A stretch of 64,000 nt of DNA from Phycisphaerales bacterium Planc_01. GTDB taxonomy: Bacteria; Planctomycetota; Phycisphaerae; Sedimentisphaerales; Anaerobacaceae. The translations under genes were made by a program, and so were the position numbers. Position 1 is the stretch's first letter; each line of letters starts with the position of its first letter. Positions 1 to 64,000 of this stretch are shown here, piece by piece. The notes below the pieces were generated by a model. That model saw nothing but the letters and a program-made list of their open reading frames with translations, ran no database searches and was not told the origin of the DNA. The stretch covers positions 1 to 64,000 of the forward strand of contig LVBB01000121.1 in assembly GCA_001603075.1 (NCBI GenBank), read 5' to 3'.

Positions 1-264
1 CCGCAGCGTGTAGTCGCCCTGGACGACGACGATGTCCTGCGGTCGCGGCTCGTCGGCAGCGGCCCACGCCACCGGCGTCTCCTCGGCCACGCCGAGCGAA
101 TCGAGGATCACGTTGACCGCCGGCGTCGGACGAAACCGCCCGACCTGCGTCGGGTCCAGCAGCTTGTTGCTGCAGCCGGCAACGGCGGCGCACAGGGCCG
201 TGGCGGCCAGCCACCGGCCCGCTCGACGAGCGCAACCCCTGACAGTGAATCGTACGTAGCACAT
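1..264 (-). CDS. Polysaccharide-export-like lipoprotein, 3' part outside window
   Basis: The minus strand is open from an ATG at 264 to the window edge, giving 88 residues. The N-terminus is an arginine-rich n-region, a hydrophobic stretch and a lipobox ending AVAGC near residue 30, so the protein should be a lipoprotein. After the cysteine comes NKLLDPTQVGRFRP, and the visible part ends VVVQGDYTLR. This resembles the entry into the polysaccharide biosynthesis/export domain of Wza/SLBB-type proteins, which usually reads Y.L.PGD. Those proteins form outer-membrane export channels for exopolysaccharide. The assignment rests on the lipobox and this short motif; the diagnostic domain is outside the window. 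Confidence 0.6.
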   Translation of the reverse strand, partial: MCYVRFTVRGCARRAGRWLAATALCAAVAGCSNKLLDPTQVGRFRPTPAVNVILDSLGVAEETPVAWAAADEPRPQDIVVVQGDYTLR

Positions 265-440
265 CCCTGCGTTTATCGGCTCCTGCACGGGCGCGCTTAA
301 GTCTTTTGCCGCATAGAATGTCAAATCGTCTCGGGGATCGCCGGACGCGGACAATCTCCCGGATGCCACGCCGAACGCGACCGATAAGAAGCCGTTCACC
401 AGCCATGCCGAACGCCTGCCTGCCCGACGAGAAATGAAGG

Positions 441-468
441 TTGACTTCTGTCATAGATCGAATACTAT
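441..468 (+). promoter_or_regulatory. Promoter of padR, leaderless type
   Basis: TTGACT (441-446), a 16-base spacer and TACTAT (463-468) match a sigma-70-like promoter. Only six bases separate the -10 box from the ATG at 475, so transcription should begin at or beside the A of the start codon. No Shine-Dalgarno sequence precedes the gene, which fits a leaderless mRNA. Confidence 0.55.
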
Positions 469-474
469 TGGACT

Positions 475-867
475 ATGTCTAATAGCAGTCGTCAGCTCAA
501 TCAGTGCATCTGTACGGGCCGCTCGCTGGACCGCATGCTGCGTCCGGCGATCCTGACAGTCCTGTACGAGCACAGGCGGGGCCTGCACGGATACGCCATC
601 GAGAAGCACTTGCAGGTCTTTGCGTTCTTTCAGGAGCAGTTGCCCGACTACACCGGACTCTATCGCCTCCTGAAACGGATGGAGGCCGAGGGTCTGCTCT
701 CTTCGACCCAGTGCGATTCCCAAGCCGGGCCCTCCAAACGCACATTCCGTCTGACGGACAAAGGCCGGAGATGCCTGTCACGCTGGTTCGAGAGCCTGAC
801 CGAGTATCGCAGAATGCTCGACGACCTGCTGGAACACATTGGCGATAGCAGAGGCGCCACGGCATAG
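475..867 (+). CDS. PadR-family transcriptional regulator
   Basis: This 130-residue protein has the PadR winged-helix layout. A helix-turn-helix segment (about residues 22-46, with LHGYAIEKHL), a recognition region GLYRLLKRMEAEGLL (61-75) and a wing RTFRLTDKGRRCL (89-101) are followed by a short C-terminal helix. PadR proteins are dimeric, ligand- or stress-responsive repressors. Forty-one bases downstream lies a radical SAM gene in the same direction, its likely target or operon partner. The start codon is fixed by the promoter, which leaves no room for a leader. The N-terminus carries CIC at residues 11-13, which is unusual but not known to be functional. Confidence 0.85.
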   Translation: MSNSSRQLNQCICTGRSLDRMLRPAILTVLYEHRRGLHGYAIEKHLQVFAFFQEQLPDYTGLYRLLKRMEAEGLLSSTQCDSQAGPSKRTFRLTDKGRRCLSRWFESLTEYRRMLDDLLEHIGDSRGATA

Positions 868-908
868 GCGAAGGGCACGATCGACGCTATGTTCTATAGA
901 GAGATGCG

Positions 909-1976
909 ATGTCAGTAGAGAAGCGAATCGAAGGGCTGCTGAGAGAAGCAGCTTGTGGACATGCAATCACCAAGGCAGAAGCGCAGACGCTGCTGTCGGT
1001 TTCGGAGAACTCGCTCGAAGCGGCCCTGCTGCGGTCGACCGCCGACCAGGTGTCGCGCCGGCGTTTCGGCAATCGCGGTCTGCTGCTGGGCCAGATCGGC
1101 GTGGACATGGAGCCGTGCGACGGCGATTGCGCCTTCTGCTTCTTCGCCAAGTCGCACACGAGCATCCGGGCGTCGGTCCTGCCAACCGAGGAGGTGATCG
1201 CGCGCTGCGAGCGGTTCGCCGCCGGCGGTGCGCAGGGCGTGTTCCTGATGACGATGCACCGATTCGGGTTCGAGTGGTTCCGCGATCTGTGCGCCACGTT
1301 GCGGCGCTCGATCCCAGCCCGACTGGAGATTCTCGCCAATGTCGGCGACGTGGATCTGTCGCAACTGCGCGAGCTGCGCGACGTCGGTGTGGCCGGCGCC
1401 TATCACGTCTGCCGGCTTCGCGAGGGCGTCGACTCGTGCATGCCGGCGGCACAGCGGCGGGCGACCATCGAGCGGATCATCGAGTCCGGCATGGCGTGGT
1501 ACAACCTGTGCGAGCCAATCGGGCCGGAACACACCGCCGAAGAGCTGGCCGAACAGATATGGCTCGGCGTCGAGCTGCCCTGCCGACAGCATGGAGCGAT
1601 GCAACGGTTCCCCGTCCCCGGCTCGCCGCTCTACGCCCACGGACAGATCTCGCTGGCGCGGCTGGGCCAGATCGTCGCGGTCGTCGCGCTGGCCACCGCC
1701 CACAAGAAAGAGACGACCAGCATCGCAGTGAACGTCTCGAACGTCGTGGGCCTCTTCAGCGGCGCCAACGCATTCTTCCCGGAGGCCGGCGAGCCGCTGG
1801 CAGAGATTCGTCGGCCGAACCACCCCGACGGGCCGGAGGGCTTCACCACCGCACTATGGCGCCAAAGCAACGAGATCACCACCGCCGACTGCCGCACCAT
1901 GCTCGCCGCCGCCGGCTTCTCCCACCTGATGGACACCCAGGGGCACCCCACCCGCCCCCTGAACGCCAATGCATGA
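909..1976 (+). CDS. BioB/HydE-like radical SAM protein
   Basis: The 355-residue protein carries a radical SAM cluster motif C-x3-C-x2-C at Cys70, Cys74 and Cys77 (CDGDCAFC), as in the biotin synthase/HydE/PylB superfamily. The rest fits a TIM barrel, with segments such as LEILANVGDV and YNLCEPIGPEHT in the positions of BioB strands. It should bind a 4Fe-4S cluster and S-adenosylmethionine and start a radical reaction in the cytoplasm. The substrate cannot be read: residues typical of true biotin synthase are not obvious and no bio genes are nearby. The preceding PadR gene suggests local control. Confidence 0.8.
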   Translation: MSVEKRIEGLLREAACGHAITKAEAQTLLSVSENSLEAALLRSTADQVSRRRFGNRGLLLGQIGVDMEPCDGDCAFCFFAKSHTSIRASVLPTEEVIARCERFAAGGAQGVFLMTMHRFGFEWFRDLCATLRRSIPARLEILANVGDVDLSQLRELRDVGVAGAYHVCRLREGVDSCMPAAQRRATIERIIESGMAWYNLCEPIGPEHTAEELAEQIWLGVELPCRQHGAMQRFPVPGSPLYAHGQISLARLGQIVAVVALATAHKKETTSIAVNVSNVVGLFSGANAFFPEAGEPLAEIRRPNHPDGPEGFTTALWRQSNEITTADCRTMLAAAGFSHLMDTQGHPTRPLNANA

Positions 1977-2001
1977 GGTACTTGAAGTGGGAACTGGGGG
2001 G

Positions 2002-2031
2002 TTGAGTCTTCCGACGGAAGGTCGCTATGAT
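2002..2031 (+). promoter_or_regulatory. Possible promoter of the secreted beta-propeller gene
   Basis: TTGAGT (2002-2007), 18 bases and TATGAT (2026-2031) resemble a sigma-70-like promoter 43 bases before the ATG at 2074. A purine-rich GGAAGGAAGG follows as ribosome binding site. Confidence 0.4.
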
Positions 2032-2073
2032 AATGGTGACCGATTTCGCCGAATTCAATGGAAGGAAGGCCTC

Positions 2074-3339
2074 ATGCTTCAGTTCAATCACAGCCGTATT
2101 CTATGCGTCTGTCTCATTCTGTCTGTGTCAACCGCCTCCCACGCGGACAACTGGCCCCAGTTTCGCGGTCCCGGCGGACAGGGAATCGCGAAGGCCGAAG
2201 ATCTGCCGGTGACCTGGAGCGAGACGGAGAACATCGCCTGGAAGACGGCCCTGCCGGGCTACGGGGCCTCCAGTCCCATCGCGCTGAACGGCCGGCTGTA
2301 CCTCACCTGTTACAGCGGATACGGTATCGAGCGGGACCAGTCGATGGCGGACCTGAAGCTGCACGTCGTCTGCATCGACGGAGAGAAGGGAGCGATTCTC
2401 TGGGATCGGCAGATCGAGCCGACGCTGCCCGAATCAGCCCGCGTGCGTGACCACGGATACGCCGCCGCGACGCCGGCTACGGACGGCAAACACCTGTACG
2501 TCTTCTTCGGAAAGAGCGGGGTGTTCCAATTCGACCTCGACGGTCGACAGCTCTGGCGCGCCAGCGTCGGGACCAACGTCCATGGGTGGGGCTCGGGCGC
2601 CTCGCCGGTGCTCTATGAGAATCTGGTCATTGTCAACGCCGCCGTCGAGAGCGAATCGCTCGTGGCCCTGGACAAGGAGTCGGGCAAGGAACTCTGGCGG
2701 GTCGGCGGCATCCGCGAGTCGTGGAACACGCCATTGATCGCAACCGCCGAGTCCGGCCGCCGCGAATTGCTGCTCGCCGTCAAGGGCCAGGTGTTGGCGT
2801 TTACCCCGGATCGCGGGCGGGCGCTGTGGTCCTGCGAGACGGGCATCACCTGGTATATCGCTCCGAGCATGGTCGCGGCTGACGGCATTGTCTACTGCCT
2901 GGGAGGCCGATCGGGCATCGCGGCGCTGGCCGTCCGGATGGGGGGCAGCGGCGACGTAACCGCAACGCACCGCCTTTGGACCAGTACCAGTGGGTCCAAC
3001 GTCTCGTCCCCCGTCATTCACGACGGGCATCTGTATTGGATGCACGAGCAACGCGGCATCGCGTTCTGCGCCAAGGCTTCAAACGGCGAGATTGTGTACG
3101 AACGGCGATTGGAGGGCGCCAGACAGGTCTATGCCTCGGCGCTGCTGGCCGAGGGACGACTCTACTACGTGGCGCGCAACGGCGAGACGTTTGTTCTCGC
3201 GGCCCGACCCCAATTCGAGCAACTGGCCCATAACAAGCTCGCCGACCGCAGCACGTTCAACGCCAGCCCGATCGTCTGCAACGGCAAGCTGATCCTCCGC
3301 AGCGATGAGAACCTCTACGCCATCCAGATGATGAAGTAG
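2074..3339 (+). CDS. Secreted PQQ-like beta-propeller protein
   Basis: From the ATG at 2074, which has a GGAAGGAAGG ribosome site just upstream, the protein has 421 residues. A signal peptide ends near residue 24 (STASHA|DNWPQFRG). The mature part starts WPQFRGPGGQG, the usual opening of planctomycete PQQ-like propellers. Repeated blades follow, each with a pattern like LVALDKESGKELWRVGG. Relatives include BamB-like and PQQ-dehydrogenase folds, but no dehydrogenase catalytic set is apparent, so a binding or scaffold role outside the inner membrane is likelier. A second paralogue lies at 41856-43151. Starts further upstream in frame would lose the signal peptide and are not preferred. Confidence 0.85.
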   Translation: MLQFNHSRILCVCLILSVSTASHADNWPQFRGPGGQGIAKAEDLPVTWSETENIAWKTALPGYGASSPIALNGRLYLTCYSGYGIERDQSMADLKLHVVCIDGEKGAILWDRQIEPTLPESARVRDHGYAAATPATDGKHLYVFFGKSGVFQFDLDGRQLWRASVGTNVHGWGSGASPVLYENLVIVNAAVESESLVALDKESGKELWRVGGIRESWNTPLIATAESGRRELLLAVKGQVLAFTPDRGRALWSCETGITWYIAPSMVAADGIVYCLGGRSGIAALAVRMGGSGDVTATHRLWTSTSGSNVSSPVIHDGHLYWMHEQRGIAFCAKASNGEIVYERRLEGARQVYASALLAEGRLYYVARNGETFVLAARPQFEQLAHNKLADRSTFNASPIVCNGKLILRSDENLYAIQMMK

Positions 3340-3353
3340 GGTGACCCCGGCGT

Positions 3354-4718
3354 CTATCGGTCAGCCGCAGCAAACTGGGTCCAGGCGAGCCGGAGTTCGG
3401 CGACGCGGGCGGGGTGTCGGGCGGCCAGGTCGTTCTTCTCGTACGGATCGGACGCCAGGTCGTAGAGCTGCGCGTTGCCGCCGTCGTTGGCCAGGACAAG
3501 CTTCCAGTCGCCCGACCGCACGGCCGAGGCGTTCGGGGTCTTCCAATACAGCCGTCGCTGCCCGGACGGCTTCGCATCGCCGCAGATCGCAGGCCAGACG
3601 TCGCGACCGTCCCATTGCAGGTCTCTCGACGGCCTGTAGCCGACCAGCCCACAGAGCGTGGGCATCCAATCGACGATGTGGATGAGGGCATCCGAGCGGC
3701 CGGGTTTCAGGACGCCGGGCCAGTTGGCCAGCGCCGGTACACGGATGCCGCCTTCGTAGACCTGTCCCTTCCAGCCGCGTAGCGGACGGTTGTCGCCGAG
3801 GACTATGTGCGGCCTGTCGGCGTAGCGGCCCTTGTACTCGGTGTCGCTGTGCCAGTTCTGCTGGCCGCCGTTGTCGCTGACGAAGACGATCAGCGTATTC
3901 TCGCGAAACCCCGCCTCGTTCAGGGCCTCGACGATGCGGCCGATCCCGTGGTCCATGTGGGTGATGCTGGCCGCGAAGAGCCGGCGGGACGGCTCGGCGA
4001 TCGTGTCTTCATACAGCGACGTCCACTCGGCCGGCTCGTCGAGCGGATAGTGCGGCACGCTGTAGTTAAGGTAGAGAAAGAACGGCTTGTCGTGCTCCGA
4101 CGTGGCGATCCGGACGGCCTCGTCGGTAATCAGGTCGGTCGCGTGGCCTGTCTCGTCGAGATACTGATCGTTGCGATGCCAGGAGGGAACGCCCGTCTTG
4201 TAGTGGTGCGTATAGGGATCGATCTGGCCGTGGAAATACCCGTATGATGTATCGAAGCCGTACTTCAGCGGCGTGTGGTCGGGCGGTGAGCCCATGTGCC
4301 ACTTGCCCACGATGGACGTGGCGTAGCCGCTGTCGCGAAGGGCCTGAGCCAGCGTGATCGTATCGTCGTCGAAGATCTTGCCGTAGGCGGGCGAGGTCAC
4401 GCCGAACCGGCTCGGATAGCGGCCGCTGAGGAACCCGACGCGCGTCGGGGTGCACGTGGGCATCACATAATGCCGGTCGAACCGGACCCCTTCTTGCACC
4501 AAACGGTCGATGTGCGGCGTTCGAATGGTCGAACCGTGATAGCCGACGTCGGCCCATCCCATATCGTCGGCCAGAATGAAGACGATGTTGGGTTTCTTCG
4601 TCCGGTCGTCGGCGATGGACCGGCCCCAAGCGACTGGAGAGCAGGCTGTCGCGCCCACGGCGGCCATCCTCAGAAACATACGACGTGAGATCACGTAACC
4701 GTCGCTGGCAGCACTCAT
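3354..4718 (-). CDS. Exported sulfatase (formylglycine type)
   Basis: The chosen ATG at 4718 gives 454 residues beginning with a twin-arginine-like signal (SRRMFLRMAA, residues 11-20). The alkaline-phosphatase-fold sulfatase core starts with NIVFILADDMGWADVGYHG, where Asp51 and Asp52 should bind calcium. The catalytic motif is C-T-P-T-R with Cys89, the residue oxidised to formylglycine by a separate maturase not seen in this window. Sulfatases of this kind remove sulfate esters from glycans in the periplasm. The gene is convergent with the propeller gene (14 bases between) and lies downstream of an outer-membrane-like protein on the same strand. Confidence 0.93.
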   Translation of the reverse strand: MSAASDGYVISRRMFLRMAAVGATACSPVAWGRSIADDRTKKPNIVFILADDMGWADVGYHGSTIRTPHIDRLVQEGVRFDRHYVMPTCTPTRVGFLSGRYPSRFGVTSPAYGKIFDDDTITLAQALRDSGYATSIVGKWHMGSPPDHTPLKYGFDTSYGYFHGQIDPYTHHYKTGVPSWHRNDQYLDETGHATDLITDEAVRIATSEHDKPFFLYLNYSVPHYPLDEPAEWTSLYEDTIAEPSRRLFAASITHMDHGIGRIVEALNEAGFRENTLIVFVSDNGGQQNWHSDTEYKGRYADRPHIVLGDNRPLRGWKGQVYEGGIRVPALANWPGVLKPGRSDALIHIVDWMPTLCGLVGYRPSRDLQWDGRDVWPAICGDAKPSGQRRLYWKTPNASAVRSGDWKLVLANDGGNAQLYDLASDPYEKNDLAARHPARVAELRLAWTQFAAADR

Positions 4719-4856
4719 GACGTGCGCCCTTCCAGGAGATCCGATGGCGTGTTCGAATTCAAAGCCGCAATAAGAAGGGGACATCGCGCCCGTCGCTCGC
4801 GTCTGTCGGGACGGGCGAGGGAGGGGCGGATGTCCCCGGAATCGATTCGATCGATT

Positions 4857-5753
4857 TTAGAAGTGATGCACCCAGCGGACCTGAAAGCGCTCGCCTTCGG
4901 GGCGGTTCTTGACGCTGGTTTCGAAGTAGGCGTTGAAGAACAGATGATCGTTCTGCGAGAAGCTGTACATCGCGCCGGGTCCGATGCCCAGGACCTGCTC
5001 GCGCCCGGAGACCTTGTCCCCGTCGACTTCGGAGTCGCTCACCTGCTTGAAGTAGTAGCCGTTGAGGCCGGCCCGCAGCTTCTTGGGGATCAGCTCATAC
5101 GAGGCGGCGAAGTTGCAGTGGACCGCCTGGCCCGGCTGGACTTTCGTGTCGTCGTTCTCGTCGTTCCAGAGATAATGCAGACGCCAGGACCCGGTGAGCT
5201 TGGGCGTGAAGAAATAGGTGCCCGCCCAGTACGGATTGAACGAGAAGTGATTGCTGCCGGGGTTCAATCCCTTGTCGTCATCGTACTTGCCGGTGGGCCA
5301 GATGGTCTGCAGCTCGACGCGGTGCATGAACTTCGGACCGTTCGGGCCCATGACCGGGTCCCACTGGAGGTACGGGCCGACCAGGATGTCGCCCACGCCG
5401 GTCCCGTTGTCAGCCAGGAAGCTGGCGGCGTCGAAGCTGACGACCGGGACGATCACGTCGATGCCCCACTTGCCGCCGAACAGGATCGGGCGATCGGACT
5501 GGTAGATGAACTGGCTCAGGCTGATCCAGACGTCGAGCTTCGGGTCCATCGGGGGACCATCAACCAGCTTGTCGGACGTATAGTACTGGAGATACTGGGC
5601 GAAGTAGAACCCGGGCCCGGCCGGGGGACCACCATCCATGAAACTGGTGAAACCGAGGTTGACCGCCGGCTGATCGTACGCCGCAACCGGCACAGCCAGC
5701 AGGGACGCGAGCAACAGGCTCGCCCCAAGCATCGACAGGTGAGAGCATTTCAT
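4857..5753 (-). CDS. Outer-membrane transporter-like protein, SphA / phenol MetA family
   Basis: The 298-residue product has a cleavable signal peptide (about residues 1-25, ending PVAAYDQP) and then alternating aromatic and polar strands. It ends in VRWVHHF, with the terminal phenylalanine typical of an outer-membrane beta-barrel. Segments such as [23 protein letters not shown] and [13 protein letters not shown] match the family annotated as MetA-pathway-of-phenol-degradation or SphA-like. An excellent ribosome site (TTAGGAGGTAAGCC) precedes the ATG. The ligand is unknown and the family name should not be read as proof of phenol metabolism. Confidence 0.75.
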
Positions 5754-6000
5754 GGCTTACCTCCTAAATCGGGACTTACGTTGAGCGTTCCACGAACGGA
5801 TCTGCGAAAAAACGGTCGCATGTTAATATCGGAAGTCCTTTCCCTGCGGCACCACATTTTACCCGCCTTTTCCCCCGAGGGCGAGCCCGAAACAGGCATA
5901 TTTCAGCGAATTGGACAAGCACGCCGGACGCCTTGGGGCCCCTTCCGCGTCGCCCGGGCCGAACGAGGAGAAACCAAAGCGTCCGATATCATGCTAAATC

Positions 6001-7083
6001 CTATGGCAGAAAGGACTTGGCGGCGGCCAGCTTCTCGGGCAGGTAGTGCTCGATCACGTAGTTCAGGTCGTGGACCGCGAACGCCTGCTGCTCGGCCCTG
6101 ACGCCCATATCGAGCAACTGCTGGATGGCGTCCTGCCAGGGCTTGTAGTGCTGGACGAACGGATCGTTCTTCAGCGCGTCCCTGGCCCGCTTGATATCGA
6201 CGTCCTTGAGGGGATGGGTGGGCAGTCTGTAATCGACGATGTCCTGGGGCGTGACTCCGAGAAACCTCGCGTTGGGGACGCAGAAATAGCGGTTGATATG
6301 GGCGGCGTTGCCCGAGCCGACTTTCAGCGTACGGTAGATGTTGAACATGCCGTACGGATCGCAGTCGACGAACGCATAGACGGGCAGCTTCAGCTCGTCG
6401 GCCAGCCGTCGGATGAAGCGTCGGCACGCCCGCGTCGGAACGCCTCCCATCGAGACAAGGATGCAATTGGCCTTGCGCCAGTAGCTGTGCTTGACGAGGC
6501 GCTGAAACATACCCGCCGTCTCGATGGCCAGGATGAACTTGGCCTTGGTTTCGAACTTCAGGTGTTCGACCGAGATGGGGATCGAATAGGCGCCGGAGCC
6601 GAACTGCGTGCAGTCGATCCGCAGGGGTTTGCCCGTATCCGGCTGGCGGTCGAAGACCACGAGCTGACCGGCGATCTCGCCGCCCTTCTCTTCCGGGATG
6701 AACCCGAGCTGCTCGCGGTTGACCTCGAACAGCGCTTCGATGTCGTCGAGCACGGTGTCCGATTCCGGCTGTTCGTCGAAGCGGGCATCATCCCAATTCT
6801 TCGAGACGTAGTAGGCCTCTCGCTTGGTCATGATCTCGTCGTCCTCGACGAGCGTCTTGGCGGTGGACATCATGCGAAGGGTCTGCGCGAACGTCTTGAC
6901 GGTCGCAACGGTCAGCGTGCGGGTCTTCCGCTTGCCCCGCAGTTCGAGGAACCCCGTCTTCGGAAGGTACTTCACGTTGCTCAGCGCGCGCAGCGGGAAC
7001 GACAGCGTGGGCTTGCCCTTCCGCTGGATCTTGTCCCGGACGCCGGCCGCGGTGTCCTTGATGCGATTGGCCAACTTGCTCAC
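6001..7083 (-). CDS. top6A: DNA topoisomerase VI subunit A (Spo11-like)
   Basis: This 360-residue protein is the DNA-cleaving subunit of type IIB topoisomerase. The winged-helix region carries TKREAYY (86-92), which contains the active-site tyrosine. The TOPRIM domain has Glu188 in [11 protein letters not shown] and Asp240/Asp242 in FVDCDPYG for magnesium. Translation starts with GTG at 7083, and the stop of top6B overlaps it as GTGA, so the subunits should be translationally coupled and made in equal amounts. The length matches archaeal A subunits. Topo VI is typical of archaea and plants and sporadic in bacteria. Confidence 0.93.
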
Positions 7084-8861
7084 GATCGGCTCCTTTCAAG
7101 GACGTCGGTCAACTGCGTCACCAGGGCCTGTTCCTGCCGCTCGGAGAGGTTCAGCATCTCCCGCAAAGCGATGGCGACGTGAGGAATGTATTTCTGGATA
7201 TACGCTTTCTTCTTCTCCGACTCGGCCGCCTTGCGCCGCCGACGGATGAACACCGCAAGCCGCCGGCCGCACTCCTGCAGCGCCAGGCGGACCTCTTTGA
7301 TGATCTCCGGATAATGCGCCACCGCCTCCTTGCTCTCGCTGGTGAACGGTACCCAGACCGACGCCATGTGCACCAAAACGATCAGCGGCCCCGACGGCAG
7401 AGCACCGTTGGACTGCTGAAGGGCGTAATTACGCCAGTCCGTCGAGATCACCGATTTGGTCATCGCGCAGGCCGACTGCTGGTAAAGCAGCGGCACACGA
7501 TTGGCATAGCGCAGCACCCGCGCGAGCCCATCGGCCTGGAGTGAGCCGCCGTAGGCGAGCCCGGCCTCGATCTGAAACGGATTGCCGCGATACACAGAGG
7601 GCGGCCGCGTCACGGCGGTGTAGAAATCAGCCTCGATCTGCGTCTTGAGGCCCGCGAGGATCAGCTCCTCGCCGATCGGGCTGAGGCAGTCGGTCGGCGG
7701 GTTCATGATCTTCGTGCGGTTGATCGCCTTGAAGAGGTTGTCGGCCTCCTGGCGGGCGATCCGCGACGGCCGGGCCCGCTCGTAGAGCTTGGCCGCATCG
7801 CAAATCTCCTTGGCGACGCGCATGCTGACGCGCGAGAAATCGGTATGCAGGAACGACTGGAGCGTTTGCGCCTTGGTGTCGTGGAGCATCTTGATGAGCA
7901 CGCCCAGTTCAACGCCATAGGGGTGCGGCTTGATCTCTCGCGTCTCGGCCGGCAACTGATCCGTGGCCCGCTTGTAGTCCTTCACCTCGCCTTCGGGCGT
8001 GACGAACTGGAGCGAGACGTGCGGGTTGGCAATCGCCGTCTGTTCGAGATATTCCTCCACCGACTGGCGGCCCTTCTGGTACTTGGCCTCCAGCTCGATC
8101 TCAACTCGGGTGCCGCGATCGACGGGCCAGTCGATCGTCTCGTCGACGATGATTCGCGGCTCGTTCTTCTTGGTGTCGATTTCCAGCTCATAGTGGTGGG
8201 CCGGCTTGTTGCGGCTGGTCTTCGACGTGATGGAAACCGGCTTGCCCGTGGTGAGCTGGCCGTACATGCCGGCCGCCGAAATGCCGATCCCCTGCTGGCC
8301 CCGGGACATCTTGAGCCGGTGGAACTTCGAGCCGTACAGCAGCTTCGCGAAGATCTTCGGGATCTGGGCCTTGACGATGCCCGGGCCGTTGTCCTCGATC
8401 GTCACGCGAAAACGGTCCTCCTCCGAGCCGGGAGCAACCACCACCTTGACCTCCGGCAGAATGCCCGCCTCCTCGCAGGCGTCGAGAGAGTTGTCCACGC
8501 CCTCCTTGATCGTCGTCAGCAGCGCCTTTCGCGGGTTGTCGAAGCCGAGCAGATGGCGGTTCTTGGTGAAGAACTCGGCCACCGAGATCTCGCGCTGCCC
8601 TCGCGCCATATCCTCAGCGGTCGCATGTCGGCTCGGCCGCTTCGTCGCTGGTCGCGCGTCGCTCGGGACGTGTGGTTCAGGCAACGGCGGCGGTGGGACC
8701 GCTTCGATCGGCGCCTTCTTGCTCTTGCGAACTGCCGTCTTCGCCGCTTTCCTGGCGGTCTTCTTCACCGTCTCTTTGACGGCCTTGCCTGGGGCCTTCT
8801 TCTGCTTCGCATGAACCGCCCTGCTCTTCGCCCCGGCGGCCTTCTTCCTGGCGTTTCCCAT
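7080..8861 (-). CDS. top6B: DNA topoisomerase VI subunit B (GHKL ATPase)
   Basis: The 593-residue protein carries the GHKL ATP site: an N-box with Glu120 and Asn124 ([10 protein letters not shown]), EDNGPGI (156-162) and the ATP lid [11 protein letters not shown] (188-198). The H2TH and transducer regions follow. It dimerises on ATP and drives strand passage with subunit A. About 55 N-terminal residues form a lysine/alanine-rich tail like a histone H1 C-terminus, then a proline-rich hinge, before the conserved core starts near residue 85. That tail is absent from the archaeal enzymes I know and probably binds DNA non-specifically. AGGAAGGGAATGG precedes the ATG. Confidence 0.93.
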
Positions 8862-8881
8862 CCATTCCCTTCCTTGGACGC

Positions 8882-10069
8882 CTATGCTCTGTCGTATTGC
8901 GGGATCGCGAGCGTCTGGCCCTCCTTGATCGCCGACTGGTGCGCGACGATCCCCGGCACGGTCATCGCCAGCGCTTCATAGACGTTCACGAGCGGCTCGC
9001 GGTCTTCAAGGATGGCTGTGATAAACTCGTTGGTCAGAGGCCCGTGCGATCCCCCGTGACCGCCGGCGGGCATGCCGGGCGGCAGCGGCGGCGGCGTGAT
9101 GTCCGGCAGGTCCTTCATCAGCCCGTGGTAACTGGTGTCCTGCATCCATCCCCGCTGTCCATAGACGCGGCCGGTCTCGACGATGACGCCCTGCACGCCC
9201 TTGCACATGAGCATGCGCGAGGCGCCGCCCTCGCTGGTCTGAAACAGGGCGATCTCGTCGCTGTACGGATTGTTGTACTGGTTGGCGCCGGGCTTGTTGG
9301 CCGGCAGCCCGGCATCGAACCCCCCGCAGGAGACACAGGTGAACCGCCCGCCGGTGACACCGACATAGTAGGCGGTCGAGTGCGTCGGGTACCACAACGG
9401 AGGCGCACCAATCCGCCAGCCGTTGAACGATGGGATGGGCGTGGGGCTGAAATGGAAGTATTCCCCCTCGGAGTACACGAGCTTGCCGAAGCCCCCGGCC
9501 CGGTAGATATGTCGCATGGCATGGCAGTCGGCGCGGTAGCAGCTTGTCTCGGCCATCATGTACTTCAGGCCGGTCTTCCGCACCGTTTCCAGCAGTTGTT
9601 CAGCCTGCTCGATCGAGCCCCAGACCGCCGGTACAGCGGTCATCACATGCTTGCCGTGACGGAGCACCTCGATGCAGTGCTTCGCGTGGTTCGGCGCATC
9701 GGTAGCCACAAAGACCGCCTCAATCTTCGGGTCCCTGACCAGCACCTCCAGCGACTCATACGACTTGTCGCAGCGGCACGCCTGCATCAGCCCCGCGCGC
9801 CGCTCGGCGATCAGGTCGCTGACCGCGACGATCTCGACATTCGGATGGTCCTGGAATCCGAAGGCGGCGCCGAACTGACAGACGCCGTAGCCCACGATAC
9901 CGACCCGCACCTTGCGATCCGAGACCGGTTCCCAGGCTTTCTCGACAGCCGGCTGGCTGCTTGCGACGCCGGCGGAGAAGCCCGCCGCAGCCGCAGCGCC
10001 CAGCGAGAGCCGGCCCAGGTTCTCCAGAAAACCACGTCGGTCCATCGATCCCAATCGAGCAACTGACAT
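8882..10069 (-). CDS. Tat-exported Gfo/Idh/MocA oxidoreductase
   Basis: The 395-residue product has a twin-arginine signal ([19 protein letters not shown], from residue 9). A Rossmann domain follows: [18 protein letters not shown], then [27 protein letters not shown] and the KHVMTAVP segment in place of the usual EKP. NAD(P)-dependent sugar or inositol redox chemistry is expected from the family. The loss of the canonical lysine-proline pair makes activity uncertain. The ATG at 10069 is preferred because GAAGGAGG lies eight bases before it. The stop is 20 bases before top6B, so the three genes may be co-transcribed, though a functional link is not evident. Confidence 0.8.
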
Positions 10070-10426
10070 CTATCGGCCTCCTTCATTCCATTCATGCCGC
10101 GTCTCGGACCAGCCGCAACGGACGGACAGCTCGCGGTCCGGCTTGCCCATTCTACCGAGAGTCGCCCCCGTGCGCCAAGAAACCAGCCCGGATGACGCGG
10201 CACGCAGTCCCAGAGTCGTCCACATCCCGCGTCGTCCCCCCAAAGCCCTCCGCCATGACGCAGGCCATCGCATCCAAACAACGCTTTTCTCCGGCTCATT
10301 TTGTCCATTCCTGCTTGACAGATACCCCGAAATCCTGTAAGGATGGTCCGCATTTCAGCAGCAGTGGGGTGGATTCCGGAGCGTATTCGGATTCCGTTTT
10401 CTGCAAAGGTAAGGAGACTAAATGCT
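10070..10426 (+). other. Divergent intergenic region upstream of HU-like gene
   Basis: This 357-base stretch separates the minus-strand oxidoreductase from the plus-strand HU-like gene. I see no credible coding region. It holds the HU-like promoter at 10315-10343; no clear promoter for the minus-strand operon could be read. Confidence 0.5.
10315..10343 (+). promoter_or_regulatory. Promoter of HU-like gene
   Basis: A perfect TTGACA (10315-10320) is followed after 17 bases by TAAGGA, a weak -10. The ATG is 83 bases downstream with AAGGAG in front of it. The consensus -35 and correct spacing carry the call. Confidence 0.45.
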
Positions 10427-10759
10427 ATGGCAAAGAACAAGGCAGTCGAGCAAGCGGCGAAACCGATGAGCAAGAGTGAGATCGTGTCGGGGATTGCCGA
10501 TGAGACGGGTCTGACGAAGAAGCAGGTCGGCGCCGTGTTTGAGGCAATGACCGGTCAGGTCAAGAAGAGCCTCGGTCGGCGCGGCCCCGGCGCCTACACG
10601 GTCCCGGGCCTCATGAAGCTGACGGTCGTTCGCAAGCCCGCCACCAAGGCCCGCAAGGGCATCAACCCCTTCACCGGCGAAGAAACCATGTTCAAGGCGA
10701 AACCCGCACGAAATGTGGTCAAGATTCGCCCGCTCAAGAACCTCAAAGATATGGTCTGA
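10427..10759 (+). CDS. HU/IHF-family DNA-binding protein
   Basis: The ATG at 10427, eleven bases after AAGGAG, gives 110 residues. MSKSEIVSGIADETGLTKKQ (from residue 14) is the N-terminal HU helix pair, and GRRGPGAYTVPGLMKLTVVR is the beta-sheet region. The C-terminal half KARKGINPFTGEE...KPARNVVKIRPLKNL is the DNA-bending arm and closing helix. The pattern of KGINPFTGEE is that of the planctomycete/Bdellovibrio-type HU-like proteins, slightly longer than E. coli HU. It should act as an architectural nucleoid protein. Confidence 0.9.
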   Translation: MAKNKAVEQAAKPMSKSEIVSGIADETGLTKKQVGAVFEAMTGQVKKSLGRRGPGAYTVPGLMKLTVVRKPATKARKGINPFTGEETMFKAKPARNVVKIRPLKNLKDMV

Positions 10760-10932
10760 TGTCAACAACTCGGATCATCGCCGCGGGTCCAGGCCACTCC
10801 GGGTGATCGTGCGTGCAGGGCTTCTGATTGTGGACTGCACAAATCGACATGGAAAAGAGGTCCTCGTGTCCATCACCATGAGTGGCCCGACCCGAGCGAA
10901 ATGCCCCTTGCGGGGCGATGAAATGGATGCAT

Positions 10933-11006
10933 GCGCCCGTAGCTCAGTAGGATAGAGCATCGGTTTCCTAAACCGGAGGTCGGAGGTTCGAATCCTCCCG
11001 GGCGTA
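10933..11006 (+). tRNA. tRNA-Arg (anticodon CCU)
   Basis: A full cloverleaf can be drawn. The acceptor stem GCGCCCG pairs with CGGGCGT (10999-11005) with one terminal G-U, the D arm is GCTC..GAGC, and the anticodon loop TTCCTAA is closed by TCGGT/ACCGG. The T arm is GGAGG-TTCGAAT-CCTCC. The anticodon CCU reads AGG codons. The 3' CCA is not encoded. A GCCCC-TTGC-GGGGC hairpin lies about 20 bases upstream. No integrase or att-like duplication is next to it. Confidence 0.93.
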
Positions 11007-11025
11007 GTGGTTCGAGAGGGCGAGG

Positions 11026-12288
11026 TTACGGTTGCTTGCGTTCTTGTGAACGGACTTGGCGGGCGTAGGTTTCCTTCATGGCCAGCGTGCACGCCAGGGC
11101 CAGGACCGACGCGATCAGAAGCACCAGGAGGACGACGCGGTAGCCGGCGACGGAGTACCCGGTGTCGAGCGTGTGGGGATAGCCGTCGAGGATCCGGCCG
11201 AGCAGCCACATGAACACCGCCCCGCCGAAGAACGGAAACAGGTTCACCATGCCGACGCAGGTGCCCGCCATCGCGACGGGAAACAACTCTTTCGTCGTGG
11301 TGAACCCCATGATGACGATTGCGGACGAGCACACCGAGAACAGGAAGAACCACACGAAGAGCGCCCATTGCGGCAGGCTCGCAGGCAGCGCGACCACCAG
11401 CAGCAGGAGCAACGCAAGGGCCGCCGAGGCGAGAATGAAGACCCGCTTGCGGCTGCGGAGTCTCTCGGAGAGCACTCCCAGCAGCGGACTGCCGACGATC
11501 ATGCCCCAGGCGATCATGCTCAGGACCGCTCCGGCCTGGCCTTTGCTCATGCCATAGACGTGCATGAGGTACGGGCCGCCCCAGAGGCCGCCGAAGCCGA
11601 AGAAGATGCCGCAATCGAAGAAGAACCAGACGGCGACCGGCCAGAAATGCCTCGTGGAGACCACGCGGCGCGCCCCGGCCAGTAGACCGATCGCATCCGA
11701 CTGGGCGACCGGTGAATCGGCACTGTCGGCGGGCCGGTCGCGGACGACGAGCCAGGCCAAAGCCATGAGAACCACCGTCACCCCTCCAATGACCTGGAAC
11801 GAGACGCGCCAGCCGAAGCAGGTGGCCAGCAGGCCCAGGAGCCACGTTCCCGCCAGCACACCGGCCCCTCCCACGGCGTTGAGGATGCCGGCCATCACGG
11901 CGAACTCGCCGGCCCGGAACCACTGCGAGAGGATCTTCATCGTGGGAATGAAGACCATCGAGACGCCCAGACCGACCATCACGCGCGCGACGAAGGCCGT
12001 TCGGATGCCCGGCGCCAGACCGAACAGCACGCTGCCGACCGCCGCGAGCAACAGAGAGACGGTGACGGTCTTCCTCGGCCCCACGGAGTCGGACAAGAGC
12101 CCCGCGGGAAACTGCATAGCCGCATAGCAGTAGAAGTACACCGAGCCGAGCAGACCCAGAACGCCGGCCGCGACGCCAAAATCGCTCGCCAGATCGTCGG
12201 CCACGACGGAAAGCGAAAGACGGTGAAAGTACACGAAGAAGTAGGCCAAGGCCAGCACGGAGAAGATCGCCCAGCGCAAGACACTCAT
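11026..12288 (-). CDS. MFS transporter (organic anion / hexuronate type)
   Basis: The 420-residue protein has 12 predicted membrane segments in two halves joined by a hydrophilic loop (DRPADSADSP). The MFS signature lies after helix 2 (GLLSDSVGPRKT), with FVARVMVGLGVSMVFIPTMK in helix 4. The overall pattern is that of the ACS/GlpT-like group that imports hexuronates, glycerol phosphate or other organic anions. It is the last gene of a minus-strand operon, 55 bases after the epimerase/ceramidase-like fusion, and probably imports the substrate of that operon. The ATG at 12288 is taken because the transmembrane pattern begins directly after it; no strong ribosome site separates candidate starts. 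Confidence 0.85.
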   Translation of the reverse strand: MSVLRWAIFSVLALAYFFVYFHRLSLSVVADDLASDFGVAAGVLGLLGSVYFYCYAAMQFPAGLLSDSVGPRKTVTVSLLLAAVGSVLFGLAPGIRTAFVARVMVGLGVSMVFIPTMKILSQWFRAGEFAVMAGILNAVGGAGVLAGTWLLGLLATCFGWRVSFQVIGGVTVVLMALAWLVVRDRPADSADSPVAQSDAIGLLAGARRVVSTRHFWPVAVWFFFDCGIFFGFGGLWGGPYLMHVYGMSKGQAGAVLSMIAWGMIVGSPLLGVLSERLRSRKRVFILASAALALLLLLVVALPASLPQWALFVWFFLFSVCSSAIVIMGFTTTKELFPVAMAGTCVGMVNLFPFFGGAVFMWLLGRILDGYPHTLDTGYSVAGYRVVLLVLLIASVLALACTLAMKETYARQVRSQERKQP

Positions 12289-12343
12289 CTTCCGATTGTC
12301 GGCCGTCTCTGTCACGTGTCCGCTTGTCGGTCGTGTCACGGGC

Positions 12344-14650
12344 TTACATCCCTCTGGATTGGGCCGGGGCCAGTTGGGCCAGCAGTTCGATGGCGGCCTC
12401 GGCCATCCGTTCGCCGCCGCCCGGGGCGATGCGCGAGTTGACCGTCTCGTAGCTGCCTTCGGCGAAGGCCTTTCGGGTCGGGATGTAGCCCGGAGCATCC
12501 TGGCACAGCTCGATGACGAGCGTCGTGGCAAAGGGGCTGGCCTGCTTGATCGCCAGGCCCAGATCGACGAAGACCTCGCCCGGCAGACCGACCACGGCAA
12601 CGTCGTTGCTGAGCCGAAAGACCTGCACCTCCAGCGGCAGCGTCGAGCCGCCCCGCCATTGAACCGCGAGAATCTTGTAGGCACGAACCTGATCGAGGAA
12701 CGACAGCTCCTGTGTACCGACCTTGTGGATGTCACGGCGGGCCTGCTCGATCTGGTCGGCGGTGAACGTCTGCAACGGCGCGTCTACAACGGCCCGCGCG
12801 ACCGCCAGCGATGGGACCGCCGTCTTCAGCTCCGCCAGCGCATCCGCAACGGTCTTCGCCAGGGTGCGGCCGATGTGTTCGGTTGTCAGGCGCTCTCGTC
12901 GCGTGACGTCGATGTGGTTGATGTCGCCGCACGTGCCGGTGCCGAACAGCAGCGTGAAGTCGTCGCCCAACGTCTTGCGCAGGTCCCGCTCCAGATAGTA
13001 GGGATAGTCGGCAGCGTATTTCGTCCCTCCGACCGTGTCGAGATGCAGCGCGAAGTTGACCAGTCCGGCCAGCGCCGCGTTCTCGGCGGCCGTTCGGAAC
13101 AGGACGACGCCGACCTGTGGATCGATGGGCCCGGCGACGCGTACGATGTCGGGATTGAGCACGCCCGGATTGAAACGGACCGTGCCATCGGCCATGTGGA
13201 ACCGTCGGTTGAACGAAAGCCCCTGCTGCTGCGCGACGGCGGCCTCGACGCGCACGGGACGGACGGCGGCATCGGCCTGACGGATCGCCTGCACGATGCC
13301 GTCTGCCAACGCGGAAGCGTAATCGACGCTTTCGCATGGGTCCTGGCCGTGGTTGGCCAGCGACTGCTCGTGGAAGTGATTTCGCAGTGCGCCGAAGTAG
13401 AGCGGGCCGGTGTGGGAATGCGTTGCGGCCAGGAGGATGTTCGCGGCGGGGATGCCCGTCTCGGATTCGGCCCGCTGCCGCGCCGCCCGCGAGACTTCCG
13501 GCGACATCCCGATGATGTCGCAGAAGACCATCGCCGCCTTCGTCGGACCCTGGCGCATCACGAGGGCCTTGGCGTGGAGGGGATTGGACACGCCTTCGCT
13601 GAGCCGCTCGTGGAAGTAGCCGCTCATGCGATAGCCCATCGGCGGCGTGATATCCACGACACCCACACCCGCCTCCATCGGGGCCGGCGTCGGACGACCT
13701 GCGCCCTGTGACCTCTGTCCCGTCAGCTCCTCAAGAAAGCGACGAGCCTTGATGGCTTCATCGCGCATATGCGGCAAATCGCCCGGTTCGAGACACTCGA
13801 CGATCAGGGGCCCGCCCTCGAACCCGCCGGCCCTGAGCTTGGCAAAGACGCCGGGGAAATCGACCTGTCCGGTCCCCGGCGTGACGGCCACGTCCTTGGG
13901 ATGACGGTAGTCCTTGACGCACATGCCCGTGACCAGCCCATCGACCGTGGGCGCATCGTCGACCGGGCTCAGTTCGCCGTTGGAGTAGTAGTAGATGTTG
14001 CCCGGATCGTACCAGATGCGGAAATTCTCGTGGCCGACCATCTCGACGGTCTGGCGGCACTGCGGCCCGGTGGCGTTGAAGCCGCCGTGCGGCTTGACGC
14101 TGATGCCGATCCCGCGTGCGGCAGCATAGTCGCAGCATTCGGCGATGGCCTTGTAGTACGGCTCGTACAGGTCCCTGTTGCCGGTGCCGCCCATAAGCAG
14201 GTTCGTCGAGCCGCAGGCGGCGCAGTTGTCGATCAGCTTGCGGAGCCCCTCGATGCCCGCCTTGAGCGACAGGGCCACGGGGATGTCGCCCCCATAAACG
14301 GAAGCGACCTTCAGGCCGCGTTGCCTGACCTCGTCGCCGACGCGCACAGCCTCCTCGATCGGCGTGGCCACGGAGATCACCAGGTGGGTCTCGGATTTCG
14401 TCGTCATCAGGCCGACGTACTCGTATCCCGCTTCGGCGATCGCGTCGAGCGCCACACGGTATTCGTACTGATCCCATGGGCGCGTGTAGCAGCCGATCTG
14501 CCAGCGAGGTTTCTTCGTCTGCGCCGCCACGGTCTCGGCGTTGGCCAGCACCCAGCCGGCGGCGCCGATCTGCATCGCTCGACCCAGGAAACCGCGGCGC
14601 GAAAGTGAATCTGACAGGGTCCGTTCATCCTGTTTGCGTGTCGTCATCAT
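12344..14650 (-). CDS. Tat-exported fusion: sugar-phosphate-epimerase-like TIM barrel + neutral-ceramidase-like domain
   Basis: One 768-residue frame holds two enzymes. Residues 17-40 are a twin-arginine signal (SRRGFLGRAMQIGAAG). Residues 50-310 form an AP-endonuclease-2-type TIM barrel like sugar isomerases/epimerases, with SVKPHGG, RIWYDPGNIYYY and PLIVECLEPGD. A linker of about 15 residues (GQRSQGAGRPTPAP) leads to residues 325-768, which match the N-terminal domain of neutral/alkaline non-lysosomal ceramidase: VGVVDITPPMGYRMSG, ATHSHTGPLYFG with probable zinc ligands, and GTGTCGDINH. No stop or ribosome site lies at the junction (near 13678), so it is a true fusion unless a sequencing error removed a stop. 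GAAGGGG precedes the start. Confidence 0.85.
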   Translation of the reverse strand: MMTTRKQDERTLSDSLSRRGFLGRAMQIGAAGWVLANAETVAAQTKKPRWQIGCYTRPWDQYEYRVALDAIAEAGYEYVGLMTTKSETHLVISVATPIEEAVRVGDEVRQRGLKVASVYGGDIPVALSLKAGIEGLRKLIDNCAACGSTNLLMGGTGNRDLYEPYYKAIAECCDYAAARGIGISVKPHGGFNATGPQCRQTVEMVGHENFRIWYDPGNIYYYSNGELSPVDDAPTVDGLVTGMCVKDYRHPKDVAVTPGTGQVDFPGVFAKLRAGGFEGGPLIVECLEPGDLPHMRDEAIKARRFLEELTGQRSQGAGRPTPAPMEAGVGVVDITPPMGYRMSGYFHERLSEGVSNPLHAKALVMRQGPTKAAMVFCDIIGMSPEVSRAARQRAESETGIPAANILLAATHSHTGPLYFGALRNHFHEQSLANHGQDPCESVDYASALADGIVQAIRQADAAVRPVRVEAAVAQQQGLSFNRRFHMADGTVRFNPGVLNPDIVRVAGPIDPQVGVVLFRTAAENAALAGLVNFALHLDTVGGTKYAADYPYYLERDLRKTLGDDFTLLFGTGTCGDINHIDVTRRERLTTEHIGRTLAKTVADALAELKTAVPSLAVARAVVDAPLQTFTADQIEQARRDIHKVGTQELSFLDQVRAYKILAVQWRGGSTLPLEVQVFRLSNDVAVVGLPGEVFVDLGLAIKQASPFATTLVIELCQDAPGYIPTRKAFAEGSYETVNSRIAPGGGERMAEAAIELLAQLAPAQSRGM

Positions 14651-14670
14651 CTGGCCCCTTCGAGGTAGGA

Positions 14671-15921
14671 TTATCCTTCGCGGATTTCTCGTTTCTGCGG
14701 ATCGTAGATCGTGCGTTTGCCGGTGTCGAATGAGCGAACGGCCATCAGGCAGGCGACGGCGTGCTGATAGCCGGCGTCGATCGAGGCATTGGGCGTCTTT
14801 CGCGAACGCAGGCACTGGAGCCAGTCGAGAAAATGGTCCGGCCGGGACACGTCCTCGACGGGGACCTTGCCGCGAATCTGGCCCCGGCGTTTGGCGCCGC
14901 CCTCGGCGCTCAGGACGGGGGCCGTCCACGTCACCATGTCGAGCACGCCCTCGTCGCCAAGAATCTTGAAGCTGTTGCCGCTGCCGTTGCCGAAGTTCGT
15001 CGAGTAGCTGACCATGAACCCTTCGGGATAGATCCACAGGGCCTGCACGTGATCGGGGCAGGTGAAGTTGTGTTCGTCCTTGTAGGTGAACGTCCCGCCC
15101 AGGCAGACGCAGCTCGTGGGGAACGTCGCGCCGGTGATGTAGTGAACCAGGTCGATGAAGTGACTGCCCAGGCCGGGGACCGGGCCGTCGGAGAAGTCGC
15201 GGTAGCCGTACCAGCCGGAATACTTCACCGGGTCGAAGGGCTGTGCGGGCCGGTCGCCCAGGAATTCCTTCCAGTCCACATCCTCTTTCTTGACGTCCTT
15301 GACGTACGAGTACCAGTAGGGCCGTTCGGCGTTGCGGCACTGCTCGATCCGCCCCACCGTTCCGAGGACCCCGGTCTTGTACAGCTCGCGGCAGCCGGTG
15401 AAGCTCGGCAGGCTGCGGAGCTGCGTGCCGATCTGGACCACGACGTTCGCCTTCTTGACGGCGTCGCAGGCCGCCTTGAGCTTGCCGAGATCCATCGCCA
15501 GCGGCTTTTCGCAATAAACGTCCTTGCCCGCCTCGGCCGCTGCCTTCAGATGGGTCGTGTGCATGTGGTCGGGCGAGGCGACCATCACGGCGTCCAAATC
15601 GCTCAGGGCGAGCAGCTCGCGATAGGATGCAAATTGCCGGGCCGGCCGGCCGTACCACTCGCTGGCCAGGGCCGACGCCATCTCGCGACGCACCCGCCAT
15701 GGATCGGACACCGCCGTGATCTCGATCTTCTGCTCGGCCGCGTGCGCGTGGACGCCCTTCATGTGCGCGTTGACGCCGCGGTCTCCGCAGCCGATGATCC
15801 CGATGGCGATACGGTCGTTGGCGCCGACGATGCGGGCGTAGCTTGCCGCCGGAACGGCCAGAGCGGCGCCCCCGGCGATACTGCTCTTGAGGAACGTGCG
15901 GCGAGAGAGAGGATGCTTCAT
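14671..15921 (-). CDS. Tat-exported Gfo/Idh/MocA oxidoreductase
   Basis: The ATG at 15921 follows a perfect GAAGGAGG and gives 416 residues. The Tat signal is LSRRTFLKSSIAGGAAL. The Rossmann motif reads GIIGCGDRGVNAHM, followed by VASPDHMHTTH and the conserved catalytic lysine motif DVYCEKPLAMD. The C-terminal part has GSHFIDLVHYITG, a family-typical substrate-domain motif. It should oxidise or epimerise a sugar with bound NAD(P). It is the first gene of an operon with the epimerase/ceramidase-like fusion (20-base gap) and the MFS transporter, and it is divergent from the LacI regulator. Confidence 0.92.
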   Translation of the reverse strand: MKHPLSRRTFLKSSIAGGAALAVPAASYARIVGANDRIAIGIIGCGDRGVNAHMKGVHAHAAEQKIEITAVSDPWRVRREMASALASEWYGRPARQFASYRELLALSDLDAVMVASPDHMHTTHLKAAAEAGKDVYCEKPLAMDLGKLKAACDAVKKANVVVQIGTQLRSLPSFTGCRELYKTGVLGTVGRIEQCRNAERPYWYSYVKDVKKEDVDWKEFLGDRPAQPFDPVKYSGWYGYRDFSDGPVPGLGSHFIDLVHYITGATFPTSCVCLGGTFTYKDEHNFTCPDHVQALWIYPEGFMVSYSTNFGNGSGNSFKILGDEGVLDMVTWTAPVLSAEGGAKRRGQIRGKVPVEDVSRPDHFLDWLQCLRSRKTPNASIDAGYQHAVACLMAVRSFDTGKRTIYDPQKREIREG

Positions 15922-16008
15922 GTCCGTGCCTCCTTCAGGATTTCTATTCGGATCGTCGGGGCAAATGCTCATTCACCCCGACAAACACGACGAATACGAA
16001 CAGGCGCG

Positions 16009-16037
16009 ATTATATCCATCTCTGCACGGGACGACAA
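16009..16037 (-). promoter_or_regulatory. Promoter of the oxidoreductase-fusion-MFS operon
   Basis: Read on the minus strand, TTGTCG (16037-16032), 17 bases and a perfect TATAAT (16014-16009) lie about 90 bases before the operon start. The leader contains an inverted repeat GTCGGGG (15955-15961) / CCCCGAC (15976-15982). Confidence 0.6.
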
Positions 16038-16052
16038 TCTTCGGCAATCCAT

Positions 16053-16081
16053 TTGACAGCGGGACAGATGCCGAGTATCTC
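16053..16081 (+). promoter_or_regulatory. Promoter of the LacI-type regulator
   Basis: A perfect TTGACA (16053-16058) is followed after 17 bases by TATCTC. Its -35 lies only 15 bases from the -35 of the divergent operon promoter, so one regulator bound here could control both. Confidence 0.45.
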
Positions 16082-16097
16082 TACGGTCGGTTCCGAC

Positions 16098-16109
16098 GTT
16101 CGATCGAAC
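16098..16109. promoter_or_regulatory. Candidate LacI-family operator
   Basis: GTTCGATCGAAC is a perfect 12-base palindrome just downstream of the predicted lacI transcription start and 24 bases before its ATG. The position suits autorepression. LacI-family sites usually have a central CG, which this one lacks, so the assignment is tentative. Confidence 0.35.
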
Positions 16110-16133
16110 CACTTGACGGGAATCGATGGGCCC

Positions 16134-17147
16134 ATGGCCACGAGACAGGTGACAGTCAAAGACATTGCCAAGAGACTCCGTCTGCACTACACGACGGTCT
16201 CGAAGGCCCTGTGCGATCATCCGGACATCAGCCCGGCGACGAAATGCCGGGTCCTGGCGCTGGCTGAAGAGCTGGATTACCATCCGAATTCGATCGCCAA
16301 GAGCCTGAAGAACCAGTCCACCTGCACGCTGGGCGTCATCGTCCCGTCGATCAAGAACGACTTCTTCTCGGCCGTCATCAGCGGCGCCGAAGAGGTCGCG
16401 TACAGTCGGGGATTCAACACGGTCGTCTGTCAATCCAACGAAAGTGCCGAACGGGAAGCGATCCACCTGCGGACCCTGATCTCCAACCGTGTGGCCGGCG
16501 TGCTCGTTTCCGTGGCCCAGACGACCACCGCCGGCAGCGGGTTCCGCGCGTTGCAGCGACAGAACATCCCGCTGGTCTTCTTCGATCGGGTCTGCGACGA
16601 CGTCGAGGCCGACCGGGTGGTTGTCGATGACGTCGGCGGCGCCCGCCGGGTGGTCGAGCATCTGATCGAGAGGGGCTACAGGACCATCGCCCACGCCGCC
16701 GGTCCGCCGAACACGTCGATCGGCAGAGACCGTTGCCAGGGATATCTTGATGCACTCAAGGCGCACGGCCTCGACGGCGATGAAAAATGGATCGTTCCCG
16801 GCGGCTTCGAAGAGGCCGACGGGGTCTCCGCCTTTGGCACCCTTCGCTCGCGCGGGCCGTTGCCCGATGCGATCTTCGCCGTCAATGACCCCGTCGCCCG
16901 CGGCCTCCATGCCGAGATCAAACGGCACGGCCTGGCGATCCCTCGCGACGTCGCGGTGGCCGGTTTCGGCGACAACCGCCTGAGCGCCTATCTCGACCCG
17001 CCGCTGACGACGGTCTCGCAATCGCCGTACGAGATCGGCAAAATCGCCGCCGCCATGCTGTTGCGGCGAATCGACGATCCATCGCACAAGTGCCTCTGCG
17101 AGACCGAAGTGATCCAGACCCAACTGATCGTGAGAGAGTCTACGTAG
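16134..17147 (+). CDS. LacI-family transcriptional regulator
   Basis: The 337-residue protein opens with a LacI helix-turn-helix (VTVKDIAKRLRLHYTTVSKAL, residues 7-27) and hinge (YHPNSIAKSLKNQST). A periplasmic-binding-protein-like sensor follows: TLGVIVPSIKNDFFSAVISG, VVFDR-like LVFFDRVCDDVEADRVVVDD, and DAIFAVNDPVARGLH. It should bind a sugar effector and control the divergent catabolic operon. The stop codon TAG lies in GTAGGGGCAAG, which together with CTTCCCC forms a small palindrome resembling the repeat family of this window. No clear ribosome site precedes the ATG. Confidence 0.92.
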   Translation: MATRQVTVKDIAKRLRLHYTTVSKALCDHPDISPATKCRVLALAEELDYHPNSIAKSLKNQSTCTLGVIVPSIKNDFFSAVISGAEEVAYSRGFNTVVCQSNESAEREAIHLRTLISNRVAGVLVSVAQTTTAGSGFRALQRQNIPLVFFDRVCDDVEADRVVVDDVGGARRVVEHLIERGYRTIAHAAGPPNTSIGRDRCQGYLDALKAHGLDGDEKWIVPGGFEEADGVSAFGTLRSRGPLPDAIFAVNDPVARGLHAEIKRHGLAIPRDVAVAGFGDNRLSAYLDPPLTTVSQSPYEIGKIAAAMLLRRIDDPSHKCLCETEVIQTQLIVREST

Positions 17148-17189
17148 GGGCAAGTGCTTCCCCGCCCCCTGCTGTCCCGCGGATGGACG

Positions 17190-19334
17190 TCATCGCGATC
17201 CGCCTCCGGCGGAGACGGTCAGTTCGCCGTCTGCGTTCAATTGGATTCGGTCTTCGGAAGGCCCCCGCTCGACCACAACGACGAAAGAGTCGTCCTCCTG
17301 GATCGATCGGATGCCCGTGACCGTCGGCCGGGCGCCGGCGGGAACGGGTTCGAGTACGGCCGCGTAGTAGACGTCGCGACCGTGCCGGCCGATCATGGCC
17401 AGGGGAACGCGATCCGTCACCGAAGCGCCGACCCCATCGCCGAGCACCACAACGGTCTGCTGCTGCGCCGCCAATGTCAGATGTGTGGTCACAGCCGCAT
17501 CTTCAAACCGGATGCGAACCACGTCGTCGGTCGGGCCGGCGAGCACGTTCTGGATGTACTCGCCGCCCGGAAGATCCACCGTCCGTCCGCTGCCGTCGAC
17601 GATGGCGTCGCAGACCGCCCTGGCTGCCCGGTTGTGATAGAGCCAGTCAAATCGTCGGTCCTGGTCGGCACGGAGACCGTCGAGGACCACAAGATAGGCC
17701 TCGGTCATCACCAGCAGCCGGTCGTGCACGACGCCGGGATAGGCTTCATCGCAGCGCGCCCCGGCCGCCACGAAGCCGTCGCCCTGCTCAAACGACATCA
17801 GTTCACCGGCAGCCGGCGCCTGGCTGCGTCCATCGACCAGAACGGCGTTGTGCCCGATGGTGGCCTTGTACCAGTTGGCATGGATGGGCAGGCGATACGC
17901 CTGGCTGCCGGCCCGACCGGGATCGACGCCGAGTTCCCTGCCGTAGCCGTAGAAAACGAAGCTCAGCTTGTCGAAGTGTCCGTGGAACCCGCCGTAGGGA
18001 CCGAAGGTCATGGCTGCCGTCAGTCCCGCCGGACCGCCCATCCGCAGAATCGCGTGGCCCGCATCCTCGAAGACGTTGCTTTCCAGAACCGGGGACTCGG
18101 CGACAATCCCCGCTGGCCGTCCCAGAAGAACGCTCTCGAAGCTCGGCTCGCTGCGCAGCATCGCCAGAATTCGTCCGTCGCGGTAGGCATGATAGGCCGG
18201 CTCCAACAGCGATCCGACGTTTCGGACGGAGGAATTCACATCGTCGCCGAATCGGGGGAGCATTCCATCGGCCATCGTGTATTCGATCGGCAGCGTAAAC
18301 ATCCTCTTCAATCGCGCGTCGCCCCAGAGGTCGATGCCCAACCGTCGAGAGGTCTGGGCCATATCGACCAGGGCTCCGAGCGTATAGAAGTGATAGCCCC
18401 AACTGTTTTCGTACCACATCCCCTCCCGCGAGACGGAAATGTCCATCTGGCGATAGAACCCGTTCTCCGGATCGGCGATGGCCTTGCGGATCCAGCCCGG
18501 CTCGCCGAGCAGCGCGCCGCCCCAGACCATGGCGGCGTTGTGCCACGTCTGCCAGTTGCTCTTGCCCGCCTTGTTCCGATCGAGGTTCTCCAACATAGGC
18601 CGCAGCAGTCCCTCTTTGATTTTGCGATGGTCCTCCGCCGAGAGCACGCCGGAATCGCCGATCAGATCGTACGCGGGCCCGATGGACGTCGCCAGGGCGG
18701 CCGCTTCGGTAAGCGTCTGCTCATAGAGGTGGCCCCCCGCTTTCCTGCCCCAGGTGCTTTCCGTCTCGAGAGAGGCACTGTGATAGGGATACGCACGATA
18801 TCGTTGGGCGTAGCCCAGGAGCACCTTCGCGGCGTATTCGGCGAACTCCCTTCGGCCCGAGATCGCATAGGCCCAGGCAGCGGTCTCCATCTGCCGAAGG
18901 TTGCGCCCGTGCTGGCGGCCGAAGACCACGTCGTCGTACGGAGGCCCCGAATACACCGTCTCGCACTTGGGACATTGATGACGGGTCGGGTCGATGGTGC
19001 GCAGGCCCGTCTCGCATCGTTCGCACTGATACCACTGGTTGTGCTGGCCGCCGCGAGGCGGGAAATCGATCGGCTCGCCGACGAATCGCTCGGCTTCTCT
19101 GACGCGGGCCGCCACGACGTCGCGTGCGGCCCCATCGCCTTGATAGGCCTGACGCAACCGCTGCAACTCGTCAACCGTACAGGCCAGGTAAGGATGCCTG
19201 ACATCAGGCAAAGAGACCTGCACCTCGCGTTCGATGCCGGCACCGGCGAGACGGGCCGGCATGACCATGAAAACAAGACTGAAGAACAGATACGAACGGC
19301 GGATGAGATGGATGCGGGCTTCTCTGGAACGCAT
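17190..19334 (-). CDS. Secreted heparinase II/III-like polysaccharide lyase
   Basis: The ATG at 19334 has an ideal GAAGGAGG and begins a 714-residue secreted protein (signal RRSYLFFSLVFMVMPARLAGAG). An N-terminal alpha/alpha toroid contains VYSGPPYDDVVFGRQHG and NSWGYHFYTLGALV. The C-terminal heparinase II/III-like sheet domain starts around GGPAGLTAAMTFGPYGGFHGHFDKLSF, in which the histidines are likely catalytic. Near residue 115 there is a C-x2-C-x13-C-x2-C pair (CERC...CPKC) suggesting a structural zinc site. The last residues SAGGGSR are encoded by a TCCGCC/GGCGGA palindrome (17199-17213) of the local repeat family. The substrate is probably an acidic or sulfated glycan. Confidence 0.85.
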   Translation of the reverse strand: MRSREARIHLIRRSYLFFSLVFMVMPARLAGAGIEREVQVSLPDVRHPYLACTVDELQRLRQAYQGDGAARDVVAARVREAERFVGEPIDFPPRGGQHNQWYQCERCETGLRTIDPTRHQCPKCETVYSGPPYDDVVFGRQHGRNLRQMETAAWAYAISGRREFAEYAAKVLLGYAQRYRAYPYHSASLETESTWGRKAGGHLYEQTLTEAAALATSIGPAYDLIGDSGVLSAEDHRKIKEGLLRPMLENLDRNKAGKSNWQTWHNAAMVWGGALLGEPGWIRKAIADPENGFYRQMDISVSREGMWYENSWGYHFYTLGALVDMAQTSRRLGIDLWGDARLKRMFTLPIEYTMADGMLPRFGDDVNSSVRNVGSLLEPAYHAYRDGRILAMLRSEPSFESVLLGRPAGIVAESPVLESNVFEDAGHAILRMGGPAGLTAAMTFGPYGGFHGHFDKLSFVFYGYGRELGVDPGRAGSQAYRLPIHANWYKATIGHNAVLVDGRSQAPAAGELMSFEQGDGFVAAGARCDEAYPGVVHDRLLVMTEAYLVVLDGLRADQDRRFDWLYHNRAARAVCDAIVDGSGRTVDLPGGEYIQNVLAGPTDDVVRIRFEDAAVTTHLTLAAQQQTVVVLGDGVGASVTDRVPLAMIGRHGRDVYYAAVLEPVPAGARPTVTGIRSIQEDDSFVVVVERGPSEDRIQLNADGELTVSAGGGSR
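17199..17213. repeat. TCCGCC-palindrome at lyase C-terminus
   Basis: TCCGCC-TCC-GGCGGA forms a 6-base-pair hairpin preceded by GCGA. It encodes the penultimate residues of the heparinase-like gene, seven bases before its stop. Confidence 0.5.
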
Positions 19335-19382
19335 CGAGTCCTCCTTCTCTGAGGTCGCATGGGTTGTGCTCACAGGTCGCCG

Positions 19383-19412
19383 AGGATACCATGAGGGTGC
19401 CTCGCGCGTCAA
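19383..19412 (-). promoter_or_regulatory. Promoter of heparinase-like gene
   Basis: On the minus strand TTGACG (19412-19407), 18 bases and TATCCT (19388-19383) lie 49 bases before the start. The same TTGACG/TATCCT pair occurs with 17-base spacing at 21778-21806. Confidence 0.5.
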
Positions 19413-19461
19413 AGCCCCGCCGTCCGGGTGCAATGGCGATCGGAGCGAGCGGAAACTGAGT

Positions 19462-20622
19462 ATGTCCGACACTCGTCAGATCATTCATGTGGATATGGAC
19501 GCCTTCTACGCCTCCGTCGAGCAGCGTGACCGGCCGGAGCTGCGGGGCAAGGCCGTCATCGTGGGCGGCCCTGCGGAAGCGCGGGGCGTGGTCAGCGCCG
19601 CGTCGTATGAAGCCCGCGAGTTCGGCGTCCACAGTGCGATGCCGACGGCGCAGGCGCTGCGGCGCTGTCCGCACGCGGTCCTTCTGCCCGTGCGTATGAA
19701 GCGGTATGCGGAGGTCTCGCACGAAATTCAGTCGATCTTCGAGCAGTATACGCCGCTGGTCGAGCCCCTTTCGCTCGATGAGGCGTTTCTCGACGTGACC
19801 GCCAGCGCGAACCTGTTCGGTCCGGCTGAGCAGATCGGCCGCCGCATCAAGGAACAGATCCAATCGCAGACGCAACTGACGGCCTCCGTCGGAATCGCGC
19901 CGAACAAATTCCTCGCCAAACTCGCCTCCGACCTGAAGAAACCCAACGGCTTCGTCGTCATCACCGAGCAGAACAAGCAACAGATTCTCGATCCGCTCGG
20001 CGTCGGACGCATCTGGGGCGTGGGCAAAGTGACGGAGCAGGCGCTGCATTCGCATGGCATCCGCACCATCGCGGAGCTTCGCGCCACGTCCGAAGTCGAA
20101 CTCTCGCGGATCGTCGGCAACGGTGCAACGGAACTGCTGAAGCTGGCCCGAGGACAGGACAACCGCGAGGTCGAGCCGGCCCGGCAGGCCAAGAGCCTAT
20201 CGAGCGAGCAGACCTTCGCCACCGACGTCCGCGATGGCGACATTCTGCTCGGGGTCCTTCTCGAACAGGTCGAGGAAGTCGCCCGGCGGCTTCGACACCG
20301 GCGACTCAAGGCCCGCACGATCACACTGAAGCTGCGCTACGGCGACTTCCGCACGGTGACGCGAAGCGAAACACTGCACGAGACCACGAACCTTACGCAG
20401 GTGCTGTGGGAGGCCGCCGAGCGTGTCTTTCGCAGATGGCATCGCAGCGCATCCGGCGCCCTTCGCCTGGTCGGCTTCGGGGCCAGCGGCCTGGAACCGG
20501 AAGGGGCCGGACAGGCGAGCCTGTTCGCCGATCCCGAAGCGGAAAAGCTCCAGAGGCTCGACCGGGCCATGGACGCCATCCGCGACCGCTACGGCAAGCG
20601 CGCCGTCCATCGCGGCCCGTAG
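19462..20622 (+). CDS. dinB: DNA polymerase IV (Y-family)
   Basis: The 386-residue protein has the Y-family palm motif HVDMDAFYASVEQRD (residues 9-23) and the second acidic motif LSLDEAFLDVT, which together bind the catalytic metals. Also present are VGIAPNKFLAKLASDLKKP and a helix-hairpin-helix GVGRIWGVGKVTEQAL. The C-terminal little-finger domain is followed by QASLF, a beta-clamp-binding pentapeptide. It performs translesion synthesis. The stop codon TAG at 20620-20622 is part of the GTAGGGGCGA arm of a palindromic repeat, so the repeat appears to have ended or fused to the gene's 3' end. The divergent heparinase-like gene shares the 127-base upstream region. Confidence 0.95.
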   Translation: MSDTRQIIHVDMDAFYASVEQRDRPELRGKAVIVGGPAEARGVVSAASYEAREFGVHSAMPTAQALRRCPHAVLLPVRMKRYAEVSHEIQSIFEQYTPLVEPLSLDEAFLDVTASANLFGPAEQIGRRIKEQIQSQTQLTASVGIAPNKFLAKLASDLKKPNGFVVITEQNKQQILDPLGVGRIWGVGKVTEQALHSHGIRTIAELRATSEVELSRIVGNGATELLKLARGQDNREVEPARQAKSLSSEQTFATDVRDGDILLGVLLEQVEEVARRLRHRRLKARTITLKLRYGDFRTVTRSETLHETTNLTQVLWEAAERVFRRWHRSASGALRLVGFGASGLEPEGAGQASLFADPEAEKLQRLDRAMDAIRDRYGKRAVHRGP

Positions 20623-20651
20623 GGGCGATCCGCCTTTGGCGGACATCGCCC
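20619..20651 (+). repeat. Palindromic repeat, TCCGCC core (copy 1)
   Basis: GTAGGGGCGA, then the hairpin TCCGCC-TTT-GGCGGA, then CATCGCCC. The outer GGGCGA/TCGCCC and inner TCCGCC/GGCGGA arms pair as one long stem. The first arm contains the dinB stop codon. Confidence 0.75.
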
Positions 20652-20660
20652 GGTCGCCGA

Positions 20661-21629
20661 TCAGGCGAAAGACAATCCTATGGCGCGTCCAACGGAGCGA
20701 ATGTGCTCGGCTGCCTGTCGATATTCCTCGGCGTTGGGCAGATGTTCGAGCATCAGCGGCACGCCGGGCAGCTTGCTCAGCTCGCGCAGGAATGTCGCAT
20801 AGTCCAACTCGCCCTGGCCCGGCCGCACCTCGTCGAGATGGGTCATCAGCTTCGGGTGCAGGTAGATGTCTTTGGCGTGGCAACTCTTGATATACGGCCC
20901 GAGCTTCTCGAAGCACTCGGCAATCAGTTTGCCGTTGGAGTAGTACCGCTGCGGACTGCACACCAGATTCACCGGGTCCAGATGCACCGCGAAGCGGTCG
21001 CGGTCGATCGCCCGGATCAGACGAACGTAGGAATCCGCCGAGTCGGGATAGGCCCACGGCATCGTTTCCAGCGTGAACCACGTCCGCATGGGTTGGACGT
21101 CGTCGATGATCCCACGCGTCGTCTCGACGATCATCTCGAAGGTCTCTTCGGTGAAGTTCTCGGCGGCGGGACCGTCCCACTGCGTCCCGCGCGAGCCGCT
21201 GATGTTCACGCAGCAGCGGGCACCGATGCGGTCGGCCAGGGCCAGTTGCCGGCGACAGGTCTCCAGAGCAGCCTTGCGCTTCTCGTCGTCGGGACTGATC
21301 GGATTGCTCCAGGCCCCCACCTCTGCAATGATGATGTCGGCCTTCTGCGCGGCCTGCTCGTAGGCCCGCACCACGTCGTCAGCCGCCTCGGCGCCGATGG
21401 GACAGTAGGCGGCGCTGTAGCCCAGCTTCCGGACGGCCCGGGCCCAGCCGTCGGGGTCCTGGTATTTGTCGAAGACCGGCCCGCCAAGCCGCAGTTTGCC
21501 GCGTGCCTGCAGGGGCGATGCATGCATCGCCCCACGAACCGGCGATCCCAAACCCAGCGAGGCGACCGCCGCCCCCGCCAGAGATGTCTTCAGAAAACTC
21601 CGTCGTGATTGTCTGTGGCTGGCGTCCAT
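20661..21629 (-). CDS. Tat-exported sugar-phosphate isomerase/epimerase-like protein
   Basis: The 322-residue product has a twin-arginine signal (SRRSFLKTSLAGAAVASLG, from residue 8) and an AP-endonuclease-2-type TIM barrel. Characteristic segments are GYSAAYCPIG, IIIAEVGAWSNP, VHLDPVNLV, YIKSCHAKDIYL and VPLMLEHLP, the last holding a probable metal-binding glutamate. The peptide RGAMHASPLQARG (about residues 32-44) is encoded by a perfect 22-base palindrome and looks like an in-frame repeat insertion between signal and barrel. The substrate is unknown; a xylose-isomerase-like reaction on a free sugar is likelier than on a sugar phosphate given its export. Confidence 0.85.
   Translation of the reverse strand: MDASHRQSRRSFLKTSLAGAAVASLGLGSPVRGAMHASPLQARGKLRLGGPVFDKYQDPDGWARAVRKLGYSAAYCPIGAEAADDVVRAYEQAAQKADIIIAEVGAWSNPISPDDEKRKAALETCRRQLALADRIGARCCVNISGSRGTQWDGPAAENFTEETFEMIVETTRGIIDDVQPMRTWFTLETMPWAYPDSADSYVRLIRAIDRDRFAVHLDPVNLVCSPQRYYSNGKLIAECFEKLGPYIKSCHAKDIYLHPKLMTHLDEVRPGQGELDYATFLRELSKLPGVPLMLEHLPNAEEYRQAAEHIRSVGRAIGLSFA
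21512..21533. repeat. Palindromic repeat, ATGCAT core, inside a gene
   Basis: GGGGCGATGCA followed at once by TGCATCGCCCC is a perfect palindrome with 11-base arms. It shares the GGGGCGA outer arm of the family and encodes GAMHASP in the epimerase-like protein. Confidence 0.75.
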
Positions 21630-21685
21630 TGCTTCTGTCTCCTCTAATGTGGGTGTCGATCCATATCCTCATACACAGCACGTGT

Positions 21686-21723
21686 GGGGACGAATCACTC
21701 CGCCAGAGGCGGATCGCCCCTAC
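21686..21723 (-). repeat. Palindromic repeat, TCCGCC core (copy 2, inverted)
   Basis: Read on the minus strand it is GTAGGGGCGA, the core TCCGCC-TCT-GGCGGA, then GTGATTCGTCCCC. It is nearly identical to copy 3 in the opposite orientation. Confidence 0.75.
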
Positions 21724-21750
21724 TTTAACCCCATTGCGGCTTGCCGACAA

Positions 21751-21765
21751 TCCGCCTCTGGCGGA
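21751..21765. repeat. TCCGCC core without outer arms
   Basis: TCCGCC-TCT-GGCGGA, identical to the core of copy 2, lies between copy 2 and the promoter of the downstream gene. The GTAGGGG arms are missing. Confidence 0.5.
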
Positions 21766-21777
21766 CTGAGTTCCGGC

Positions 21778-21806
21778 TTGACGCGACGGCGGGGGCATGG
21801 TATCCT
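21778..21806 (+). promoter_or_regulatory. Promoter of the large secreted protein gene
   Basis: TTGACG (21778-21783), 17 bases and TATCCT (21801-21806). The predicted leader of about 200 bases contains palindrome copy 3. Confidence 0.5.
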
Positions 21807-21932
21807 AATCTACTGTACAGAGCCGGGAACACGTCATGCGTCGATGCCCGGAACCGATTCGGCCGACACCCTCCCGGCGATACGAACGCCAAGCCACTGC
21901 GTTTTTCGGAGAAGGAAGCCTGCATTATCAGC

Positions 21933-21968
21933 GTAGGGGCGATCCGCCTGGGGCGGAGCGATTCGCCC
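21933..21968 (+). repeat. Palindromic repeat, TCCGCC core (copy 3)
   Basis: GTAGGGGCGA, the core TCCGCC-TGG-GGCGGA, then GCGATTCGCCC. It lies in the predicted 5' leader of the gene at 22014, where it would form a strong hairpin about 45 bases before the start codon. Confidence 0.75.
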
Positions 21969-22013
21969 GTTCCATCTATCTATCGCCATCATGTGAAGAG
22001 GAGGGTTGCCAGC

Positions 22014-24851
22014 ATGACCGCCAGACTGATCCGTTCCACAGCCGTCGTACTGCTGCTGATTGCCGCTCAGGGGGTCCAGGGCGTCTACTTCGAGCTGCTG
22101 CCGACCTACGACACCTACGTCAGCAACGATCCAACGGAAGGCCCCGGCACGAATCATGAGACCGGCTCGGGCATGCACGTGCGCGACGTGGCCGACCGAC
22201 GCCGCGTCGGATACCTGACGTACGACCTGACGGAGGCCAGAACGCAGGGCGCCTTCTTCTCCAACGTGAGCTTCAGCAACTACGGCCACGACACCGGGAC
22301 GATCCACGTTTACGGCATCCTCGAAAGCCAGGAGGCCCTCGTCGCCGAAGGCCTGACGTGGAACAACGCACCGGGTGTGATGAACAACCCCACGCCGGCG
22401 GCGAACGCGCCGGTGGCGCTGGACTTCGCCGATCTGACCGACGTGCTCCTGACGTTCTCGGCGCCCGCACGAGGAACGCGGGCGGCGACGGAAACCAGCG
22501 AGGCCCTGGCCGACTTTCTCAACAGCGACACCAACGGGTTTGTGGCCTTCCTGTTCGCTCCGGCCGAGGGTGGCAATGCGATCCTTCGGACCGTTGAGAT
22601 GGGCGCCGAGGGCGGGACGCTGCTGGCGTTCGAGATCGGCGGCCGCGCTACGGCGGCCCGCGACCCCGACCCGGAAGACGGCGCAACGGACGTCTACCGT
22701 GACGCCGAACTGAGTTGGACCCCGGGAGGGTATGCCGGGGCGCACGACGTGTACTTTGGGACCGATTTCGGCGACGTCAACGACGCCGATCGCGCTGATC
22801 CGAGAGGCGCGCTCGTCAGCCAAGGCCAGGAGGCCTCCCTCTACAATCCCGGCCGGCTCGAACTGGGCCAGACCTACTACTGGCGGATCGACGAGGTCAA
22901 CGCGACGCCCGACGCCACGATCTTCAAAGGCTTCGTGTGGAGCTTCACGACCGAGCCGCTGGCCTATGCCATCGAGAACATCACCGTCAGGAGCAATGGG
23001 GTGTCGGATGAAGGACTGGGACCGGAGAACACGATCAACCGCTCCGGACTCAACAACGACGATCAGCATTCGGTCGACCCCATGGCGATGTGGCTGGCAA
23101 CCCCCGACGGCGAGGACCCCATCTGGATTCGATACGAGTTCGATCGCGTCTACCGACTGCACGAGATGTGGGTCTGGAACTACAATGTCCTTTTCGAGAC
23201 GGTGCTCGGCTACGGCCTCAAGGACGTCACGATCGAGGTTTCCATCGACGGAGTCGATTGGACTGTCTTTGGCGACGTCGAATTCGTCAAGGCAACGGCG
23301 AAAGTGAATTACAGCCACGACACCACCGTGGCACTCGACGGCGTCGCGGCCCGATTCGTCCGGCTGACCGTCAACAGCGGCTGGGGATCGCTGGGGCACT
23401 ACGGCCTCAGCGAAGTGCGATTCCTTCACGTCCCGGCGTTCGCCCGAGCACCGCAGCCGGCGGACGGGCAGACCGGAGTGTCGCCGGATACCATGCTTCA
23501 CTGGCGGGCCGGCCGCAACGCCGACCTCCACCACGTCTACCTCGGCACCGATCCGGAGGCCCTGGCCTTAATCGCTACGGTCGCGCAGGACTCCGCCGCA
23601 GGCGGACCGGCCGGTCTGGAATTCGGAACCACGTACTACTGGCGGATCGACGAGGTCAATGAGGCCGAGGCGGTCGGCGTCTGGCAGAGCGATCTGTGGA
23701 GCTTCGCCACGCACGAGTACCAACGGATCGACGGCTTCGAAAGCTATACGGACGATATTGACGCCGGCGAGGCAATCTTCGACACATGGCTCGACGGCTG
23801 GGTCAACAACACCGGCTCGACCGTCGGGTATCTCGAAGCGCCGTTCGCCGAGCGAACCATCGTCCGCAGCGGCGCGCAGTCCATGCCGCTGGCCTACGAC
23901 AACAGCAACTCGCCCTGGTACTCGGAGGCCAGACGGATCTTCGACACGCCGCAGAACTGGGCGGTCTTCGGCGCCCAGACGCTGGTGGTCTACTTCCAGG
24001 GCCGTCCCAGTCCCTTCGTCGAACTGGCCTCGGGCCATATCGTGATGGGCGCGGCCGGCGCGGACATCTGGAACGCGGCCGATGAATTCCGCTTCGGCTA
24101 CAAGAGCCTGGCCGGCGACGGCTCGATCGTCGCACGCGTCGAGAGCCTGACGAACACGCACGAATGGGCCAAGGCCGGCGTCATGATCCGCCAGACGCTG
24201 GAGCCGGGCTCGGCATTCGCGGCGGTGTATCTGACACCCGGCAACGGCTGCCGCTATCAGGGGCGTCTGACGGCCGGCGCCGCCGCCGTCAGCGACACGG
24301 ACGTGGCGACCGCCGAGCAGATCGCAATGGCGGCGCCCTATTGGGTCAAGCTCGAACGCACGGGCAACACGTTCAACGGCTATTGCTCGGCCGATGGACA
24401 AAGCTGGACGGCGATGTCATGGAACCCGCAGACGATCACCATGAACGGCACCGTCTATATCGGCCTGGCAGTCACCAGCCACAACGCGGCGGCACTGGCC
24501 AGCGCGGAATTCTCAGGCGTCGCCACAACGGGCAACGTCACCGGCCCATGGGCGGTGCAGACCATCGGCCCCGAGCAGCCGGGGGGCAATTCGCCCGATA
24601 CGCTCTACGTAGCGGTGGAGGACACCGCCGGAAAGACGGCGGTCGCGCCCCATCCGGCCGGCGAGGCGGCAACCCTACTGGCCGGCTGGAACCAGTGGCG
24701 CATCTCCTTCGGCGACCTTGCCGGCGTCAGCCTGGACAGGGTCAAGTCGATGGCGATCGGCATCGGCGATCGGAACAACCCCAAGGCCGCGGGCACAGGG
24801 TGGATCTACGTCGACGACCTGGGTTTCGGAAAGCCGGCCGGCCCCGAATAG
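22014..24851 (+). CDS. Large secreted multidomain carbohydrate-binding protein
   Basis: The ATG at 22014, after GAGGAGGG, gives 945 residues with a signal peptide (about 1-23). A DNRLRE/CBM96-like sandwich (25-205) is followed by a fibronectin-like module, an F5/8-type discoidin module (from about 320, YAIENITVRSNGVSDEGLGP) and a second fibronectin-like module. The two fibronectin-like modules share the block TYYWRIDEVN. The C-terminal module starts GFESYTDD and ends IYVDDLGF. It is interrupted by about 160 residues that look like a DUF1349-type domain (KAGVMIRQTLEPGSAFA). No catalytic domain is visible; glycan binding at the cell surface is inferred. Confidence 0.8.
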   Translation: MTARLIRSTAVVLLLIAAQGVQGVYFELLPTYDTYVSNDPTEGPGTNHETGSGMHVRDVADRRRVGYLTYDLTEARTQGAFFSNVSFSNYGHDTGTIHVYGILESQEALVAEGLTWNNAPGVMNNPTPAANAPVALDFADLTDVLLTFSAPARGTRAATETSEALADFLNSDTNGFVAFLFAPAEGGNAILRTVEMGAEGGTLLAFEIGGRATAARDPDPEDGATDVYRDAELSWTPGGYAGAHDVYFGTDFGDVNDADRADPRGALVSQGQEASLYNPGRLELGQTYYWRIDEVNATPDATIFKGFVWSFTTEPLAYAIENITVRSNGVSDEGLGPENTINRSGLNNDDQHSVDPMAMWLATPDGEDPIWIRYEFDRVYRLHEMWVWNYNVLFETVLGYGLKDVTIEVSIDGVDWTVFGDVEFVKATAKVNYSHDTTVALDGVAARFVRLTVNSGWGSLGHYGLSEVRFLHVPAFARAPQPADGQTGVSPDTMLHWRAGRNADLHHVYLGTDPEALALIATVAQDSAAGGPAGLEFGTTYYWRIDEVNEAEAVGVWQSDLWSFATHEYQRIDGFESYTDDIDAGEAIFDTWLDGWVNNTGSTVGYLEAPFAERTIVRSGAQSMPLAYDNSNSPWYSEARRIFDTPQNWAVFGAQTLVVYFQGRPSPFVELASGHIVMGAAGADIWNAADEFRFGYKSLAGDGSIVARVESLTNTHEWAKAGVMIRQTLEPGSAFAAVYLTPGNGCRYQGRLTAGAAAVSDTDVATAEQIAMAAPYWVKLERTGNTFNGYCSADGQSWTAMSWNPQTITMNGTVYIGLAVTSHNAAALASAEFSGVATTGNVTGPWAVQTIGPEQPGGNSPDTLYVAVEDTAGKTAVAPHPAGEAATLLAGWNQWRISFGDLAGVSLDRVKSMAIGIGDRNNPKAAGTGWIYVDDLGFGKPAGPE
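23592..23606. repeat. TCCGCC core inside the secreted-protein gene
   Basis: TCCGCC-GCA-GGCGGA encodes SAAGG in a variable loop of the second fibronectin-like module. It may be a repeat remnant or chance in GC-rich code. Confidence 0.3.
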
Positions 24852-24885
24852 CACGAGCGCCTGCAAAGACAGAGTCGATCCGCAT

Positions 24886-24932
24886 GCCTCCATGGTCCGC
24901 GTCGCATCTCGGACCATGGAGGCTCCTTTCTC
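24886..24932 (+). terminator. Rho-independent terminator after the secreted-protein gene
   Basis: A perfect 14-base inverted repeat, GCCTCCATGGTCCG and CGGACCATGGAGGC, with a 10-base loop is followed by TCCTTTCTC. It starts 35 bases after the stop codon and precedes the next promoter. Confidence 0.75.
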
Positions 24933-24949
24933 ATATTCGTCCCCTGCGT

Positions 24950-24978
24950 TTGACGCTCACCGGGATTCCTGCTACCAT
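24950..24978 (+). promoter_or_regulatory. Promoter of the OLD-like ATPase gene
   Basis: TTGACG (24950-24955), 17 bases and TACCAT (24973-24978), 75 bases before the ATG. With the terminator just upstream, this makes the ATPase a stand-alone transcription unit. The leader contains TCCGC-CAAAC-GCGGA, a diverged repeat core. Confidence 0.55.
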
Positions 24979-25052
24979 GTGCGTTTCAGAAACGTGTCAT
25001 TCAAAGGATTGCACTTGGTCCGCCAAACGCGGATCGTGGAAGGAAGACGGAT

Positions 25053-26936
25053 ATGAGACTGCGTACCCTCCATGTGAAGAATTTCCGCTGCGTCGAAGAT
25101 TCGACCGAGTTCACGATCTGTCCAGTCACCTGCCTGGTGGGCAAGAACGGCGCGGGCAAGACCAGCCTGCTCGAAGCGCTGTACAAGGTGAATCCGGACG
25201 TCCGCGAGTTGGGGGCATTCGACGTTCTCATGGAATACCCCCGAGCCCGCCGTCGTCAGTATCAGAAGTCTGCGGCGGGCAGACTGGACGAGCCGGACGA
25301 CGCCCTGATCACCACATGGGAACTGGAGGACCACGACGTCGCACGACTGGAAGAGGTCCTCGGCGCCGGAGCGGTCAAGAGCCGCGCCGTTGTGATACGC
25401 CAGGGCTACTATCCCGAGCGTCACTGGACCGGCGCTATCGGGGATTCTGGATGGCGGATTCCGGATGGCGGACTCGACGCGGCGCCCCAGTCCGCAATCC
25501 CAAGTCCGAACTCCGAAATCGGACAGATGGACGCATTTTTCGAGCGGCATGTGGGGCCCCTGCTGCCCAAGCTGCTGTACTTCTCCGAATGGCACATCAT
25601 GCAGGGTCGCATCTCGATCGACGCCCTGCTGCACCGCAAGCAGAAAGGTGAATTGACCGGGCCGGACCGCGTCTTTCTGGCCCTGCTGGAACTGGGCGGC
25701 ACCAGCGTCGAAGCGATCAGCCGCATCGAGCGGTCGGAGGAACTCATCGCCGACCTCGAAGACGCCGCCCGTCCCGTGACCGATGAGATCGGCCGCTTCT
25801 GGAGCCAGGAGCGCGACCTGAGGGTCAGCTTCCATCTGTATCCGGGCCGGCCGCAGGACCCCTCGCCGTTCGATCGCGGCCTGGTCTTCGAGACCCGCAT
25901 CGTCAACACGAAGACGAACATGTCGCTGAACTTCGAGGAACGCAGCACGGGATTCGTCTGGTTCTTCTCGTTTCTGGTCTGGTACTCCGATGTGCGAAGG
26001 CGTTGCGGCGACAACCTGCTGATCGTGCTGGACGATCCGGGGCTCGGTCTGCATGCCAAGGCCCAGTGGGACCTGATGCGGTATGTCACCGAGCGTCTGG
26101 CCCCGCACTACCAGATCATCTACACGACGCACTCGCCGTTCATGATCGACCCCGACCGGATGGCCTGGGTGCGGACGGTCGAAGACCTCTCGACACAGAC
26201 GCCAGTAGGGGCGACGCATGCGTCGCCCCCACCGGGCACGAAGGTGGGCGACGAGGTCCTCAGCACCGACCACGACACGCTCCTGCCGCTGCAGGCCTCG
26301 CTGGGCTACCGGATCATGCAGGACATGGCCGCCGGCAAGCGGCGACTGCTGGTCGAGAAGCCGGCCGACGTGATCTATCTGAACTGGTTCTCGGCTCGGC
26401 TGCATGAGAGCGGACGGCGCGGGCTCGACCCGGCCTGGACCATCATCCCATGCGGCGACCTGGTTCGTCTGGCCACGCTGGTCGGCCTGCTGGCCAACGA
26501 CCCGCGCGGCTTTGCGGTGCTGCTGAGCCTGTCGGAGCGCGACCCCGATGTGCTCAACCAGTCCGCCACAGGCGGATCGCGGATGCTCCAGTCGTGCCGG
26601 ACGTTTCCGCTGAGGCGGTATGCCCGGCCGGTCTCCAGCACGATCGAGGACCTGATCGGGCCCCCTGCCTATCCCGCCCTGGTTGACCTGTGCTACAGAC
26701 TGCCCCGCAAGCAACGGCTGGCCGCCACGATTGTAAATGCGGACGAAACACCGATTCTCAGAACCGTCACCGATCGTCTGGGCGACTGCCCGTCAGTGAC
26801 ACGGCCCTTCGATCCGATGCTGCCGGCCGAGTTCCTGCTCGGCATGGGCGGGCGAAAGGCACGCAAACTGCCCGGAATCCAGGAGGCCCTGTCCCGGTTC
26901 GAGAACCTGTTCGCCGACCTCAATACCAGTCTGTAG
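25053..26936 (+). CDS. Solitary OLD-like AAA/ABC-type ATPase with in-frame repeat insertions
   Basis: The 627-residue protein begins like RecF/OLD ATPases (LRTLHVKNFRCVED) with a Walker A motif GKNGAGKTS (30-38). Later come NLLIVLDDPGLGLH (Walker B and D-loop) and IIYTTHSPFMI (H-switch). The C-terminal part KRRLLVEKPADVIYLNWFSA resembles the start of an OLD TOPRIM domain, but the second acidic motif is replaced by VLLSLSERDPD, so nuclease activity is doubtful. No UvrD-like GajB partner or other defence gene is adjacent. Three tracts look inserted in frame: about residues 130-157, 385-397 and 503-509, each encoded by palindromic DNA. A role in DNA repair, anti-phage defence or housekeeping remains open. 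Confidence 0.75.
   Translation: MRLRTLHVKNFRCVEDSTEFTICPVTCLVGKNGAGKTSLLEALYKVNPDVRELGAFDVLMEYPRARRRQYQKSAAGRLDEPDDALITTWELEDHDVARLEEVLGAGAVKSRAVVIRQGYYPERHWTGAIGDSGWRIPDGGLDAAPQSAIPSPNSEIGQMDAFFERHVGPLLPKLLYFSEWHIMQGRISIDALLHRKQKGELTGPDRVFLALLELGGTSVEAISRIERSEELIADLEDAARPVTDEIGRFWSQERDLRVSFHLYPGRPQDPSPFDRGLVFETRIVNTKTNMSLNFEERSTGFVWFFSFLVWYSDVRRRCGDNLLIVLDDPGLGLHAKAQWDLMRYVTERLAPHYQIIYTTHSPFMIDPDRMAWVRTVEDLSTQTPVGATHASPPPGTKVGDEVLSTDHDTLLPLQASLGYRIMQDMAAGKRRLLVEKPADVIYLNWFSARLHESGRRGLDPAWTIIPCGDLVRLATLVGLLANDPRGFAVLLSLSERDPDVLNQSATGGSRMLQSCRTFPLRRYARPVSSTIEDLIGPPAYPALVDLCYRLPRKQRLAATIVNADETPILRTVTDRLGDCPSVTRPFDPMLPAEFLLGMGGRKARKLPGIQEALSRFENLFADLNTSL
25441..25522 (+). repeat. Composite direct/inverted repeat inside the ATPase gene
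   Basis: GATTCTGGATGGCGG is repeated as GATTCCGGATGGCGG 14 bases on. GGATGGCGGACT (25463-25474) pairs at 11 of 12 positions with AGTCCGCAATCC (25489-25500), and further ...AAGTCCGAACTCCGAAATCGG units follow. It encodes a low-complexity stretch ending PNSEIG. Confidence 0.55.
26205..26230 (+). repeat. Palindromic repeat, GCATGC core, inside the ATPase gene
   Basis: GTAGGGGCGACGCA is followed by TGCGTCGCCCC; the inner 22 bases (26208-26229) are a perfect palindrome. It encodes PVGATHASPP, close to the GAMHASP peptide of the epimerase-like protein. Confidence 0.8.
26562..26576. repeat. TCCGCC core inside the ATPase gene
   Basis: TCCGCC-ACA-GGCGGA is followed by TCGCGGA and encodes SATGGSR in the C-terminal domain. 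This is the third palindromic tract in this gene. Confidence 0.5.
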
Positions 26937-26942
26937 GCGGCC

Positions 26943-29900
26943 TTACGGCTCGGCGTTGGCCTCGCCCGGCGTCGGGACGCGCAACGGCCCGAATTCGTAC
27001 ACGCCGGTATCGCCAAGGTATCGCCCGAGCGAAACCCCCGTCTGCGACGCCCCAAAGGGCTGCTCGATGCTGTAGCCGGTCAGATAGCCGCCCGATCCCG
27101 AGTGGAGATAGAGCGTCTCGCCGTTGCGACTGAGGCCGAATGACGCGTGGCAGCCCGGATCGTCTTCGTTGCCGAAATGCAGGTCCTCGTAGAACACGAC
27201 GTACCCGTGGGCCGGGAGGATCGTTCCGGCGGCGATCTCGTATTTGGCCCGGTTGCGTCCGCCGTCGCTGAGGAACCAGCCGCCGATGTCGATGGGCCGA
27301 TCCGTCGTATTGTGCAGTTCGATCCAGTCCGACTGACCCGGCTCGGGGGCCGCCATCAGTTCGTTGATCGTCACGGCGCCCGGCGCGACGGCCTCGGCGG
27401 AATCATCGAAGCCGGGCGAACCGCCGACGTATACGCTGGGCCGCCAGGCGGCCTTGGCGCCCAGTGCGTTGGGATCGGTCTCGACGAGATCGGTGACCGT
27501 CAGCGAAAAGCCGAGCCCGTCAGTGATGTCGTACCAGTCGTCCTCATAGGCGAAGCTGTGGATGAGCTGTCCGGCGGCGTCCTGCAGCTCGATCCATTCG
27601 CCGGCGTTGTCGAGTCGGCCGGCGTATTGGCCGGCGATGGGGAAACCCTCGCCATATCTGGCTTCAAAGGCCTCGATGTCTTCGACCACCAGCACGCGGT
27701 CGCCCGGCGCCAGTTCGACGCTCGGGAACGTGAAGTCCACGCCGCGAGTGAATCGGACCAGGTTCAGATCGATCGTTTCGTCGCCGATGTTGGCCAGCTC
27801 GATATACTCGGCGTTCGGGTCGGCCGGATGATACATGATCTCACTGATCCGCAAACTCTGGGCCACCGGACCGACAGCGAAGACCGCCTCGGCCAGACCG
27901 CTCCAGGGGCTATAAGGATTGCTCGTCACCAGCGTGCGAGCCTTGACCTTGGTGCTGGCGGTGACCGTGATCGGCCCGGTATACGTGCGAACGTCGGAAC
28001 TCATCGTGCTGCCGTCGGGAGACGCGACCCGACCGACGATCACTTCCGGGCTGATGAGGAAGTCGGAACTGGTCGTGCCGGAATTCATGCCGTGAATGGC
28101 CAGAACGTTGGCCCCCTGTCTGAGCAGGCCCGCGTGCGCGGAAACGTCGAACGACTCGAAGACGATCGCCGCCAGATCGTCGTGATTGGCCTCGGCGGCG
28201 GAGTTCCAGGTCGGCGTCCCGCTGAAGAGCACTCGGCGGATTTCGACGCCGTTGAGGTAGGCGACAAATCCGTCGTCGTACCGCACCCGCAGGACCATGT
28301 AATTGAACTCGCTCGGATCGCCCAGGAGGTTGAAGGGGATGCGGATGTAGCAACTCGCATTGCGGCCGTACATCGGCTCGCCCACGTCGATGCGGAAGAA
28401 CTGCTCGTAGCCGGTGCTGGCCTCGAAGCCGACGCCGCCGGTGCCGCTGATCCAGTCGGAATCGTCGAACGGCCCGCCGCCCCGCCAGGCGTCGTCGACG
28501 GGCCCGGTCGGCACGAGCACGCGTTTGGACGCGGTGTCGGGAACGAGCGTCACGGTGTTGATCGTCGTCGGGGCCGTCTCCGGCGGACGCGGATCGGACC
28601 CATCGAGCGTATAGTACATCACACCGCTGCCGGCCTTGTTCACCAGGCTGATCTGCATGCCGGCCTCCACGTGACCTCCGTACGGGACGATCTCGGGCGG
28701 GGGCACGAACTGGCTATCGACCCACGTGCAGCGTCGCCTCAGCCAGTTCTTCAGTTGGCTGATTTCGCCCTCGAAGCCCCCGTAGCGCGGGCCGTAGCCG
28801 CTCCACCGTTGGAAGTTGCGTTCCTGCGCCTCCCAGATCTCCTCAGCCATCGCGTCGATCGTCGCGTCGAGACTTTCGGTGCTGAACGCACCCCGGCGCA
28901 GGGCGAACCACCGGTCGATATACTTCTGCCAGAAGTTGGCGTCCTCGAACATGCGGTCCCACCAGATGTAGCCGAGATAGTTCGTCCCGTCTCCGGTGCC
29001 GTGCCAGCGCTCGGGATTGTCGTCGCGGCCGTCGGTGGAGTTCAGCGATCGGTCGAAGTCCCATAGCGGCCCCATCTCGAGCTTGCCTCCCCGCCGCTTG
29101 TGCATGTGCGTGCTCAGACGAAGGGCATCGACGTTCATCGCCAGCATGTTGAGCAGGTTGTGGTCGATGAAGGAATCGACGTCGACGTACCTGGCGTAGC
29201 CGTTCATCGGGTCGGCGAAGTCGGGCCCGTAGAGCGCCTCTTCAAACGCATCGAGATACCCGCGAATCCAGGCGGACTGGGCCGTCGTGATCTCCGCTTC
29301 TTTCGGATCGACGTAACACAGCGTCCCGTCCCCATAGGTCGGATTGCCCCGGGCGGTGCGGAAGCCCCGGTCGCCGGAATCGGGCCGGTCGATCTTCAGC
29401 ATGTATCCGCCGCTGATCGCGGGTTCGGCGTCGTGCCAGGGTTCGAGCTTCTCGATATCGACACGGTTCGGGTCCCTCTTGATCTTCTCCATGAAGATGT
29501 AGAGGCCGACGTAATCACTCGCCGAGACGGTCTCGCCGCTCGTGCCCAGAAACATCTCCACGAACCGGGTGCGCACCGAGTATCGACCGATCTGATTGCT
29601 CAGCTCGTGCATGAAGGCATTGTTGATCATCGCCCGATCGAAGCTGAGCGGCGCGTACAGAATCCAATCCGATTCCGCGGGCAAACCGAAGATCGAAACA
29701 TCCTTGTCCCGATCGTTCTCGTCCCAGGTCTCAAACCCGTACGAGCCCTTGGGCGCGTTGATCGTGCTTCGACCTCGCCGCTTCATCCCGCCGCGACCGG
29801 CATAGTCGGCGGCATCGACAATCCGCGCCCGGCCGTCGGCGCCGATGTCGATGAAGGCGGAACGGACCGACCGGAACGTGGTGCTGACGCTCTGTCGATT

Positions 29901-31982
29901 CGTGTCGACGATGACGATCGGCAGGTCGGAACTGAAATCGAGCACGTCGTTCGACAGACCGATATACGTCTGTCCGACCACGGCACTCGGCGCCTTGCCC
30001 GGCTCATAGGCGCGGGCCAGCACTTCCCTGGTGCCCAGAATCGAGAGGGGTTCGGTGTACCGCCTGGACGACGCGGCGGGAACCCGGCCATCGAGGGTGT
30101 AGTAGATCTCCGCATTCGGATTGGGCGAACTCAATTCGAGCAGGATGGGTCCGGCGATTGTGCCGCCCGGATGAGAGAAGACCGGTGCGGCGGATACTTC
30201 CACGTATCCCGCACTGTTGGCGGCCCCCGGCGTCGGCTGGACGAAGTACTGGAACTCGCCGGCGTAGAGGCCGTACGACAGATCGGCCCGCTGGGGCGGA
30301 TACCCCTGCTCGACTCCGTCCCCGTCGGGCAGCCCGTACTGGTGCGCCACCTGCATGTCGGGCCGAACCAACGCCAGATACTCCCCTTCGCCACTGAGCG
30401 AGAAACTCGCGTGATAGTACCCCGCATCGTCGCGATAGGGCCAGTTGCCGAGACTGTCCTGCTCCTGTACACCCGAGGCGAAGATCACGAGAGACTCGCC
30501 GGCGGCCAGATGAATCGCCGGCAGCGTCCAACGGCTCAGGTCGTCAGGGTCGTCCGTCAAGTACCAGCCGGCCAGATCGACCGATTCGGCGCCGTAATTG
30601 GTGATCTCGATCCAGTCCGGATAGACGGTCCGCCCGGCCACCACCGTCGAGAGTGTCGTCTCGTTGACCGCCATGAACTCGCTGATCAGCAGGTCCGAGT
30701 CCGGAAGCCGGCTGTAGGCGACGCTCAGGTCGGTGGTCTGCTCCCTGCCGACATGGACCGTCCGAGCCGAAGGCCGCCCCCAGTCCACCACCAGATGGAA
30801 CTCCACTCTGTACGTCCCCGGGACCAGATCGCTCACCACGGCGCCGCTGTTGCGCCAGGCGCCGCCGTCGATCCGCCACTGTGCCCCCGCGGCCACCGCC
30901 TCGGCAGGCGACAGCATCACGCGCAGGGCGCCCGTCCAATCGGCGAACCAGTCATCGGCCAGGCGGGAGAAGTCGGCCAGGGTGACTCCGTCGTTGCCCG
31001 TCAGATCGGCGCAGCCGAACGGCCAACCCGCGCAACCCGGCCCATCGAGCCATTGCTCGGCCAGAAGCATGACGTCGGCGAAGCCGACCTTGCAGTCTCC
31101 CGACAGGTCGCCCAGCGGACACGGCGGCTCGACGACGGAGATCACCACCGTGTCGCGGCCTTCCTGATCGCGTTCGTCCCAGACCTGAAGCTGCAGCGTA
31201 TAAACACCCGGCTCGGGAAACGAGACCGTGGCGTCGGGTTCGTTCTCCGTGCCCAGGAAATCGGCCACAGGCTGGCCCACGGACGACCAGAGAATCGTCA
31301 GGTAATCCGGATCGATCAGGCCCACATCGTCCGGATCGTCGTCGTCGATGATCGGATGCATCTGAACGACCGTATGGCCCGCGCCGCGCCAGGGGATGGT
31401 TCGATCCTCGCCGGCATCGACCACAGGAGGCAACCCCCCCGCCGGACCGCCCAGAAACTCCACCTCGGCGATCTGCATGCTGTTGGCGCTGGCGGCGCTG
31501 CGAACGGATGGAAACAGCAGTTGATAGTGTGTGTACGCCGTTTTGTTGGCGAATGTGATCGGCGTCTCGTTCCTCGTGAAACGAGGCCACGGCGAGGCCT
31601 GGCCGAAGTCCACAATACTGCCGCTGGCGATCACCGTGTATGGGCCGTCAATGCTCGCATTGGACCCGCTCAACTCGAAGGCGGTCGGATCGCGCTCGAC
31701 CGCGTCGTTGGCGGTGGTGAAGGTCAAGCCGGTGACGATCGTCGGCCCGACCGAGGGCGTCACCTGAAATCCGGTCGGCTGGGTTTCCCCCTTGAAATGC
31801 AGGTATTTCGTGTTGACTTCGTCGTCGATCGCCAGAGGCGGCGCCTCGTTGCCGGGCCAGTCGCCGTCGTTCGGGACGCCCCGGACGAAGTCTCCCGGCC
31901 TGGTCACATCGGCCCCGGCCGACAAGGAAGCCACTGCCAGCATGGCGGCGAATACGAAGAAATGCGTCCGGTTCATCATCAC
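26943..31982 (-). CDS. Giant secreted CotH-kinase-like protein with dockerin-like and lamin-tail modules
   Basis: This 1679-residue protein has a signal peptide (1-23) and an N-terminal discoidin-like sandwich (25-180). A PKD/Ig-like module (185-287) is followed by a dockerin-like pair (288-347), with GDLSGDCKVGFADVMLLAEQW and ADLTGNDGVTLADFSRLADDW as calcium loops. A lamin-tail domain (about 430-510) and a chitobiase-C-like module precede the CotH region (about 690-1080), which has KRRGRSTINAPKGSYGF, GGYMLKIDRP and GPLWDFDRS. Another chitobiase-C-like module and two more lamin-tail domains (SEIMYHPADPNAEYIELANI; NELMAAPEPGQSDWIELHN) close it. CotH proteins are atypical protein kinases; here the role is presumably at the cell surface. 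It is transcribed from its own promoter. Confidence 0.88.
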   Translation of the reverse strand: MMMNRTHFFVFAAMLAVASLSAGADVTRPGDFVRGVPNDGDWPGNEAPPLAIDDEVNTKYLHFKGETQPTGFQVTPSVGPTIVTGLTFTTANDAVERDPTAFELSGSNASIDGPYTVIASGSIVDFGQASPWPRFTRNETPITFANKTAYTHYQLLFPSVRSAASANSMQIAEVEFLGGPAGGLPPVVDAGEDRTIPWRGAGHTVVQMHPIIDDDDPDDVGLIDPDYLTILWSSVGQPVADFLGTENEPDATVSFPEPGVYTLQLQVWDERDQEGRDTVVISVVEPPCPLGDLSGDCKVGFADVMLLAEQWLDGPGCAGWPFGCADLTGNDGVTLADFSRLADDWFADWTGALRVMLSPAEAVAAGAQWRIDGGAWRNSGAVVSDLVPGTYRVEFHLVVDWGRPSARTVHVGREQTTDLSVAYSRLPDSDLLISEFMAVNETTLSTVVAGRTVYPDWIEITNYGAESVDLAGWYLTDDPDDLSRWTLPAIHLAAGESLVIFASGVQEQDSLGNWPYRDDAGYYHASFSLSGEGEYLALVRPDMQVAHQYGLPDGDGVEQGYPPQRADLSYGLYAGEFQYFVQPTPGAANSAGYVEVSAAPVFSHPGGTIAGPILLELSSPNPNAEIYYTLDGRVPAASSRRYTEPLSILGTREVLARAYEPGKAPSAVVGQTYIGLSNDVLDFSSDLPIVIVDTNRQSVSTTFRSVRSAFIDIGADGRARIVDAADYAGRGGMKRRGRSTINAPKGSYGFETWDENDRDKDVSIFGLPAESDWILYAPLSFDRAMINNAFMHELSNQIGRYSVRTRFVEMFLGTSGETVSASDYVGLYIFMEKIKRDPNRVDIEKLEPWHDAEPAISGGYMLKIDRPDSGDRGFRTARGNPTYGDGTLCYVDPKEAEITTAQSAWIRGYLDAFEEALYGPDFADPMNGYARYVDVDSFIDHNLLNMLAMNVDALRLSTHMHKRRGGKLEMGPLWDFDRSLNSTDGRDDNPERWHGTGDGTNYLGYIWWDRMFEDANFWQKYIDRWFALRRGAFSTESLDATIDAMAEEIWEAQERNFQRWSGYGPRYGGFEGEISQLKNWLRRRCTWVDSQFVPPPEIVPYGGHVEAGMQISLVNKAGSGVMYYTLDGSDPRPPETAPTTINTVTLVPDTASKRVLVPTGPVDDAWRGGGPFDDSDWISGTGGVGFEASTGYEQFFRIDVGEPMYGRNASCYIRIPFNLLGDPSEFNYMVLRVRYDDGFVAYLNGVEIRRVLFSGTPTWNSAAEANHDDLAAIVFESFDVSAHAGLLRQGANVLAIHGMNSGTTSSDFLISPEVIVGRVASPDGSTMSSDVRTYTGPITVTASTKVKARTLVTSNPYSPWSGLAEAVFAVGPVAQSLRISEIMYHPADPNAEYIELANIGDETIDLNLVRFTRGVDFTFPSVELAPGDRVLVVEDIEAFEARYGEGFPIAGQYAGRLDNAGEWIELQDAAGQLIHSFAYEDDWYDITDGLGFSLTVTDLVETDPNALGAKAAWRPSVYVGGSPGFDDSAEAVAPGAVTINELMAAPEPGQSDWIELHNTTDRPIDIGGWFLSDGGRNRAKYEIAAGTILPAHGYVVFYEDLHFGNEDDPGCHASFGLSRNGETLYLHSGSGGYLTGYSIEQPFGASQTGVSLGRYLGDTGVYEFGPLRVPTPGEANAEP

Positions 31983-32057
31983 TCACACCTCAAGGAAACT
32001 CACGCATGGCGCTATCCCGTTCCGCCGATTTGGAGCCGTACCAAACGACATACCCTC

Positions 32058-32086
32058 ATTGTAACAGGCCCGACGCCTCATGTCAA
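32058..32086 (-). promoter_or_regulatory. Strong promoter of the CotH gene
   Basis: On the minus strand a perfect TTGACA (32086-32081), 17 bases and TACAAT (32063-32058), leaving a leader of about 70 bases. This is the best sigma-70-like match in the window. Confidence 0.7.
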
Positions 32087-32124
32087 TTCCGCCGAACCGG
32101 GTCCGGGTGAGTGGGGATTGGCCT

Positions 32125-32682
32125 CTACAGAAGATGGGCCAGAAGGATCCGGATGCCGATACCGATGAGGACGAGACCGCCAAGGACCTCGATCCGGCTC
32201 TCGCAGAAGTGCCCGAACCGCTTGCCGATGACCACGCCGGCATACGACAGACCGAACGTGATCAGACCGATGACGACGACCGCGAAGGCCACGGAACTGG
32301 TCAGCAGCGACAGCGTCACGCCGACCGCCAGGGCATCGATGCTCGTGGCGATCGACAACGCCAGCAGGACCATCAGATTGGATGGATCGAGATTCTTCTC
32401 GGCCGACTCGATCGCAAATGCCTCGTAGATCATCTTGCCTCCGACAAAAGCCAGCAGGCCGAAGGCGATCCAGTGGTCGTAAGGGTTGATGTAAGTCTTC
32501 AGGCCGAGGCCCGCCAGCGAACCGACCAGAGGCATCGCGGCCTGGAATGCCCCGAAGAACAGCGCCATGCGCAGCGCGTGCCGGACGCGCAACTGGCGGT
32601 ATACGCTGCCGGCGACGATGGAGACCGCGAACGCATCCATCGCCAACCCGAGAGCTATGAACAGGACTGTGACAGGATTCAT
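32125..32682 (-). CDS. mntP: Manganese efflux pump MntP
   Basis: The 185-residue protein has six membrane segments in two three-helix repeats, as in MntP/YebN. The conserved aspartates lie in LGLAMDAFAVSIVAG (helix 1) and ALSIATSIDALAVGV (helix 4), the proposed manganese path. The family exports Mn2+ from the cytoplasm. It is the last gene of the six-gene run, 30 bases after a metallophosphoesterase, which often needs manganese. No yybP-ykoY riboswitch-like structure fits in the short gap in front of it. Confidence 0.92.
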   Translation of the reverse strand: MNPVTVLFIALGLAMDAFAVSIVAGSVYRQLRVRHALRMALFFGAFQAAMPLVGSLAGLGLKTYINPYDHWIAFGLLAFVGGKMIYEAFAIESAEKNLDPSNLMVLLALSIATSIDALAVGVTLSLLTSSVAFAVVVIGLITFGLSYAGVVIGKRFGHFCESRIEVLGGLVLIGIGIRILLAHLL

Positions 32683-32712
32683 GCGCGATCTCGATTGTGC
32701 GGCCGGCGCCGG

Positions 32713-33666
32713 CTATGGACTCGGAACAATGTCAAAGACGGCGATCTCCGGCCGGGCCAGGAACCTCACCTGGGGTGCCGGCCGCCGTTCGAGGCCCAGC
32801 CCCCGGTTGACGTACAGCATCGTTTCACCCACACGGTAAGCCCCGGACTCGTATTTCTTTTCGAATCGGGAGAACGTGACCAGCGCTCCGTACAAGGGCA
32901 AGGCAATCTGCCCACCGTGCGTATGGCCGCAAAGATACAGGCCGATCTCGGGGCCGTCGAGGCGTTCGATCAGATCGGGCGTGTGATAGAGAAAGACATT
33001 GAACCGGTCGGCGGGCAGATCCCGCAGGACGTCTTCTTCGTCGTCATCGTCGCAGACGCCCATTCCCACGCCGTAGATACCGATGCTCTCGCCGCCTCTG
33101 GTCGCCAGTCGCATCTGACGATCCAGCAGCTCGAATCCCGTCCCCTCCAGCACATCCAGGCCGGGCCAACGATAGATCTCGAAGTTGCCGGTGACGGCGA
33201 ACTTGCCGAGCGGAGCTTCCAGGCGGTTCAGGGCACTCTTCAGTCGCGGCAGACCGTCCGGATGGTTCAGATAGTCGCCTGTGGCCACAATCACGTCGGG
33301 CCTAAGCGCGTTGACCGTCCGAACCATCTCCTCTTCGTTTCGCGGCACCGTGTCGCAATGCAGATCGGAGATCTGAACGACGCGAAACGACGCATTCCGC
33401 AGCTTGGGCGTGCGCACGGTCATCCCATTGACCTCGACCCGGAAGGGTTCGATGAAACGGCCGTAGAGCATGCAGACAACCCCGAGGACCGCAAGAGAAT
33501 GGACGGCCAGGGCCGTTCGGCTCGTCAGTACGGCCCGGACCGGCCGCCGGTGGATTCGAGCGATGGCGGCACGCACGAGAAGAACAGCTTCCCATCCGTA
33601 CAGCACGAGCAACGCCAGAAGGAAGACGGTGACGGATATCACCTCGTGTGGTCTCATGTAGATCAT
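32713..33666 (-). CDS. Membrane-anchored metallophosphoesterase
   Basis: The start ATG at 33666 overlaps the preceding stop as ATGA, indicating translational coupling, and gives 317 residues. Two N-terminal membrane helices ([34 protein letters not shown]) precede a calcineurin-like phosphoesterase domain: [29 protein letters not shown] and CGHTHGGQ. The metal ligands are kept, but the usual GNHE/GNHD catalytic histidine is phenylalanine (GNFE). An acidic insertion DDDDEED follows GVGMGV. The domain resembles the YkuE/UDP-diacylglucosamine pyrophosphatase group acting on lipid-linked phosphates at the membrane. The histidine loss may reduce or change activity. Confidence 0.85.
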
Positions 33667-34421
33667 TGTGCCTTGATGATCCCCTGATTGGTGAGGTCCT
33701 CCGCGATGCACCGGCCCGGCGGAACACAAAGGAACTCCTCGTCGCTCCAGCAGCCGTCGACGAAACGCTGCATCAGCCCGGGGTCGCCCTTCTGCTCGTC
33801 GCAGTCCCAGCCGAGGAATTCGGCGCACTGCTTCGTATACGCGCGATAGGCGTCCGAATCGACCAGGCCCCAGTCGACGAACGTCGCCCAGTTGTACTCC
33901 TTCATCCAGGTCTGCTCGACCTCCATGAGATACTGGGCGTTGTCCGGGCCATACTTGCGTTGGTATTCGGCCAGCAGCGATTCATACCGCTCCCGGCCCG
34001 GCTGTTTGCCCGACTCGATCCAGCCGGGGCTGTACCAGTAGACGCCGCGATGAGAATCGAAATACTCCTGATAGCGCTCCTTCGAGCCGAGCAGCAGCGT
34101 GATGCAGTCGTGGCCGCGCGGGATCACCACAGGAATCGCGGCTCTCAGGCCCACCGTCCCGTTGCTGCATAGTCCGTACCCCAGCAGCGAGGCGTCGTAG
34201 AGCCTGCCCTGGATGTCGCTGGTCCGCTCCAGCGCCTTCTGCACCTCCGCTCGAAGCCGGTCCGGCTCATCGTGCAGGCCCTGCTCCATCAGGACCACGT
34301 CGACGACGTGGGGCGAGCGAGCGGCACAGAAATAGGCCTCGCGCTGCAAGACCTTGCAGACGATCAACTGAAATCGTTTCTGGCCGTCAAGGCGAACGTC
34401 GATGTCACTTCTTCCGATCAC
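33663..34421 (-). CDS. DUF1638 protein
   Basis: The 252-residue product matches the DUF1638 pattern: [46 protein letters not shown] and [22 protein letters not shown], then [11 protein letters not shown]. Cysteines and histidines in these blocks are candidate metal ligands. In other bacteria and archaea the family is found near corrinoid methyltransferases, and here a UroD-like methyltransferase gene lies 48 bases upstream. The first usable codon is GTG at 34421, and AAGGAG lies about 25 bases before it, so the start is uncertain. It is coupled to the metallophosphoesterase by a 4-base overlap. Confidence 0.8.
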
Positions 34422-34469
34422 GAACGCACTTTCAAACGAGTCGATGCTCCTTACTACCGGCCCCAGGGA

Positions 34470-35477
34470 CTACTGGTTCTGGAGAACCTCGATCATGGCC
34501 GCAATGTTCTCCGCTTTGGCATCGCCGGGGATATCGTGTGACGGGGAGGCGATGTAGGCGCCGTGCTCACCCACCGCGTCGATCAGCCGGCGGACCTCGT
34601 CCCGGACCTGGCGAACCGTCCCGAAAGGCAGTGTCCGCTGGATGCTGATGCCGCCATAGAAGCTCAGTCTGGCGCCGAAGGTCTTCTTGACATCGAAGAC
34701 ATCCATCACCTCCGGCTGGAAGGGATTGAAGATATCGAGCCCGCACTCGATCAGGTCGGCGAAGAGTTCGTCCACCTTGCCACAGCAGTGAAGCATCGTG
34801 AACTTGCCCTTGCGTTTGACCGCCCGGCACATCGCCGCAAAGCGCGGCTTGATATACCGGCGCCACAGGTCCGGCCCCATGAGAACGCCCCGTTGGTGGC
34901 CCCAATCGTCGCCGAACCGAAAGATATCCACCTTGTCGGTACAGGCGTTCTCGATGATCGCCAGATTGAACTCCAGGATGCGGTCGAGCAGCACGCCGAT
35001 CCAGCGGTCGCCGGCGGCCATCGCCATCAGAACGTTCTCCATGCCCGCCAGAGTCCAGGCTCGCTCGAAGAGCGAAAAACCCAGACTGACCAGCACGGCC
35101 GTATCTCCGTGGGCGGGCACCGCGTCATCGAACCGTTCGTAGCGTCGAGGATCGTTCGGGTCGGGGAATTCGAAGTCCGAGACGTTGTCCGGCCTCACGA
35201 GCCGATTGCAGACGACGCCGATGTCCTTGTCGATGTGGCGGTCCCATTGCACCCCGAACTCATCCTGCCAGATGTGCGGGGCCACCTCGACGAATCGCGC
35301 GTCGGGCAGGTGCGGACGCAGCCAGGTGAAGCAGTTGCCCAGCTTGGATTCGAAATCCGGGTCGCCGTAGTACGCGGCCATCTTCTCGCGGGCCGGCGCC
35401 GTGAATCGGATGTCGTACGGGACCTTGTCCGGCTGGACGTGCGACAAGGCCGTCAGTACGCGTTCTCTGTCGTTCAC
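34470..35477 (-). CDS. Uroporphyrinogen-decarboxylase-family (MtaA/CmuA-like) protein
   Basis: The 335-residue protein starts with GTG and begins NDRERVLTALSHVQPDKVPYD, as in UroD-family methyltransferases. FTMLHCCGKVDELFADLIECG provides the H-x-C zinc-thiolate motif of MtaA/MtbA-type corrinoid:coenzyme methyltransferases, and IASPSHDIPGDAKAENI is the family C-terminal motif. True haem-pathway HemE lacks such a site and has a different arginine-rich N-terminus. It is expected to transfer a methyl group from or to a corrinoid protein, but no corrinoid protein gene is in the window. Neighbours are an epimerase-like gene (24 bases upstream) and DUF1638. Confidence 0.85.
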   Translation of the reverse strand: MNDRERVLTALSHVQPDKVPYDIRFTAPAREKMAAYYGDPDFESKLGNCFTWLRPHLPDARFVEVAPHIWQDEFGVQWDRHIDKDIGVVCNRLVRPDNVSDFEFPDPNDPRRYERFDDAVPAHGDTAVLVSLGFSLFERAWTLAGMENVLMAMAAGDRWIGVLLDRILEFNLAIIENACTDKVDIFRFGDDWGHQRGVLMGPDLWRRYIKPRFAAMCRAVKRKGKFTMLHCCGKVDELFADLIECGLDIFNPFQPEVMDVFDVKKTFGARLSFYGGISIQRTLPFGTVRQVRDEVRRLIDAVGEHGAYIASPSHDIPGDAKAENIAAMIEVLQNQ

Positions 35478-35501
35478 GCTCGTGTCCCCCGGAGCCGGGA
35501 C

Positions 35502-36461
35502 TCAGGCGGCAGCCTGTACGGCGGCTTTCATTTTGGCCAGGCCCTCTCGCGCGACGGCGAGCGGGTCCTTGTCCCAGTACACCTGACTGAACAACTCCAG
35601 CGACAGGACCGCCTCGCTGCCGTTGTCGCACAGATCGCGCAGGATCTGCGTCAGGGGTGCGATGCCGTCGCCGGGCATGACGCGGTCGCCGTCGCGGATC
35701 GTTTCGCGCGGCGGATTGGCCGGATAGTCGTTCAGGTGGAACACCTGAATCGTCCGACTGCTGATCGTCTTGAATCCGTGGAAGTCCGAGCCGCCCTTGT
35801 AGGTGTGGTACACATCGGGCAGCAGGCAGGCCTTGGGGTGGCCGCTCTCGATCACCACGAACATCGACTGGCCCAGCCGGTGCAGGTTCTTCGAAGGGCC
35901 CCAGACCTCCACCTGCGGCACGACGCCGGTCTGGTCGCCCAGTTCCAGCAGGGCCCGGTAGCGCTCGGCGGCCTTGAGCAAATCGAGTTCGGCCCCATCC
36001 GTCGCGCCGGCCGGCGGAGCGGCGATCCGCTTGCCCCCGATCTGGGCCAGCAGGTCCATCTCCCGTTTGACCTGCTCGACCGCCTCGGCCCGGATGGCGT
36101 CGTCATCGACGATCCAACGCGGGAAGGAAATCGCGCTCTCGACGGTCAGGCCCTTGTCTTCAATGCGTTTTCGGATGTCGCGGAGCGTGCCGCCGGAGCG
36201 GGTATACTCCTGAAGGCTCGAAACCCAGGGCTCGATCGCATCGTAACCCGCCTCGGCGGCCACGTCGATCTCCCTGGCCAGACCCAGCTTCTGGCCTCGA
36301 ATCGTACTGGTGTTCAGACAATAGCGGAAGCGACTGCCGTCCCCGGTCGGCAACGCCTGAGCCCCCGCAACGGCGGAAATCCGTCCACCTGCAAACAAAG
36401 CACCGGCGGCCAGGCCGGCGGCCCCCACGAGATCTCGACGTGAAATGTACCGTTGGCTCAT
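35502..36461 (-). CDS. Tat-exported sugar-phosphate isomerase/epimerase-like protein
   Basis: The ATG at 36461 gives 319 residues with a twin-arginine signal (SRRDLVGAAGLAAGALFAGG, from residue 7). The TIM barrel contains FRYCLNTSTIRGQ, GYDAIEPWVSSLQEY, VPQVEVWGPSKN, CLLPDVYHTYKGG, IQVFHLNDYPA and AVLSLELFSQVYW, with Glu, Asp, His and Glu in metal-site positions typical of the family. It lies second in the six-gene run, 26 bases after the phosphomutase. It is a distant paralogue of the proteins at 20661 and 12344; the sugar is unknown. Confidence 0.85.
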   Translation of the reverse strand: MSQRYISRRDLVGAAGLAAGALFAGGRISAVAGAQALPTGDGSRFRYCLNTSTIRGQKLGLAREIDVAAEAGYDAIEPWVSSLQEYTRSGGTLRDIRKRIEDKGLTVESAISFPRWIVDDDAIRAEAVEQVKREMDLLAQIGGKRIAAPPAGATDGAELDLLKAAERYRALLELGDQTGVVPQVEVWGPSKNLHRLGQSMFVVIESGHPKACLLPDVYHTYKGGSDFHGFKTISSRTIQVFHLNDYPANPPRETIRDGDRVMPGDGIAPLTQILRDLCDNGSEAVLSLELFSQVYWDKDPLAVAREGLAKMKAAVQAAA

Positions 36462-36487
36462 ACAGGTCTCCTCAGCGACGCTCCGAA

Positions 36488-37858
36488 TCAGTCGCGTGTG
36501 CCGAGCACTTCTTCGATTTCCGCCAGCTTCTCGTCCAGCATCTCCTGCGTCCGCGCCTCTACGTTCAGGCGAAGCAAAGGCTCGGTGTTGCTCGGCCGGC
36601 AGTTGAACCACCACTCCTTGAAGCCCACCGTCACGCCGTCGAGACGGTCGATCTGGCCGTCCCCGTACCGGCGGGCCAGTTCCTCCATCTTGGTCTGTTT
36701 GTCCTCGACCTTGAAGTTGATCTCCCCGCTGTTGGCGTAGCGGCGCAGCGGAGCGATCAGCTCGCTGATCGGCTTGTCGGCGTCATTGATCACGTTCAGC
36801 ACGTGGACCATCGTGATGGCGGCCGAGTCGGCGCAGAAGTTGTCGGCGTAATAGAAGTGGCCCGACAGCTCGCCTCCGAAGACGGCATGCGAATCGCGCA
36901 TCGCTTTCTTCATATAGGCGTGGCCGACCCGCTCGCGCCGGGGTGTTCCGCCGTGCTTGATGATCTCCTCCATCACGACCCGGCTGCTGCGAAGGTCGTA
37001 GACCACCGCCGACTTCGGCTTCTTCTGAAGGAAATACGGCACCATCAGGGCCGTGAGCAGGTCGCAACTGACGGTCTCGCCCGTCTCATCGACGAGCATC
37101 ATGCGGTCGGCGTCCCCGTCGAAGCACAGGCCGAAGTCGCATTTCTGCCGCTTGACCATCGCGCGGACCTGGGCGAGGTTCTTCTCCTTGAGCGGATCGG
37201 GGTCGTGTTTGAACTTGCCCGTATGCTCGAAGTTGATCTCCATGATCTCGACGGGGCCGTCGCCGAAGAGCAGGGGCAGGGCCTTGCCCGCCATGCCGTT
37301 GGAGGCATCGACCGCGATCTTCTTCTCCTTCAGGCCGGGCCGCAGGAACTGGAGCACGTGCTGCTTGTACTCGGCGCCCAGATCCTGTTCTCGGAACGAG
37401 CCGGTGGGGTTGCCCTTGGTGTGGGGCATGGCCATCGCCAGATGCTGGATGTCCTTGAGCCCGGTGTCGCCGCCGATCGGAACGGCGCCGCGACCGGAGA
37501 TCTTGAATCCGTTGTATTTGGCCGGGTTGTGTGAGGCGGTCACCTGCACGCCTCCGCATGTCTTGAGATGATTGATCGCAAAGTACATCTGGGGGGTATC
37601 GATCATCCCGATGTCGATCACACCGACGCCCGCCGAGCGAATGCCCTCGATCAGCGCCTTGGCGAGGGGCTCGCTGTGGGTCCGCATGTCCCGGCCGACG
37701 CAGATCATGTTGGCCCCGACCTGGCCCCGCTCGTAACCGGTCATCAGCGACGGCAGAAACCGCGCCGTCGCGCAGCCGATCTTCCACGCATCTTCTTCGT
37801 TGAGTTGATCGGGGTGAATGCCCCGGATATCGTACGCCTTGAAAATCTGCGGATCCAT
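36488..37858 (-). CDS. Phosphomannomutase/phosphoglucomutase
   Basis: The ATG at 37858, with AAAGGAG upstream, gives 456 residues. The four-domain hexose-phosphate mutase signature is complete. It starts IFKAYDIRGIHP, carries the phosphoserine loop TASHNPAKYNG, the magnesium loop FDGDADRMML, the sugar loop GGELSGHFYY and the phosphate-binding loop NCRPSNTEPLLRL. It interconverts hexose 6- and 1-phosphates, feeding nucleotide-sugar synthesis or glycogen. It heads the six-gene run and has a clear promoter. Confidence 0.93.
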   Translation of the reverse strand: MDPQIFKAYDIRGIHPDQLNEEDAWKIGCATARFLPSLMTGYERGQVGANMICVGRDMRTHSEPLAKALIEGIRSAGVGVIDIGMIDTPQMYFAINHLKTCGGVQVTASHNPAKYNGFKISGRGAVPIGGDTGLKDIQHLAMAMPHTKGNPTGSFREQDLGAEYKQHVLQFLRPGLKEKKIAVDASNGMAGKALPLLFGDGPVEIMEINFEHTGKFKHDPDPLKEKNLAQVRAMVKRQKCDFGLCFDGDADRMMLVDETGETVSCDLLTALMVPYFLQKKPKSAVVYDLRSSRVVMEEIIKHGGTPRRERVGHAYMKKAMRDSHAVFGGELSGHFYYADNFCADSAAITMVHVLNVINDADKPISELIAPLRRYANSGEINFKVEDKQTKMEELARRYGDGQIDRLDGVTVGFKEWWFNCRPSNTEPLLRLNVEARTQEMLDEKLAEIEEVLGTRD

Positions 37859-37912
37859 ACAGCCAACTCCTTTGGTCTTGCGATGCCAGTAAACCATCCG
37901 GTCGCCCATCCG

Positions 37913-37932
37913 ACCGCCCCATAGAGGGCGGT
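37913..37932 (-). promoter_or_regulatory. Hairpin at the start of the phosphomutase leader
   Basis: ACCGCCC and GGGCGGT form a perfect 7-base-pair stem with a 6-base loop directly at the predicted transcription start. It may stabilise the mRNA 5' end or be a regulator site. Confidence 0.35.
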
Positions 37933-37934
37933 TC

Positions 37935-37964
37935 ATCATACCCGGCCCGAACGCAGGGTGTCAA
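37935..37964 (-). promoter_or_regulatory. Promoter of the six-gene phosphomutase operon
   Basis: On the minus strand a perfect TTGACA (37964-37959), 18 bases and TATGAT (37940-37935). No other convincing promoter was seen before mntP at 32125. Confidence 0.65.
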
Positions 37965-38078
37965 CCGCCGAGCGCAATGGATATCGAGGTATCGACGCCG
38001 ATCGGCCGGATCGATCGCACGAATCGGTATCGAGCAGGGAAAAGTCCGGCGAAGGCCGGCATTGGGCCGGGCAATCGC

Positions 38079-38107
38079 TTGACGCGACGGTACAGTGCCT
38101 GTATCAA
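38079..38107 (+). promoter_or_regulatory. Promoter of the SPOR/WD40 gene, near-leaderless
   Basis: TTGACG (38079-38084), 17 bases and TATCAA (38102-38107). The ATG at 38115 is seven bases after the -10 box, so the mRNA should start on or one base before it. Confidence 0.5.
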
Positions 38108-38114
38108 CACGGGC

Positions 38115-39191
38115 ATGCGACTGCAAGAACACAAGCCGGAGTGCCACCCACATCCAGCCGGCGCCCATCGACGATGCCGCGACCGAACGATTGCGATCGC
38201 GGTCATCGGCCTGATGGCATCGCTTTGTCCGACCCTGGTCGGCGCGCAGGGCCCGGATGTCTCCGACGCGGCGGAGGCCGGGCGGCGTTACACCGTCCAG
38301 ATTCAGTCGGTCCCGCCCGCTCGGATCGACCATGCGCTCCGGACATACGAGGATCTGAAGGCCAAGGGCCATCTCGTCTACTACGGCCATGCGTACGTAC
38401 ACGAAAGGGTATACATCCGGCTGCGAGCCGGGTTCTTCGGCGATCGCGACGCCGCGGAGGCCTATGCGGACACGCTGCGTCAGAAGGAAGGATTCGACGG
38501 TTTCGTCACACAAGCCAACCTCGCCGTGGCATCGTTCGGCGAAGCCTTCGATATCGTCACCACGTCCAACGATCTCTGGCTCCTGGCGCGGGGATCGGTG
38601 CGACTGCTGTACCATTTCGACAGCATCGAGGCGGCCGCCACATGTTCGGCCGTCGCGATCTGCCCGGCCGGACGGACCGTTGCCTTCGCCTGTGACAACA
38701 GGATCCTCAGGATCGACCTCGACAGCAGCGCCGCAACCACACTGGCGAAGGGACAGAGCGAAGACGCCCTGTTCCGCTGCGCCCTGGCCTGGTCGCCCGA
38801 CGGACGCCAGATCGCCTATCTCGACAGGGTCGGATGGGAGTTGCCGACAAGGCTCTGGATCATGCGATCCGACGGAGACGCAAACCGCTGTCTGGCCGGT
38901 GACGACACCGGGCGGACACGCGTCAAGAGCTTCCGGTGGCATCCATACAGGGATGAACTCTTCTATGTCAGCGGTCCGACGCACGGTACCGTCTCGGTCG
39001 GGGGCAGCCTGTACCGGGTGAACCTCCAGGGACGACGGCAGCTTGTCGCGTCCGCCTGTGTCGCTGGACATACGGAGGTGTGCCCTCAGTTCCATATCGC
39101 CGGTAGCGAGATCCACTACCGAATAGCGCACTTCGACCCGGACTATCAGGAAATCGCGTATACGACGCAGACGGCCCCCCTCGACCCATAG
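38115..39191 (+). CDS. Exported SPOR-like and WD40/PD40 beta-propeller protein
   Basis: The 358-residue product has a charged N-terminus, a hydrophobic segment (IAIAVIGLMASLCPTLVGA) ending near residue 45, and a SPOR-like domain (YTVQIQSVPPARIDHALRTY ... FFGDRDAAEAYADTLRQKEG) at about 57-125. SPOR domains bind denuded peptidoglycan at division sites. The rest forms TolB-like PD40 blades, for example LAWSPDGRQIAYLDR. It is probably periplasmic and cell-wall associated. The start is supported by the promoter placement, and no ribosome site is seen. Confidence 0.75.
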   Translation: MRLQEHKPECHPHPAGAHRRCRDRTIAIAVIGLMASLCPTLVGAQGPDVSDAAEAGRRYTVQIQSVPPARIDHALRTYEDLKAKGHLVYYGHAYVHERVYIRLRAGFFGDRDAAEAYADTLRQKEGFDGFVTQANLAVASFGEAFDIVTTSNDLWLLARGSVRLLYHFDSIEAAATCSAVAICPAGRTVAFACDNRILRIDLDSSAATTLAKGQSEDALFRCALAWSPDGRQIAYLDRVGWELPTRLWIMRSDGDANRCLAGDDTGRTRVKSFRWHPYRDELFYVSGPTHGTVSVGGSLYRVNLQGRRQLVASACVAGHTEVCPQFHIAGSEIHYRIAHFDPDYQEIAYTTQTAPLDP

Positions 39192-39504
39192 CTGCAGGCC
39201 CCCCGCCCTTGACCCGAGAAAGGTCCTTCTTGCGTTGCCTTGGGCAAAGCGGTATGCTGACAGTCAAGGAAGGTTGGCTCGGTCAAAGGTGTGCGCCGGC
39301 GGTCTACTGAACCGGCACCACCCGCCTGCGTACAGGTCACATCGGCGTACGACGGGACCGGGCCCGATGGACCGATGATCCCGAGTACCTGAAGTCGCTC
39401 GTGCGCCGGACTCTGCGCTCCACACAGAGCGGGCCGCGCGAGGAGACGGTATGGGCAACAAAGAACGCATCTTACAAACCAGGCATGAATGAGGAGGTCA
39501 GAGA
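39192..39504 (+). other. Long leader / intergenic region
   Basis: The 313 bases before the next gene contain a possible promoter (TTGCGT at 39230-39235, 17 bases, TATGCT at 39253-39258), which would leave a 250-base leader. I see no coding potential and no recognised riboswitch. AGGAGG lies just before the ATG at 39505. Confidence 0.4.
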
Positions 39505-40842
39505 ATGGAACGACGAAAGATAGTAGCGGCAGGACTGGTCCTGCTGGCGGCGTTGTCGGCCCACGGCGCCGTGCCGGCCACACTGCCGGAGACGGCGGCC
39601 CAATTCACCCCGGCGTCCCCGACCTCGGCCGACACGCTGGCCCTGACGCTTTCGGGCACATGGCCGAATTCGTGCGTACCCCAGACGTTCCGGGTCCTGG
39701 TCGTTTCCGGTGACAGCCTCTGGATCGACCTGCTGCTGCCCGGCTGGGACCTCGGCAGCGATTGTGAACCGTTGATGTGCCTGCAGGTGCTATCACCGTG
39801 GCAACTGACCGGGCCCGTGCCGGCCCTCCCGCCCGGATCGTATGACGTGTTCCTCCGCGCGGTGGACTGCGAGGAGGCGGGCGAGTATGTGCAGATCGGG
39901 GTCCTTCCGGTGGCCCCCGGCGTCGATGGCGCTCTTTCCGAGCGTTTCGCCCCCGGCGAACGCATCGTGCTGCTGGAGGACGATCCGTTCGGTGGCTTCG
40001 GGCTCAAGGCCGGACAGGCAGGCACGGTGATCTGCTGTGACAGCGAAGACTGTTCCGGCAATATTCTCGTCAGTTGGGATCTGTGGACCAACGGCAAGCT
40101 CGAACCGGTCCCGTGCGCCAACGCCGCCGAAACCCTGTATCCGGCGAATTCGGCGATCTGGATGGATCCCGAACAGGTCCGCCTCGGCCGACACTTCAAT
40201 CAGTGCGGCACCATTCGAAAGGGTCTGCAAGGCTGCGTCCATTTCGAGGCCGACGACGGCAAGACGTACAACGTGATCGCATCCGGCGAGATGTATTCGA
40301 CGCTGGACAGCGGCGGGGCCGTGGCGTTCGACGGGCGGGTCCGCGTGCGAGGCCTGCTGAACACCACACCGCCGAGGCCGGATGAGCTGAGGCTCTGCCT
40401 GCAGCAGGATGGCGACATCTTCCATCCGACGATTTCCCTCTGTCCTCAGGCCGGCCCTGCTCCCGACCCCGATCCCAAGCCGGACCCCGATCCGGAACCC
40501 AAGCCCGATCCCGAGCCGACACCTGGACCGGACAGCATCCTGATCAATATCGGCGGCAGTCCCCTGCTGCTCCAGCAGGTTCCGATGTCCTCCGGCTCAT
40601 ACGCCGGATGCGCCGATATCACCGTCCAGTTGAACTTCCAGGCGCAGCTCTCGGTCGAGATCACCCCCGCCGACGGCGTGGGCGGAACCTGGACGGGCAC
40701 GTTGAATCCCGACATCGTCGGACCGGGCGAAGTGACCACGGAACTGTGCATTGAGGTCGTCGGCCTCAATATCGGCGCGATTGGACCCGGAAAGGACATA
40801 CAGGTCGCCACGGTCACATTGATGGCGGCGCCTGCCTTCTGA
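39505..40842 (+). CDS. Secreted protein of unknown function with Asp/Pro-rich linker
   Basis: The 445-residue protein has a signal peptide (1-22, ending SAHGAVPA). A cysteine-containing N-terminal region of about 290 residues includes ERIVLLEDDPFGGFGLKAGQ, SH3-like in appearance, and pairs such as ICCDSEDCSG. A 25-residue linker of alternating Asp-Pro, Lys-Pro and Glu-Pro then leads to a beta-rich C-terminal domain of about 90 residues (ILINIGGSPLLLQQVPMSSG). I recognise no family. The linker resembles those joining modules of surface proteins. Confidence 0.7.
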   Translation: MERRKIVAAGLVLLAALSAHGAVPATLPETAAQFTPASPTSADTLALTLSGTWPNSCVPQTFRVLVVSGDSLWIDLLLPGWDLGSDCEPLMCLQVLSPWQLTGPVPALPPGSYDVFLRAVDCEEAGEYVQIGVLPVAPGVDGALSERFAPGERIVLLEDDPFGGFGLKAGQAGTVICCDSEDCSGNILVSWDLWTNGKLEPVPCANAAETLYPANSAIWMDPEQVRLGRHFNQCGTIRKGLQGCVHFEADDGKTYNVIASGEMYSTLDSGGAVAFDGRVRVRGLLNTTPPRPDELRLCLQQDGDIFHPTISLCPQAGPAPDPDPKPDPDPEPKPDPEPTPGPDSILINIGGSPLLLQQVPMSSGSYAGCADITVQLNFQAQLSVEITPADGVGGTWTGTLNPDIVGPGEVTTELCIEVVGLNIGAIGPGKDIQVATVTLMAAPAF

Positions 40843-40869
40843 CATCGACGCGAACGGAGATGAGCGGCG

Positions 40870-40907
40870 GCATTTCACGGCTCGACACACATCGGGCTGT
40901 GAAATGC
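40870..40907 (+). terminator. Stem-loop after the secreted-protein gene
   Basis: GCATTTCAC (40870-40878) and GTGAAATGC (40899-40907) form a perfect 9-base-pair stem 28 bases after the stop codon. There is no T-run, so it may be a processing or factor-dependent terminator hairpin. Confidence 0.45.
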
Positions 40908-40971
40908 TGCTGCCACGCGCGCTTCACGCGATGCGGCGACCGACACCTTGACGATCAGGGATGACCCCAAG

Positions 40972-41781
40972 ATGCGCGAAACCGCGATTGACGCTCTGGT
41001 ATTCGATCTCGATGACACGTTGGTGGTGGAGAAGGAGTCGGCGGCCGCCGCCTTTCTGCATGCGTGCCAACTGGCCGCCGAGCGCTGCGGTCTTGACCCG
41101 GCTGCCCTGCACTCTGCCGTAAAAGAGACGTGTAGCAATCTCTGGCACCATCAGAGCCCCGCCCGCGCCTATGCCGTCGAGGTGGGCATCAGTTCGTGGG
41201 AAGCCCTCTGGTCGCGATTCGAAGGCGAGCGTGAGGACCTCGCGCTGCTACGCAACTGGGCGCCGAGCTACCGACGCGATTCGTGGCGGAACGCGCTGCG
41301 TCTCCACGGCGTCGATGACGTTGATCTGGCCGCCGAACTGGCGAACGCCTTCATCGCGCATCGACGCGCCCATCACGTCGTGTACGACGACGTTCGCCCT
41401 GCGCTGGAGCGACTGTGCGGGCGATACCGCATGGCCCTGCTGACCAATGGAGCCTCAGACCTCCAGCGGGAGAAGATCGCGGGGGCGGGACTGGCCCCCT
41501 ACTTCCATGAGATCCTTGTTGCGGCCGATATCGGCATTGCCAAGCCGGACCCGCGCACCTTCCGCGCCCTGCTCACGCGTCTGGGAATCGAACCGCAGGC
41601 TGCCGTGATGCTCGGTGACAGCCAGAGCAGGGACATCCAGGGCGCTGCGGCCATCGGGATGCGCACTGTCTGGGTCAATCGCGCGGGCGTCCCGCGCCGC
41701 GACGGGGTCGCGTGCGATCTCGAAGTGGCCAATCTCACCGAATGTGTCGAATGGATCACCGCCCAGGCCGCCGTGTGTTGA
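40972..41781 (+). CDS. HAD-superfamily hydrolase
   Basis: From the ATG at 40972 the protein has 269 residues. The four HAD motifs are present: DLDDTLV with the nucleophile and acid/base aspartates, LLTNG, the lysine in IGIAKPDPRTF, and MLGDSQSRDIQGA. A helical C1 cap lies between motifs I and II. The family removes phosphate from small metabolites; the GIAKPDPR.F type resembles haloacid dehalogenase/phosphoglycolate phosphatase-like enzymes. A TTG eight codons upstream is an alternative start, and neither start has a strong ribosome site. Confidence 0.88.
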   Translation: MRETAIDALVFDLDDTLVVEKESAAAAFLHACQLAAERCGLDPAALHSAVKETCSNLWHHQSPARAYAVEVGISSWEALWSRFEGEREDLALLRNWAPSYRRDSWRNALRLHGVDDVDLAAELANAFIAHRRAHHVVYDDVRPALERLCGRYRMALLTNGASDLQREKIAGAGLAPYFHEILVAADIGIAKPDPRTFRALLTRLGIEPQAAVMLGDSQSRDIQGAAAIGMRTVWVNRAGVPRRDGVACDLEVANLTECVEWITAQAAVC

Positions 41782-41855
41782 CAGCCATCGCAAGGCCTTC
41801 CTATCATGGGCAGGTCGGAAGAGATTGTGCCGTGTGTTGTGAAGGAGAAGCCGGA

Positions 41856-43151
41856 ATGAAACGGTTGCACTTTCTTGAGGGCAGACGCCTGTTGGCGAGT
41901 GTCGTCATACTGCTGCTGATGGGCGGCTATGCCTTTGCCGGACAACCATCTGTCGAGGATGGCCTGATCGCTTCACCCGAGCCGGACTGGCCCCAGTGGC
42001 GGGGTCCGCGCCGGGACGGCATCTGCGAGGAAACGGGCCTGCTGGCACAGTGGCCTGAGGGCGGGCCAAAGCGTCTCTGGACCATCGACGGACTCGGCAA
42101 AGGCTGGTCCAGCCCGATCATCGTGCGCGATCGCCTCTACATCACGGGCGACGTGGGCGAAGACCTGGTGATCTTCGCCTTTACGCTGGACGGCACTTCG
42201 GTATGGCGCACCACCAACGGGGCCTATTGGAAGAACCCGTACCCCGGCGGGCGCGCGTGCGGCACGTACTCCGAGGGCCGGCTGTACCATATGAACGCGC
42301 ACGGCCGCGTGGCGTGTCTCGACGCCGCATCGGGCAAGGAACTGTGGGCAGTGAACGTGCTGGATCGCTTCGAGGGCAAGAACATCACGTGGGCGATGAG
42401 CGAGTGCCTGCTCGTCGACGGCGCGAATGTCATCGTCACCGTCAGCGGCAAAAGAGCCCTGATGGCGGCACTGGACAAGCGAACGGGCAAAACAGTCTGG
42501 ACCACGCCACCGCTCGAAGACGACGCCGTCTCGCACAGCTCGCCGATCCTGGTGCGTCACGGCGGACGCAGGCAGATCATCAACTGCTCGGCCGCCCACG
42601 GCTTCGGCGTCGACGCCGACACGGGCGAGTTGCTCTGGACGGTGCCGGTGAAGAACCGCTACGGCACCAACGTCTCGACGCCGATCTATGGCTCGGGCCG
42701 TGTCTTCTTCATGACGCCCTACGATTCACTGGGCCGGCAGTATCAGCTCGTCGGCGAGGAAACCGCCTTTGAGGCCAGACTGACGTGGCAGTCCTTCATC
42801 GACGCCGTCACGGGCTGTGGCGTCCTCGTCGACGGCGTCCTCTACGCCGCCGGCTACACCCGGCCCAAGTGGTGGTTCGGATTCGACTGGAACACGGGCG
42901 CGACAAGATATGAGATGGAGGATTTCACCACAGGCGCCGCCATCTACGCCGACGGGCGACTGTACATCCTCGACGAACAAGGCAACGTCGGCCTGATCCG
43001 ACCAACACCCGACGGCCTCGACATCGTCGGGCGGTTCAGCCTGACCGAGAAACGCACGCGCGACGCCTGGGCCCATCCGGTTCTGCTCGACGGCCGGCTC
43101 TATCTGCGCTATCACGACACGCTGTCGTGCTACGACGTGCGACAGCCGTGA
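41856..43151 (+). CDS. Secreted PQQ-like beta-propeller protein
   Basis: The ATG at 41856 follows GAAGGAG and gives 431 residues. A signal peptide (about 1-28, LLASVVILLLMGGYAFA) leads to PDWPQWRGPRRDGICEETG and repeated propeller blades such as GRVACLDAASGKELWAVN and RALMAALDKRTGKTVWTT. It is a paralogue of the protein at 2074. Catalytic residues of quinoprotein dehydrogenases are not evident. The gene ends six bases before the convergent sugar transporter gene. Confidence 0.85.
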   Translation: MKRLHFLEGRRLLASVVILLLMGGYAFAGQPSVEDGLIASPEPDWPQWRGPRRDGICEETGLLAQWPEGGPKRLWTIDGLGKGWSSPIIVRDRLYITGDVGEDLVIFAFTLDGTSVWRTTNGAYWKNPYPGGRACGTYSEGRLYHMNAHGRVACLDAASGKELWAVNVLDRFEGKNITWAMSECLLVDGANVIVTVSGKRALMAALDKRTGKTVWTTPPLEDDAVSHSSPILVRHGGRRQIINCSAAHGFGVDADTGELLWTVPVKNRYGTNVSTPIYGSGRVFFMTPYDSLGRQYQLVGEETAFEARLTWQSFIDAVTGCGVLVDGVLYAAGYTRPKWWFGFDWNTGATRYEMEDFTTGAAIYADGRLYILDEQGNVGLIRPTPDGLDIVGRFSLTEKRTRDAWAHPVLLDGRLYLRYHDTLSCYDVRQP

Positions 43152-43157
43152 CAGGCG

Positions 43158-44558
43158 CTATTCGATGCCGAGTTCCTTCTGGATCTTCTCCAGCGGCACG
43201 CCCTTGGTCTCGGGCATCATCGCGATCACCCAGATCAACTGGAGCACCATCATCCCGGCGTAGAAGGCAAAGACGCGCGCCCCCGCCTGACTGGCGCCGG
43301 GGGCGTCCGGGCGGCCCACCAGCATGGGGAAGGTCCACGAGATCGCCGCGCACATGAACCAGTGCGTGAACGAGCCCAGCGCCTGTCCTTTGGCGCGAAC
43401 CTGCGTCGGGAAGATCTCGCTGATGAACACCCAGATGACCGCGCCCTGTCCGAAGGCGTGCGAGGCGATGAACAGCAGGAAGCAAGCCAGGACGATCGCG
43501 CCGCCCCGCTCGGTGTGAAATGCCCACGCCACGGTGCCGAGGCTGAGAATGTAGCCCAGCGAGCCGACGAGCATGAGCTTCTTGCGGCCGAACTGGTCGA
43601 TGATCGCGATGGCCAGCATCGTAAAGACCAGGTTGGTCGCGCCGACGATCACGCTTTGCAGACGCGCGAAATCGGCGCTGGCGCCGGCCAGTTCGAAGAT
43701 CCGCGTCGAGTAGTAGAGCAGTGCGTTGATGCCCGAGAGCTGGTTGAAGGCGGCAATCAGAAAGGCCAGCAGAATGGGCTTCAGGTAGATCTTTCGGAAG
43801 AAGGGCTCGCCGATGCTGTGGTGGGCCAGCTCGATGGATTTCTGGATCTCCTGCATCTCCAAAGCCACATCCTCGGCGCCGAGTCGTTCCAGGATGCCGC
43901 GCGCTTCATCGGCGCGGCCCTGGGCCATCAGCCAGCGGGGGCTGGGCGGATTGCCCAGCAACAGCAAGAAGAACCCCGCCGCCGGGAAGGCCTCGATCCC
44001 GAACATCCAGCGCCATTCGATCTCACCGAGGTTCAGGGTCCCGATGATGTAGTTGGACAGAAAAGCCAGCAGGATGCCAAAGACGATGTTGAACTGGAAC
44101 AGGGCCACCAGGCGGCCCCGGCTGCGGGCCGGGGAGATCTCCGCGATGTAGATCGGCCCGACGACCGACGAGCCGCCGACCGCCAATCCGCCAAGGAACC
44201 GCGCGATCACGAACGACCACCAGTCCCACGCGAAGGCGCTGCCGACGGCCGAAACGAAATACAGCACAGCCAGCAGGCTCAGCGTCTTGCGACGTCCGAG
44301 GACATCCGACGGTTTGCTGCTCAGCCACGCGCCGAGGATCGTGCCGATCAGGGCGCTGGCGGTGGTGCATCCGTGCCAGAAGCCCGGCTTGCCCATGAAG
44401 GCAAGGCCGCTCATGCCGGCCGCCAGCGAGTCATACGTGCCCGCGAACAACTCCTGGAGCGTCTGCTCGGCGCCCGAGATCACGGCGGTGTCGAAACCGA
44501 ACAGCAAACCTCCGAGGGAGGCCACAACGGCGCTTCTGAGCAGCAGGTCCTTCTTCAT
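43158..44558 (-). CDS. MFS sugar:proton symporter family transporter
   Basis: The 466-residue protein has 12 membrane segments and the sugar porter signatures: GGLLFGFDTAVISGAEQTLQ in helix 1, RFLGGLAVGGSSVVGPIYIAEISPA after helix 4, PESPRWL-like NPPSPRWLMAQGR, FNQLSGINALLYYSTRIF in helix 7 and PETKG near the C-terminus. It resembles XylE/GalP-type proton-coupled importers of hexoses or pentoses. AGGAGATC precedes the ATG. The neighbouring convergent propeller suggests saccharide use, but no specificity can be read. Confidence 0.92.
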   Translation of the reverse strand: MKKDLLLRSAVVASLGGLLFGFDTAVISGAEQTLQELFAGTYDSLAAGMSGLAFMGKPGFWHGCTTASALIGTILGAWLSSKPSDVLGRRKTLSLLAVLYFVSAVGSAFAWDWWSFVIARFLGGLAVGGSSVVGPIYIAEISPARSRGRLVALFQFNIVFGILLAFLSNYIIGTLNLGEIEWRWMFGIEAFPAAGFFLLLLGNPPSPRWLMAQGRADEARGILERLGAEDVALEMQEIQKSIELAHHSIGEPFFRKIYLKPILLAFLIAAFNQLSGINALLYYSTRIFELAGASADFARLQSVIVGATNLVFTMLAIAIIDQFGRKKLMLVGSLGYILSLGTVAWAFHTERGGAIVLACFLLFIASHAFGQGAVIWVFISEIFPTQVRAKGQALGSFTHWFMCAAISWTFPMLVGRPDAPGASQAGARVFAFYAGMMVLQLIWVIAMMPETKGVPLEKIQKELGIE

Positions 44559-44750
44559 GCGTCGATCTCCTGACCTTCACAGACGTCCATCCGATCCCAA
44601 ACGCCGGAAAGATTAGCAGATCGTCGGCCGCGCGACCAGCGGCAACCTCGTGGAATGTCCATCGCCATACTACCGTTACCGCAGGTGCGACTGCGGCCTT
44701 TAGTGGGTAGAGCAGGAAGGCAACGAACCGTCGTTTTGGGAGATTGGACG

Positions 44751-44951
44751 ATGAAACGCACGCTTCTGATCGCAGTCGTATGCACCGCCGCCCTGGCTCT
44801 GAGCGGTTGCATGTCTTTCCGCTACGAGGAGCACCACAGCCACCGCCGGCCCCGCGTCGTACACGCGCCGGTCGTCACGGTCGTCGAGGTCGTCCCCGCC
44901 CCGCCGGGGCGACCGCATCGGCCCGGCCCACATCGCGGTCATCGTCGCTGA
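44751..44951 (+). CDS. Small His/Arg/Pro-rich lipoprotein
   Basis: This 66-residue product has a clean lipoprotein signal (MKRTLLIAVVCTAALALSGC, lipobox LSGC at 17-20). The mature peptide of 46 residues is rich in histidine, arginine and proline (EEHHSHRRPR ... RPHRPGPHRGHRR). It could bind metal ions or anionic envelope polymers; no family is recognised. GGGAG lies about 10 bases before the ATG. Confidence 0.6.
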   Translation: MKRTLLIAVVCTAALALSGCMSFRYEEHHSHRRPRVVHAPVVTVVEVVPAPPGRPHRPGPHRGHRR

Positions 44952-45064
44952 CCGAGGGCCGCAGGGTGAACCACGCACACCATTGGTGCCTCGATTGCGT
45001 GTGGAGCACGCCCTGCGGTGGACAGGGCCGTCCCCCAATGGCGGCGGCCCCCATCCAGGCGCGG

Positions 45065-45838
45065 TCAGCTTGCGAGAAAGAAGAGAAGAGCGGCCAGTAC
45101 GGAAATGACGCCGGCGCAGACGGTCAAGGCCAGCGCGAGTGTCCAGGCATAGCGCCGGTTCATCTTCGAGATCACATACTTGAGATAGCGGTCGCTGGCG
45201 GCAAACGTCCGGCTCATCTGAAGAATGCCTTCGGTGTTGCTGATCGTGTTGTGATTGAGCCGGTCGAGCGTTCCCTTGAACTTGACGAAGCTCTCGGCCA
45301 GTTGCACGTCGGTGTCGGCAGCGGCCGCGAGCTGATGGTTGATCGAGGTCAGCATCTCGGTCTGACGGGCCGTCTGCTGCGGAATCTGTCCCACCGCATC
45401 GATGAATTGTTGGTCCTTCAGGGATGTGGTGCGCATCTGTTCGAGCAGACGCGTGGTCAACTGCCGCTGGTTCTCCACCGACGCCGGCAGGCTTTCCAGG
45501 GACTTGGGCAGGTCCCGCACGCGGTCCATCAACTCCTCGTGCTGGGCGAGCTGGCAGTTCAGGTGCTCGTTGATCTGCCGAAGCTGGTCCACCAGGCGGT
45601 TGATGCCCTCATGAAGCTTCTCGGCGGGGTCACGATGGTCCAACGAGGTGACGGGATTGACCACGACCGGACCGCTCGCAGCGTTGGTCGAGCGAGCGTC
45701 CGAGAAATCGCCGTCGGCATCGAACCCACAGGCGATCAGCCCGTCGTCGTTCAACGCCGGCTCGCAACAGCCCGCCTCTTCATAGCGATGAGACCGCAGC
45801 CAACTGCTCGTTCCCGTCAGAATCTCTTTCAACGTCAT
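45065..45838 (-). CDS. Tail-anchored coiled-coil protein of unknown function
   Basis: The 257-residue protein has a low-complexity N-terminus with CC at residues 24-25. A long amphipathic helical region (about 70-215) with heptad-like leucines and many glutamines (LVDQLRQINEHLNCQLAQHEELMD) follows. One C-terminal membrane helix (WTLALALTVCAGVISVLAALLFFLA) ends the protein. No signal peptide is present, so it is probably anchored with its coiled coil in the cytoplasm. No known family is recognised. The repeated short helices recall methyl-accepting or RmuC-like coiled coils, but no signature is present. Confidence 0.7.
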   Translation of the reverse strand: MTLKEILTGTSSWLRSHRYEEAGCCEPALNDDGLIACGFDADGDFSDARSTNAASGPVVVNPVTSLDHRDPAEKLHEGINRLVDQLRQINEHLNCQLAQHEELMDRVRDLPKSLESLPASVENQRQLTTRLLEQMRTTSLKDQQFIDAVGQIPQQTARQTEMLTSINHQLAAAADTDVQLAESFVKFKGTLDRLNHNTISNTEGILQMSRTFAASDRYLKYVISKMNRRYAWTLALALTVCAGVISVLAALLFFLAS

Positions 45839-46213
45839 TCGCTGTGCTCCTAACCCCGAGACTTATTCCTTCGTCGCTGCCAGGATCGCGACCTGTCAGC
45901 GGCGAGATTCTCATCGGATTGCCGTTCGGTTTCTCTTGAGCGAATATCCACCTCCCGGCCCAGCACCGCCGGCTACCGCGATTTCCAGGCCACAATCGCC
46001 GCTTTTTCCCGTGCGATTTCTCCGCGATGTCACGCCGAGATCGCCGAGAGAGCCTCTGGAAGGCTCCCTTGCCGTCGGAACAGCTATCACTCCTGCAAAC
46101 GGACGTTTTTTAGGACGTGACAGCGGCCGCCAGCGAGGCCCTTGTACGGCTCGGCGGAAACGGTACAATACCGCCCGAATGCACAACTGTCGGCCATTAG
46201 GAGACATACGAAG
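45839..46213 (+). other. Divergent intergenic region upstream of the FAH gene
   Basis: The 375 bases between the tail-anchored protein gene and the fumarylacetoacetate-hydrolase gene contain a GAGCCT-CTGGA-AGGCTC hairpin near 46050 and the promoter at 46142-46169. No gene can be supported. Confidence 0.5.
46142..46169 (+). promoter_or_regulatory. Promoter of the FAH-family gene
   Basis: TTGTAC (46142-46147), 16 bases and TACAAT (46164-46169), 45 bases before the ATG. AGGAG at 46199 is the ribosome site. Confidence 0.45.
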
Positions 46214-47161
46214 ATGAAGCTGGTGACGTATCGACGCAACGGGGTGGTTTCCTGCGGCCTCGCGACGGATCGCGGCGTCGTGGATATTCCGTCGGCCTGG
46301 CCCAATCGGGATGGCCCGCAGAGCGTCATGGACATTCTCCGGCGAGGCTCAGCCTGTCTGGACGTTCTGGCACGGCTGGCCCAGACCAAGGAAGCGGTCC
46401 CGCTCGACGCGGTGACACTGCTGCCTCCCCTGCCGCAGCCGGGCAAGCTCCTGGCCCTGGCCGGCAACTACGCCGAGCACATCAAGGAGGCGTCGCAGAG
46501 TCGGGGCTTTGAACTGGGCCTGTCCGACTCGCCGCGCTGGACCACTGTGCCGCGACCGTTCCTGATGCCGGCCAACGTCGTCTGCGGACCGGGCGAGACG
46601 ATCCCCTGGCCCGCCTACAGCAAACAGATCGACTATGAGCTTGAGCTGGCCGTCGTGATCGGGAGCAAGGCGAAATGCGTCGGCGCCGACCGCGCCCTGG
46701 ACTGCATTGCAGGGTACATGATCGCCAACGACGTCTCCGCCCGCAGCGTGACATTCAAGGAGGGCCGGGGCAAACGGCCGTGGGACGAGTTCTACGACTG
46801 GCTGGGTGGCAAGTGGGCCGACGGCTTCCTGCCCACGGGGCCGTATCTGGTCACGAAGGACGAGGTTGCCGACGTCCAGAACCTGCACATGGTCCTGAAG
46901 GTCAACGGGCAGGTCCGCCAGGACGCCAATTCCTCGCAGATGATCTACCCCGTCGCGGATATCGTCTCGTTCCTGAGCCATCTGATGACGCTGGAGCCGG
47001 GCGATGTGATCTGCACGGGCACCCCGTCCGGCGTGGCCATCGCCACCGGCAACTTCCTCCAGGCCGGCGACGTGATCGAAGGCGCCATCGACGGGCTCGG
47101 GACCCTCACCAACACGCTGGGCCCGCGTCCCGAGACGTTCTACGAGCCGCTGAAGCGGTAG
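46214..47161 (+). CDS. Fumarylacetoacetate hydrolase family protein
   Basis: The 315-residue protein has a short N-terminal domain and the FAH catalytic fold. LLALAGNYAEHIKEA carries the first catalytic histidine, DYELELAVVIG the two metal-binding glutamates, and ANDVSARSV the metal-binding aspartate. VSFLSHLMTLEPGDVICTGTPSGVA is the family signature. The family hydrolyses or isomerises C-C bonds of 2-oxo acids, as in aromatic or sugar-acid catabolism (for example 2-keto-3-deoxy acids). No aromatic pathway is nearby, so a sugar-acid substrate is a reasonable guess. Confidence 0.92.
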   Translation: MKLVTYRRNGVVSCGLATDRGVVDIPSAWPNRDGPQSVMDILRRGSACLDVLARLAQTKEAVPLDAVTLLPPLPQPGKLLALAGNYAEHIKEASQSRGFELGLSDSPRWTTVPRPFLMPANVVCGPGETIPWPAYSKQIDYELELAVVIGSKAKCVGADRALDCIAGYMIANDVSARSVTFKEGRGKRPWDEFYDWLGGKWADGFLPTGPYLVTKDEVADVQNLHMVLKVNGQVRQDANSSQMIYPVADIVSFLSHLMTLEPGDVICTGTPSGVAIATGNFLQAGDVIEGAIDGLGTLTNTLGPRPETFYEPLKR

Positions 47162-47172
47162 CCCGACGCGCC

Positions 47173-47793
47173 CTATCCTGCCGGTGCAGGCGACAGGATG
47201 GGGCCGAGCCACTGGGACAGGCCGGAGAGCGTCATCTGCACCGCCACCGCCGTAACGATCAGACCCGTGATGCGGATCAGCGGACCAAAGGCGTGAAGCC
47301 GTTCGAGAATCCGACCGATCCACAGCGACATCAGCATGACCAGGAAATTGACGGCCAGCGCCACGGTCAATGATATCATCGTGATGGCGATACCCTGCGT
47401 TGCGGCAAACGAAATAGCGGCCGTGATGGTGCCCGGACCGGCGATCAGCGGCGCCGCCAGCGGAACGATCGAGATATCCGTGGCCCGGTGAAAATCCTGC
47501 TCGTAGAACCGCCCTTTCCGGACGGCCGTCAAGCCGATGATGAACAGGATCACGCCGCCCGCCACCTGCAGGGAGTAGATCTCGACGCGAAACACCTCGT
47601 GCAGCAGGAAGTGGCCGATGCCGGAGAGCACCAGCAGGATCACCAACGCCACCGACGAGGCTGTCACCGAGACCTTTAACAATTCCGCCCGCGAGTACGG
47701 CGGGTCCATGGACGACAGAAGGAAGACCTTGCTGGGCGGATTGATCAACGCCAGAAAGTACAGCGACGTCTGTACGAATGCCTCCGCGCTCAT
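47173..47793 (-). CDS. MarC-family integral membrane protein
   Basis: The 206-residue product has six membrane helices in the MarC/NAAT pattern: FLALINPPSKVFLLSSM in helix 1, GGVILFIIGLTAVRKG in helix 3, then IVPLAAPLIAGPGTITAAISF and the closing ITGLIVTAVAVQMTLSGL. The family has been linked to amino-acid or small-molecule efflux, but its function is not settled. An ATG at 47793 is chosen over a TTG two codons upstream. It ends 11 bases from the convergent FAH gene. Confidence 0.9.
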   Translation of the reverse strand: MSAEAFVQTSLYFLALINPPSKVFLLSSMDPPYSRAELLKVSVTASSVALVILLVLSGIGHFLLHEVFRVEIYSLQVAGGVILFIIGLTAVRKGRFYEQDFHRATDISIVPLAAPLIAGPGTITAAISFAATQGIAITMISLTVALAVNFLVMLMSLWIGRILERLHAFGPLIRITGLIVTAVAVQMTLSGLSQWLGPILSPAPAG

Positions 47794-47996
47794 ACGCAAT
47801 GTCCGAGATTCCCGTTCCTGTCCGAACGACCATCACCTTGTTGACGATACACGTTGTCGCGTACAATCACACGGTCCCGGTCCGATGTCAACTGGAAAGC
47901 CATCCTTTCGCTCGCCACCGACACGGAGAATCCTGGACAATCGGGGACGACGCCTGTGGCCTCGGGGCCGAGCGGCGTCAAACAGGCGGGAGAATC

Positions 47997-49400
47997 TCAA
48001 CTCATCCGGAGCAACATCTCACAGAGGAAGTCCTCGACAATCAGTTCCAGTGCGATGGGCAGCAGGACCAAGCTGGCCGTCAGCCACCGCTGTCCCAGCC
48101 GGCCAGTAACCCAGGATGGCCTTCGTCCGTGAACGGGCAAGAGCCCCGAGAAATGCCGAGATCCAACAGGCGCCAACTGCGCACCAGCCGACTCTCTTGC
48201 TTCCTGTGCCGAGCGCTGCGATAGGCTGGTCAGCCCTTCGAACAGGATGAACACAGGCATTACCACAAGCCAGTTCACCCAATCCGACAATTGTGTCAGC
48301 AGCCCGCACACGATGAGAAATGCGCCGACTCGTGGCCAGAGCAGGCCAGAGGTATCGGATCGGGCCAACACATGGCGGCCGAACCGGACGCCGTGCAGGG
48401 ACCAGAGTCTCGTCACGACACCCGCGACGACCAGCGCAGAACCAACGGCCGCATACGGCGAAATCGGCTCGTGGAACGGCAGCAACTCGTGGGGTTTCTC
48501 CCCGTCAACCACGTTCTCAACGATACACACAGCGATGAGCAAAGAGACCACGAGATACCGTGCTCTGACGAGCAGGGGCAGAACAACTTCGCGACCCCGT
48601 CTTCGCCACAGCCCCCGAAGTCTGGCCAGCGATAGCGCACCCAGGACCAGCACGCCGTAGCTCTTCATGAAAAGGAGCAACTTTCCGGCGCCTTCGGAGA
48701 TACCCATGCCGACCGGCAAGCCGACAATCCCGGCCCACACGAGCCATCCCTCGAACGGCAAAGGGCGATCTGCCCATTTCCATTTGCGGATGAGGCGCAT
48801 CCCCAGCCAACCGGCGAGCAGGCCTATGGCCGCACCCGTCAGGACGTCCGAAGGATAGTGGGCCAGTGACGTGACTCTCAGAGCGGCCACCCCGCCGGCG
48901 GCGCCGAGCAGCGCCGCACCCAGCGGCCACACCAGCGTCGGCGCCACCGCACCCGCTACGGCGAACACCGACGCCGCATCACCTGAGGGGAAGGACAAAT
49001 GACGGGAGGTCTTCTGCAGTGGAACGCCCGCCTTCTGTGCCTTCAAAACCGAATAGGGTCGGGCCCGGCCGACGGCCAACTTCAGCGGAGTCACAGCCGC
49101 CCCGACAATAATGAGGGCCAGGATGGCGCCCAGGACGTCACGCCGTCGCCCGCAAGCCGCAAACCAAGCCAACAGCAGCCATATCAGGACCCATGCTTTG
49201 CCCAGCCAGGTGAACAGCTCCACCCAGAGGTTGTCATCCGGGTCTATCCCGCGATCGACCACCCATGAGATGGCTCTTTGGTCGAGCCCCGCCCATGAAG
49301 CCAGGGCGGCCACCGACAGAATGAACGCCAGCCCCAGGAAGAAGCGGTTCCAGCGCAGAGCAACCGGTTCGGACGACAAAGACGACGAAGATAACATCAT
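47997..49400 (-). CDS. PAP2 phosphatase fused to a C-terminal membrane domain
   Basis: The 467-residue protein starts with a PAP2/lipid phosphatase core: KLAVGRARP, SFPSGDAAS and SLAHYPSDVLTG, with catalytic histidine in the last two motifs partly changed (SFPSGD has Asp where PSGH is usual). This is followed by about 230 residues with five or six more membrane helices, part of which (VAGVVTRLWSLHGVRFGRHV ... LLWPRVGAFLIVCGLLTQLS) faintly recalls isoprenylcysteine methyltransferase-like proteins. It probably acts on polyprenyl or phosphatidate phosphate. Its ATG overlaps the stop of the upstream ArnT-like gene (ATGA), implying a shared lipid-glycan pathway. Confidence 0.8.
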   Translation of the reverse strand: MMLSSSSLSSEPVALRWNRFFLGLAFILSVAALASWAGLDQRAISWVVDRGIDPDDNLWVELFTWLGKAWVLIWLLLAWFAACGRRRDVLGAILALIIVGAAVTPLKLAVGRARPYSVLKAQKAGVPLQKTSRHLSFPSGDAASVFAVAGAVAPTLVWPLGAALLGAAGGVAALRVTSLAHYPSDVLTGAAIGLLAGWLGMRLIRKWKWADRPLPFEGWLVWAGIVGLPVGMGISEGAGKLLLFMKSYGVLVLGALSLARLRGLWRRRGREVVLPLLVRARYLVVSLLIAVCIVENVVDGEKPHELLPFHEPISPYAAVGSALVVAGVVTRLWSLHGVRFGRHVLARSDTSGLLWPRVGAFLIVCGLLTQLSDWVNWLVVMPVFILFEGLTSLSQRSAQEARESAGAQLAPVGSRHFSGLLPVHGRRPSWVTGRLGQRWLTASLVLLPIALELIVEDFLCEMLLRMS

Positions 49401-51073
49401 TGCTGCTCCAGGTTCCGCAATAGAACCAGCACCTCAACGTACTTGCCCTTGGAGTAGTTGAAGCCTTTCACAGCGGACAACTCTTCGACAGGCAATTGCC
49501 CCAGTTCCTCTCGAATCTGATCCAATCGATCCCGGGGTATGACCAGGATTCCGGGGCCCGGACGAACGGTCCATTCGAGCACGCCTTCCGGACTATTCAG
49601 GTACTCAATGGTCCGGCCAAGATAGAAATTCAGGGTCGGCTCACCATACTTGTAGGCCGAGACGGGTACGCCCGGCCCGGTGCGGGTGTTCACCGCGTGC
49701 GCCAGGGCCGGTGAAATCTTCACTTGCTCCAGGGCCGGCAATACACCGGCCTGGAGCGGCACTTGAAACGCGGCCATTCCAACGATCAGAATGACGGCGC
49801 TTCGCTGCACCCGGTCGGCAAGGTGTTCACGGATCGCCAGCACGGCCATGGCCAACACTACCAGGCCACCCACCGCGCCCCACCCGCGCAGGCCCGGGAC
49901 CGCCACGAACCACGGGCCGATCATCAACCCCAGCCCGATGGCGCCGGCAACCGGGCCGAAGAACCATACGCCCCCACGCAGCCAGTTCCTATCACGCGAG
50001 GTCAGGAGACCGGTCCGAGCCGCAGCGATGGTCCCGGCCACAATGAGGGCCAGGGCCGGCCAGATAAATACGATGTAGTGCGGCAGTTTCGTCGCCGCCA
50101 GACTCATCGCGACAAACGGCGGCAGGATCCAGCCCAGGAACAGTCGCCTGCCGGACGGTCCCCCGATTCTCCCGCCGGCCAATGCAGACAACGCGCCGGG
50201 CAGGTGGAGAGTCCACGGGAAAAACCCACCGATGACCACGGGAATATAGTAAGGCAAATAGAGAAGGAAGTTGCCGCCATGATGCTCCATCGGCCTCAGG
50301 GCCCGCCCGATCACATGCCGGCCGATGAACACGCGAAGGAACTCGCCCTCCGTCGCGGCGCTGGCCGGTACGGCCCAGGCACAGAAGATGACTCCGCCGA
50401 TGACGACGCTGGCGGCGATCAGCGCGAATGACGCCGGCCGGACCGTTGGTTCCTTCCGCTCCAACAGGAGGACCGTCAGGATGGCCAGCGCCGGCATCAG
50501 CCCCATCGGTCCTTTCACCAGCATCGCAAGACCCGTCAACAGACCGATCCCGATCGCATGGGCCGGGCGGATCCCACCCTGTCGCGTGCCGGCAAAGACC
50601 GCCATCGCACCGATCGTGAATGGCAGCAGGATGGCATCCGACGTAGCCGCCGCACCGATCACGAGCATCTGCAATGTGGACGCCAGGATCACCATGGCCC
50701 ACAGCCCCGCTTGGCGCCCGAGCAAACGGCGGCCGATACCGAATGTCACGCCACAAGTTACGGCGGTGCCGAGAATGCCGAACAGGCGGCAGGCCAACTC
50801 CGTCGGCCCCAGGACGCGGATCGCCAGCGCCATCAGCCAGTAGGTCAGCACCGGCTTGTCGGGCCAGGTCTCGCCGTTGAAGGTGATGGCCATGTAGTTG
50901 CCCGAATCGAGCATCTCGACGGCGGCTCGGGCGAACCGAGGCTCATCGCGATCCCACAGCGTCGTGCGACTGCCGAGCAGCAGGTAACTCCCGAGAATCA
51001 CCAGCAGTCCCGCGGCCACAACCACCCACTCTTTTTCAGAAACCCATCGTGTCTTCGTGAATGCCGGTGCCAT
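49397..51073 (-). CDS. ArnT/PMT-like glycosyltransferase family 39 protein
   Basis: The ATG at 51073 follows AGGAAG and gives 558 residues. The first periplasmic loop has LWDRDEPRFARAAVEMLDSG, the Asp-Glu motif of ArnT-type and protein-mannosyl-type GT-C enzymes, then WPDKPVLTYWLMAL. About a dozen membrane segments follow, and the C-terminal soluble domain is about 130 residues (VSAYKYGEPTLNFYLGRTIEYL). These enzymes transfer a sugar from a polyprenyl-phosphate donor to lipid A or other acceptors on the outer face of the inner membrane. The coupled PAP2 gene could recycle the polyprenyl carrier. Confidence 0.9.
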   Translation of the reverse strand: MAPAFTKTRWVSEKEWVVVAAGLLVILGSYLLLGSRTTLWDRDEPRFARAAVEMLDSGNYMAITFNGETWPDKPVLTYWLMALAIRVLGPTELACRLFGILGTAVTCGVTFGIGRRLLGRQAGLWAMVILASTLQMLVIGAAATSDAILLPFTIGAMAVFAGTRQGGIRPAHAIGIGLLTGLAMLVKGPMGLMPALAILTVLLLERKEPTVRPASFALIAASVVIGGVIFCAWAVPASAATEGEFLRVFIGRHVIGRALRPMEHHGGNFLLYLPYYIPVVIGGFFPWTLHLPGALSALAGGRIGGPSGRRLFLGWILPPFVAMSLAATKLPHYIVFIWPALALIVAGTIAAARTGLLTSRDRNWLRGGVWFFGPVAGAIGLGLMIGPWFVAVPGLRGWGAVGGLVVLAMAVLAIREHLADRVQRSAVILIVGMAAFQVPLQAGVLPALEQVKISPALAHAVNTRTGPGVPVSAYKYGEPTLNFYLGRTIEYLNSPEGVLEWTVRPGPGILVIPRDRLDQIREELGQLPVEELSAVKGFNYSKGKYVEVLVLLRNLEQQ

Positions 51074-51131
51074 GACTTCCTGCTCATGCCTTGAACGGAT
51101 AGATGGAGATTCGGTGCCCCGTGTTGCCGTT

Positions 51132-51160
51132 AGCATAGCGAAACACATGCCGCTTGACAA
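51132..51160 (-). promoter_or_regulatory. Promoter of the glycosyltransferase-PAP2 operon
   Basis: On the minus strand TTGTCA (51160-51155), 17 bases and TATGCT (51137-51132), 58 bases before the ATG. Confidence 0.55.
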
Positions 51161-51284
51161 GCGTCAGAGCGCCACAGCGGACTCACGCCAGCAAAACGTG
51201 TGGACAGATGGCGGATGCTCCGATACGCTGTTCGCGTGCCTCTCGTGGCGGATCATGAAGTCCTGTCTTGAAAGGGTGGTTTCG

Positions 51285-54092
51285 ATGCGAAACGTCAGCC
51301 GAACAATGCCTGTGATCGCCGTCGTCCTCTCGATGGTTGTCTGTGGAGCCTGGAGCAATCTTTCAAGGGCCCAGGACATCCCGTTGCCGGAGCACCCGCG
51401 GCCCGACTTCGAGCGGCCGCTGTGGATCAATCTGAACGGCCCATGGCAGTTGGGCTTCGACAAGGAGGACGCGGGACTGGCGGGCAACTGGTCGTCCGGC
51501 AGGACGGAGTTTCCGTTGTCGATCATGGTGCCGTTCCCGTGGGGCTCGGAGCTGTCCGGCGTTGAGGACCAGGCCGATATCGCCTGGTACAAGCGGACGA
51601 TCCGCGTGCCCGCCGACTGGAAGGGAAGCCGCGTTTTCGTTGTGGTCGGCGCCTGCGACTGGCTGACGACCGGCTGGCTCGACGGCCGGAAGGTCGGCAG
51701 TTTCCAGGGCGGGTACACGCCGTTCGAGTTCGAGCTGACCGACTACGTCAAGTGGGGCCAGGACCAAACCCTCGTGTTGCGCGTCGATGATACGCCGCAT
51801 CCGTTCAAGCTCGAAGGCAAGCAGGGCTACGGCCCCGCCAAGGGCATCTGGCAGACGATCTACCTGGAGGCCCGGCCCAAGGTCGCACTGGAAACCGTAC
51901 ACTTCGTGCCGGACATCGACGCGGGCAAGGTCACCGTCAAGGCCACGCTGAACCAGCCGGCGCCCGACGCGATGCGTCTGGCGATCCAGTTCAAACCCGA
52001 AGATCGCCCCGCAGGCGCCGCGCAGACGACCGTCGCCAAGGGACGCAAGGAGATCGAGTTCGAAGTGCCCATCAAGCCGATGCGGCTCTGGTCGCTCGAA
52101 GACCCGTACCTCTACGAGGTCAAGGCCGTCCTGTCGGGCCAGGGGGCCGAAGACGTCGTCTCGACCTACTTCGGGATGCGAAAGATCAGCGTGGTGAACC
52201 TTCCCGGGACGGATTATCCCTACATCGCGCTGAACAACAAGCCCATCTACCTGAAGCTGTCACTCGACCAGGCATACCACCCCGAAGGGTTCTACACATT
52301 CCCAAGCGACGCGTTCATGCGCGACGAGATCCTGCGGTCGCGCCAGATCGGGCTCAACGGCCAGCGCATCCACGTCAAGATCGGCATCCCGCGCAAGCTC
52401 TACTGGGCCGACAAGCTGGGCATCCTGATCATGGCCGACGTGCCCAACAGTTGGGGCCAACCCGACGCCGACATGCGCAACGAGACAGAGGTCGCCCTTC
52501 GCGGGATGATCCGGCGGGACTTCAACCATCCGTGCGTCTTCAGTTGGGTGATTTTCAATGAGACATGGGGGCTGCGAACGGGCGACCAGGGCTACACGCC
52601 ACAGACGCAGGAGTGGGTGGCCTCGATGGTGCGCCTGGCCAGGCAGCTCGACCCGACCCGGCTGGTGGAAGACAACTCGCCCTGCAACTACGACCATGTC
52701 CTGACGGACATCAATAGCTGGCACGCCTATCTGCCCGGCTACAAGTGGACCGAGCACCTGGCCCAGGTCACGCGTGACACCTACGAGGGCTCGACGTGGA
52801 ACTACATCGGCGGCCGGAAGCAGGGCAAGGAGCCTCTGCTCAACAGCGAGTGCGGCAACGTCTGGGGCTATGAAGGCAGCACGGGCGACGTGGACTGGAG
52901 CTGGGACTATCACCTCATGATGGACGCGTTCCGGCGGCATCCGAAGGTCTGCGGCTGGCTCTATACCGAACATCACGACGTAATCAACGAATGGAACGGA
53001 TACTGGCGGTTCGACCGCTCCGAGAAGTTCACGGGGATGGAGGAGCTGATGGGCGGGATGAGCCTTCGCGACCTGCACGGCGATTTCTACGTGGCCCTCA
53101 GCGAAGAGCTGTGCCAGGAAGTCAAGCCGGGCGCGAGCGTGGAGGTCCCGCTGTACGTCTCGTTCCTGACCGACGCCCAGGCGGGCCAAGCCCTGACCCT
53201 GCGAGCCAGCCTGCGGGGCTGGGACAGCCTGGGCCGCGAACGCAGTTTCGGCCGTATCCAGCGGCGCACCATCCCGTACCGCGCATGGCACTGCGGGGCC
53301 ATCGAACCGCTCGAAGTGACGATGCCCGATGAACCGGCGGTGGTCGTATTGGCCGTGCAGATCGAGGACCAAGCCGGCGTCGTGCTCGCAAGGAACTTCA
53401 CCACGTTCGCCGTACGCGACGGCGCCCAGCCGCGACAGGAGACGCGGACGCAGCGAGACCGAACGGTGAAGCTGGTACGCATCGAGCCCAAGAGTTTTGT
53501 CAAAGCCGAATGGCCCGTCAAGCAATGGAACGTGTTCGATGGACTCAAAGTCAACGGAGCCGGCGCAGGCTATTTCGAGTACCGTCTGCCTTGGCCACAG
53601 GACCTCGACGCCGATGATATCGAGACGGCCAGCTTCCGGGCGGAGATCTCGGCCAAGCAGCTCTTCGGCAAGGACAAGGAAGGCGCCGGCAAGCAGGAAG
53701 GCGACTTCATGCGAGGCAAAGGCACGCACGACCCCAGCCTGAACCCGAATTCGTATCCAATGACGGACGAGACCGTGTATCCCAGCGCGGTCCGCATTCG
53801 AATCGGCGGCGAGGCGGTCGCAACGGTCGATCTGCCCGACGATCCGGCCGACCATCGCGGGATCCTGTCCTGGCACGCACAGAAGCGCGACGGCAAACTC
53901 AACGAGGCCGGCTCCTATGGGTACCTCGTCACCGCCCAGATTCCGGGGCCGGTCCTCCGCAAGGCCGCCCGTGAGGGCGCGATCGTGATCCGCCTGGAGG
54001 CCGACGAGGCCCTCGCCGGCGGCATCGCCATCTACGGCGAGCGGTTCGGCCGCTACCCGCTGGACCCGACGCTGGCTTTCGTAATGAAGTAG
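51285..54092 (+). CDS. Secreted glycoside hydrolase family 2 enzyme
   Basis: The ATG at 51285 follows AAAGGGTGG and gives 935 residues with a signal peptide (VIAVVLSMVVCGAWSNLSRAQ). The GH2 order is clear: a sugar-binding jelly roll (LWINLNGPWQLGFD ... WYKRTIRVPADW), an immunoglobulin-like sandwich, and a TIM barrel (from about 370). The acid/base glutamate lies in SWVIFNETWG and the nucleophile probably in LLNSECGNVWG. About 300 C-terminal residues form extra beta-rich domains. Beta-galactosidase, glucuronidase or mannosidase activities all occur in this family and cannot be separated here. A secreted SGNH hydrolase follows. Confidence 0.92.
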   Translation: MRNVSRTMPVIAVVLSMVVCGAWSNLSRAQDIPLPEHPRPDFERPLWINLNGPWQLGFDKEDAGLAGNWSSGRTEFPLSIMVPFPWGSELSGVEDQADIAWYKRTIRVPADWKGSRVFVVVGACDWLTTGWLDGRKVGSFQGGYTPFEFELTDYVKWGQDQTLVLRVDDTPHPFKLEGKQGYGPAKGIWQTIYLEARPKVALETVHFVPDIDAGKVTVKATLNQPAPDAMRLAIQFKPEDRPAGAAQTTVAKGRKEIEFEVPIKPMRLWSLEDPYLYEVKAVLSGQGAEDVVSTYFGMRKISVVNLPGTDYPYIALNNKPIYLKLSLDQAYHPEGFYTFPSDAFMRDEILRSRQIGLNGQRIHVKIGIPRKLYWADKLGILIMADVPNSWGQPDADMRNETEVALRGMIRRDFNHPCVFSWVIFNETWGLRTGDQGYTPQTQEWVASMVRLARQLDPTRLVEDNSPCNYDHVLTDINSWHAYLPGYKWTEHLAQVTRDTYEGSTWNYIGGRKQGKEPLLNSECGNVWGYEGSTGDVDWSWDYHLMMDAFRRHPKVCGWLYTEHHDVINEWNGYWRFDRSEKFTGMEELMGGMSLRDLHGDFYVALSEELCQEVKPGASVEVPLYVSFLTDAQAGQALTLRASLRGWDSLGRERSFGRIQRRTIPYRAWHCGAIEPLEVTMPDEPAVVVLAVQIEDQAGVVLARNFTTFAVRDGAQPRQETRTQRDRTVKLVRIEPKSFVKAEWPVKQWNVFDGLKVNGAGAGYFEYRLPWPQDLDADDIETASFRAEISAKQLFGKDKEGAGKQEGDFMRGKGTHDPSLNPNSYPMTDETVYPSAVRIRIGGEAVATVDLPDDPADHRGILSWHAQKRDGKLNEAGSYGYLVTAQIPGPVLRKAAREGAIVIRLEADEALAGGIAIYGERFGRYPLDPTLAFVMK

Positions 54093-54125
54093 ATCGACGC
54101 CGACGTGACACAGTGCGTTTTCGCA

Positions 54126-54149
54126 AGGCCGCGCATACAGGCGCGGCCT
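54126..54149 (+). other. Stem-loop between GH2 and SGNH genes
   Basis: AGGCCGCGC and GCGCGGCCT form a perfect 9-base-pair stem with loop ATACAG, 33 bases after the GH2 stop. Without a T-run it may be a partial terminator or mRNA-stabilising hairpin. Confidence 0.45.
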
Positions 54150-54181
54150 CTGTGGCATCGTACGAAAGAGAGAGGCCTTTC

Positions 54182-55465
54182 ATGAAGACCGGTCGGATCG
54201 CCCTGCTGTTCTGTCTGTGCATCTGTCTGCAAACCTTCGGCGCCGAACTGCCGTTGGCGCCGGCGGTCGAGTGCCACCCCCGCAGCGGTCTGCCCAACGT
54301 GCTGGCAAAACTCCGGGCGGGTCGGGAGGTGCGGATCGGCTACCTTGGCGGAAGCATCACAGCCCAGGCGGGCTGGCGACCCAAGACGCTGGCGTGGTTT
54401 GCCGAGCAGTTCCCGCAGGCCAAGGTCAGTGAGATCAACGCCGCGATCGGCGGGACCGGTTCGGACCTCGGCGTGTTCCGGCTCGCACACGATGTGCTGG
54501 TCCACAAGCCCGACCTGCTGTTCGTGGAGTTCGCCGTCAACGACGGCGGCGCGCCGCCCGAGCAGATCTATCGCTGCATGGAAGGCATCGTCCGGCAGAC
54601 CTGGAGGAACGATCCGGCCACGGACATCTGCTTCGTCTACACCCTCGCCGGCAACATGCTGCAAACGCTCCAGGAAGGCCGGTTCCCGCGCTCGGCCAGC
54701 GCGATGGAGAAGATTGCCGAGCACTATGGCATCCCCTCGATCCACATGGGCGTGGAAGTGGCACGACTGGAGAAGGAAGGCAAACTGATCTTCCAAGGCC
54801 CGAAGCCTGCGACCGAACAGCAGAAGGCGGCCCTGGGCGAGAAGATTCTGTTCTCGCCCGACGCGGTCCATCCTTACACCGACACGGGACACCAGCTCTA
54901 TCTCGACGCGGTCGTGCGCTCGATGGCCAGGATTCGAGACGCAGGCAGACCCGGGCCGCACCCGCTGGGCGATCCGTTTATCGCTGACAACTGGGAGAAG
55001 GCCAAAATGGTCCCCTTGAGCCGGGCCGGACTCAGCGAGGGTTGGACGAGGCTGGATTTCCAGACCGACGCGATGGCCAAGCGGTTCGGCGACAGGTTGC
55101 CGGAGGTGTGGAAGGCGGACAGACCTGGCGAGTCGATCCGGTTCCGCGTTCGCGGCAGCGTGATCCGCATCTACGATCTGGTGGGTCCCGATTGCGGACA
55201 GATCACCATCCAGGTGGATGACGAACCCGCCTATGTGCAACCGCGTTTCGACGCCTACTGCACGTACCACCGGCTCAGTTGCCTGACCGTTGGCAAAAAC
55301 ATGGACGCGCGTGAACACGAGATCACCCTGACGATCCATCCCGAGCAGCCGGACAAGGCCAGAATCCTCAGCCAGCGAAACGAGACGATGGACGACCCGA
55401 AGCGATTTGACGGGACGACCTGGTACGCCGGAGCCATCCTGGTCCTGGGCGACTTGCTGAACTAA
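54182..55465 (+). CDS. Secreted SGNH/GDSL hydrolase
   Basis: The 427-residue protein has a signal peptide (1-20, LLFCLCICLQTFGAE). The SGNH blocks are present: RIGYLGGSITAQAGW (block I, catalytic Ser), AIGGTGSDLG (block II, Gly), FVEFAVNDGG (block III, Asn) and DAVHPYTDTGHQLY (block V, Asp-His). The C-terminal 120 residues form a beta-rich module. Such enzymes often deacetylate plant or algal polysaccharides. Ribosome site GAGAGGCC and the short distance to the GH2 gene suggest joint expression. Confidence 0.88.
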   Translation: MKTGRIALLFCLCICLQTFGAELPLAPAVECHPRSGLPNVLAKLRAGREVRIGYLGGSITAQAGWRPKTLAWFAEQFPQAKVSEINAAIGGTGSDLGVFRLAHDVLVHKPDLLFVEFAVNDGGAPPEQIYRCMEGIVRQTWRNDPATDICFVYTLAGNMLQTLQEGRFPRSASAMEKIAEHYGIPSIHMGVEVARLEKEGKLIFQGPKPATEQQKAALGEKILFSPDAVHPYTDTGHQLYLDAVVRSMARIRDAGRPGPHPLGDPFIADNWEKAKMVPLSRAGLSEGWTRLDFQTDAMAKRFGDRLPEVWKADRPGESIRFRVRGSVIRIYDLVGPDCGQITIQVDDEPAYVQPRFDAYCTYHRLSCLTVGKNMDAREHEITLTIHPEQPDKARILSQRNETMDDPKRFDGTTWYAGAILVLGDLLN

Positions 55466-55606
55466 CCACCAGACAAAGCGGCAAAGGTGCATGTTGACAG
55501 GCCCCATCGATGACGATATGCTTGGTTGCATGCGGCTGGTCGGACTCGTGCTGGAAAGAGACGGACGTGGCCGGTGTTGGGACGTTTGGGAAGACCACGA
55601 GAGTCT

Positions 55607-56035
55607 ATGCAGTCGCCGGAGACGGTCAATCCCTGCATCACCTGCGGGGCGTGCTGTGCCTACTATCGCGCATCGTTCTACTGGGCCGAGGCCAACGACA
55701 GCCCCGGCGGGACCGTGCCCGTCGAGCTGACCGAGAAGCTCAACGATTTTCGCCGGGTCATGCGGGGGACGAGCCAGAAGAATCCGCGTTGTGTCGCCCT
55801 GCTCGGCGAGATCGGCAGGAGCGTCGGGTGCAGTATCTACGAGATGCGTTCGTCCGTCTGCCGGGATTTCGACGTCTCCTGGATCCACGGGGTCCGCAAC
55901 GAACGGTGCGACCAGGCCCGTATCGCCTGGGGCCTCGAGCCGCTGCCCGCTTCGATCTTCACGCCGCAGGCCAGTCCGGACGATCCCGAGCACACCGCCC
56001 CGCCGAACCGGCCCCCGCTGCCTCGCGCCGCCTGA
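55607..56035 (+). CDS. YkgJ-like cysteine-cluster protein
   Basis: The 142-residue product has the YkgJ/CxxCxxCC signature [12 protein letters not shown] (residues 10-21) followed by [28 protein letters not shown], giving the eight-cysteine pattern thought to bind zinc or an iron-sulfur cluster. C-terminal residues are proline-rich. The biochemical role of the family is not established. It lies alone between the SGNH hydrolase and the peroxidase gene, and no strong ribosome site is seen. Confidence 0.85.
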
Positions 56036-56090
56036 TCGCATCACCAAGAGAAATCCTGGAATCACCGGGCAGGAATGAACACCGGCCGCA

Positions 56091-56118
56091 GTGGGGGCGA
56101 ATAATCATTCGCCCGTAC
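56091..56118 (+). repeat. Palindromic repeat, AAT-AATC-ATT core (copy 1)
   Basis: GTGGGGGCGAAT, loop AATC, ATTCGCCCGTAC. It is the same as the copy at 56955-56982 except for one change in each outer arm. It lies 56 bases after the YkgJ-like gene. Confidence 0.8.
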
Positions 56119-56152
56119 ATAGGAATGGAACCTGGGCCAGGAGAGATGTGCC

Positions 56153-56779
56153 ATGAACAAGGGGATCGTGTGTGTGTTGTCGGTTTCGGTTCTGGGTTTG
56201 TGCACGTCCTGCAAAGACAAGACGCCGGAGACGACCGGGGCAGCTGTCGCCGAGGCTGAGACGGCGTCCCCGGCGGCAATCGGACCGGTCCATCAGTTCG
56301 AGTTGAACGACATCGACGGCGTGCCTGTGAAGCTGGGGGCTCATAGCGGCAAGGTCCTGCTGCTCGTCAACGTCGCCAGCCAGTGCGGCTACACGCCGCA
56401 ATACGCCGGCCTCCAGCAGCTCTATGAGAAGTATCAGGCCGATGGGCTGCTCGTGCTGGGCTTCCCCGCCAACAACTTCGGCTCGCAGGAGCCGGGCACC
56501 GAGAAACAGATCAAAGACTTCTGCACGACGAACTACCACGTCACCTTTCCCATGTTCGCCAAGATCTCCGTCCGGGGCGACGACATTCACCCCCTCTACA
56601 AGTTTCTCACGGAGGCGTCCCCGACGCACACCGGCTCGCCGGGACCGGTCACCTGGAATTTCAACAAGTTCCTGATCGGCCGTGACGGAACTGTGATCGG
56701 CCGCTACGACTCCAAGGTCGAGCCGCTTGGGGCCGAGCTTGTGGATGAAATCGAGAAGGCCCTCGCAGAGACGAGTTGA
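56153..56779 (+). CDS. Exported glutathione peroxidase-like thiol peroxidase
   Basis: The 208-residue product has an N-terminal export signal with Cys17 and Cys20, possibly lipidated, and a linker of about 25 residues. The GPx fold follows, with peroxidatic Cys78 in NVASQCGYTPQY, GFPANNFGSQEPGT providing Gln, and WNFNKFLIGRDG providing Trp and Asn of the catalytic tetrad. Bacterial members use thioredoxin rather than glutathione. It would reduce hydroperoxides in the periplasm or at a membrane. Two copies of the same hairpin repeat bracket this gene and the tiny gene after it. Confidence 0.92.
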   Translation: MNKGIVCVLSVSVLGLCTSCKDKTPETTGAAVAEAETASPAAIGPVHQFELNDIDGVPVKLGAHSGKVLLLVNVASQCGYTPQYAGLQQLYEKYQADGLLVLGFPANNFGSQEPGTEKQIKDFCTTNYHVTFPMFAKISVRGDDIHPLYKFLTEASPTHTGSPGPVTWNFNKFLIGRDGTVIGRYDSKVEPLGAELVDEIEKALAETS

Positions 56780-56805
56780 CAGAAGTGCATCGCACGGGCA
56801 CAGGT

Positions 56806-56877
56806 CTAATCCCGGCCGTAGGCAAGGAGGACCGTCAAAAGCACCGCGACTTGCAGGATGACCAGCACAAGATTCAT
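56806..56877 (-). CDS. Possible 23-residue single-pass membrane peptide
   Basis: On the minus strand an ATG at 56877, seven bases after AAGGA, opens MNLVLVILQVAVLLTVLLAY and stops at 56806 after three more residues. The peptide is almost entirely one hydrophobic helix ending in a short charged tail. A second ATG two codons upstream is too close to the ribosome site. Small membrane peptides of this size can be regulators or toxins, but there is no homology evidence. Confidence 0.3.
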   Translation of the reverse strand: MNLVLVILQVAVLLTVLLAYGRD

Positions 56878-56954
56878 AGCCATGTCCTTGATTGGAGATC
56901 TTCAGCCATAGCTATAAGGCACAGCACACCGTAGAGGTAACACTTGTGAGGTTG

Positions 56955-56982
56955 GTAGGGGCGAATAATCATTCGCCCCTAC
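56955..56982 (-). repeat. Palindromic repeat, AAT-AATC-ATT core (copy 2)
   Basis: GTAGGGGCGAAT, loop AATC, ATTCGCCCCTAC: a perfect 12-base-pair stem. It ends three bases from the stop codon of the minus-strand gene at 56986, so it could also act as a 3'-end hairpin for that mRNA. Confidence 0.85.
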
Positions 56983-56985
56983 GGT

Positions 56986-58620
56986 CTATTCTTCAAGCAG
57001 TTCTACGATCCACTCTCGCAGATTGTTCTCGTTCGGCGTCAGATAGCGAACGATGCCCTTCTTGTCGATCAGGAAGGATGCTGGTCGCTCATGAACCTGA
57101 TACAGCCAGTGCGTCGCTCCGGCCGCCACGCCGGGCGGCCGCCCCGGCGGCATCAGGTCGGCCACCAGCACCGGATCGGCGTCGAGGATGCCCGCGATGG
57201 GCGCCCCTTCGAAAAGGCCCGTAATGTGGGTCGTAACGAGATCCTGCGCGACGCTCCCGCCGCCGGAAAGATGATTGTAGACCGCGATGACCACCAGCCC
57301 CCTCCCACCGAAGTCCGCCAGAAGGCTCCGGATCGTCGCCAGACCCGCGTCGCCATCCATGCGGAAGTCGCGAAACGTCAGAAGCACAACCCGGCCGCGG
57401 AGGTCTTTGAGGGCGATCGGCGCGCGATTGAACCACGTCGCGGCAAACAGCGGCGGCGCTTCCTGTCCCAGGGCGCCCCAGCCCTGAGGAACAAGCTGGA
57501 AGTCACAGGCGAAATCGTCGGCGGTGGTAGTCCGCGACCATGTGCCGTACGTGGGCACTTCGATCGTGACGGCGACCGGCCGATCGGTCGGCATGTCCGT
57601 CAGCGTGTACCCGCCCTCGGCATCGGTCACCATCTCCTGCGTGACTCGCTCGACGCGCACCGTGATAGTCTGACCGATCAAGGGCAGATCGCGTTCGTCG
57701 GTCAGGCGTCCCCGAATGATGCCCGACCCGGCTGCACGGCCGGCCAACAGGATATCGCCCGCCGCGGCGACCCCGTCCGGCGTCAGGTCGAGCGACCTGG
57801 ACTGACCGCTGAGCGTGCCGAGAAAGGCAACGCAGCGGACCCGCGGGCCGACGAACACACCATCGAGGTGGAAGTTGCCCTCCTCGTCACTTATGGTCGC
57901 ATAGGGCGAACCGCCTTCCCCTCGCCAGCGGTTATCGAGCATCAGAGTTTGCAGGGTTACGCGAGCGCCAGCGACAGGCCTTCGATCCGTGCCGAGCACC
58001 CGGCCGAAGATCGCCGCGCCGCCTTCCAGCACGACCGTCAGTTCGGGGCTCTTCGCGTCTTTTCGCCAGATGAACCGTCGGCCGAGCAGGCCCGACTCGT
58101 CGCAGGCGACACCGAGTAGGCCGCCCGACGGCTGGAACGCCGGCTCAGGGATCGAGAAAAACGCGGACGGCTCGACATTCGGATCGCCGGCCACCCTTTC
58201 CAGGGCGATGAAGCCGGGGATCGGCCGCATCGCGGAATCGACCAGGAAGATATGGATCAGGTTCACCGGCGGCTCGTCCTGAAGCACGGTCGGTCCGACC
58301 GGTGCAGGCCCGGCGGGAGGTTCAGCGGCCGGGACCGTTAGATTCGGCTCGGAGGGCGCGGCCGTAGGGAGATCGTTCGGCTCGATCGGCACCGCCCCAC
58401 CGCCGTCGTCAATGTCGGCGGTCCTATCGGCAGGCTCTTCGGCTCGAACCACGTGCGCTTCGAGATCGGGGCCAGCGCACGGATCGACGGCCCAGACATC
58501 GGGACCGGGACGCTCTGCCGGGTCTTGCCCCGCCAGATGGCGCAGGGCCCAGCCTCCCGTGATGGCTGCGACAAGGGCCACCGCCACCGCGGCAAGAGTG
58601 AAATACCATCGCCGATCCAT
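56986..58620 (-). CDS. Membrane-anchored protein with carboxypeptidase-regulatory repeats and a cysteine-less redoxin domain
   Basis: The 544-residue protein begins with a membrane anchor (WYFTLAAVAVALVAAITGGWAL). A Pro/Glu-rich spacer leads to two carboxypeptidase-regulatory-like sandwiches (IFGRVLGTDRRPVAGARVTL; GIIRGRLTDERDLPLIGQTI). A C-terminal TlpA/AhpC-like thioredoxin fold (from about 375) reads LKDLRGRVVLLTFRDFRMDGDAGLATI and ends PASFLIDKKGIVRYLTPNENN. The CxxC expected after VVLLTF is missing, so it should not act as a thiol oxidoreductase and may bind protein or ligand instead. Confidence 0.8.
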   Translation of the reverse strand: MDRRWYFTLAAVAVALVAAITGGWALRHLAGQDPAERPGPDVWAVDPCAGPDLEAHVVRAEEPADRTADIDDGGGAVPIEPNDLPTAAPSEPNLTVPAAEPPAGPAPVGPTVLQDEPPVNLIHIFLVDSAMRPIPGFIALERVAGDPNVEPSAFFSIPEPAFQPSGGLLGVACDESGLLGRRFIWRKDAKSPELTVVLEGGAAIFGRVLGTDRRPVAGARVTLQTLMLDNRWRGEGGSPYATISDEEGNFHLDGVFVGPRVRCVAFLGTLSGQSRSLDLTPDGVAAAGDILLAGRAAGSGIIRGRLTDERDLPLIGQTITVRVERVTQEMVTDAEGGYTLTDMPTDRPVAVTIEVPTYGTWSRTTTADDFACDFQLVPQGWGALGQEAPPLFAATWFNRAPIALKDLRGRVVLLTFRDFRMDGDAGLATIRSLLADFGGRGLVVIAVYNHLSGGGSVAQDLVTTHITGLFEGAPIAGILDADPVLVADLMPPGRPPGVAAGATHWLYQVHERPASFLIDKKGIVRYLTPNENNLREWIVELLEE

Positions 58621-58772
58621 GCGTTCCTCAGTGTCGAATGCCTCAGGCCAGGCAAAAAACTCGCTTGAACGCCTTCTGACTACCCTATAGTATCACACTC
58701 CGACGGCGTTGTCACCGGTGTGCCGGCAACGGCAGCGCAGACCAACGCCCACAAGCCACGGGGCGGCCAAAC

Positions 58773-59606
58773 GTGAACGAACGGATCGAGCACAAATCGA
58801 ATCGCCCCCGGCGGGATCGCCTGTACGAGATCATCTTCGAGGCGGACACCCCTGTCGGCAAGTGGTTCGACCTCGTACTGATCGTCGTGATCCTGCTCAG
58901 CGTCCTGACGGTCATGCTCGACAGCGTCGCTTCCATCCAGGCCCGGTACGGCCGTTGGCTGTACGCCCTCGAATGGCTCTTCACGATCCTGTTCACCGTC
59001 GAGTACATCCTGCGGCTGCTCTGCGTCCGCAACATTCGGCGCTATGCGACGAGCTTCTTCGGCATCGTGGACCTTTTGGCGATCCTGCCGACCTATCTGA
59101 ACCTGGTGGTGTTCGGCACCCGATACCTGTTGGTGGTCCGCCTCTTCCGCGTGTTGCGCATCTTCCGAATCCTCAAGCTCGGCCAATACACGAAGGAGGC
59201 GGGCGTCCTTCGGGCGGCCCTCTATGCGAGCCGGCGGAAGATCGTCGTGTTTCTCTGCTTCGTGCTGACGCTGGTCGTCATCATCGGCTCGTTGATGTAC
59301 CTGATCGAAGGCCCGGCCAATAGCGGCTTCACCAGCATCCCGCAGAGCGTGTACTGGGCGATCGTGACGCTGACGACGGTCGGCTACGGCGACATCTCCC
59401 CCCAGACCCCCCTGGGCCAGTTCCTGGCGTCGATCGTCATGATCCTCGGCTATTCGATCATTGCGGTCCCCACCGGCATCGTCACGGTCGAGTGGTCGCA
59501 GGCAAGCATGCGAAAGCAGACCCCTGCCCGCGCCTGCCCCACCTGCGGCGCCCCAGGCCACGACGCCGACGCCCGGTACTGCAAATTCTGCGGCGCCGAC
59601 CTCTGA
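58773..59606 (+). CDS. Voltage-gated potassium channel with C-terminal zinc ribbon
   Basis: The 277-residue protein starts with GTG and has six membrane segments. The S4 helix is [19 protein letters not shown], with arginines every third residue. The pore loop carries TLTTVGYGD, the potassium selectivity filter. After S6 ([14 protein letters not shown]) comes a short C-terminal zinc ribbon, [20 protein letters not shown]. It should be a homotetrameric Kv-type channel. The zinc ribbon may serve in assembly or sensing. Confidence 0.92.
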
Positions 59607-59630
59607 CGGCGCCCGGCAGGCGACAACACC

Positions 59631-59659
59631 TTGGCAAGGACCTCTCCCTGCGGTACAAT
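59631..59659 (+). promoter_or_regulatory. Promoter of the nucleotidyltransferase gene, leaderless type
   Basis: TTGGCA (59631-59636), 17 bases and TACAAT (59654-59659). The ATG at 59666 follows after six bases, the same geometry as padR, and no ribosome site exists. Confidence 0.6.
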
Positions 59660-59665
59660 GCGGCC

Positions 59666-60202
59666 ATGACGGCGAAACAATTCTTCGACTGGCAAACAGG
59701 GGGCGGCACCAACGACGTCATGCGACTGGTGGATTGCCTCGAACGCGCCGACATCGCCTGGTGCGCCATCGGCGGCGTGGCCGTGAACCATTGGGCGGCC
59801 GAACCGATGGTCACACAGGACGTGGACTTCGTCGTCGCGACGGACGCCGTCGAGCGGACGATCTCGCTGCTGGAAGACGCCGGCTTTCGCTCGGAGCGAT
59901 TCGAATGGTCCGTCAACTTCAAAGGCCGGTCGCGGGTTAGCATCCAACTCAGCACGGAGGAATTCTATCGGGACTTCCCGAGCCGGGCCGTGCCGGCCGA
60001 CGTGCATGGCATCCTGCTCCGCGTCGCCAGTCTCGAAGATGCGCTGCAAGGCAAGATCAGGGCCTGGAGCGATACCAGCCGCAGGCAGAGCAAGCGAATC
60101 AAGGACCTCGGCGACATCGCCCGTCTGATCGAGGCACATCCGCACCTGTGGGACGCCCTGACCAACGAACTCAAACAGCAACTCCAACCACCACACAGGT
60201 AG
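59666..60202 (+). CDS. MNT/AbiEii-like nucleotidyltransferase
   Basis: The 178-residue protein has the polymerase-beta-like core IGGVAVNHW followed by TQDVDFVV (residues about 33-58), giving the GG...D-x-D catalytic pattern of minimal nucleotidyltransferases. Further segments (VASLEDALQGKIRAWSD and RIKDLGDIARLIEAHP) match AbiEii/AbiGii-type or DUF6036-type proteins. Such proteins often work as toxins with an antitoxin or HEPN partner, but neither gene beside it looks like one. A solitary housekeeping or RNA-modifying role is equally possible. Confidence 0.8.
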   Translation: MTAKQFFDWQTGGGTNDVMRLVDCLERADIAWCAIGGVAVNHWAAEPMVTQDVDFVVATDAVERTISLLEDAGFRSERFEWSVNFKGRSRVSIQLSTEEFYRDFPSRAVPADVHGILLRVASLEDALQGKIRAWSDTSRRQSKRIKDLGDIARLIEAHPHLWDALTNELKQQLQPPHR

Positions 60203-60240
60203 GCCATGCCACAACGGCTTCGCCGCTGTTGGATGCGCAG

Positions 60241-60285
60241 AAAAAAGGCCCCGGCATGCGACTGACGTCGCGCATGCGCGGGGCC
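60241..60285 (-). terminator. Rho-independent terminator of the phosphofructokinase gene
   Basis: On the minus strand GGCCCCGCGCATGCG pairs across a short loop with CGCATGCCGGGGCC (one bulged base), followed directly by six T. It lies 18 bases after the stop codon. Confidence 0.85.
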
Positions 60286-60303
60286 GAGATTGCGTTGGTT
60301 CGT

Positions 60304-61515
60304 TTAGACTTTGGGATGGGTGCCGAGGTACTCGGTCTTGGGCAGCCCGCCGACGAGCGGCATGGCGTACTTGATGTAGGCGTCGGTGACGCCGTTGCCG
60401 TCGGCGTTGATGAACGCGTCGGGCATCGACTTGGTCTTCTCAGCGACGTTCTTCAGTTCGGTGCGGAACAGCTCGGCCGCGTAGGCGGCGCCGTCACCGG
60501 TGCGTTTGATCGCCACCGAGCCGCTGTCAAACTCCATCGCGTATTTGACCGCCTGTCGGCCGCACCGGCGGGCCTCATCGACATCGACCTTCGATTGCAG
60601 TCCGGCATAGCTCCGCTGGAGATACCCGAACGTGTCGGCCCGGACGCGCTTGATCTTGAGCTTGCCCTTGATCTGTCCGGCCAGGAAGTCGGCCAGGGCG
60701 CCGGTGCCGGAGAGCTGGATGTTGCCGTGGGCGTCGCGCTCTTCGTTCTCGGCCAGCTTCTCGGTCCAGGTCTTGTGGTCGTGGTCGCACATGCCCTCGC
60801 TCACGGCGATCACGCAACGGTTGTATTTCTTGTAGGCGGCCTCCACATCGGCCAGGAACTTGTCCATCGACACGGGCCGCTCGGGCACATAGATCAGGTG
60901 CGGGCCATCGTCGTCGCGCTGCTTGCCCAGGGCGGCCGCCGCGGTCAGGAACCCGGCGTGACGTCCCATGAGCACGTCGATCTTGACGCCGGGCAGCGCC
61001 CGATTGTCCAGGTCGTCGCCCATCAGCGCCTGCGCGACGAACTTGGCGGCCGTACCGTAGCCGGGGCAGTGGTCGGTCACGAGCAGGTCGTTGTCCACCG
61101 TCTTGGGCACGTGGAAGGCGCGGATGTTGTAGTTCGTCTCGTCGGCGACGGTGTTGAGGATGTGGGCGGTGTTGGCCGAATCGTTGCCGCCGATGTAGAA
61201 GAAGTACCGCACGTTGCGTTTCTTGAAGACCTCGATGATCTTGCGGCAATACTCGGCGTCCGGCTTATCCCGGCTGGACCCCAGCGCCGACGACGGCGAG
61301 GCCGCCACCGTCTCCAGCGTCGCGGCGTCGAGCTTGCCCAGGTCGATGAAGTCGTTCTTGACCATGCCCGCCACCGCGTGCACGGCCCCATAGAGGGTCC
61401 CGATCTCGGGGTGCTTGCGAACCTCTTCGATCACGCCGACCAGCGAGGCGTTGATCACGCCCGTCGGTCCGCCCGACTGCCCTACGACTGCGTTGCCTTT
61501 CAGCGATTCTGCCAT
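60304..61515 (-). CDS. pfp: Diphosphate-fructose-6-phosphate 1-phosphotransferase
   Basis: The 403-residue protein belongs to the PfkA superfamily. VGQSGGPTGVINASL is the phosphoryl-donor loop and FYIGGNDSANTAH is the position that reads GGDGS in ATP enzymes and GGDDS in PPi enzymes; the Asp/Asn change favours pyrophosphate. PKTVDNDL, YGTAAKF, LMGRHAGFL and YVPERPVSMDKF are the substrate-binding motifs. It catalyses reversible phosphorylation of fructose 6-phosphate using PPi. The gene has its own promoter and terminator and is monocistronic. Confidence 0.93.
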   Translation of the reverse strand: MAESLKGNAVVGQSGGPTGVINASLVGVIEEVRKHPEIGTLYGAVHAVAGMVKNDFIDLGKLDAATLETVAASPSSALGSSRDKPDAEYCRKIIEVFKKRNVRYFFYIGGNDSANTAHILNTVADETNYNIRAFHVPKTVDNDLLVTDHCPGYGTAAKFVAQALMGDDLDNRALPGVKIDVLMGRHAGFLTAAAALGKQRDDDGPHLIYVPERPVSMDKFLADVEAAYKKYNRCVIAVSEGMCDHDHKTWTEKLAENEERDAHGNIQLSGTGALADFLAGQIKGKLKIKRVRADTFGYLQRSYAGLQSKVDVDEARRCGRQAVKYAMEFDSGSVAIKRTGDGAAYAAELFRTELKNVAEKTKSMPDAFINADGNGVTDAYIKYAMPLVGGLPKTEYLGTHPKV

Positions 61516-61568
61516 GTCAATGGGTCTCCCATAGTGGATTTCAGCATTCGATCCTGATACGGACGGGC

Positions 61569-61596
61569 TATTATACCGGTTGACCGTCGGTTCTCA
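61569..61596 (-). promoter_or_regulatory. Promoter of the phosphofructokinase gene
   Basis: On the minus strand TTGAGA (61596-61591), 16 bases and a perfect TATAAT (61574-61569), about 53 bases before the ATG. This is among the strongest promoters in the window and fits a central metabolic gene. Confidence 0.65.
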
Positions 61597-61631
61597 ACCC
61601 CCCACCGCCCAAAAACGGGCAGCGGGCGGCA

Positions 61632-63488
61632 TCAACGGAGGAACCAACTGCGGACCTTGAGGAACAGGAGTTCTTCGCTGCTCAGGGCCGCTCTCTCGTC
61701 GAGCAGGCCCCGGGCGGTGGCGGGCACGCCCGTGATCAGATTGTCCACGCCCATATCGATGAACTTGACCATCGTGCGGGGCCTGTTGACCGACCAGACG
61801 TGGACCTCTTTGCCTGTCGCTCGGGCCGCATCGATCAGTCCGGGCGTCACCAGACGCGCCGAGACGCTGAGGAAGTCCACGTCGAGAGCGGCCATTTCGC
61901 CGATGGACTGGACGACGATATAGCCCCTGCGGATACGCGGGTCGAGCGTGCGAACGTACTCCAGGGCTTCGAGGCTGGTGGAGCTGACGACGCACTCGGC
62001 TGCGGCATCGTGCTCCTGCAGGACTTGCACAACGCGCTCGGCCAGCCGGCGCGGGGCGCTTTCGACCTTGAGTTCGACGTTGAGCCCGATCCTGCCCTTG
62101 GCCGTCGCCACAGCCTCGGACAGCAGCGGTACGCCTTCGCCTCGGAACTGCGGCGAAAACCAGCCTCCAACGTCCAAGGTCCGGACCTGCGCGTAGGGCA
62201 TGTCGGACAGGTTCTTCTTCACGCCGGCGACGCGGTACAGGTCCCGGTCGTGCAGCAGGACGACGTATCCATCGGCGGTCAAACGCACGTCGATCTCGGC
62301 ATAATCGGCACCGTCCTCGATGGCCTGGCGGATGGCCGCCAGCGTGTTCTCCGGCGCGCGGTACGAGCTGCCGCGATGCGCCGTGATCTTCACGTTGTCG
62401 CGCAGCTCGAACTCGCTGAGGATTCCCGCCGCCACCGACACGGCCACGACGGCGCCCAGGAGCACCAGGACACCGATCTGCCGGGGGTGGACAGATCGCG
62501 CCCCGTGGGGCGCCGGCAACGCGGCCACCTGCGAATCAAACATCTCCTCGACCTTCTCGTCGCCCCGAGCCCGACGCAGATGGGCATAGAGATGCGTGAT
62601 TGTCAGGCTGCTGACCGAGACCGTCAGGAACTCGGCGAGGAACGACATCGCCAGATAGCCGGCCATCAGCGTCAGGACGACCGGCAGGACCAGCCGATGC
62701 TCCTCCGGCAGGCGCGCGAAGACCCGGCCGCCGAGGCCGTGATAGCCCTGCGCCAGGGCGAACGGAAACAGGATGATGGCCATCCACAAGACGAGGACAA
62801 CCGCCCCGATCCGACGACGCGTTCCCTTCAACAGGCCGTGCGTGTACGCCAGCGCCGAGGCCACCGAGCGGTCGTCAACGAGCAGGGCCGGCAGCGAGAA
62901 CACCCAATGCAGATACACCGCGCCGTGCACGACCACGGCCGCCGCGACCACGAGTGATACAACGGCCAGACCCGCCCAGCGGGCCGCCGGATTCTCCAGA
63001 AAAAGGAAGTACACGCGCATCGACGAGAACGCCAGCCGGTAGATCAGGACGCCCAGCACGGCAAACGGGGCCAGCAGCAACACGTGGGCGGCCACGTGAT
63101 AGGAGCCGAGCAGCGTCAATCCGGGCAGCCTTCGCACGACCGCTCGGACCGCACGCAGCGCGCCGATCGGCCGTCCGGCCAGGGCCTCCCAGGCGATCAG
63201 GATCATCCCGGCGTGCTTGATGTAGAGCGAGACGGCCGTCAGAGACCCGACCAGCAGAACGAAAAGGACACCGCGAAACGAAAAAAGGAACGAGAGGACC
63301 TCCCCGTTGGTGATCGACAGCCGACCGTCCGACGACGCCATCGACGAGGCCGCCCACGACAGCAACGGACTGAGCACGAAGAAGCTCAGCACCGCCACGA
63401 TCGAATCGTACAGAAGCAGCGGCCAGAGACTCTTGCCCAGGTCGAAGAAGACCCGGCGAATCAGACGGTACAGCCACCTTGCACGCAC
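61632..63488 (-). CDS. Membrane glycerophosphodiester phosphodiesterase
   Basis: The 618-residue protein has an N-terminal half with about eight membrane helices, like the GPDPase membrane domain. A C-terminal GDPD TIM barrel (from about 365) follows. The catalytic histidines and acids are present in ITAHRGSSYRAPENTLAAI, YAEIDVRLTADGYVVLLHD and LNVELKVES. The family cleaves glycerophosphodiesters such as deacylated phospholipids to glycerol 3-phosphate and an alcohol. In membrane forms the barrel probably faces the outside. Confidence 0.92.
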   Translation of the reverse strand: MRARWLYRLIRRVFFDLGKSLWPLLLYDSIVAVLSFFVLSPLLSWAASSMASSDGRLSITNGEVLSFLFSFRGVLFVLLVGSLTAVSLYIKHAGMILIAWEALAGRPIGALRAVRAVVRRLPGLTLLGSYHVAAHVLLLAPFAVLGVLIYRLAFSSMRVYFLFLENPAARWAGLAVVSLVVAAAVVVHGAVYLHWVFSLPALLVDDRSVASALAYTHGLLKGTRRRIGAVVLVLWMAIILFPFALAQGYHGLGGRVFARLPEEHRLVLPVVLTLMAGYLAMSFLAEFLTVSVSSLTITHLYAHLRRARGDEKVEEMFDSQVAALPAPHGARSVHPRQIGVLVLLGAVVAVSVAAGILSEFELRDNVKITAHRGSSYRAPENTLAAIRQAIEDGADYAEIDVRLTADGYVVLLHDRDLYRVAGVKKNLSDMPYAQVRTLDVGGWFSPQFRGEGVPLLSEAVATAKGRIGLNVELKVESAPRRLAERVVQVLQEHDAAAECVVSSTSLEALEYVRTLDPRIRRGYIVVQSIGEMAALDVDFLSVSARLVTPGLIDAARATGKEVHVWSVNRPRTMVKFIDMGVDNLITGVPATARGLLDERAALSSEELLFLKVRSWFLR

Positions 63489-63707
63489 GGCGACAGACTC
63501 CTATCGGCCCACGAAACGACGCCCATGGTACCGCTCGCCATGTCCCGCCGCAAGCGCCTCGCCGTCCCCGCCCCCGTCCCATCGAGCGTATCTGCAGGAA
63601 ACCTCCCTGGTGCGCACAGGGACTCCGATCGTCCCAAGAACCCGACACGACGTGACCGCCGAACCCCCAATGCCGATGCAAGACGGGACAGATGCTTCGG
63701 GCAACGC

Positions 63708-64000
63708 CTACTCTGTGATGCCGGCCTCGACCAGACGCTCCTTGAGGGCGGCCGATTCGACCACCAGCCGATCCCGTTCGGCCTGGAGGTTGTAGTATTC
63801 GACGGCCTGCGCAAGGACGGTCTTGAACTCTTGTTCCATCTTCCAGGGTTTGGTGATGAAGCGGAAGATTTCCCCCTGGTTGATCGCCGTCAGAAGCGTC
63901 GTCACCTGTGTGTAGCCCGAGAGAACCAGCCGGACGATGTGCGGATACTTCTCCTTCACGATCTTCAGCAGAGCCAGACCCGACATCTCCGGCATGCGCA
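63708..64000 (-). CDS. Response regulator receiver domain, N-terminal part outside window
   Basis: The frame is open through the right edge and yields 97 residues of the C-terminal end. RMPEMSGLALLKIVKEKYP follows the usual phosphoacceptor aspartate (just outside the window). LVLSGYTQVTTLLTAINQGEIFRFITKPW contains the conserved Ser/Thr and Lys-Pro of the receiver fold. A terminal coiled-coil helix (YYNLQAERDRLVVESAALKE) ends the protein. The sequence Q-G-E-I-[FY]-R-[FY]-I-T-K-P-W is typical of receivers linked to HD-GYP or histidine-kinase modules, but no output domain follows here. Confidence 0.85.
   Translation of the reverse strand, partial: RMPEMSGLALLKIVKEKYPHIVRLVLSGYTQVTTLLTAINQGEIFRFITKPWKMEQEFKTVLAQAVEYYNLQAERDRLVVESAALKERLVEAGITE

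Follow-up and report, generated by a model that had tools for sequence, protein, structure and literature searches.

How do short palindromic repeats come to lie in frame within a protein gene? The question is raised by an ATPase gene in the window, by which we mean the first 64,000 nucleotides of contig LVBB01000121.1 of Phycisphaerales bacterium Planc_01. An initial annotation of this DNA had reported three palindromic insertions in the gene and compared them with the palindromic elements that invade proteins in Rickettsia. The three repeats are real and two of them are recent. They were present as described, with coordinates and residues corrected below, and they belong to three unrelated families of dispersed repeats that are very short and form hairpins, which we call F1, F2 and F3.

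Three repeat sites in an OLD-like ATPase gene

The gene and its repeats are located as follows.

25053..26936, + strand: host gene, open reading frame of 627 aa for an OLD-like AAA_15/AAA_21 ATPase
25442..25476, + strand: site 1, first arm, five GGA-initial heptamers (GGATTCT-GGATGGC-GGATTCC-GGATGGC-GGACTCG)
25491..25522, + strand: site 1, second arm, facing heptamers (TCCGCAA-TCCCAAG-TCCGAAC-TCCGAAA-TCGG)
26205..26232, + strand: site 2, F1 repeat, 28-bp palindrome GTAGGGGCGACGCATGCGTCGCCCCCAC, residues 385-394
26562..26576, + strand: site 3, F2 repeat TCCGCCACAGGCGGA, encoding SATGG, residues 504-508

The gene product matches the Pfam families AAA_15 (7.8e-22) and AAA_21 (2e-13), and its top PDB sequence match is 6p74, an OLD-family endonuclease (3.9e-12). 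The Walker motifs are intact, with GKNGAGKT and LLIVLDDPG conserved in the alignment, and together with the sequence match to OLD they place the protein in the OLD family. Orthologues were found in at least 10 relatives, comprising all five congeners examined and several genera of the same family. The full-length orthologues share 93 to 38% identity, and two more distant ones 24-25%. In the congener G004 the orthologue is interrupted by a single in-frame TGA, which may reflect decay of the gene or an error of assembly.

Site 1 as a whole (25442-25522) consists of two facing period-7 runs of degenerate heptamers, the first of which was detected as a period-7 array on the minus strand at 25452. 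A coarse count of such heptamer arrays (F3) gave 5 strict arrays in 703 kb and 0 in shuffles. The second arm is shared with G001 and absent in G005, G002, G003, G004 and G029. At the position of the first arm, G001 has the F1-like sequence GCGACGCATGCATCGCCCCTAC instead, and F1 copies with GACGCATGCRTCGCCCCTAC are found at site 1 in G001 and G005 in two other reading frames (ATHASPL, GDACVAP). This loop is hypervariable, differing in length and content in every species. Because it is filled differently each time, one cannot speak of a single "insertion" at this site.

The palindrome at site 2 contains a perfect palindrome of 22 bp, whose 11-bp arms were reached in 0/500 codon shuffles of the gene (mean maximum 5.7). 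The hairpin at site 3 has the loop TGT on the opposite strand. As about 0.8 hairpins of the 6+3+6 type are expected by chance in such a gene, site 3 owes its significance entirely to being one of the 91 copies in the genome. Both repeats are absent from 6/6 close relatives, which all have the same shorter length at these positions. The prediction that relatives should lack exactly these residues thus holds for sites 2 and 3, where the flanks match in orthologues of 71-93% identity, but not for site 1, which differs from species to species.

Site 2 has 28 bp in place of 19 nt in the relatives (+9), the only F1 replacement that was measured cleanly, and site 3 has 15 bp (SATGG) in place of 9 nt encoding REL (+6). 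Host bases were therefore overwritten (28 for 19, 15 for 9) and nothing was cleanly inserted. The statement that all repeats are multiples of three is correct for the net change relative to the relatives (+9, +6) but not for the length of the element, since F1 has 28 bp. All three sites are stop-free in frame, as had been noted.

Distribution of the repeat families

The F1 consensus is GTAGGGGCGA(N8)TCGCCCCTAC, a 28-bp palindrome. Its core occurs 35 times in the genome and the reversed control pattern 0 times. For the full exact version (GTAGGGGCG...CGCCCCTAC) there are 15 copies here (reversed control 0), up to 23 in congeners, 3 in G029 and 0 in the congener G004; the other 55 genomes searched contained none. 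F1 is thus a genus-restricted family, found in the congeners and with 3 copies in G029.

F2 was searched as TCCGCC-NNN-GGCGGA and has the 15-bp pattern TCCGCC-TNY-GGCGGA. This genome contains 91 copies, compared with 3 for the reversed-pattern control. There are 59 copies in G001 and G002, 19 in G005, 0 in G003 and 38 in G048, and some distant relatives have 165-178 (G044: 178). The spread over the phylum is patchy, and there are also matches in named planctomycetes and in other phyla, of which some single ones in GC-rich genomes may be due to chance. When 55 copies from this genome are oriented by their loop, T is found at the first loop position in 48/55 and C or T at the third in 50/55; the flanks are C-R-A and C. 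The complete genome of G044 uses almost only TNC loops (168 oriented copies). Loops of copies common to G001 sometimes differ, by transitions, and tail-to-tail pairs of F2 occur in some genomes.

Beyond the ATPase gene, the following copies in the window were compared with relatives or assigned to their surroundings.

17199..17213, + strand: F2 copy, absent in G002 (+9)
20629..20643, + strand: F2 copy, intergenic, after GTAGGGGCGA
21509..21536, + strand: F1-type palindrome (GATGCATGCATC core), absent in G005 and G002 (+21)
21699..21713, + strand: F2 copy, within the loop of an F1-type palindrome, which G001 still has in uninterrupted form
21751..21765, + strand: F2 copy, where G001 and G005 carry CCCTTGCCG
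21943..21957, + strand: F2 copy, within the loop of another F1-type palindrome, likewise uninterrupted in G001, whose ATG is replaced here
23592..23606, + strand: F2 copy in the neighbouring large gene (21741-24851), encoding SAAGG
56955..56982, + strand: F1 copy, perfect-ended 28 bp (GTAGGGGCGAATAATCATTCGCCCCTAC), intergenic, absent in G005

The copy at 23592..23606 replaces 9 nt (+6) that are present in G001 and G005. A scan of the window for indels of at least 6 bp relative to G001, G005 and G002 placed nearly all palindrome gains in this genome.

Several further F2 copies were seen in unusual surroundings. One (G000:C16:202843-202857; L095:2843-2857) is embedded in a tRNA-Asn-like fragment, roughly at the anticodon region, and some 300 bp separate it from an intact tRNA-Asn gene (L095:3163-3237); the arrangement in G001 is identical. 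About 18 copies with varied loops, some of them in genes, form a dense cluster of some 7 kb (G000:C16:286230-293005), and several of these copies recur in the corresponding contig C146 of G001. On contig C139 (L316:7556-7570 and 7841-7855), two F2-like hairpins with the loop GTC lie 285 bp apart and are probably a tandem duplication; there is a weak Y1_Tnp match a few hundred bases away. Copies in G044 are embedded in longer repeated contexts, e.g. GCTGCAAG-F2 and F2-CAGGCTC. An apparent strand bias of F2 in that genome proved to be an artefact of an incomplete match list. A literature search with the repeat sequences returned only unrelated primers.

Replacement of host bases

Mapping of 21 elements onto G001, G005 and G002, together with the window, yielded 15 F2 events with a clear empty allele, the coding ones having been pre-filtered by frame. 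The 15 bp of F2 replaced 6 bp in seven events (net change +9), 9 bp in two (+6), 3 bp in three (+12), 5 bp in two (+10) and 12 bp in one (+3). A clean insertion of 15 bp was found in 0/15 of these polarised events, and there was no target duplication at the replaced host segments. What is seen, with F1 at site 2 included, is the replacement of an unrelated host segment of 3-19 bp as a lineage-specific gain.

The flanks between which F2 lands resemble CGR and C, and the empty allele already has them. In the orientation given by the loop, a purine precedes the replaced segment at -1 in 15/15 events (p 6e-5), with C at -3 in 10/15 and C at +1 in 10/15 (p 0.006 each). Leaving out two non-independent pairs (73038/74082 and 21699/21943) gives p values of 2e-4 (-1), 0.03 (-3) and 0.006 (+1). 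Segment boundaries were taken from pairwise alignments, and where these are ambiguous, as for the events at 12076 and 290090, the flank preference could be modestly overstated. On each side the microhomology spans no more than 1-3 nt. Similarity of the replaced segments to F2 or its loop is no greater than for random or permuted loops. Microhomology inside the target and local template switching were considered and rejected, because the replaced segments are no more F2-like than expected by chance. The tendency of targets to form hairpins was not significant (p 0.10, or 0.25 without the two F1 loops).

Selection and position in the protein fold

Using a codon log-odds caller, we found 11/55 F2 copies (20%) and 3/16 F1 copies (19%) in coding sequence, compared with 67% of random positions; these figures come from a sample of 703 kb out of a genome of 5.65 Mb, some of it selected around F2 copies. 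For the genic depletion of F2, p is about 1e-12; if the dense cluster at C16:286-293 kb is left out, it is 1e-8. Among the coding copies of F2, eight are read as SAxGG, three as PPxA and none in the Arg-rich frame RxRR (p 0.012). The repeats are strongly purged from genes, and the survivors here keep the frame and avoid stops and the Arg-rich frame.

An AlphaFold model of the window protein stays below pLDDT 50 for 3 or more consecutive residues only at 129-151, 382-392 and 494-510. These are the three sites, and their low values partly reflect missing alignment support. The G002 orthologue, which is without the site 2 and 3 repeats, was also modelled. In it disorder is confined to the site 1 loop; site 2 corresponds to a beta-hairpin turn (strands 373-382 and 388-395) and site 3 to the junction of two short helices (495-499 and 501-507). 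The sites are thus predicted to be turns or loops of the ancestral fold and not merely poorly aligned inserts. The mapping onto a predicted structure that the initial annotation had proposed as a check supports its reading in this respect, with surviving copies modelled at turns or in a disordered loop.

Origin of the repeats

Our explanation is that three families of short hairpin repeats have spread through this genome and its congeners, overwriting bases as they did so, and have been sorted by selection; taken as a whole, we consider it slightly more probable than not. The repeat families, the replacement and the selection are borne out by the results above and are much firmer than the copying mechanism. 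For the latter, we infer microhomology-guided short-patch substitution, tentatively and at somewhat less than even odds, as the most likely mechanism. A single-stranded fragment containing a hairpin would use a few flanking bases to anneal at the replication fork, overwriting the bases in between, in a manner similar to SPDIR (short-patch double illegitimate recombination). A stable hairpin with a TNY loop would shield the donor strand or favour its selection. The repeats would not be aimed at proteins, and selection would do the sorting.

A more far-reaching possibility, which we regard as rather doubtful, is that F2 is a self-dispersing 15-bp DNA hairpin spreading among bacterial phyla through a dedicated process of patch replacement that recognises CGR...C and overwrites about six bases. 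If this were true, proteins would be edited in place and not interrupted. With 15 bp, F2 is smaller than any mobile element known to us.

It is unlikely, if a little less so than the remaining alternatives, that F1 and F2 are REP/REPIN-like elements moved by a trans-acting, RAYT-like Y1 (HUH) tyrosine transposase that works on a single-stranded hairpin. F1 has several traits of GTAG REPs (a 28-bp palindrome, the GTAG start, and 35 core and 15 full exact copies), its GTAG/CTAC ends are characteristic of REPs, and seven Y1_Tnp genes are present in the genome. The one-strand loop of F2 fits stable DNA triloops, and its tail-to-tail pairs would also be consistent with such a transposase. REPs within genes are documented (PMC3733652); according to the same paper, the tag of true GTAG REPs is unpaired, whereas the GTAG of perfect F1 copies pairs with the CTAC at the other end. 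Furthermore, F1 copies lie near 0/7 of the Y1_Tnp genes, so that the linked RAYT of a REPtron was not found; F2 lies near only one of them, with an atypical loop, and G048 has 38 F2 copies and no Y1_Tnp match. Host bases are lost at the insertion site, which Y1 transposition does not predict and which argues against simple transposition of this type.

A TNY-type loop fits a UNCG-type RNA tetraloop as well as a stable DNA triloop. F2 might accordingly be kept as a functional RNA hairpin (a C-UNYG-G tetraloop serving mRNA stability or as a protein-binding site) and have spread adaptively. The loop constraint, tightened nearly to TNC in a distant genome, and the mostly intergenic, often clustered copies would agree with this. 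On the other hand, both strands are used with no clear bias, copy numbers vary widely between sister species, and the loop rule suits the DNA triloop equally, all of which makes an RNA function quite improbable in our view.

The proposal of the initial annotation, a selfish element of the Rickettsia type (RPE) adapted to in-frame invasion of protein genes, is disfavoured and very improbable. The repeats are indeed in frame, stop-free, hairpin-forming, located in loops and absent from orthologues. But they are mostly intergenic, with a three- to four-fold depletion in genes, measure 15-28 bp, come from three unrelated families and overwrite host bases instead of being inserted. The coding copies use 2/3 frames, and the same loop holds different sequences in different species. 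They are genome-wide repeats filtered by selection and not protein-seeking elements like RPEs. Least credible of all, and likewise disfavoured, is local production of the palindromes by an assembly error or by template switching at quasipalindromes. Hairpins are known to arise by template switching, and some events lie inside existing ones (21699, 21943, 291163), but the replaced sequences are unlike F2, the hairpin stability of targets is not significant, several copies are common to independently assembled relatives, and the arms are identical across unrelated sites and must hence be imported.

Comparison with known repeat systems

The overwriting repeats that we propose share features with several known systems. 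SPDIR replaces host bases by short unrelated patches with microhomology at the edges, as is seen here; to our knowledge it involves no repeatedly recurring repeat family, in which F1 and F2 differ from it. The small dispersed repeats (SDR) of Nostoc, associated with Elhai in 2008, are reportedly hairpins of 21-27 nt that are nested in repeats or heptamer arrays, recently mobile and confined to a clade. F2 is likewise a short hairpin that has dispersed recently, with lineage-specific gains, and is nested in F1 loops. It differs from SDRs in having 15 and not 21-27 nt, in its TNY loop rule and in overwriting about 6 nt between CGR...C flanks. The RPEs of Rickettsia and Wolbachia are also hairpin repeats that are read through in frame within proteins and are absent from orthologues. 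RPE-1 is much longer (100-150 bp), and there are three unrelated short families here, which are depleted from genes (coding fraction 20% for F2 and 19% for F1).

REPIN/RAYT systems (Bertels and Rainey 2011, PMC3116915) consist of non-autonomous hairpin repeats in many copies, and so do the repeats described here, in which we found neither a REP doublet structure nor RAYT linkage. The GTAG/CGTC REPs are palindromes of 20-40 bp that occur genome-wide, mostly between genes and in some cases in frame within them (Di Nocera 2013, PMC3733652). The same paper already suggests flexible loops as tolerated sites and records these REPs in Planctomycetes. The repeats studied here are similarly short palindromes, genome-wide, mostly intergenic and sometimes in frame in genes. 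The differences from this account are the unpaired tag at one end of GTAG REPs, compared with the F1 tag that pairs with CTAC, the missing linked RAYT, the shorter and tagless F2, and the replacement of target bases, which the parts of PMC3733652 consulted do not describe. As in-frame REPs in flexible loops had been proposed earlier (PMC3733652), the broad idea of the initial annotation is not new. In-frame REPs were known, while the replacement signature and the size of 15 bp look new.

How short REP-like repeats enter new places is a long-open question. The congeners supply polarised before and after alleles at base resolution, and these point to overwriting with a flank preference and not to clean insertion. 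Such overwriting is a one-step route by which proteins gain and swap loop sequences. It also means that recurring peptides in the proteins of these bacteria (GATHASP, SAxGG) can be repeat debris and not a sign of function.

Turnover at other gene loops

Two further gene positions have F1 in this genome (C20:18041 and C16:339510). At the same spots, congeners carry quite different repeats, which include ATTGATGATTG-type arrays and an inverted repeat with GTGGCAGCCTCAAG. These gene loops look like hotspots of repeat turnover, and the swaps parallel those at site 1, which suggests that tolerant loops are refilled again and again.
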